Shown: positions 1 through 28,158 of the stretch, piece by piece
Layout of the letters: every line of letters starts with the position of its first letter
How positions within the stretch are numbered: position 1 is the first letter of the stretch
Source of the DNA: a virus
Direction: 5' to 3' (one strand)
Virus record (IMG/VR): IMGVR_UViG_3300042691_006756
Coordinates: 1 to 28,158 of that record
Length of the DNA stretch: 28,158 nucleotides
Made by a program: the position numbers and the translations under genes
Notes under the pieces: generated by a model
Told to the model about the DNA's origin: nothing
What the model saw: only the letters and a program-made list of their open reading frames with translations
Databases searched by the model: none

Positions 1-35
1 GTAAAAACTGCCCTCCTTACGCATTAGGAAACAAT

Positions 36-248
36 ATGTCATATCCAGGAAATCCAACAGTAGACCATCAGCATAGTGGTGACGGTACAATAGCTGCTGG
101 AGGAATAGGAACAGTTATTAGTGGTCCTAATGGAATTATTACAGAAAGATTTGCTATGGGTTGTATTCCTACAGCAAATTTTGGAGAAAATATAATTATG
201 AGTGGTACTCCAGCGGGAGTTAGAAAACCACAAAGTTTGTATAAATAA
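36..248 (+). CDS. Small Gly-rich hypothetical protein, possibly 5'-truncated
   Basis: A 70-residue product rich in Gly, Ile and Pro, with a HQHSGDG stretch near the N-terminus and no catalytic motif that I recognise. The ATG at 36 follows an AGGAA (27-31 region) at usable spacing. However, the same frame stays open to the left edge of the window (reading K-N-C-P-P-Y-A-L-G-N-N before the Met), so this could be the tail end of a longer gene cut by the window. It lies just upstream of the head-tail joining genes, where phages often carry capsid decoration or small structural proteins. That role is only a guess from position. The promoter -35 of the next gene overlaps its last codons. Confidence 0.5.
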   Translation: MSYPGNPTVDHQHSGDGTIAAGGIGTVISGPNGIITERFAMGCIPTANFGENIIMSGTPAGVRKPQSLYK

Positions 249-265
249 TCGAATTCTGATATAAT
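237..265 (+). promoter_or_regulatory. Sigma70-type promoter upstream of the SAP-like gene
   Basis: TTGTAT (237-242) is followed by a 17-base spacer and a perfect TATAAT (260-265), preceded by the extended -10 dinucleotide TG at 257-258. Transcription would begin near 271-272, at the Shine-Dalgarno GGAGG (272-276) of the gene starting at 281, so the leader would be only about 10 bases. The promoter could drive the head-tail joining genes from 281 to 3354. Confidence 0.6.
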
Positions 266-280
266 AGCAGTGGAGGAAAA

Positions 281-637
281 ATGACAACAGTAATAGAAGC
301 AGTAGAAGAATTTAAGAAAAAGACAGTTCCACAACTAAGAGCATATGCTAAAAAAAATCATATTGATCTTGTTGGTGCAAATACTAAGGTAGAGATATTA
401 GAAGCAATACTTCCTTTTGTACCTACAGAAGAAAAAACAAAAGCAAAAAAGGAACAAGAGTCTCCAAAAAAGAAAGTGGCTTTGTTTTCAGCAAAGAATC
501 TTCATTGGAGTGGCGTGGGAAGCCTTGAAAAGGGGTATAACATTGTCACAAAGGAGGAGTCTGTAAAGTGGCTTAAGCAAAAAGGTGTCCGTGAGGCATC
601 TCCAGCTGAAGTAGCTAAACATTACGGCAAAATATAA
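281..637 (+). CDS. SAP/Rho-N-like domain structural or DNA-associated phage protein
   Basis: 118 residues in three parts. Residues about 14-46 (VPQLRAYAKKNHIDL...TKVEILEAI) resemble the helix-extended-helix of SAP, LEM or Rho-N-terminal domains. Residues 48-66 form a Lys/Glu/Pro-rich linker. Residues 67-118 (ALFSAKNLHWSGVG, then GYNIV and a WL..K.VREASPAEVA run) resemble a small module seen in structural operons of actinobacterial phages. Its place at the head of the joining genes suggests a head-associated or connector accessory role, possibly touching DNA through the SAP-like part. The start has a good GGAGG four bases upstream and its own promoter. The stop overlaps the next start (TAATG), so translation is coupled. 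Function is inferred. Confidence 0.7.
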   Translation: MTTVIEAVEEFKKKTVPQLRAYAKKNHIDLVGANTKVEILEAILPFVPTEEKTKAKKEQESPKKKVALFSAKNLHWSGVGSLEKGYNIVTKEESVKWLKQKGVREASPAEVAKHYGKI

Positions 638-1605
638 TGCAGGTTTTGCGTTTACCACCATATCCGCTTTCAATTAGTTACGATGTACCAGAGGCAAACA
701 GCGACTACATTCTTGTTATTCAAGATAGTTCTAGAAACGTAGTAGAAGTAGAAGAAAATCTAACATCTAGCTCAGACTCTAAGATACAGTACACGCTTCC
801 TTCATTGTTTAATACATATGATGAATCATATTATTTAGCAATCTATGATGATGTTGATGGCGAGCAAGCCGAAATAGTTGTAGAAGATAATCTTGAAATA
901 ATGAGGCCATATGTTGATCCATACTCATTAGGAACTACTGCTACAGAAAAAAATGAATATGTCCAGTTAGAAGGTTTGGCACGAGCAATTATTGATGCCA
1001 TGGTCCCTGGAGGTTTTTATTTTGAACGTTCATGGTATGAAACAACAGGTAACAATACTGATTTTATGCCAGTATGGGATAGAACATATAAAATTTTAAA
1101 AGCGTATGAAAACAATTCTCTTGTTTGGGACTCAAGTCAAGACCCACAAGCTATAGGGCAGTGGAATTATTTACTAACAAAAGATAAAACATCTATCATC
1201 AAAGACTGGGTACAGCAAGAAGATTCTTATATAAGAATGACTGGAAATCCAAAGGGAGTGCCATTAGCGTACTCTGATTCAATGTATTTATATGATACAG
1301 AAGATAGTCCAAATACACTAGCTGTTGCCCCAGGAGTTACGTTTCCAATGGGATGGAATTACTTATTCTCATTAGAAATTGGATATAAGGTTGTTCCATT
1401 TGATATTAAAGATGCAGTAATGATGCTAATTGAAGACCTAAAGTGCGGAAAGCTTGATTATCATAAGAGATATGTTTCCAAGTATTCAACAGATCAATTT
1501 AGAATTGAATTTGAAAAAGAATCTTTTGGCGGTACTGGAAATCTTGTAGTAGATAGAATTTTAGAAAAATATATTACAAACTTTGGCACACCTGGGGTAC
1601 TATAA
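637..1605 (+). CDS. Head-tail connector/adaptor protein (probable)
   Basis: 322 residues with no enzyme motif. The N-terminal ~95 residues look like a beta-sandwich (PYPLSISYDVPEANSDY; alternating hydrophobic and polar strands). The rest is mixed alpha/beta, with a helix around LEGLARAIIDAMVPGGF and a conserved-looking FYFERSWYE...VWDRTYKIL segment. In phages this position, after the capsid genes and before head closure and tail terminator, is that of the neck adaptor joining the portal to the tail. It overlaps both neighbours by one base (TAATG), so it is translated in series with them. The call rests on synteny and general resemblance to large actinophage connector proteins. A minor structural or fibre role at the neck, suggested by the beta-sandwich N-terminus, is the main alternative. 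Confidence 0.6.
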   Translation: MQVLRLPPYPLSISYDVPEANSDYILVIQDSSRNVVEVEENLTSSSDSKIQYTLPSLFNTYDESYYLAIYDDVDGEQAEIVVEDNLEIMRPYVDPYSLGTTATEKNEYVQLEGLARAIIDAMVPGGFYFERSWYETTGNNTDFMPVWDRTYKILKAYENNSLVWDSSQDPQAIGQWNYLLTKDKTSIIKDWVQQEDSYIRMTGNPKGVPLAYSDSMYLYDTEDSPNTLAVAPGVTFPMGWNYLFSLEIGYKVVPFDIKDAVMMLIEDLKCGKLDYHKRYVSKYSTDQFRIEFEKESFGGTGNLVVDRILEKYITNFGTPGVL

Positions 1606-2054
1606 TGGTCATCTGTGAAACCACAGACTTTATATATCCACTTAAAGCCGACATATATTATCCAATAGTAGAACAGCAGGCTTACGGAAACTTAAAAAAG
1701 ACATGGGTTTTAGATAGAACCTTTGCCTGTAGTTTTGCACAAGCTGGAACAGCAGATGCAGAAGATGTAAAACCAAATGTAAAAATTAATCAAGAAAGTC
1801 TTCTTATTGGAAGATCAAAAACAGATTTGAGAATTTCTTCACATGAGTCAAAAGAATCTATAACAAATATTATTATTACAAATATTAGAACCGCTCACGA
1901 CTCTCCAATATATTTAGAAACTGCTGGACCAAGATCTGGCAAATCAACAATATTTGAAATAGCAACACAAGAACCCGTTGTTGGTCCATTTGGATCAATA
2001 GAATATTACAAGCTAATAGTTCGTAGATCAGAGAATCAGGCCAGCGACTTATGA
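1605..2054 (+). CDS. Head closure / head-tail stopper protein (probable)
   Basis: 149 residues, mostly predicted beta strands, with the length and order typical of head closure (stopper) proteins that plug the connector after DNA packaging. The segment from about residue 20 on (VEQQAYGNLKKTWVLDRTFACSF) resembles siphovirus head-closure proteins that begin with a small SH3-like barrel. It overlaps the previous gene by one base and the next by four (ATGA), as expected for co-translated connector subunits. A GPRSGKST string near residue 107 looks like a P-loop but sits in a small beta protein with no Walker B and is treated as chance. Assignment is by synteny and size. Confidence 0.6.
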   Translation: MVICETTDFIYPLKADIYYPIVEQQAYGNLKKTWVLDRTFACSFAQAGTADAEDVKPNVKINQESLLIGRSKTDLRISSHESKESITNIIITNIRTAHDSPIYLETAGPRSGKSTIFEIATQEPVVGPFGSIEYYKLIVRRSENQASDL

Positions 2055-2728
2055 TTAAAATGTCTATTAACAGCAAGCAGTTTCAAAAAGAAATGAATAA
2101 TATTGTAGAGTATTCATTTGGATTTCTTGATGGCGTAAATGCTGGTAAATCAGTATTTTTAAGAAATCTAGGCGGTATGATTAAAGAGGTTCTTGAAGAA
2201 TATATAGATTCTAATGCAAGAATGAATCCAAATGCATTACACCATGTTTATGAATGGGATAGGGTTGGTAATATGGGTTCTAGATTATTTGATATTCAAT
2301 ATACAGTAAGCAATCTAGGACTATCTTTCATATCTACATTTAAACAATCAGAGTCTATCAAAAATGGATCTAATGTACCATTTTATGACAAGGCTAGAAT
2401 TATGGAGCAGGGTATTCCAGTTGTCATACGACCATCAAGATCAGACGTTCTTGTATTTGAAGAGGATGGAGAAACGGTATTTACAAAAAATCCAGTATAT
2501 GTAGATAACCCTGGAGGAGTACAAACACAAGGATCATTTGAGAATGTTTTTGATAGTTTCTTTAGTAGATATTTTACACAAGCATTTTTAAGATCTACTG
2601 GTGTATATGATTACTTAAATAATCCTATACTATATAAAAAGAACCTAAAGTCTGGCAAAAAAACTGGTAGATCAAAAGGTATTGAAACAGGATTTAGATG
2701 GATAGCAAATGCAGGAGTTGGTAGATAA
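2051..2728 (+). CDS. Neck / tail completion protein (HK97 gp10-like position)
   Basis: 225 residues, starting with a helical segment (SKQFQKEMNNIVEYSFGFLDGV) followed by LRNLGGMIKEVLEEYIDSNARMNP. This is the layout of HK97 gp10-type tail completion proteins: an N-terminal amphipathic helix, then a beta domain. A later part reads as strands (GIPVVIRPSRSDVLVFEEDGETVFTKNPVYVDNPGG). It lies between head closure and tail terminator, where the tail completion or connector ring protein is expected. The start codon overlaps the previous stop (ATGA). A second ATG nine bases downstream (2060) is an equally possible start. The C-terminus is basic (KKNLKSGKKTGRSKG), which could contact DNA at the neck. 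Function is inferred from position and fold-like features. Confidence 0.55.
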   Translation: MIKMSINSKQFQKEMNNIVEYSFGFLDGVNAGKSVFLRNLGGMIKEVLEEYIDSNARMNPNALHHVYEWDRVGNMGSRLFDIQYTVSNLGLSFISTFKQSESIKNGSNVPFYDKARIMEQGIPVVIRPSRSDVLVFEEDGETVFTKNPVYVDNPGGVQTQGSFENVFDSFFSRYFTQAFLRSTGVYDYLNNPILYKKNLKSGKKTGRSKGIETGFRWIANAGVGR

Positions 2729-3354
2729 TGGCAGATACAACATCTTTAAATACCCCAGTATTGTGGGTTAATAAATATTTACAGGCAAAATTAGCAAATA
2801 CTGTAGGAATTGGCGTACCGCTTTTTCCATCTGTGCCATCATCAATTGATGACCTAACAGAAAACTTTGTTTTAATTAATCCAGATACATTAACGCCATC
2901 ACAGGTACAGCAGTATGGCTTTGAAGGTGTTATGGCTACATGGGATAGAATGTTTAGAATGAGACGAAAGCCATTTCCTCATATTAAATGTGAACAAATT
3001 TTGTATTATTTTTATGCTACCGAAGAAAATGCAGTTCCCAATATGATTCAAGTTCTTGAAGAGGTTCTTAGACTATTAGATCGTGGAGATGAGTCTGCAG
3101 AAGAGGTCAACGACTGGTGTTCTAATAGACAGATAAGACTAAACGAAAATGAAGACCCTATAAACAATATGTTCTATTTTCATAATTTTAAGGTGTATCA
3201 GCTAGAAGAGGTAAGAGATATTATTGACTTTGGAACAGCCAGAACCTACGCTGGCAATAAGGTCATTATTGATTTTGATTATCATCAAATGCCAGGGCTT
3301 ACAAATAATGAATGGGCACCAGAGCCTAAGCCTGCCAATAAAATTATTATATAA
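2728..3354 (+). CDS. Tail terminator protein (probable)
   Basis: 208 residues placed directly before the major tail protein, the standard position of the tail terminator that caps the tail tube and joins it to the neck. The sequence has the alpha/beta look of that family: an N-terminal helix (TPVLWVNKYLQAKLANT), a central strand-rich part (FPHIKCEQILYYFYATEE), a helix (NMIQVLEEVLRLLDRGDESAEEVNDW) and a C-terminal strand (FHNFKVYQLEEVRDI). It is longer than the 130-150 residues usual for lambda gpU-like proteins, as often seen in actinophages. The start overlaps the preceding stop (TAATG). A 72-base gap with a promoter follows it, ending this coupled block. Confidence 0.6.
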   Translation: MADTTSLNTPVLWVNKYLQAKLANTVGIGVPLFPSVPSSIDDLTENFVLINPDTLTPSQVQQYGFEGVMATWDRMFRMRRKPFPHIKCEQILYYFYATEENAVPNMIQVLEEVLRLLDRGDESAEEVNDWCSNRQIRLNENEDPINNMFYFHNFKVYQLEEVRDIIDFGTARTYAGNKVIIDFDYHQMPGLTNNEWAPEPKPANKIII

Positions 3355-3359
3355 AACAA

Positions 3360-3368
3360 TGTTATAAT
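3360..3368 (+). promoter_or_regulatory. Extended -10 promoter of the major tail protein
   Basis: TGTTATAAT is a perfect extended -10 (TG at 3360-3361, TATAAT at 3363-3368) in the gap before the major tail protein. No convincing -35 is visible at 16-18 bases upstream, which extended -10 promoters tolerate. The leader to the ATG at 3427 is about 50 bases. It holds a GC-rich inverted repeat (GGCGAGG-AAA-CCCGCC, 3372-3387) and a weaker one (3394-3411). Confidence 0.6.
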
Positions 3369-3371
3369 TGA

Positions 3372-3387
3372 GGCGAGGAAACCCGCC
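3372..3387 (+). repeat. GC-rich hairpin in the leader of the major tail protein
   Basis: GGCG(A)GG pairs with CCCGCC across an AAA loop, giving six G-C/C-G pairs with one bulged A. It stands out in very AT-rich surroundings. It starts only four bases after the -10, so from the predicted start site (about 3375) only part would be in the RNA. In a read-through transcript it would form completely. No T-run follows, so it is not a standard terminator. Confidence 0.45.
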
Positions 3388-3426
3388 AAAAACTTCATAG
3401 ATTCTATTGAAAGTAGAGGTGAAAAA

Positions 3427-4062
3427 ATGGCATATACTCGTGGTACGTCGACCAACATTATCGTTGGTGCTGCTGCTCTTTTCGTAGCAGATACAACCCT
3501 TACTCCAGGTACACTGGAGCCGTTCGTAAGTTCTGAGTCTTTTAAGGATACCCTTTCTGATGATGCAGCTTATACAAACGTAGGTTATACCATGAACGGT
3601 CTTGAATTGCAGTTCCAACCAGACTTCGGTGAAGTACAGGTTGACCAGATTCTTGACGTTGCTAAGTTGTTCAAACAAGGTATGCAGGTAAATCTTGCTA
3701 CCGCTTTTGCTGAAGCTACACTTGAGAACCTTCTATTGGCTCTTGCTTTTAGCTCAGATGAACTATCAGGAACAAAATCACAATCAAACGGACAAACTCT
3801 TAATCTCTCCGCAGGAGACATTGGAGAATGCCCAGTTGAGCGTGGTATTGTTGCTGTAGGACCTGGAACTGGAGACTGCGAAGACTCCGCATATGTTGAG
3901 CGTGTTTATTCAGCATACCGTGCACTCTCAATTGAGAATGTAACTGTATCTGCAAAGCGTGACGAAGCATCAATGTTCGAGGTTTCGTTCCGTCTTCTTC
4001 CAGAAGACACATCTGGCTCCTATGGTAAGATCGTAGATCGTACTTGGACTCCAGCATCATAA
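3427..4062 (+). CDS. Major tail (tube) protein
   Basis: 211 residues forming the repeated subunit of the tail tube. Support comes from the position between tail terminator and tail assembly chaperones, from the length, and from an N-terminus typical of actinophage tube proteins (TRGTSTNIIVGAAALFVADT). A long beta-rich body follows (FQPDFGEVQVDQILDVAKLF, then GIVAVGPGTGDCEDSAYVERVYSAYRALSIENVTVSAKRDE), ending in a FEVSFRLLPE strand. The ribosome site AGAGGTGA lies about five bases before the ATG. The gene has its own extended -10 promoter and is closed by a strong hairpin terminator, so it is a self-contained, high-output unit. Its codons end in C or G more often than those of its neighbours (28 G/C in its first 60 bases against 15 in the first 60 of the next gene), as expected for the most abundant tail product. 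Confidence 0.85.
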   Translation: MAYTRGTSTNIIVGAAALFVADTTLTPGTLEPFVSSESFKDTLSDDAAYTNVGYTMNGLELQFQPDFGEVQVDQILDVAKLFKQGMQVNLATAFAEATLENLLLALAFSSDELSGTKSQSNGQTLNLSAGDIGECPVERGIVAVGPGTGDCEDSAYVERVYSAYRALSIENVTVSAKRDEASMFEVSFRLLPEDTSGSYGKIVDRTWTPAS

Positions 4063-4077
4063 TCTAATTTTTAGATT
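4061..4077 (+). repeat. AT-rich inverted repeat after the major tail protein stop
   Basis: AATCTAA-TTT-TTAGATT is a perfect 7-base inverted repeat with a 3-base loop beginning at the stop codon of the major tail protein, nine bases ahead of the main terminator stem. It may help terminator folding or protect the RNA end. It is weak by itself. Confidence 0.5.
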
Positions 4078-4085
4078 AATAACAG

Positions 4086-4116
4086 GCCCATCCCTTCGGG
4101 GGTGGGCTTTGTTGTT
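4086..4116 (+). terminator. Rho-independent terminator with UUCG tetraloop
   Basis: GCCCATCCC (4086-4094) pairs with GGGGTGGGC (4099-4107): nine pairs including one T-G wobble, closed by the very stable C(UUCG)G tetraloop and followed by TTTGTTGTT. It lies 23 bases after the major tail protein stop. The T-tract is interrupted by G, so some read-through into the tail assembly chaperone genes is likely. Its tail overlaps the -10 region of the next gene. Confidence 0.9.
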
Positions 4117-4126
4117 ATGATAGAAT
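4113..4126 (+). promoter_or_regulatory. Promoter for a probably leaderless long chaperone mRNA
   Basis: Two overlapping extended -10 candidates are present: TGTTATGAT (4113-4121) and TGATAGAAT (4118-4126). The second ends seven bases before the ATG at 4134, the spacing expected for transcription starting at the start codon. No Shine-Dalgarno lies between, which fits a leaderless message of the type common in Actinobacteria. No clear -35 is seen, because the terminator stem occupies that region. Confidence 0.5.
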
Positions 4127-4133
4127 AGATAAA

Positions 4134-4853
4134 ATGGCAACACAAATATATAGTTATGATTATATTTATTTAATTGATGGCACTCAGATAGAAATATCTC
4201 CATTAAAAATTAAATATCTTAGACGGTTTATGGAATTTTTTAATAAAATAAAAGATGCCGAAAATGAAATAGAAAGCTTGTCTTGGCTTTCTTTGTGTGG
4301 TATTGTTGCTTGCCAACAATTTTATCCAGAAATAAAAACAATAGAAGATTTAGAGGAAATGATTGATTTACCAAATCTATATAAACTGGTAAATACTGCG
4401 GGTACATTAAAAATAGAACAAGACTCTGATAAAACATTAAAAGAACAGGCCAGTAACAAAGAATCTTCTGGACAAACATGGGATGATCTAGATTTAGCAA
4501 GACTAGAAGCAGAATTATTTTTGCTTGGTATTTGGAAAGATTATGAAGAATTAGAGAAAAATATATCAATGCCAGAACTACTTGCTACCCTTTCATCTTT
4601 AAGAGATTTAGATTATCAAGAAAAGAAATTTTTAGCAGCAATTCAGGGTGTTGATTTAGATAAAGAGTCTGGTAAAGAGCGTGGTCAAAAAGAATGGGAA
4701 GACCTAAAGGCCAGGGTATTCAGTAAAGGACAAGCTACAGACAGTAATGACGTACTGGCTTTACAAGGACAAAATGCTAAAAAAGCAGGATTTGGAATTG
4801 GAATGGGGCTTGAATATGAAGATGCAAGAGACCCATCCCTTATGAAAAATTAG
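4134..4853 (+). CDS. Tail assembly chaperone, long form (G+T-like, in-frame)
   Basis: 239 residues. Residues 1 to about 97 are paralogous to the next gene (shared LIDGT, PLKI..LR.FM, QQ..P, LEE.IDLP..Y). After a polar linker (about 97-115), residues 116-175 (WDDLDLARLEAELFLLGIW, SMPELLATL, KKFLAAIQGVDLD) match the downstream half of actinophage tail assembly chaperones, normally reached by a programmed frameshift. Here both halves are fused in one reading frame. Such proteins bind the tape measure protein and recruit tail tube subunits; the long form is needed in small amounts. The gene has no Shine-Dalgarno, a poor AT-rich codon set and a terminator in front, consistent with low expression. 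The C-terminal ~60 residues are polar and unrecognised. Confidence 0.75.
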   Translation: MATQIYSYDYIYLIDGTQIEISPLKIKYLRRFMEFFNKIKDAENEIESLSWLSLCGIVACQQFYPEIKTIEDLEEMIDLPNLYKLVNTAGTLKIEQDSDKTLKEQASNKESSGQTWDDLDLARLEAELFLLGIWKDYEELEKNISMPELLATLSSLRDLDYQEKKFLAAIQGVDLDKESGKERGQKEWEDLKARVFSKGQATDSNDVLALQGQNAKKAGFGIGMGLEYEDARDPSLMKN

Positions 4854-4862
4854 CCTATTCAT

Positions 4863-4870
4863 GCTATAAT
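4863..4870 (+). promoter_or_regulatory. Extended -10 promoter of the short chaperone gene
   Basis: TGCTATAAT begins at 4862-4863 (TG at 4862-4863, perfect TATAAT at 4865-4870) in the 44-base gap before the gene at 4898. No good -35 is seen. Six bases after the -10 comes ACTTATATATAAGGAGG, the same leader, at the same spacing, as in front of the ssDNA-binding protein gene (25368). Confidence 0.65.
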
Positions 4871-4876
4871 TAACAT

Positions 4877-4893
4877 ACTTATATATAAGGAGG
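4877..4893 (+). promoter_or_regulatory. Palindromic leader and ribosome binding site of the short chaperone
   Basis: A 12-base perfect palindrome CTTATATATAAG (4878-4889) runs straight into the Shine-Dalgarno AAGGAGG (4887-4893), five bases before the ATG at 4898. The A at 4877 is the likely transcription start. The palindrome may be a mRNA 5' end stabiliser or a protein site. The same arrangement occurs at 25368-25383. Confidence 0.55.
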
Positions 4894-4897
4894 ATCA

Positions 4898-5224
4898 ATG
4901 GCTACAACCGTGCATGAGGAAAAAACAATTACCCTTATTGACGGAACCAAAATCAAGGTAAGACCACTAAAAATCTCACTTCTTCGTCAATTCATGAAGA
5001 AGTTTGAAGGTCTTAGCGCAGTTCAAAATGACAATGATAAGTCTATGACACTGCTAATGGAATGTGTACAGATTGCAATGCAACAGTACAAGCCAGATTT
5101 GGGGGATGACACAGATAAGCTTGAGGAAGTTATTGACTTGCCAACAGTTTATCAAATTATAGAAGCAGCTTCTGGAATTAATCTTTCAGACTCAGCACTT
5201 CTAGCTCTGGCATCAGAGCAATAA
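4898..5224 (+). CDS. Tail assembly chaperone, short form (G-like)
   Basis: 108 residues, paralogous over their whole length to the N-terminal domain of the gene at 4134: both start MAT, both have LIDGT.I...PLKI..LR.FM..F near residues 13-36 and an LEE.IDLP..Y segment further on. This is the abundant chaperone that coats the tape measure protein during tail assembly. It lies directly upstream of the tape measure gene, the normal place for this family. It ends at 5224 with no open frame beyond, so it cannot be extended by frameshifting. It has its own extended -10 promoter, a strong AAGGAGG, and more C-ending codons than its long paralogue (24 against 15 G/C in the first 60 bases), all suggesting high output. 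Confidence 0.75.
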   Translation: MATTVHEEKTITLIDGTKIKVRPLKISLLRQFMKKFEGLSAVQNDNDKSMTLLMECVQIAMQQYKPDLGDDTDKLEEVIDLPTVYQIIEAASGINLSDSALLALASEQ

Positions 5225-5248
5225 TAAATTAATAAGGAGTAACGGTTA

Positions 5249-8200
5249 ATGGCAGGAGATGTAAATAGCAATATTTTTATAAATATTGATACAGCTCAAG
5301 CCATGGCACAACTTCGTGCCCTTGAGAAAGAATTAACTGCCCTTAACCGTGCCCTTGTTGTTGGAACAAAGACTGCAGCACAAGCTCAGTCAAAATACGC
5401 ACAATCTTTATTACACAATGTAAACGCAACTGGTCAGTGGACTGCATCTGTTGGCAGAATGAAAACTGCTACAGAACAATTTTCTTCAGCACTTGATAGA
5501 TCTAAGCTTTCATTAAAAGAGTACTTCCGTTATGGTATGGCATCTACCAGAACATTTGGAAGAATGTTTGGTAATGAATTTGACACAGTAGGAAAGTTAG
5601 TTGAAAAACGTGTCAAAGTATTACAGCAGCAATACGTTCAGCTAGGCCGTGATGCACAGGGGGCAATGAATGCCCTTAAATTTACACCTAAAGCTCTAAA
5701 CTATAGAGATGTTACAACGCAGCTTATGCTTGCTACTCAGCGCCAGCAAATATTTAACAAGCTTCTTGATGATGGTGCAACTAAACTTTTAAATTTTGGT
5801 AAAAATACACAGTGGGCTGGTCGCCAGCTTATGGTTGGTTTTACTATTCCATTAATGCTTTTTGGATCTCAAGCAGTAAAAACCTTTAAAGAAATTGAAA
5901 CTCAGGTAATTAGGTTTAAAAAAGTATATGGTGATATTTTTACAGATCAGGGTGCAACAGATCAAGCATTAAAAAATATTCGTGATCTTGCTGATGAATA
6001 CACTAAATATGGTCTTAAGGTAGCAGATACTATTGGAATGGCTGCAGATGCAGCAGCAGCAGGTTTTAGCGGTAAAGGGTTAGAAAATTTAGTAGAACAA
6101 ACAAACAAGCTTGCAGTTCTTGGTGGAGTTACACAAGAAAAAGCACTTGAAACTACGATTGCACTAAGAAACGCATTTCAGATTGACGAAAGCAAGTTGT
6201 CTGGAACAATTGATTTTCTAAACGCAGTTGAAAACCAAACAGTTGTTGCTCTTGAAGATTTAACAGAAGCTATTCCACGTGTTGCTCCAGTAGTTGAGCA
6301 GCTAGGTGGAGATGTTAAAGACCTTGCATTCTTTATGGCAGCTATGCAAGAAGGTGGAATTAGTGCTGCACAAGGTGCCAACGCACTCAAGTCTGGCCTT
6401 GCATCTTTGATTAACCCAAGCAAAAAAGCTTCTGCAAGTGCAGCAGAACTTGGAATTAACTTAAAGGGTATTGTAGAAGAAAATGCAGGAAATCTAAGAA
6501 ATATTATAATGGCTTTTGCTAAATCACTACAGCCATTAACAGACCTTCAAAAATCAAGAATCATTGAGCAAATATTTGGTAAGTATCAGTTTGCAAGAAT
6601 TTCAGCACTACTAAACAACGTGACTAAAGAGGGATCCCAGGCTGCTCGTGTGCTACAACTTGCCAATGCATCAGTAGAGGAATTGGCAATATTATCACAG
6701 CGAGAACTAAAGGTACAAGCAGATTCACCTATGAATAAATTAGCGGGTGCAGTAGAAAGACTAAAGAAAGCAATCGCACCTATTGGTCAGCTATTTGCTG
6801 AAGTCCTCACGCCCGTAATTGAATATATTGGTAAAATGGCAGAAAACTTTAACAAGCTTCCAGAAGGATTTAAAAAAGCAGTTGCATTAATTTTGGGTAT
6901 TGTTGGCGGTATTGGTCCAATATTTTTGATGACATTTGGTCTTGTTGCTAATGCTTTTGCTAACGGACTTAAGGGTGTAAATCTACTTCGTAAGGGATAT
7001 CAACAGCTTGCCTACGGATCTTCCGATGCTGCTCTAAAAACACAATACCTAACTAATGAAGAGTTAGAAAATATTTCTGTAACTAACTCATTATATTCAA
7101 AACACGAACAGCTTTCTGCTGCTTATAGACTAGAGCAACAAGCTCTTGCATCTTTAATAGCAACATACAATCAAGCAAATGTTGCAATGGGTGGTTTTGC
7201 TGCAAAGAATCCAGGACTATTCGTTCCTGGAAAAGGACCAGCACCAAAGAAATTTGCAGACGGTACTACATCAGTTCCTGGACCAAGGGGTGCTGGAGAT
7301 ATTGTTCCATCAATGCTCTCACCAGGAGAGGCTGTTATTCCAGCAGAACAATCTAAAAAATATGCAGGATTTATTAATCAAATTATTCAAGATAAAGTTC
7401 CAGGGTTTTTTGGTGGAAGAAATCCTTTTATAAGAACTTCCTTCCCTGGACAGTTTGATGATTTAGTCTTTGGTGCAGCAAGAAATGTTTCTACTGGTGG
7501 CTCTGGGTTACGAGTAGGATCTCAAATAGCTGGAAGACGTGGACTAGAACGTATTTTCATAGACGATGCTGGCGATGGACTAGCAAGAGTTACTGTTGGA
7601 AAATCATCTATATTTATTAAAAAAACAGAAGTAGATAAACTAAAGAGAGAGCTTGAAGCAAATCAAGATTGGTTAGATGCAAGGGGCGGTGTAAAAAAGA
7701 AGGGTGCAGCAGTAGATACTGCAGCTAAACTAGAAAGTATTATAAGAACACGCCTAGCTGGAGAAAAGGTTGTAACTGCTAAAAGAATTGCTGGTAAATT
7801 ACAAAAAGCTGATGTTGAAAAGAAAAGACCAGTTAAAAAAGAAGTTAAATCATTAAGGACAAAATATAAAAATAGTGCAGCTTACCGTGCTATTCAAGAA
7901 GAGTTTGAACAAGAAATAAATATACTTAAAGCAATATCTGGAGCAAAAAATCCATATGGTATTACTCCTTTAGACATAACAACAACTGCTAAAGCAAGCA
8001 GACGTGGTTCAGAGTCGTTAGAAGTAGGGGCTGGAGCATTAAGTCATAGACTTCCAGCAGCTTCAAAAATGGGAGATTATGAAAGAAATGCCCCATGGAA
8101 TGTCTTTGAAGAGCAGTCTCTTTTAAATAAATATTTTCAAGATGTTGCAAAACAATCTTCTCTTGGTGGAAAGCATGTTTGGAATAGAAATGATGCTGCT

Positions 8201-11200
8201 AAATTAAGAGCAGAAATATTAAAAAAGCCATTACAAGAAAGATCTTCTGTAGAAAGGGTTGCTGATGCGTTACTTGACTATCGTCTTAACTACAGCAATT
8301 ATTATGATAAATTTGGATCAAGAGCAAATCAATATAACTTACTAAAAGATGCTGGACTATCTCGTGATGAAATAGCAATGCTTCCAAGATTTGCAGATCC
8401 TATGAGATTAGCAAATGGAATTGTTTCTGTACCTGGACCTAAAGGTGCTGGAGACATTCAACCAGCAATGCTTGCTCCAGGTGAAGCGGTAATTCCAGCA
8501 AGACAAAGTGAAAAATATCGTGGATTACTTAGTTCTATAGTTTCTGATAGTGTTCCTGGATATCAAGGATCAAATTTACCGCCACCACCACCAGGAACTG
8601 ATCCTTGGGGAGATCCGACACTAAGTAGAAGAGAACAAATGCGTAGAGAGTCTATGCAGTTTGTAGGAGATCCTAATAGCAGGGCAGACAGAATTATAAA
8701 TAGGGTAGTAGATAGGTTTGCAAGAACAAAAATTGGAACTTCAATTAATGAAGCAAGTATTGATAGAAACCTAAGAGAAGAACGTGCAGCAGCAAGAGCT
8801 GCGGCTAGACCGATTCCAATGCCAGTGTTTTCAGACTTGAAAGATTCGGTAGAAAAAAACACTGCAGCAGTACAAGGTGATACAGACGCTACAAAATCTT
8901 CTACTCAAACAGCAAAACAAGCAGCACAAGAACAAAGAAAGCTTGCAAGCACAACTGGCATTCGTGGATATATGCTTGGATATGGAAATGTACCAGATGT
9001 AGACCCAGAGTCAGGCAGAAAACTAAGTTACGCAGAAAAAAGAAATTATAGACAGTTCCAAAGAATGGAACGTACAAACAAATTAATGGGTCCTTCAATG
9101 GGCCTCAGCATGGCTGGCTCTATGGCAATGATGTATGGAATGAGCAAACCAGAAAGTGCCTTGGGACAAAACATGAGTCTTATTATGGCGCTTACAGTAT
9201 TTGCTGGACTATTACCAATGATTAATTCACCATTAAAAATGATGATTGCTGGTGTTATTGGATTAACTGCATTATTTAAAATGCAATCAGCACAAATAAA
9301 GAAGTCTATTATTGATGGGCAAAAACAAGCTAAGTCTATGATGATGACTACAGATAATCTTGAAGAGCTTGGAAAAATAACTGGCACTGTATCAATAGCA
9401 CAAGAAGAAGAAGCAAAGCGCAGAGCAAGAACAACAGAAATTGTTCCAGTAAGCATGGATTTTGGTAAAAATATAATAAGTAACTCTGATTATGGAAAGC
9501 AACTTAAAGCAGCATTTGATCAAACTGTGGCTACTCTTGGTGTAGATGCAGGAGCTAGATCTTTAGCTGGTCAACTTGCTACAGCAGTTTCTCAAGGAGT
9601 TTTGACTGCTGTTCAAGCAGAATCTATTGCAGTTGCTATTACAAGAGATCTAAAAGATGCAAGGCTTGAGCTAGATGTTCGTAGTAGATTAACAGAGCTT
9701 ATTGGTCCAAATGGACAAAATATTTTAGAAAAGCCGTTGCAAGTACAGCTTGATATTATTGCTAGCAACAGAGAATTGCAGCGTGGCGCTTTTGCAAACT
9801 TACAAAATGTTATTGGACAACAAAGAAGTGGATTTGCTGGAATAGGTGGCAGAGAGGCTGGACAGCTTGCAATGGGTGCAGTTCCAGCAGCAGGAGCTGC
9901 AGCATATGGTGTTGGTGCACTCAATGTTGCAATGGCTGGAGAAAAGGCTGGAAAGGTTGGTGCTTTAGGTAAAATTGCAATGGGTGCTCGTGCTCTGAAT
10001 ATTGCATCTAAAGGAACAGCTGTTGTTCCAATTGCAGGATGGATATCTGCAACTCTTGGAACACTTATCTTCGGCGGTATAGAACTAGGAATAAGAAAAT
10101 TCCAACAGGGTCAAGAAAAGAAAGCAATTGGAAAAGCAGCAGGATTATTCCAAGGAGTAGTTTCTGAGAACATGAAAGCATCTCAGCAGGCTCTTGATGC
10201 TCTTAATGTTGAAATTGGAATTGCTATTAAAAATCTTGAAGCTAAAAAGAAAGCCGCTAAAACAGCAAAAGAACGTGCGGATATAGAACAAAGAATTGCA
10301 GATCTTGAAGAACAAAGAGCTTCTGGATCAGCACAAATTAGAAAATCTCAAGGTGACATTTTAAGAGATGTCGGAACTCAGTTTGAACAAATAGATAAAA
10401 GAACATTCTGGGAAACGTTTATTCCTGGTGGCACAGAACGTGGAGCTCTACGTGAAAAGTTTATGGAGTCTTTCCAGGTTGGACTACAAGAAAAATTTAA
10501 AGGAAATGCTGCTGCTACAGCAGATTTAACAACTCTGACAAGTTTGCTAGAAGGTAAATTTGGTAGAGGTGAAGGTGATGCAATTACCCTTAAGATTCAA
10601 ACACTTATAGATTCAGATGTTCTAACACCAAGAGAAGCAGCTATGGTTGTTCAAAATCTTTCATCCGATACTAAGAAAGCAGAAAAGCAACTAACAGCAC
10701 TTGTTGATGTTCAAGGAACTGAAGGATTGCAACGTCTTGCAACAATTATGACATTTATTCCAAGTGAAAAAAATAGAAAACAATTATTCCTTGATATTCA
10801 AAGAAAAGATAAAGAAGAGGCAGACGCTACACTTGCTGGTATAGAAGAGCTCATTAAAATTCCTAAGTATATAGGAATAGTCTTAAATATGGAAACTAAT
10901 CCAGAAGATTATAAAGATATGCTAAAGCTTGGAAAAGAAATTGGACTACTGAAGAAATTAATACCAGATGGACAAATAAGTTTAGATGTATTAACTAAGG
11001 TTAAAGAAGACTTAACTAAGTCTGGACAGGCAGTTCCAACTACATTACAAAATGCTATTGATCAATGGGATGTTATTTCTAAACTTCCTAAAGAGTTAAG
11101 ATTCCAAGCAATATTTACTCTAACAACATTAAAGACATCAGATTCATTTGAAGCTGTTGTGAATAGAGAGTTAGAGGCAGCTTATCAAAAAGCAACCAGT

Positions 11201-14038
11201 GATAAATCTATTATTCCTCAATATGCAGAAAGATATTCTAGATGGTTGCAAACAAATGCTAAAGAAGGCTCTAATATTCGTAAGGCTGCAGAAGCAAAAG
11301 CACTTACTGAAATATTTGGTTATGATCCAACAGATACATCAAATGTTCCAGCAGCAGGACCCACTGGAACTACTGAGGGCGGAGCTAAAGGATCATGGCT
11401 ACAAGATCTTGGACAAAGATTAAAACTTCTTAAAGAAAGTAGTTTTGATGCACTATCTCCACTTAAGGAACTAAGAAAGTTTTATGGAGAAGGCGCTGGT
11501 AAAACAGTAAATCCAGTACTACAAGATCAAAAAGGTGCTCTTGATGCTATAAGAAAAGAAGCAAAAGATGCTGGAATTGTTCTTAGTGAAGAATTTATGA
11601 GTATTATTGAAGGTTTTAGTGCAGACGAATTCAAGAATTTTGCAAAAGACTTTTTGATTCTTGGTAAGGGTGGTAGGGTAACAGGGCTAAAAGATGACTT
11701 TAAGATCATCAATGCTGGACTAAGAAGTTTAGCTGCTGCTGAGTTAATTAATAAAATAGATACTGAAAATGCTGCAATACAGCGACAAATTGATGCATAC
11801 AAGATATTGGTTAAACAGGGCTACAACCGAATGGAAATTGAAAGAATTCTGCAGGATGAAACAATGGTTGCAATGATTGCAGATCAAGGATTCTTGTCAC
11901 TTTCAATTAGTGAAAGAACTGAGCTAAATAAAAAGATAAATGAAACAATAAGATTGAAAAAAGACGAAGCTCTAGTAGGACTAGATACACAAATTGATGC
12001 ATTAGAAAATCAAGCAAAGGCTTATGATATTTTAAAGGGTAAGCAGATAGATCAAGAAACTATTCTAGAAATATTAAAAAATCAGGCATATGTTATGGCT
12101 GTTGTTACTGGTCAGGGTATTGATGAAATTATTGCTAAAACTGAAAAATATCTAGGACTACTCAAAAAGCAAGCTACACAGCAGCAAACAATGCAGGAAA
12201 AAGCAAGAGAAGCAATTACGTTTAATAAAGAGGTTCTTGATCTTCAAGCAGCACAAGCACAAAATGAATTTGATAGAAACACATTTAATCTTAGATTAAA
12301 CATGAAGATAGCTCAAAAAGACATTGATGCTATTAATAAAAAAATCCAGGAAGAACAAGATAAGATTGATGCTATTAATCTTGAGGTTAAATATAAGTTT
12401 GATATTCCAATGGCAGATCTGCAAGAAGAAATTAATGACATGCAAAGAACTGTTGAAGAAGTATATAATAGACCACTTTCTGCTCTATCTGATAGATCTA
12501 CAATTTTATCTAACGATCTTGAACTAATAGATCGTGCTGCTGATAAAATTAATGAAAAGTATGATGCTCAGGCTAAAGCTCTTGAGCAGATTTCTCAAAT
12601 TAATCAGGATATTCTTAATCAACAAAGAGGACAGCTTGATCTTGCTAGCGCTTTGAGCCAAGGTGATATTGCTTCTGCAGCAAAGGCTGCACAAGAAATG
12701 CGATCTCAGGCTGCTAGCGCTGCGTCACAACAATCTGGTAATTTAATAAATGCTGCAAGACAACAGGAACTAAATGCCTTAGTATCTTCATCTGGAATGA
12801 CAAGAAAGCAAATCGAAGAAGAACAATTCCAGATTAGTCAAAGATCATTTACTCTTGAGCAAGCACGAAAGAAAGTGCAAGCAGATATTCTTGTTCTTGA
12901 AGATAGACTTTATAATATGCAAGAAGCAAGAGAGGGGCTTGTTCTTAAAATTCGTGGGCATGAAAAAGCTATTGATGATTATAGAACTAAAGATTTAGCA
13001 AATGCTCAAAAGCGCTTAGATGATTTACAGGAACAGGTAGATAAGCACCAAGCAATTCTAGATGCAAAGATCGATGCAATAGAAAAAGAAAGACTATCCT
13101 GGGAAGCAACAAGCCTTGCTCTTGATGCTTATGAATTAGCCCTAAAAGAAATTAATTTGGGTGAACTTGCAACAATGAAAACTATTGTTGATAATATTGT
13201 TAAGGCATTTGAAAGTATTAAGGGTAAGATTAAAAGCGGAATTAATATTAGTGGAGATACTGATGTTGCTGCAACAGATGATAATGGCGATGGCGTTGTT
13301 GATGGCAACGATGCTTCTGTTATAGCTAATGCAGCAGCAGAGGCAACTGATGCAGCCGATGCAGCAACGGATGCTTCAGCATTAGCTGCCGAAGCAGCAG
13401 ACGCAGCAACAGCAGCAATAGATGAACTTAATGAATATCTAAATTCAGATTCTGTAGCAGCAACAGATGCTGCCATAACTGCCTTAGAAAAAGATGCAAA
13501 TGATTTACTTGCAGATGTTAAAGCAGCTAATGCAAAAATGAGAGCAAAAATAATTAAGAAATATGAAAAATCTGGTAAGAAAGTTCCGAATAGTCTTTTA
13601 AAGAGAGGCGGATCTGGAAGCGGACAATATGGTGTGGTAGCAATGGCTAGTGGTGGAATGGTTAAACCAAAATATTTTGCTTCTGGAGATTTTGTTCGTG
13701 GAACAGATACGGTTCCAGCAATGCTTACACCTGGAGAATTTGTTGTAAATAGAAAGGCTACATCTGCATTCCTTCCAGAATTAGAAGCAATGAATAATAT
13801 GAGAATGCCAGCATTTTCTAAATCACTATCTGCACCAACATACGGCGGTACTGGAAATGTTATATCTATGCCAGTAAGAGCAGCAGCTGGAGATAACACA
13901 AATAACACCAACAACGTGTATAATTATAGTGTAGGAATCAATGTAGGTGGAACAAATGCCTCTCCAGATAATATTGCTAGAGCAGTTATGAATGAGATTA
14001 AATATATTGATTCACAGAGAATTAGGGGACAAAGATAA
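5249..14038 (+). CDS. Tail tape measure protein (TP901 type)
   Basis: 2929 residues; sets tail length and is ejected into the host with the DNA. Residues about 237-392 match the TP901/PhageMin tape measure core (DQALKNIRDLADEY, GLKVADTIGMAADAAAAGF, FFMAAMQEGGISAAQGANALKSGL). Hydrophobic, possibly membrane-inserting stretches lie near 543-575, 1308-1348 and 1571-1615. A motif of the type VPAML.PGE occurs three times (about 669-698, 1053-1083, 2809-2834). The first two copies enclose an unrecognised, charged domain of about 330 residues. A Pro run follows the second copy. Long helical or coiled-coil regions span about 1620-1720 and 2308-2628. A calcium-loop motif lies at 2677-2688, followed by an Ala/Asp-rich helix. 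Shine-Dalgarno AAGGAGT is about nine bases before the ATG. The stop overlaps the next start. By the rough 0.15 nm per residue rule the tail could approach 440 nm. Confidence 0.93.
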   Translation: MAGDVNSNIFINIDTAQAMAQLRALEKELTALNRALVVGTKTAAQAQSKYAQSLLHNVNATGQWTASVGRMKTATEQFSSALDRSKLSLKEYFRYGMASTRTFGRMFGNEFDTVGKLVEKRVKVLQQQYVQLGRDAQGAMNALKFTPKALNYRDVTTQLMLATQRQQIFNKLLDDGATKLLNFGKNTQWAGRQLMVGFTIPLMLFGSQAVKTFKEIETQVIRFKKVYGDIFTDQGATDQALKNIRDLADEYTKYGLKVADTIGMAADAAAAGFSGKGLENLVEQTNKLAVLGGVTQEKALETTIALRNAFQIDESKLSGTIDFLNAVENQTVVALEDLTEAIPRVAPVVEQLGGDVKDLAFFMAAMQEGGISAAQGANALKSGLASLINPSKKASASAAELGINLKGIVEENAGNLRNIIMAFAKSLQPLTDLQKSRIIEQIFGKYQFARISALLNNVTKEGSQAARVLQLANASVEELAILSQRELKVQADSPMNKLAGAVERLKKAIAPIGQLFAEVLTPVIEYIGKMAENFNKLPEGFKKAVALILGIVGGIGPIFLMTFGLVANAFANGLKGVNLLRKGYQQLAYGSSDAALKTQYLTNEELENISVTNSLYSKHEQLSAAYRLEQQALASLIATYNQANVAMGGFAAKNPGLFVPGKGPAPKKFADGTTSVPGPRGAGDIVPSMLSPGEAVIPAEQSKKYAGFINQIIQDKVPGFFGGRNPFIRTSFPGQFDDLVFGAARNVSTGGSGLRVGSQIAGRRGLERIFIDDAGDGLARVTVGKSSIFIKKTEVDKLKRELEANQDWLDARGGVKKKGAAVDTAAKLESIIRTRLAGEKVVTAKRIAGKLQKADVEKKRPVKKEVKSLRTKYKNSAAYRAIQEEFEQEINILKAISGAKNPYGITPLDITTTAKASRRGSESLEVGAGALSHRLPAASKMGDYERNAPWNVFEEQSLLNKYFQDVAKQSSLGGKHVWNRNDAAKLRAEILKKPLQERSSVERVADALLDYRLNYSNYYDKFGSRANQYNLLKDAGLSRDEIAMLPRFADPMRLANGIVSVPGPKGAGDIQPAMLAPGEAVIPARQSEKYRGLLSSIVSDSVPGYQGSNLPPPPPGTDPWGDPTLSRREQMRRESMQFVGDPNSRADRIINRVVDRFARTKIGTSINEASIDRNLREERAAARAAARPIPMPVFSDLKDSVEKNTAAVQGDTDATKSSTQTAKQAAQEQRKLASTTGIRGYMLGYGNVPDVDPESGRKLSYAEKRNYRQFQRMERTNKLMGPSMGLSMAGSMAMMYGMSKPESALGQNMSLIMALTVFAGLLPMINSPLKMMIAGVIGLTALFKMQSAQIKKSIIDGQKQAKSMMMTTDNLEELGKITGTVSIAQEEEAKRRARTTEIVPVSMDFGKNIISNSDYGKQLKAAFDQTVATLGVDAGARSLAGQLATAVSQGVLTAVQAESIAVAITRDLKDARLELDVRSRLTELIGPNGQNILEKPLQVQLDIIASNRELQRGAFANLQNVIGQQRSGFAGIGGREAGQLAMGAVPAAGAAAYGVGALNVAMAGEKAGKVGALGKIAMGARALNIASKGTAVVPIAGWISATLGTLIFGGIELGIRKFQQGQEKKAIGKAAGLFQGVVSENMKASQQALDALNVEIGIAIKNLEAKKKAAKTAKERADIEQRIADLEEQRASGSAQIRKSQGDILRDVGTQFEQIDKRTFWETFIPGGTERGALREKFMESFQVGLQEKFKGNAAATADLTTLTSLLEGKFGRGEGDAITLKIQTLIDSDVLTPREAAMVVQNLSSDTKKAEKQLTALVDVQGTEGLQRLATIMTFIPSEKNRKQLFLDIQRKDKEEADATLAGIEELIKIPKYIGIVLNMETNPEDYKDMLKLGKEIGLLKKLIPDGQISLDVLTKVKEDLTKSGQAVPTTLQNAIDQWDVISKLPKELRFQAIFTLTTLKTSDSFEAVVNRELEAAYQKATSDKSIIPQYAERYSRWLQTNAKEGSNIRKAAEAKALTEIFGYDPTDTSNVPAAGPTGTTEGGAKGSWLQDLGQRLKLLKESSFDALSPLKELRKFYGEGAGKTVNPVLQDQKGALDAIRKEAKDAGIVLSEEFMSIIEGFSADEFKNFAKDFLILGKGGRVTGLKDDFKIINAGLRSLAAAELINKIDTENAAIQRQIDAYKILVKQGYNRMEIERILQDETMVAMIADQGFLSLSISERTELNKKINETIRLKKDEALVGLDTQIDALENQAKAYDILKGKQIDQETILEILKNQAYVMAVVTGQGIDEIIAKTEKYLGLLKKQATQQQTMQEKAREAITFNKEVLDLQAAQAQNEFDRNTFNLRLNMKIAQKDIDAINKKIQEEQDKIDAINLEVKYKFDIPMADLQEEINDMQRTVEEVYNRPLSALSDRSTILSNDLELIDRAADKINEKYDAQAKALEQISQINQDILNQQRGQLDLASALSQGDIASAAKAAQEMRSQAASAASQQSGNLINAARQQELNALVSSSGMTRKQIEEEQFQISQRSFTLEQARKKVQADILVLEDRLYNMQEAREGLVLKIRGHEKAIDDYRTKDLANAQKRLDDLQEQVDKHQAILDAKIDAIEKERLSWEATSLALDAYELALKEINLGELATMKTIVDNIVKAFESIKGKIKSGINISGDTDVAATDDNGDGVVDGNDASVIANAAAEATDAADAATDASALAAEAADAATAAIDELNEYLNSDSVAATDAAITALEKDANDLLADVKAANAKMRAKIIKKYEKSGKKVPNSLLKRGGSGSGQYGVVAMASGGMVKPKYFASGDFVRGTDTVPAMLTPGEFVVNRKATSAFLPELEAMNNMRMPAFSKSLSAPTYGGTGNVISMPVRAAAGDNTNNTNNVYNYSVGINVGGTNASPDNIARAVMNEIKYIDSQRIRGQR

Positions 14039-14676
14039 TGGCTACAGCAGCCTACATTACTGGCCGTAGACGATATCAAAGACCACAGGCTATTCTATGG
14101 TCAAATAACTCAGGAACGCTTACAAGCGGCCTATATGTGCCTAATGGCTATGAGGTTGGGGCAGACGTTCCAGGCGGTACAGATGAAAGCCTTATAGACC
14201 AATTCATTATTCTTTCAGATCATAATAGAGGAGATATGTCTTTCACTCCACAAAGAATTGAGCAAAGACAAAGAACTATTAATGGTCGTATGCGTTCTTA
14301 CCATATAGCAGATAAAATGCAAATGTCTGTTTCTTGGACTCTATTACCATCTAGATCTTTTTATCAAAATGCTGAATTTGATCCAGCAACTGGTATTTCT
14401 CCATATCAAAATAATCTACAAGAATTTACTGCAGACGGCGGTGCAGGTGGAGTAGAAATATTAGATTGGTACAACTCTCATCCTGGACCATTTTGGATGT
14501 ATCTTGCATATGATAAGTATTCTAATTTTGGTGATGATAATGCTGCATTTGGTAATTTAAATAAATATAATGAAATAATGCAAGTTTATTTTTCTGACTT
14601 TAATTATTCTGTTGTTAAGCGTGGCGGTAGCAATTTTGATCTCTGGAATATTTCGGTAACTCTGGAAGAGGTCTAA
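14038..14676 (+). CDS. Distal tail / minor tail protein (Dit position)
   Basis: 212 residues, starting inside the stop of the tape measure gene (TAATG). The gene after the tape measure usually encodes the distal tail protein, a ring that links tail tube and hub. The sequence fits: a basic start (ITGRRRYQRPQAILW), then a strand-rich body with DQFIILSDHNRGDMSFTPQR and SYHIADKMQMSVSWTLLPSR, and a C-terminal strand pair (MQVYFSDFNYSVVKRGG, then LWNISVTLEEV). The motif of a minimised tail-tube-like fold ending in a ...V.LEEV strand is common in actinophage minor tail proteins at this position. No enzyme motif is seen. It is followed with no gap by the hub gene, so the two are co-translated. Confidence 0.65.
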   Translation: MATAAYITGRRRYQRPQAILWSNNSGTLTSGLYVPNGYEVGADVPGGTDESLIDQFIILSDHNRGDMSFTPQRIEQRQRTINGRMRSYHIADKMQMSVSWTLLPSRSFYQNAEFDPATGISPYQNNLQEFTADGGAGGVEILDWYNSHPGPFWMYLAYDKYSNFGDDNAAFGNLNKYNEIMQVYFSDFNYSVVKRGGSNFDLWNISVTLEEV

Positions 14677-17600
14677 ATGTTTGTTAGCGAAGCATTAAAG
14701 ACACATCTAGAAACATCAGCAACAATACAGCTAAGATCTTTAGTCCTGGCTGAGTGGAATATGAATATGCCAGATAATATTTTTAAAACTGGTAATTATA
14801 GATACAGACCAACTGATAGCAATGTTCAGTACAGAACTTTGCCAATAAGCTTTGATCCTCTAGATGTAGGAAATTATTATACTGGCGCTACAGATGCAGA
14901 TGTAGTTGTAGATGGTGGATTTACTAATTCTGGTACCCCTCAAAAATTTACACTTAAAGATGAAAAAATAAAGATGCTTTATTCTTTAGAAGATTGTTTA
15001 AAACCATTTAGACCAAGATCTGGAATTAATAAAGCAGTATTTTTTGAAAACAATAATGTAAATAATTTTACTACTACAGCATTAACGCTTCCTAATACTG
15101 CACAGTATGAAGCATTGCGTGAAAGAGCTAACGGAGCATTTGCACAAAGACCACGGTATTATATGGGTTCAAGATATGATCAGTTTAGATACTGGACTTC
15201 TTTTAGAACAGAAAACAATATTGAGCGTGGTATTGCTACAAATATATCTAATGGTTTAAACTATATTGATGATGCAGTTCCATTTGTAGTATATAAAAAC
15301 AATGTACCAGCAAATAGAATAATTGTAAAGATGCAAACAAATGTTGGGGATATTGATTTAGGACCATTTACAACAGCTACTGGACAGGTAGCAGATCCTA
15401 TGTATGGAAATGCAAATAAAACAACTCCAGTTAAATGGAAAATAGAATATCTAAAAGAAGACAACTGGGTAAGTGCTATTTCTTTTGATGAAAACTCAGT
15501 AAGAAATGACAACTCTCCAATCATAGGTCCAGATGGATACGTTGACATACAGTACGGCCTTATAGTTCCAGATAAGTACAAGTCTATTTTTATATTTGCA
15601 GAAACCCTATCGTCTGAAACATTGTTGCCAGAAAAATCAGTTATTGGATATTCATATCTTGTTATAGAAAATGAAAATAATATTGGAACATTTTTTATTT
15701 GGACTGGAGAAGAATACGAAGAGTTTATTCCAGACTATGGATGGACTCTTAGCGACGATTCTATAAATAAAAATACAAGTTTTTTAACTGATTTTACCTC
15801 ACCATTAAGTTTTAATGATTCAGTTGGTGGCGGTACAAAATATAGAGAATTTGAATATATTCGTGGTATAAGAATAGTTGTTGAAACTATGAATAAGTTT
15901 GACTCTACTTTCGATTTAATTGAAATGTCACCAAGATTAGTAGCAGATATCTCTGATAAAGTTATAGAGTATAAGGTTACTAAAGTATTATCTGATATTG
16001 GTGTAACTTCGCTTCCAGTTGGACAACTTCTTGCTTCAGTCGGACAGATGTCTATTTTTGATGATGATCAAGCATTTAATTCTAATAATACAAACAGCAT
16101 TATTAAAGATTATGTAAGAAAAAATATTAAGTTTACGTTTTATGAAATAATTCAAAATGTTGATGATTTTGATTATTATGTTCCAATAAAATCTTTATAC
16201 TCAGAAGGTATGCCTCAAGCAGACATTACTGCAGGAACCATATCTATTGACCTTCGTGACTTTTTCTTTTTCTTAGAGTCAATGCCAGCTCCAAGACTAC
16301 TACTAACAGATGTATCTTTAAGTTTTGCTATTTCTACTATGTTAGATTTTATTGGTTTTTCAAACTATACATTTAAGAGATTGCCAGATGAAGATGAACC
16401 AATCATTCCATATTTTTTTGTTGCTCCAGATCAAAATGTTGCAGAAATATTAAATCAATTAGCGATATCAACTCAAACAGCAATGTTTTTTGATGAATAT
16501 AACAACTTTGTTGTAATGAGCAAAAATTATCTAATGCCTAGCGTGGACGATAGAGCAACTGACATTATTCTTTCTGGATCTAATAATCAAACAAATACTG
16601 GAGTAGTGCAGAATGCTACATCTGGAATACTTCCAAATATAGTCTCAATATCTTCTCAAGATACTAAAGTATATAATAACGGAAAAATAAATTATACAAC
16701 TAGATATATTCAAAGAACATATCCATCATTAAAACTTGCAAGCATGATTGATCGTGAAAAAAATTGGACATACCTACCAGTTCTTTTGTGGGAGGTAGCA
16801 GGCGATGAATTTACTAAAACCGTGAATGAATCTGTACAAAAGCAAAGTAACTACGTTTTAGGTGCAATGCCACTTAATGCAAATTTGTCTAGCGCATTAC
16901 CAACTGTTATAAATAATAATGTTATAAATAATATAATGGATCTTGGTGAAAATGTTTATTGGCTAACAAGATATCAGGGATATTTTTATGCCAATGGAGA
17001 AATAATTAAGTATGATGCCGCACAGTTTAATATAACTGGTATTGGAAATGTTTGGATTACAAGCAATCAAGAATACCAAAGATATTTTGCAAACCTGCCA
17101 TTCAATGGAAAAATTTATCCAACTGGCCTTGTAAGAATATACTCTGTTCCTTATTATGAAACAATAGGCGGTATTGAAAGATTAAAGTCTGGTCCAGTTT
17201 ACGAACATGGTCGTGGACAGTTTGGAACCACAATTACAGATCATTATGCAGGATTGAACAGTTACTGGTCAGACAACAATTATGTTCGTGGATGCAATAT
17301 GCAGTCCCAATATTTATTTACAACAGAGATAGACCCACAGATACCATCAACCACAATTGGATCAGCAGGGGTAGAGTTATCAGTAGCAAGATCAACAACT
17401 AGAAATGGTATTATTAAAAACTTTATGGCTACAAGCTATCTGTCTGAGACAGAAGCAAATACATTAAAAACTGTTCAGTCTGGAACTATACAATCATCTG
17501 CTTTAGTAATGAATGGACCATCATTTAGAACAAATGAAAACCCACTAAACTTTGTTTCTTATCAATATAAGCAATTAGATAATGCTTATAAACATTTTGG

Positions 17601-19068
17601 TACTAGAATGAGAATTATTGGCAAAATAGAAAGTAGCGAGGTAAGGGGTCAAACTCCAGTTGGATCAATTCCATATTATCAGGTACCTGGAATAGATCCA
17701 AGTAAAAGTATTACGCTTGGAGGTGGGTCTGGAGGAATTGCAGTATTGCTAAATCCAAATACCAATGTTGGGTATTATTTTGAAATAATAGCAATGAATG
17801 AAGCAAATATTGATTCATATTTAAAATTAAATGATGCTGGCGAATCAGAAATTTCTTTAAACAATGTTGTTTTTTATAAGATTAAAAAAGATTCATCTAG
17901 TAACGATGCTATACCAGTTAAGCTATGGGGAGGGATAACGAGCATTGTAGTAGATGATGGTAGATTTACTGGACAATACAGAATGGCTGCAGAAGAAATA
18001 CCAACAGTATATGACTTAGCAGTTGAATATCAGGATATTGGTGGTACACGTAGATTCTATTTATATATTAATAATACATTAATTAAAGTGATAGACGACA
18101 CAGATCCACTTCCAATTTATAATAACATGGCACCTTTTGTACGTGGTTCAGCTAGAGTTATGTTTGAAAATCTATATGCTTTATCAGAAAACTATGCTCA
18201 AAACTCAGTGTTTTCAACAGTTGATCTTAGATCGCCATCAGGCACGGTAGCATCAAATGCTCTTGCTTTTGGAGACGGGATAATTGACGCTGATGAATCA
18301 TTTAGAAAATATGCAATGAGCGGCATAGTAAATTCTACGTATCTCTCTGGATTAAGCTCACAACAACCTCCAGCATACAAAATGTATTATGAAGAGTTTG
18401 GAACAATTATGCGTGAATGTGCATATTTTGATATTAAATATGATCGTGCTTATCCAGCACTTTACGCTAAACTATCTCCAACATTTAATAGAATTAAAGG
18501 CTACACAGTTTCTGGATTTCAAGCAGACTCCTATGGTGCAGAATTTTTAATATTTAACAATACAGATAAAGCCCTATCTCTTGATGAAACTACAGGAAAT
18601 TATTTAAGAATACAGGGTGTAACTTTTACACAAGATACGTCGCATGAGTTAACGGTAGATGAATATTTTTCAAAAAGATCAAACTTCTCTACACCACAAC
18701 TCAGTGGAAGTACCCTTACCGTTTCGCCCACGGTAGAGCAGCAAAAATATGACAAGATTAAGCTTAGTAGATTGATATATGGAAATAATGAGTTTGCTAT
18801 AGATAGTCCATATATTCAAACACAGGATGATGCAAATAAACTAATGGGTTGGATTATTGAAAAAGTTATGAACCCACGAAAATCTATAGGAATTAATATG
18901 TTTTCTATTCCCACACTTCAGCTTGGAGATATAGTTACAGTTTCCTATCAAAATAGCGATGGACTAGACTTAGTGGCAGATTCTGGAGAAAGATTTGTAG
19001 TGTATAATATTGAATATTCTAGAAGTAATACTGGTCCTTCTATGATAGTTTATCTGAGTGAGGTATAA
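14677..19068 (+). CDS. Baseplate hub / tail-associated minor tail protein with lectin-like insert
   Basis: 1463 residues. Residues about 545-625 (SLSFAISTMLDFIGFSNYTF ... NVAEILNQLAISTQTAMFFDE) and the C-terminal 90 residues (IQTQDDANKLMGWIIEKVMN, then LQLGDIVTVSY and RFVVYNIEYSRS) look like domains of phage tail hub (gp27/Tal-like) proteins of actinophages. Residues about 949-1170 resemble a concanavalin A/LamG-type sandwich: GTRMRIIGKI, GYYFEIIAMN, YDLAVEYQDIGGTRRFYLYINN and a final ARVMFENLYAL strand. That fold commonly binds sugars, so this part may recognise host surface glycans. Residues about 1210-1360 form another conserved-looking block (REC.YFD.KYDRAYPAL). The start follows the preceding stop directly, with AGAGG upstream. 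No lytic peptidase or muramidase motif was recognised. Confidence 0.75.
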   Translation: MFVSEALKTHLETSATIQLRSLVLAEWNMNMPDNIFKTGNYRYRPTDSNVQYRTLPISFDPLDVGNYYTGATDADVVVDGGFTNSGTPQKFTLKDEKIKMLYSLEDCLKPFRPRSGINKAVFFENNNVNNFTTTALTLPNTAQYEALRERANGAFAQRPRYYMGSRYDQFRYWTSFRTENNIERGIATNISNGLNYIDDAVPFVVYKNNVPANRIIVKMQTNVGDIDLGPFTTATGQVADPMYGNANKTTPVKWKIEYLKEDNWVSAISFDENSVRNDNSPIIGPDGYVDIQYGLIVPDKYKSIFIFAETLSSETLLPEKSVIGYSYLVIENENNIGTFFIWTGEEYEEFIPDYGWTLSDDSINKNTSFLTDFTSPLSFNDSVGGGTKYREFEYIRGIRIVVETMNKFDSTFDLIEMSPRLVADISDKVIEYKVTKVLSDIGVTSLPVGQLLASVGQMSIFDDDQAFNSNNTNSIIKDYVRKNIKFTFYEIIQNVDDFDYYVPIKSLYSEGMPQADITAGTISIDLRDFFFFLESMPAPRLLLTDVSLSFAISTMLDFIGFSNYTFKRLPDEDEPIIPYFFVAPDQNVAEILNQLAISTQTAMFFDEYNNFVVMSKNYLMPSVDDRATDIILSGSNNQTNTGVVQNATSGILPNIVSISSQDTKVYNNGKINYTTRYIQRTYPSLKLASMIDREKNWTYLPVLLWEVAGDEFTKTVNESVQKQSNYVLGAMPLNANLSSALPTVINNNVINNIMDLGENVYWLTRYQGYFYANGEIIKYDAAQFNITGIGNVWITSNQEYQRYFANLPFNGKIYPTGLVRIYSVPYYETIGGIERLKSGPVYEHGRGQFGTTITDHYAGLNSYWSDNNYVRGCNMQSQYLFTTEIDPQIPSTTIGSAGVELSVARSTTRNGIIKNFMATSYLSETEANTLKTVQSGTIQSSALVMNGPSFRTNENPLNFVSYQYKQLDNAYKHFGTRMRIIGKIESSEVRGQTPVGSIPYYQVPGIDPSKSITLGGGSGGIAVLLNPNTNVGYYFEIIAMNEANIDSYLKLNDAGESEISLNNVVFYKIKKDSSSNDAIPVKLWGGITSIVVDDGRFTGQYRMAAEEIPTVYDLAVEYQDIGGTRRFYLYINNTLIKVIDDTDPLPIYNNMAPFVRGSARVMFENLYALSENYAQNSVFSTVDLRSPSGTVASNALAFGDGIIDADESFRKYAMSGIVNSTYLSGLSSQQPPAYKMYYEEFGTIMRECAYFDIKYDRAYPALYAKLSPTFNRIKGYTVSGFQADSYGAEFLIFNNTDKALSLDETTGNYLRIQGVTFTQDTSHELTVDEYFSKRSNFSTPQLSGSTLTVSPTVEQQKYDKIKLSRLIYGNNEFAIDSPYIQTQDDANKLMGWIIEKVMNPRKSIGINMFSIPTLQLGDIVTVSYQNSDGLDLVADSGERFVVYNIEYSRSNTGPSMIVYLSEV

Positions 19069-19862
19069 TGCCACAATTAAATGGAATTGAGATACCGCAA
19101 CATTTATGGGATTCTTTAGGAACAGCTAGACAACAACAGTGGACTGGAAATCCAGAATACACAGTGCCTTATTTTAATGAAGATAATCAACTAATTGGTG
19201 TTGGATCAGAAAAAGGAATTCACTGGGGATGGGGAACTGTAAGGTCAAACGCTGGTGTAGTTTCTAATACTGGTCATAGACCATATCTTAATATTCCAAA
19301 TGTTTCAACAACCGAAACCTCTACTAGTACCAATACTGGATCTGTACAACCAGACCCAACTCCAGTAGCAGCAACCCCACCAACTCCACTATCCACATCC
19401 CTAGTATCATCTCCAGTAGTTACTCAGGCTGCGCCAGAACCAGTCAAAACTGCCCCAATAGACACAATCTTATTAAATAGTGAATCAATACCAATAGAGC
19501 TAATGACTGACCTAATATTTGAAAATATTGGTGGTCAAGAGTTAATTAATATTGCCAGAAATGATACAGTTAATGGTCAAAATATTATTTATCAGCCTAT
19601 CAAAAATTTGGCTAGAATACAGCAAGAATATAACCCTAATAATATAATTTCTCTTCAATCAACATCAGATAAATATTTTCAAAATTTTGCAATTAAGTTA
19701 AATAATAAAATACCAAATGTTGGAAATGGTCCAGCAGGGACTAATGTTTATATAGATCCAGAAACTGGAGACCTAGTTATAGAGGCTGTCAACTTAGAAG
19801 AAGATGAACAAATAGAAGTTCAAATAACCACTAATGGTACAATATATGAGGCGGAACTATGA
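19068..19862 (+). CDS. Minor tail protein with Pro/Thr/Ser linker
   Basis: 264 residues in three parts. Residues 1-75 are a small Trp-rich module (LWDSLGTARQQQWTGNPEY; HWGWGTVRS), which reads as though describing or binding a peptide or sugar surface. Residues about 80-131 are a low-complexity Thr/Ser/Pro/Ala/Val linker. Residues about 135-264 are a folded domain beginning IPIELMTDLIFENIGGQELI, with IYQPIKNLARIQQEYNPNNI and a strand-rich end (TNVYIDPETGDLVIEAVNL). This C-terminal module is like one found in tail proteins of actinophages, where it probably attaches the protein to the hub. The gene lies in the coupled tail block (TAATG before, ATGA after). Exact role unknown; a tail-tip or fibre adaptor is likely. 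Confidence 0.55.
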   Translation: MPQLNGIEIPQHLWDSLGTARQQQWTGNPEYTVPYFNEDNQLIGVGSEKGIHWGWGTVRSNAGVVSNTGHRPYLNIPNVSTTETSTSTNTGSVQPDPTPVAATPPTPLSTSLVSSPVVTQAAPEPVKTAPIDTILLNSESIPIELMTDLIFENIGGQELINIARNDTVNGQNIIYQPIKNLARIQQEYNPNNIISLQSTSDKYFQNFAIKLNNKIPNVGNGPAGTNVYIDPETGDLVIEAVNLEEDEQIEVQITTNGTIYEAEL

Positions 19863-21013
19863 TAACTGACAAAGGCAAATCCATAATTGGAAAATATTTA
19901 ATTGGTCAAGCACCAGCTTATGCCTCCTATATAGCAGTAGGTTGTGGTGCACAGCCACTATTAACTTCTACCCCATACGGAGATTATTCAGAAAAAGAAA
20001 ATTTAGACTTTGAAATGTTTCGTGTTCCAATTTCGTCTAGAGGTTTTGTAAATGATGGTGGTACAGAAAAAATCGTTTTAACGGCAGAATTACCAACAGA
20101 AGAAAGATACGAAATAACAGAAATAGGATTATATTCCGCTGGTTCTAATCCATCTGCTGGAGCATACGACAGCAAAACTGTATTTGCTTTTACACAAGGA
20201 GAAAATTGGCAACATCATACTGCCACCGCAGCTACCGCCATTCCAACAATATCTGAGCCATTGGATGATCCAAATGATGATAATATTATTGCTACAAATG
20301 ATTTAGTATTTCAGACTAATGCGGATAATGCTATATTTTTTAAATCTCCTAGACCAGAAAGATATGAACGTTGTAGATTTTTAAATAATATGATTGTTAT
20401 GCGTGGAGACGATGCAGACATAACAATAGATATGTCAACAGGATCTCCTTCTGGACATTTTTATGTGGAGCCTGGATCAAATCATATACATTTAACAAAT
20501 CCAGATGTAGATTTTACTAGAAACTCACCTACAGATGAACTTAGAATGGCTTTTTCTATTATTAATAAAGATGGAGACTCTACATCTGCTCCAGACCTTG
20601 TTAGAGTTTTAGTAGATTTTGCATCAACAGATGATCCATCAGCAGAGAACTTTGCTAGATTTGAAATTGAGCTAGAAAATAGTGGCGGTACTGGAGGAGG
20701 AGAATATAATCTTGATGATAATAGATATTATGTAGTATCCACTCAATTACAAAATCTATATATAACTCCAAACTTTACCTGGAACGCAGTTACTGTAGTT
20801 AAAATATATGCTTGTGCAATGATAGATAATGTCCCATCAGATCAATATTATATTGCTCTTGATGCTCTTAGACTTGAAAATGTTTCAACTGTAAATCCTT
20901 TATATGGAATGACGGGGTATACAGTTGTTAAAGATTCAGAAGCTACAACAATTATTAAACCATCAAACACAAGTAATTATATTGAATTTAGATTTTCTAT
21001 TGGAGTAACATAA
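19859..21013 (+). CDS. Minor tail / baseplate-type structural protein
   Basis: 384 residues. The first ~110 residues (ITDKGKSIIGKYLIGQAPAY, ASYIAVGCGAQP, then SRGFVNDGGTEKIVLTAELP and RYEITEIGLYSAG) form a module seen at the N-terminus of many phage tail and fibre proteins, where it anchors to the baseplate. The remainder is beta-rich and acidic, with strands such as RVLVDFAST, NFARFEIELEN, RYYVVSTQLQNLYI and VVKIYACAMID, suggestive of a carbohydrate-binding-type sandwich at the tip. No catalytic motif is seen. It starts in an ATGA overlap with the gene before and ends in a TAATG overlap with the next, so it is translated with them. A receptor-binding or fibre-base role is inferred. Confidence 0.6.
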   Translation: MITDKGKSIIGKYLIGQAPAYASYIAVGCGAQPLLTSTPYGDYSEKENLDFEMFRVPISSRGFVNDGGTEKIVLTAELPTEERYEITEIGLYSAGSNPSAGAYDSKTVFAFTQGENWQHHTATAATAIPTISEPLDDPNDDNIIATNDLVFQTNADNAIFFKSPRPERYERCRFLNNMIVMRGDDADITIDMSTGSPSGHFYVEPGSNHIHLTNPDVDFTRNSPTDELRMAFSIINKDGDSTSAPDLVRVLVDFASTDDPSAENFARFEIELENSGGTGGGEYNLDDNRYYVVSTQLQNLYITPNFTWNAVTVVKIYACAMIDNVPSDQYYIALDALRLENVSTVNPLYGMTGYTVVKDSEATTIIKPSNTSNYIEFRFSIGVT

Positions 21014-21543
21014 TGGCAGATAGTGGAATAAAGCAATACAGAGTTCCAATTTCAGATATGCCAGCTATAAGTAGCGTATATGAAGGATATGATGTTAGAT
21101 ATAGAGTTATATCAGAAGATAGAAACAGAACATCTCATTGGTCTCCTATACAATTAATACAGCCAGATTATACATTTGTTCCTGGCAGTGTATCTTTTAA
21201 TAAAGCAGGAAGCATTGCCTCTATAGTTTGGGATTCTGTTGAAGTAACAAAAATATACAATTCAAAAACATATTCAATATCTAAATCTCATGAATATGAT
21301 ATTTGGATTAGATGGGACCGTGGTAGTGGAGACGGCGACTGGCTATATAAAGAAAGAATAGATACAACATCTTTGTCAATTCCAATTCCATCAACATGGA
21401 CTATTGATGGAGTGGTTCAGCCAACAACCCCAAATAGAATGAGCATTGAAATATATTTAAAAGGTGATCCAGCAGAAAGAGCAGACGGGGCTCCTGGGAC
21501 ACCATTTTTAAAAGTATATAGGCTGTTAAACGAAACAGTGTAA
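21013..21543 (+). CDS. Minor tail protein with fibronectin III-like domain
   Basis: 176 residues, mostly beta strands. The N-terminal half has the look of a fibronectin type III domain (YEGYDVRYRVISEDRNRTSHWSPI: strand, polar turn, then the S.WSP ending common in such domains). The second half contains SHEYDIWIRWDRGSGDGDW and a C-terminal strand block (RMSIEIYLKGDP ... FLKVYRLLNETV), possibly a second similar domain. Such domains are common in the tail tips and fibres of phages and help in weak surface binding. It is coupled to the gene before (TAATG) and followed by an unusual short tandem repeat in front of the next gene. Confidence 0.55.
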   Translation: MADSGIKQYRVPISDMPAISSVYEGYDVRYRVISEDRNRTSHWSPIQLIQPDYTFVPGSVSFNKAGSIASIVWDSVEVTKIYNSKTYSISKSHEYDIWIRWDRGSGDGDWLYKERIDTTSLSIPIPSTWTIDGVVQPTTPNRMSIEIYLKGDPAERADGAPGTPFLKVYRLLNETV

Positions 21544-21552
21544 TGATATAAT
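21544..21552 (+). promoter_or_regulatory. Extended -10-like promoter before the last tail gene
   Basis: TGATATAAT (TG 21544-21545, TATAAT 21547-21552) lies immediately after the stop of the previous gene and nine bases before the ATG at 21562. Transcription would start almost at the start codon, giving a leaderless or nearly leaderless message. No -35 is evident. The element is part of a tandem repeat, so it could also be a by-product of that duplication. Confidence 0.4.
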
Positions 21553-21565
21553 GGAGATATAATGG
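21545..21565 (+). repeat. Tandem 10-base repeat spanning the start codon
   Basis: GATATAATGG occurs twice with one base between (21545-21554 and 21556-21565). The second copy contains the real start ATG (21562). The first contains an out-of-frame ATG (21551) that opens a 3-codon ORF, Met-Glu-Ile-stop, whose TAA overlaps the real ATG. Confidence 0.7.
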
Positions 21566-22005
21566 CAAAGATACCACTACCAGAACGAGGACAGCCACTA
21601 GATGTTTCATACATCTACCAGCTTGCCGATGCTTTTAACGATATGTCTGATAGCATATCTAGTAATGTTTATAACTATACAACTATAGATACAATTTCTG
21701 CAGGAACACAAAATATTCCAACATCTCAGGCAAGACTAGTTGCAAAAATTGTTAATGTTGCCAATAACTCAATTGTAAACGCAGGTAACGAAAAATCATT
21801 TTCTATCACGTTTGACACTGGTTTTAAATATGCTCCAGTAGCTACAGCATCTCCAGTAAATATTGGCGGTACGCAGGCAGGGCAAAATGTAACAGTAGTA
21901 CTAACTAGCATCACTACGTCTGGCGTCAATGGAATAGTTAGGTTTAATGCATCTGGAGATCTTTCAGTTTCTGTACACCTAATAGCAGTAGGTGTGCCAA
22001 ATTAA
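21562..22005 (+). CDS. Small tail fibre / minor tail protein
   Basis: 147 residues. Residues 1-35 (RGQPLDVSYIYQLADAFNDM) look like a helical attachment segment. The rest is a single beta sandwich with regular alternation (SFSITFDTGFKYAPVATASP, NVTVVLTSITTSGVNGIVRF, LSVSVHLIAVGVPN) like the tips of small phage fibre proteins, where the last strand forms the end. It is the last gene of the tail module; a zinc-ribbon gene follows after one base. GGAG five bases before the ATG is a usable ribosome site on read-through transcripts. An extended -10 nine bases upstream could give a leaderless one. Receptor binding is plausible but not shown. Confidence 0.6.
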   Translation: MAKIPLPERGQPLDVSYIYQLADAFNDMSDSISSNVYNYTTIDTISAGTQNIPTSQARLVAKIVNVANNSIVNAGNEKSFSITFDTGFKYAPVATASPVNIGGTQAGQNVTVVLTSITTSGVNGIVRFNASGDLSVSVHLIAVGVPN

Positions 22006-22006
22006 T

Positions 22007-22198
22007 ATGATCAATTGTAAAAAATGTAATGGGAGAATGTTTGTTGATAGATTATTTTCTAGTGAAATGCATCTTGAAACATATTGCATTTCGTGTGGAT
22101 TTAGAAAATTTTTTCATCCTCCTGCACAATCTCAGGAGGGCTCATGGCTTCTAAAAGTAGAGCAGACAAGAGCGAAAAATACAATAGCCAGCCTGTAA
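22007..22198 (+). CDS. Small zinc-ribbon protein
   Basis: 63 residues with two CxxC knuckles, C4-C7 and C27-C30, spaced as in zinc ribbons. This is likely a small nucleic-acid- or protein-binding factor. I chose the ATG at 22007, one base after the previous stop and just before the first Cys, over the in-frame GTG at 21992; neither has a clear Shine-Dalgarno, so it probably relies on re-initiation. The last 55 bases overlap the next gene in another frame. The C-terminal residues after about 38 may be constrained mainly by that overlap. Inside it, at 22117-22140, lies a hairpin that masks the next gene's ribosome site, so translating this ORF probably switches on the next one. Precise function unknown. 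Confidence 0.6.
   Translation: MINCKKCNGRMFVDRLFSSEMHLETYCISCGFRKFFHPPAQSQEGSWLLKVEQTRAKNTIASL
22117..22140 (+). promoter_or_regulatory. Hairpin masking the Shine-Dalgarno of the helix-turn-helix gene
   Basis: CCTCCTG (22118-22124) is perfectly complementary to CAGGAGG (22133-22139) with an 8-base loop; a T-G wobble (22117/22140) can add an eighth pair. The right arm contains the AGGAGG that precedes the ATG at 22144. The whole structure lies inside the zinc-ribbon ORF, so ribosomes reading that ORF would melt it. No T-run follows, so it is not a terminator. Confidence 0.65.
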
Positions 22199-22689
22199 TA
22201 CCTGGAAACAAAACACTCTGGTTTTTAAATAATGATTTAGTAAGACTTTATCATAGTTCTCGTTCAACTGGAATGGTTACAGTTTACAATATTACAAAAG
22301 ATAGACTAGAAACATGTATGCGTAATGATTTTAGAAAAAATAGACAAAGAGCTTATACTGTAGCAGAAACTGCACGTCTTGTCAATAGGCATAGAAAATA
22401 TTTTCCATATTTAATTAAAAAAGGAATTATTCCAGCACCAACTGGTGCAAAAGTTAATGGTGAACGTGGATGGCAAATAAGATCTTATTACTCTGAGTCG
22501 CAAATAAAAAGTATTCGTGATATACTGGCAACTATACATAATGGCAGACCAAGAAAAGATAATTTAATAACAAATAACTCTATACCAACTTCTCAAGAAT
22601 TGACAAGAAAAATGGGTGATGGTATACTGGTTTATACAAAAACAGAAGATGGTAGATTTATTCCTGTTTGGGGAGAAAGTATTAATTAG
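22144..22689 (+). CDS. MerR-like helix-turn-helix DNA-binding protein with AT-hook
   Basis: 181 residues. Residues about 70-96 (YTVAETARLVNRHRKYFPYL, then IKKGIIPAP) match the winged helix-turn-helix of MerR/excisionase-type proteins. Residues about 108-131 (RGWQIRSYYSESQIKSI) fit the wing and following helix. G134-R-P-R-K is an AT-hook core, which suggests minor-groove contact in AT-rich DNA. The protein lies between tail and replication genes, a good place for a regulator of the late/early switch or of replication. AGGAGG is at ideal spacing but buried in a hairpin, so its output probably depends on translation of the overlapping zinc-ribbon gene. Target sites are unknown. An alternative is a structural DNA-binding protein. 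Confidence 0.7.
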   Translation: MASKSRADKSEKYNSQPVIPGNKTLWFLNNDLVRLYHSSRSTGMVTVYNITKDRLETCMRNDFRKNRQRAYTVAETARLVNRHRKYFPYLIKKGIIPAPTGAKVNGERGWQIRSYYSESQIKSIRDILATIHNGRPRKDNLITNNSIPTSQELTRKMGDGILVYTKTEDGRFIPVWGESIN

Positions 22690-22708
22690 CCTTATGAAGG
22701 AGGCAGTG

Positions 22709-22921
22709 GTGGAAGAAAGAAATGAAACAAAAGTAAATGTAACGCTTGGGTATACGCTTAATCTAGGTAATTTCCAATCTTTACGAGTTGACCTTGGTGT
22801 TATTGATCACGTTCGTGATGGAGAAACAACCAATGATGCTATGAATCGTGTTTATGATTTTGTAGAAGCAAAGGTTATTGAAAAGGTTCAAGAAGCAAAA
22901 GCTGAAATAGTAGAGCAATAA
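22709..22921 (+). CDS. Conserved small protein of the replication module, unknown function
   Basis: 70 residues from a GTG start. AAGGAGG (22697-22703) lies five bases before GTG 22709, the best-spaced start. GTG 22706 is too close, and ATG 22694 precedes the ribosome site. The longer in-frame start at 22616 is a shadow inside the previous gene. The product has a strand-rich core (VNVTLGYTLNLGNFQSLRVD), a turn (DHVRDGETT) and a C-terminal helix (MNRVYDFVEAKVIEKVQEAK). This compact beta-alpha shape recurs in small ORFs next to phage replication genes, but I do not know its role. It ends two bases before the next ATG, so it is coupled to it. Confidence 0.6.
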   Translation: MEERNETKVNVTLGYTLNLGNFQSLRVDLGVIDHVRDGETTNDAMNRVYDFVEAKVIEKVQEAKAEIVEQ

Positions 22922-22922
22922 T

Positions 22923-23231
22923 ATGGCAGACCGCAAAGACCGTATGGCTTTGCTCAGTCGCTACAATAAGCTTCATTTGCAGAGATATGAGCAAAAGTCT
23001 AATCTCAATTTAAATGTTGAGCAGTGGGCAGCAGATGCCCTTGTTGAATCATATGGGCTTAAGGCTTGTTATGATTTATTAGATTATTATTTCAAAGTTG
23101 CTCAAAATCCTAGTTGGAACTTTTTTGCATATAATGCACAAGATATTTTAAACGGTAGAGAATCAACAGAACAAGATTTAAAAGAACGAGAAGAGCGTAG
23201 AAAATTGGCTAGGAAGTGGTTAAGTGAATAA
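22923..23231 (+). CDS. Hypothetical helical protein next to the helicase (possible loader)
   Basis: 102 residues, nearly all predicted helix: a basic N-terminus (MADRKDRMALLSRYNKLHLQ), a middle part with VEQWAADALVESYGLKACYD and a motif YYFKVAQNPSWNFFAYNAQDIL, and a highly charged C-terminal helix (LKEREERRKLARKWL). Its stop overlaps the GTG of the DnaB-type helicase by eight bases, so the two are made together. Small basic helical proteins coded directly before the helicase are often loaders or replisome organisers, and the central WNFFAYNA block resembles parts of some. That role is an inference from position. I cannot assign a family. Confidence 0.55.
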   Translation: MADRKDRMALLSRYNKLHLQRYEQKSNLNLNVEQWAADALVESYGLKACYDLLDYYFKVAQNPSWNFFAYNAQDILNGRESTEQDLKEREERRKLARKWLSE

Positions 23232-24447
23232 TACAGAGGCAAAACTAGTATCAGCAGTACTTGAAGATAAGCAAGTCCATATATTACTTCAAGCCAACAT
23301 AGATTCTATGCTTAAAACACATGGAGATATATGGAATTTTATAAAAAGATATACAGAGTCAAATGGTACAGTTCCACCAACTTCTTTGGTTATAGAGAAA
23401 TTTAGAGATTTTGCGCCAGTTCAAGGGGTAGGCTCAACAAAACATCACCTAGAAGAATTCCAGGCTGATTATTTAAATGACAGCCTTAAAGATATTATTC
23501 GTAATGCTGCTACAGAAGTTCAAGGTGGTCAGGGCGTAAAAGCTCTTGAACAACTTATTACAAAAACTTCAGAGCTAAAAAAGAATACATCAGTAATTCG
23601 TGATATTGATGCAACAGATATTCAATCTGCTATTTCATATTTTGAAAATGTTAAGAAGCAACAAGAATTAGGTAAGATAGGAATTAAAACAGGCTTGCCA
23701 GGGTTTGACAATTACCTTCCTTCAGGAATTATGCCAGGTCAGTTGGGGATTTTCCTAGCATATCCAGGTATTGGCAAATCCTGGCTTGCCCTTTACTTTG
23801 CTGTACAAGCATGGAAACAGGGCAAAACACCAATGATCATAAGTCTTGAAATGTCAGAGACAGAAGTTCGTAATCGTGTATTTGCGATTATGGGAGAAGG
23901 TCTTTGGTCACACCGTAAGATTTCTAATGGTGATATTGAAATAGACATGTTAAAGAAATGGCATGACAGTAAGATTTCTGGAAAGCCACCATTTCACATT
24001 ATTTCAAATGATAGTGGTGGAGAAATTACACCATCAGTTATTCGTGGAAAGATTGATCAGTATCGCCCAGACTTTGTAATTGTAGACTATCTGCAACTTA
24101 TGGCACCAAACCAAAAGTCTGATAATGAAACGGTACGTATGAAGAATCTTTCTCGTGAACTAAAATTAATGTCTATTAGCGAAGAGGTTCCTATTATTGC
24201 AATTTCTTCTGCTACTCCAGATGATGTTAAAGATATGTCTACAGTTCCAACACTTGGACAAACATCTTGGTCACGTCAAATTGCATATGATGCTGACTGG
24301 GTATTAGCGCTGGGTCGTGGAACCAACAGTGATATAATTGAATGTGCGTTTAGAAAAAATCGTAATGGATTCATGGGAGACTTTTTAGTACAGGCAGATT
24401 TTGATAAAGGATATTACAGATATAAAGATTATGAAGACAAAAAATAA
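23224..24447 (+). CDS. DnaB-type replicative DNA helicase
   Basis: 407 residues, a hexameric RecA-fold helicase that unwinds DNA ahead of the polymerase. The N-terminal ~150 residues are helical, matching the DnaB N-terminal domain (primase-contacting). The RecA domain begins at GIKTGLPGFDNYLPSG. Walker A is AYPGIGKS at residues 179-186 (K185, S186), the IISLEMSE segment is the H1a-like strand and glutamate, and Walker B is FVIVDYLQLM with D288. Motif H3-like follows (PIIAISSATPDD, where many DnaB proteins have SQLNR). Then comes a QTSWSRQIAYDADWVLAL stretch equivalent to the DADVV region. GTG start, overlapping the upstream gene; the 3' end overlaps the primase gene by 17 bases from its ATG. 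Helicase, primase, SSB and polymerase follow in order. Confidence 0.88.
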   Translation: MNNTEAKLVSAVLEDKQVHILLQANIDSMLKTHGDIWNFIKRYTESNGTVPPTSLVIEKFRDFAPVQGVGSTKHHLEEFQADYLNDSLKDIIRNAATEVQGGQGVKALEQLITKTSELKKNTSVIRDIDATDIQSAISYFENVKKQQELGKIGIKTGLPGFDNYLPSGIMPGQLGIFLAYPGIGKSWLALYFAVQAWKQGKTPMIISLEMSETEVRNRVFAIMGEGLWSHRKISNGDIEIDMLKKWHDSKISGKPPFHIISNDSGGEITPSVIRGKIDQYRPDFVIVDYLQLMAPNQKSDNETVRMKNLSRELKLMSISEEVPIIAISSATPDDVKDMSTVPTLGQTSWSRQIAYDADWVLALGRGTNSDIIECAFRKNRNGFMGDFLVQADFDKGYYRYKDYEDKK

Positions 24448-25363
24448 CGATATATATACATCACAACAAATACAAAGAGTACTAACAGGCGCAGGAATAG
24501 ATATAGAGGCTGAGTACGGAACTGATTATATAATCTTTTGTCCTTATCACAATAATAATAGAACCCCTGCTGGAGAAGTATCAAAAGAATCTGGATTATT
24601 CTTTTGCTTTGGCTGTCAAACAACTAAAAATCTTGTAGAGTTTATAATGCACATGACTGGCAGATCATATTTTGAATCTATTAGATATATTAAGAGTAAA
24701 GAAGTTGAGACTAACTTAGAGGAAGTTGTTAATAAAGCTCTTTATGCTGCACCAGATTTTGTACAGTATGACGAACTACTTATTAAAAGACTATCAAAAC
24801 AGGCCATAGAAAGCCCAAGATCAGTGTCATATTTTGAGGGTCGTAAAATTACAAAAGAATCCATGGTTAAATTTGACTTAGGCTATTCTGAAAAACAAGA
24901 CTCTGTTGTTGTTCCTATGCATTCTCCAGATGGCATGTGCTTAGGTTTTGTTGCAAGAACGGTAGAAGGAAAAGAATTTAAAAATACACCAGGACTACCA
25001 AAAAGCAAAATATTATTTAACTTACATAGAGTAAAGTCATCAAAGATTATTTATGTTGTTGAATCATCTTTTGATGCTATTAGATTAGATCAGGTAGGTT
25101 TACCCGCAGTTGCTACGCTGGGGGCTAATGTTTCATCAAGCCAGATGAAATTATTGGAAAAGTACTTCACTAGTGTTGTGCTTGTAGCAGACAATGATGA
25201 GGCAGGCTCAATTATGGCTGACCGCCTAACTGAGAAATTAGGGTCACTAGTTACAATAGTTAAATTAGAAAAACAATATAAAGATATTGGTGATATGAAT
25301 GATGATGCTATTAGAAAACTTGAATACTCATTTGACAACTCTATCATTGCTATGCTAAAATAG
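24431..25363 (+). CDS. DNA primase, CHC2 zinc and TOPRIM domains
   Basis: 310 residues. The N-terminal zinc-binding domain has C37-x2-H40 and C59-x2-C62 (CPYH ... CFGC), the CHC2 pattern of DnaG primases. The TOPRIM core shows E211 and D215 (VESSFDAI), the TLGANVS loop, and VADNDEAG with D254, D256 and G259, the metal-binding acidic residues. Length fits a minimal zinc-plus-catalytic primase without the C-terminal helicase-binding domain. I chose ATG 24431 rather than the upstream TTG at 24401, which would begin well inside the helicase. The gene still overlaps the helicase by 17 bases and has only a weak ribosome site, so coupling is likely. The last ~32 bases contain the promoter of the SSB gene. 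Confidence 0.87.
   Translation: MKTKNNDIYTSQQIQRVLTGAGIDIEAEYGTDYIIFCPYHNNNRTPAGEVSKESGLFFCFGCQTTKNLVEFIMHMTGRSYFESIRYIKSKEVETNLEEVVNKALYAAPDFVQYDELLIKRLSKQAIESPRSVSYFEGRKITKESMVKFDLGYSEKQDSVVVPMHSPDGMCLGFVARTVEGKEFKNTPGLPKSKILFNLHRVKSSKIIYVVESSFDAIRLDQVGLPAVATLGANVSSSQMKLLEKYFTSVVLVADNDEAGSIMADRLTEKLGSLVTIVKLEKQYKDIGDMNDDAIRKLEYSFDNSIIAMLK
25332..25361 (+). promoter_or_regulatory. Near-consensus promoter of the ssDNA-binding protein gene
   Basis: TTGACA (25332-25337) is a perfect -35, followed by an 18-base spacer and TAAAAT (25356-25361) with the extended TG at 25353-25354. It is the best sigma70 promoter in the window and sits wholly within the 3' end of the primase gene. The -10 is followed, six bases later, by ACTTATATAAGGAG, as in the leader at 4877. 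Confidence 0.8.
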
Positions 25364-25367
25364 AAAA

Positions 25368-25383
25368 ACTTATATAAGGAGAA
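25368..25383 (+). promoter_or_regulatory. Palindromic leader and ribosome binding site of the SSB gene
   Basis: CTTATATAAG (25369-25378) is a perfect 10-base palindrome directly joined to AAGGAG (25376-25381), eight bases before the ATG at 25389. The predicted transcription start is the A at 25368. The arrangement repeats that in front of the short chaperone gene. Confidence 0.55.
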
Positions 25384-25388
25384 AATAA

Positions 25389-26042
25389 ATGACAATAGTA
25401 AAAGGGCTTAAAAACATCAACGCATTAGTTGAAAAGCCAAAATATGAAAGTACAGGAACAAAGGTTCGTTGGGTAAAACTAGCGGACGGACAAGCAGCAA
25501 AGATTCGTTTTGTTAACGAACTGGACTCTGACTCAGCCAACTATAATGAAGATCGTGGTCTTGCCGTTGTTGTATCAGAGCACACAAATCCAAAAGATTA
25601 TAAGCGCAAGGCAGCATGTACTCAGGAATCTGAGGGGCGTTGCTTTGGTTGCGAAATGGCACGTAAAGAACCCAAAAGTGGTTGGAGAGCACGTCTTCGT
25701 TTTTACACAAATGTTCTAGTTGATGATGGTACTGAAGATCCATACATTGCAGTATGGTCGCAAGGTATTAGCAAGCAATCAGCATTTAATACAATTCGTG
25801 AGTATGCACTTGAAACAGGAAGCATCTCAAATCTTATGTGGAAGCTAAAGCGTAATGGACAGGGAACTGAAACCAATTACACATTAATTCCATCAACTCC
25901 AGATACTGAACCATTTAAGTGGGAAAACAAGGAATTCTTTAATTTAGAGAAAGTTGTTCGTGAAGTTCCATATCCAGAGCAAGAAGCATTCTACTTTGGG
26001 TTCGATACTCCATCAACTACTGCTACCAATATTGATTGGTAA
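25389..26042 (+). CDS. Single-stranded DNA-binding protein, gp32-like with zinc site
   Basis: 217 residues. Strand-rich OB-like body (VRWVKLADGQAAKIRFV, GWRARLRFYTNVLVDD, PYIAVWSQGI). H65, C77, C85 and C88 give H-x11-C-x7-C-x2-C, close to the T4 gp32 zinc site (H64, C77, C87, C90). Aromatic and basic residues next to the zinc loop (KPKYE, NPKDYKRK) fit ssDNA contact. The role would be to coat template strands and organise the replisome. The C-terminus (ATNIDW) is short, with one acid and an aromatic end, unlike the long acidic tail of gp32; it may still be the partner-binding tip, as in T7 gp2.5. A strong promoter and ribosome site suggest high expression. Its codons end in C or G more often than those of the primase. 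Confidence 0.75.
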   Translation: MTIVKGLKNINALVEKPKYESTGTKVRWVKLADGQAAKIRFVNELDSDSANYNEDRGLAVVVSEHTNPKDYKRKAACTQESEGRCFGCEMARKEPKSGWRARLRFYTNVLVDDGTEDPYIAVWSQGISKQSAFNTIREYALETGSISNLMWKLKRNGQGTETNYTLIPSTPDTEPFKWENKEFFNLEKVVREVPYPEQEAFYFGFDTPSTTATNIDW

Positions 26043-26045
26043 TAG

Positions 26046-28158
26046 ATGAATTACGTTGGGCTTCATGTCCACACCCATTACTCTCTAATGGATGGTGTGG
26101 CTACTCCGCAGGAATATGTAAATAGAGCAGTTGAACTGGGTATGCCAGCAATTGCTATTACAGATCATGGAACTTTGTCTGGGCACCGTGAGATGTATCG
26201 TGCTGCGAAGGAAGCTGGTATTAAACCAATTCTTGGCATAGAAGGCTATATGACAACAGATATGTCTGACAAAAGGGCAAAAGCAGAACGCACTGACCCA
26301 CTTGATCAAAATTATCATCATATAGTTCTTCTTGCCAAGAACCAACAAGGTTTAGAAAATCTAAATAAGATAAATGAAATTGCTTGGACTGAAGGATTTT
26401 TTAGCAAGCCAAGATTTGATTTTGAAACACTTGCAAAATATAAAGAAGGAATTATTGTTACTTCCGCTTGCCTTAGTGGTTGGATAGCAAAAGCGGTAGA
26501 GCTAGATGAACTTGCAGTAGCAAAGAAGCATGTGGCATGGTTTAAAGAAACATTTGGCGATGACTATTATATTGAAGTAATGCCACATAATCCTGAGAAA
26601 GTAAATAAAGGATTAATTGATTTGGCAAAGTCTATGGGTGTAAAGATTGTAGTTACACCAGACTGCCACCACTCTGATACCAGCCAAAAAGAAATTCAAG
26701 AGCTAATGCTTATTTTAAATACCCACGCAAAACTACAGAAAGATGTTACATACGAAAAGTCTAAGAAGTACAAGGACATGATGGATAGGCTTGATTATTT
26801 GTATGGCGCAGACCGTCAAATGTCTTTCCGCTCTTTTGACATTCACTTGCTTTCATATGAAGAGATGAAAGATTGTATGGCAAAGCAGGGTATAGATAAT
26901 GAAGAAATGTTTAGTAGCACTAATGAGATTATGAATAAGGTAGAAGATTATGATATTAAGTCTGGTCTTAATCTATTACCAGTTCAATATAGGAATCCAG
27001 GAGAAGAGTTGCGTAAGCTAGCTATGGAAGGTCTAAAAGACCGTGGGCTAGATACAAACCCAGAATATATTAATCGTCTTGATGAAGAATTAAAGATTAT
27101 TGGAGAAAAGAATTTTGAGCCATACTTTCTAGTTGTTCGTAACATGCTTAACTGGGCAAAGAAAGAGGACATCATGGTTGGTCCAGGCCGTGGATCTTCT
27201 GCTGGGTCCTTGCTTTGTTATGCAATTGGAATTACAGATATTGATCCAATAAAGCACGGACTATTGTTCTTCCGTTTTATTAATCCTGAGCGCAATGACT
27301 TTCCTGATATTGACTCAGACATTCAAGATTCACGTCGTGATGAAGTAAAAGACTATCTAGTTAGACAGTATCGCCATGTTGCTTCTATTGCAACATTTTT
27401 AGAGTTTAAGGATAAGGGTGTTGTGCGAGATGTTGCTCGTGCACTAAATATTCCTTTGCCAGATGTAAACAAGGTTTTAAAAACAGTTGATACATGGGAT
27501 GATTTTTGTACATCAAGAAATGCAGAATGGTTCCGTGATAAATACCCAGAGGTAGTAGCTCTTGGAGACCAACTTCGTGGTCGTATTCGTGGTACTGGAA
27601 TTCATGCTGCTGGTGTGGTGACAAGCAAAGAACCTATATTCAAGTATGCACCATTAGAGACTCGTAATGTTACTGGAGCAGATGATCGTATCCCAGTTGT
27701 AGCGGTAGATATGGAAGAAGCAGAACGCATTGGCCTAATTAAGATAGATGCTCTTGGTCTAAAGACTCTTAGTGTTCTTAAAGATACTGTTGACATTATT
27801 GAAGATAGATATGGTAAAAAGATTGACCTTCTTAAAATAGATATGGATGATAAAAATGTATATCAGATGCTTTCTGATGGATATACAAAGGGCGTTTTCC
27901 AGTGTGAAGCAGCTCCATATACAAATCTACTAATCAAGATGGGTGTAAAAAATCTGGCAGAACTTGCTGCGTCTAATGCTTTGGTTCGTCCTGGAGCTAT
28001 GAATACTATTGGTAAAGACTATATTGCTCGCAAGCATGGTCGCCAAAATATTGACTATATGCACCAGATTTTAAAGCCATTTACTGAGGAAACATATGGG
28101 TGTATCCTATACCAGGAACAGGTTATGCAGGCTTGCGTTGAACTTGGCGGTATGACAA
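26046..28158 (+). CDS. dnaE: DNA polymerase III alpha subunit-like replicative polymerase (DnaE type), 3' end outside window
   Basis: The first 704 codons of a C-family polymerase; the frame is open to the window end. An N-terminal PHP domain (residues about 5-280) has all nine usual metal ligands: H7, H9, D16, H41, E66, H92, C142, D206, H208. The palm follows: VGPGRGSSAGSLLCYAIGI, then FPDIDSD with catalytic D423 and D425, and IKIDALGLKTL with the third Asp, D568. Conserved ends are FQCEAAP, LVRPGAM and YGCILYQEQVMQ. Full-length family members are about 1000-1200 residues, so about a third is missing here. ATG 26046 is four bases after the SSB stop, with no clear ribosome site. An intact PHP domain suggests a built-in proofreading exonuclease. 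Confidence 0.93.
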   Translation, partial: MNYVGLHVHTHYSLMDGVATPQEYVNRAVELGMPAIAITDHGTLSGHREMYRAAKEAGIKPILGIEGYMTTDMSDKRAKAERTDPLDQNYHHIVLLAKNQQGLENLNKINEIAWTEGFFSKPRFDFETLAKYKEGIIVTSACLSGWIAKAVELDELAVAKKHVAWFKETFGDDYYIEVMPHNPEKVNKGLIDLAKSMGVKIVVTPDCHHSDTSQKEIQELMLILNTHAKLQKDVTYEKSKKYKDMMDRLDYLYGADRQMSFRSFDIHLLSYEEMKDCMAKQGIDNEEMFSSTNEIMNKVEDYDIKSGLNLLPVQYRNPGEELRKLAMEGLKDRGLDTNPEYINRLDEELKIIGEKNFEPYFLVVRNMLNWAKKEDIMVGPGRGSSAGSLLCYAIGITDIDPIKHGLLFFRFINPERNDFPDIDSDIQDSRRDEVKDYLVRQYRHVASIATFLEFKDKGVVRDVARALNIPLPDVNKVLKTVDTWDDFCTSRNAEWFRDKYPEVVALGDQLRGRIRGTGIHAAGVVTSKEPIFKYAPLETRNVTGADDRIPVVAVDMEEAERIGLIKIDALGLKTLSVLKDTVDIIEDRYGKKIDLLKIDMDDKNVYQMLSDGYTKGVFQCEAAPYTNLLIKMGVKNLAELAASNALVRPGAMNTIGKDYIARKHGRQNIDYMHQILKPFTEETYGCILYQEQVMQACVELGGMT

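Follow-up and report, generated by a model that had tools for sequence, protein, structure and literature searches.

In phage lambda, the tail assembly chaperones gpG and gpGT are made by -1 programmed frameshifting (PMC5009743). This G/GT frameshift is described as having been conserved widely in long-tailed phages, T4 being an exception, and in the lambda model G binds the tape measure protein and T recruits the tube protein (PMC5009743). It ranks among the most strongly conserved cases of recoding known from long-tailed phages, and the usual explanation is that the two products are needed in a fixed ratio. In lambda, this G:GT ratio is about 30:1.

The Stanwilliamsviridae of Streptomyces (Karimac, Yaboi, Faust, Patelgo and Circinus) have homologues of both chaperone halves described below, with the same neighbours and, as here, an upstream terminator and an extended -10 element. 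Theirs, however, is a single gene with T in the -1 frame and a slip site of C CCA AAT or C CCG GAA. In a further described system the frameshift is apparently absent and two adjacent ORFs are found instead; its description reports no G paralogue alongside a fused GT. For the chaperones of T4-like phages, Vladimirov et al. (2022) reportedly proposed a pair that arises other than by frameshifting. This proposal is the likeness to our case; the phages themselves are unrelated and contractile-tailed. The open-access literature that was searched yielded no paralogue pair of fused GT and G replacing the chaperone frameshift; matches on 'separate genes' concerned lysis genes.

Here we analysed a stretch of viral DNA of 28,158 nucleotides (IMG/VR record IMGVR_UViG_3300042691_006756, positions 1 to 28,158; hereafter the window). 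We consider it quite probable that two paralogous genes in it make the equivalents of lambda gpG and gpGT, that duplication has replaced the -1 frameshift and that the ratio is set by expression. As in lambda, there is a short G and a long G+T form between the major tail protein (MTP) and tape measure genes, and an excess of G is expected. The differences are that each of the two genes has a promoter and start signals of its own, that GT lies in one frame and that the short gene has no slip site, so that the long form is not made by programmed frameshifting as in lambda. A large lineage has given up the frameshift, with frameshifting relatives on both sides of it in the tree. This makes the purpose of frameshifting, i.e. 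ratio, co-translation or linkage, testable by comparison. The chaperone ratio is linked here to leadered versus leaderless initiation.

The locus and its two proteins

All features described here lie on the plus strand and are given in window positions. The long gene (4134-4853) encodes 239 amino acids in a single continuous frame, a fused G+T form, and the short gene (4898-5224) encodes a G-only paralogue of 108 amino acids; both open reading frames are present exactly where the preliminary description had placed them. Upstream lies the MTP gene (3427-4062), which matches phrog_2175 (E = 3e-33) and, weakly, the major tail protein family phrog_885. The name of phrog_2175, 'protein with Ig domain', is also the one that the MTP bears in Faust and Yaboi, and the gene sits where the MTP is annotated in Streptomyces phages. 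Downstream follows the tape measure gene (5249-14038; 2929 amino acids; Pfam PhageMin_Tail, E = 1e-29), whose protein carries a GPRGAGDIVPSMLSPGEAVIP-like motif at least three times, and also GPKGAGDIQPAMLAPGEAVIP and RGTDTVPAMLTPGEFVVNR. Both chaperone genes are placed directly between these two neighbours, in the order seen in the annotated Streptomyces homologues, and the placement is therefore of the lambda G/GT type. In one relative (L125), a methyltransferase-like ORF (motif DVLELGCGSGNDTLFL) is inserted in the gap of 781 nt between the long and short genes, which indicates that the two genes tolerate separation.

The G-like half of the long protein (4134-4457) matches phrog_10504 over residues 1-109 (E = 3.5e-18), and the T-like half (4485-4850) matches phrog_10474 (E = 3.5e-15). 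The short protein likewise matches phrog_10504 (E = 3.5e-22). Thus the G part is shared by both genes and the T extension, phrog_10474, belongs to the long gene alone. The N-terminal parts of the two proteins are 38% identical over 111 columns (E = 5e-21), and together with the common family match this bears out the paralogy of the two G-like halves that had been read from short shared motifs. PHROGs keeps phrog_10504 and phrog_10474 as two separate families, both listed with unknown function; they correspond to G and T of a tail assembly chaperone, two parts that a -1 frameshift joins in Stanwilliamsviridae. In this way two unannotated families gain functions.

Structure prediction of the long protein gave a mean pLDDT of about 90 across residues 11-90. 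In the case of the short protein (pLDDT 64), a Foldseek search of 350,542 chains returned HK97 gp13 (2OB9) as top match, with an E-value of 2.2 and a TM score of 0.42; this is weak evidence for a chaperone fold and counts against our preferred explanation. Neither Foldseek with the long-protein model nor profile searches of solved structures gave a meaningful match. The homologies and gene neighbours point to a chaperone function of the two proteins.

Relatives and the lost slip site

A tblastn search of 50,697 phage records matched 127 of them, all Streptomyces phages and each in a single place. Among the matches listed, the long query aligned in two pieces, across two annotated genes where such annotation exists. 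In the nine Streptomyces records examined closely, the T part lies behind G in the -1 frame, and for Yaboi and Patelgo the annotation names the homologue a tail assembly chaperone and gives it a joined long form. Taken together, this frame arrangement and annotation identify the homologues as chaperones using the ordinary frameshift. The T-like half of our long protein aligns with the -1-frame T ORF of both the Streptomyces and the freshwater relatives. As a side observation on annotation, several Streptomyces phage records list the T part as a small gene of its own whose start is arbitrary, though it is the end of a frameshifted chaperone (L163, 2881-3153; L164, 3091-3150; L165, 2890-3159; L166, 2923-3144); in Faust it is a 60-nt CDS. 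The two-gene form of GT plus G was found in none of the isolates among the 50,697 records.

Viral metagenome contigs were then scanned with several queries and the loci classified in a frame-aware manner. The first scans yielded the GT plus G pair in 119 distinct viral sequences and a later scan added 66 loci, so the split that the preliminary description had suggested looking for in related phages is indeed there. Altogether two architectures were seen, a fused GT followed by G in 226 loci and G followed by a -1-frame T in 207, counts which include some contigs represented twice. The few loci outside these architectures were truncated contigs, ending within the region, or in a single case (L237) had a broken G. 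Among the more than 400 loci, no intermediate was found with both copies, be it a frameshifted GT plus G, or with a fused GT alone, and no relative was confirmed in cellular genomes. As the number of sequences is not a number of independent events, a thinned set of 71 loci was used where indicated. By our own reading of the sample sets, the contigs are mainly freshwater.

The frameshifting relatives fall into three groups. Two are the Streptomyces Stanwilliamsviridae and a freshwater clade; the third, here called 'near', was found by a search starting from the most divergent short protein. This near group comprises 13 loci (L376, L379-382, L384, L387, L389-391, L393, L396 and L408), each with one frameshifted gene; its G shares 58-65% identity with the short G of the window. 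Directly 5' of the chaperone gene of L376 lies an HNH-endonuclease-like fragment (SLGGTDEIDNLQILCSSCNKKK).

The GT plus G phages are a large, uncultured group whose two-gene sequences all come from metagenome assemblies. This provenance could suggest that the arrangement was created by faulty assembly or by a recent accident confined to a single genome. We regard that as hardly conceivable, given that the arrangement recurs in 119 distinct sequences from many samples, that both copies are under purifying selection and that the regulatory signals are conserved; contig ends and assembly errors were excluded by inspection only.

The slip site of the frameshifting relatives is C CCA AAT in Loccivirinae and the less canonical C CCG GAA in Boydwoodruffvirinae, where it stands in place of C CCA AAT in L163, L166, L167, L168, L171 and their relatives; in the near group it is G GGA AAC. 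A recognisable site is found in nearly all of the 155 distinct frameshift-clade genes, and the distinct sequences lacking an XXXYYYZ heptamer all carry GAC CCG GAA (19/19). Past the G stop, the -1 frame is open for at least 173 nt in all 155.

In the short gene of the window, the corresponding position (5189-5197) reads GAC TCA GCA, where alignment and codon comparison place GAC CCA AAN, GAC CCG GAA or GGA AAC in the relatives. C CCA AAN is kept in none of the 119 distinct short genes. Their open -1 extension measures 14 nt at the median, compared with 329 nt for the frameshifting relatives, and in the window itself neither the -1 nor the +1 frame offers a useful extension, both closing within tens of bases of the stop. 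The earlier statement that frameshifting is impossible in the short gene is therefore upheld, both by the closed frames and by the absence of the slip site across the family.

Origin of the duplication

Phylogenetic trees were calculated for the G proteins, the T parts and the tape measure. In the G tree, the long copies form one clade (100/98), the short copies another (95/86), and the short copies join the near group (99/95); the long copy branches outside short plus near. In the tape-measure tree, rooted by midpoint, all duplicated phages form one clade (SH-aLRT 87). Its sister is the near group, which frameshifts (95), and the remaining frameshifting phages lie beyond both. Because frameshifting is found on both sides of the duplicated lineage, its replacement on a single occasion by duplication and fusion is the most economical reading, and most likely this is what happened in this lineage.

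In detail, the ancestor would have carried a single G gene and reached its T extension through a -1 frameshift, as the three related groups do. The G-T region would have been duplicated once in the ancestor of the duplicated lineage; of the two copies, the upstream one would have turned into one uninterrupted GT frame and the downstream one would have kept G and lost the slip site and T. The end states of both copies are seen in the sequences, and the order of events would follow from them. The initial suggestion that gene duplication replaced recoding fits these data, as homology, duplication and the absent frameshift are conserved over a large clade.

The position of the long copy in the G tree could also be read as a sign of foreign origin, i.e. 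a GT segment recombined in from a related phage, after which the resident frameshifted gene lost its T. The placement of the long copies outside short plus near in the free tree, with support of 100/98, would agree with this. Nevertheless, grouping long with short is not rejected (AU p = 0.35). Moreover, the long G copies have longer branches and higher dN/dS, so that faster evolution can account for where they fall. The T half of the long gene, in turn, groups with the T of the near group rather than with that of a foreign lineage. Of six near representatives, four have T sequences placed among those of the duplicated phages, and the remaining two are close by. We therefore consider acquisition from another phage unlikely, and a tandem duplication is the origin of the long copy that we favour over a partial contribution from elsewhere.

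Both copies are under purifying selection, with median dN/dS values of 0.13 for the long G half, 0.08 for the long T half and 0.08 for the short gene.

Expression signals and the proposed roles of the two copies

The short gene is preceded by an extended -10 promoter, TGCTATAAT (4862-4870), and by the Shine-Dalgarno sequence AAGGAGG (4887-4893), so that both signals named in the preliminary description are in place. Among distinct relatives, 118 of 119 carry the consensus TGNTATAAT about 25 nt from the start, and the Shine-Dalgarno dG is -11.1 in the window with a family median of -10.2. The G genes of the frameshift clades show the same Shine-Dalgarno strength as the short genes, and an extended -10 in 145/154, mostly TATAAT or TACAAT. 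Within 60 nt of the tape measure start no extended -10 was found; the short gene is probably co-transcribed with the tape measure gene.

Codon adaptation, calculated with the major tail proteins of the same loci as reference, was 0.607 for the short gene, 0.458 for the long G half and 0.474 for the long T half. In 69 of 71 loci the short gene outscored the long G half (p = 4e-13). The corresponding values for the freshwater frameshift clade were 0.584 for G versus 0.489 for T. By these scores, the long G half has a weak-expression codon usage like that of T, and the short gene is of the abundant-gene type. The unfavourable codons first noticed in the long gene of the window hold across the family, as low codon adaptation and low GC3.

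In the case of the long gene, the terminator proposed upstream was located between MTP and the long gene at 4084-4109 (11-pair stem with 7 GC pairs and a T-rich tail). Similar hairpins precede 66 of 71 thinned long genes and 98 of 99 frameshift-clade G genes, compared with 8 of 40 shuffled sequences. An extended -10, TGATAGAAT, follows at 4118-4126, with its hexamer ending 7 nt 5' of the ATG and a predicted +1 at about 4133. TATAAT as -10 occurs in 15/71 long versus 70/71 short promoters (Fisher p = 6e-24). The -10 elements of both genes presumably act as promoters. A transcript from the long promoter would, however, also carry the short gene, which counts against our preferred explanation.

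Across the family, the long-gene -10, TGNTANNNT, lies 6-9 nt from the ATG in 106 of 118 distinct relatives and 14-15 nt from it in the other 12; in shuffled upstream sequences, 1.5% have a -10 at 6-9 nt. With the usual spacing, a distance of 6-9 nt would put the transcription start 0-3 nt from the ATG, i.e. it would give a leaderless mRNA. The start codon is ATG in 160/160 relatives, and it is TTG in 138 of 194 frameshift-clade G genes. The Shine-Dalgarno dG is -1.3 in the window, and the family median of -2.9 is negligible. From these features the long-gene mRNA is predicted to be leaderless and without a Shine-Dalgarno sequence. Leaderless genes of the actinobacterial type begin transcription at an ATG or GTG start codon and lack a Shine-Dalgarno sequence; judging by the promoter distance, the invariant ATG and the Shine-Dalgarno median, the long gene may be of this type. 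The comparison with Actinobacteria is drawn because the nearest isolates infect Streptomyces. In mycobacteria, leaderless mRNAs require an ATG or GTG start and fail with TTG, and leaderless translation is as efficient as leadered (PMC4633059). Consequently, the absent leader alone need not give a low yield.

A more conventional explanation is that both genes are ordinarily leadered, a close -10 not implying a leaderless mRNA, and that the ratio comes from promoter or mRNA differences alone. The 12 relatives with the -10 at 14-15 nt speak for it, as 8 of them have a GGGG/AGGA-like stretch in the leader. Against it stand the 106 relatives at 6-9 nt, where the leader would measure 0-3 nt and none has a Shine-Dalgarno-like stretch, and a start codon that is ATG without exception. 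On balance this explanation seems improbable to us. The 'poor start' first ascribed to the long gene needs to be qualified accordingly: the start signals are weak, but the gene has its own extended -10 and a predicted transcription start at the ATG. What looked like a poor start is a conserved arrangement, which adds to the first reading.

Returning to two separately expressed paralogues, the long gene would be transcribed behind the MTP terminator from a mostly non-consensus extended -10 near the ATG, giving a leaderless message without Shine-Dalgarno. The short gene, with its ancestral-type -10, strong Shine-Dalgarno and high-expression codons, would be read along with the tape measure gene. 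From these differences in promoter, Shine-Dalgarno and codon usage, much G and little GT are predicted. Abundant G would then coat the tape measure and the little GT would recruit the tail tube protein; binding of the tape measure by G and recruitment of the tube protein by T are proposed by analogy with lambda. The idea that separate expression signals stand in for recoding is backed by the conserved promoters, the Shine-Dalgarno differences and the codon usage.

Since the copies have diverged to 38% identity and form separate clades, the short gene could instead have taken on a new role, leaving all chaperone function to the long gene, perhaps via a dnaX-like, early-terminating frameshift. 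We judge this very unlikely. Of the two copies, it is the short one that stands nearest to the near group's frameshifted G, and it has retained the type of promoter, the Shine-Dalgarno and the codon usage seen in frameshifted G genes. In addition, no conserved slippery heptamer was found at the G/T junction of the long gene, as a dnaX-like frameshift would need.

A more tentative extension of the two-chaperone explanation, which we regard as possible though doubtful, is that duplication freed the chaperones to specialise. GT would act as an initiator with its own timing and leaderless translation, its G half would not have to copolymerise in the way the abundant G does, and tail initiation and tape-measure coating would be controlled independently. 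If true, this would be a natural escape from a recoding event that ranks among the most conserved in viruses, with the frameshifting sister group still present.

Elsewhere in the window, at 21562, the ATG of a further gene lies only 9 nt from an extended -10 (TGATATAAT), but a GGAG stretch is present as well; this is possibly another near-leaderless gene.
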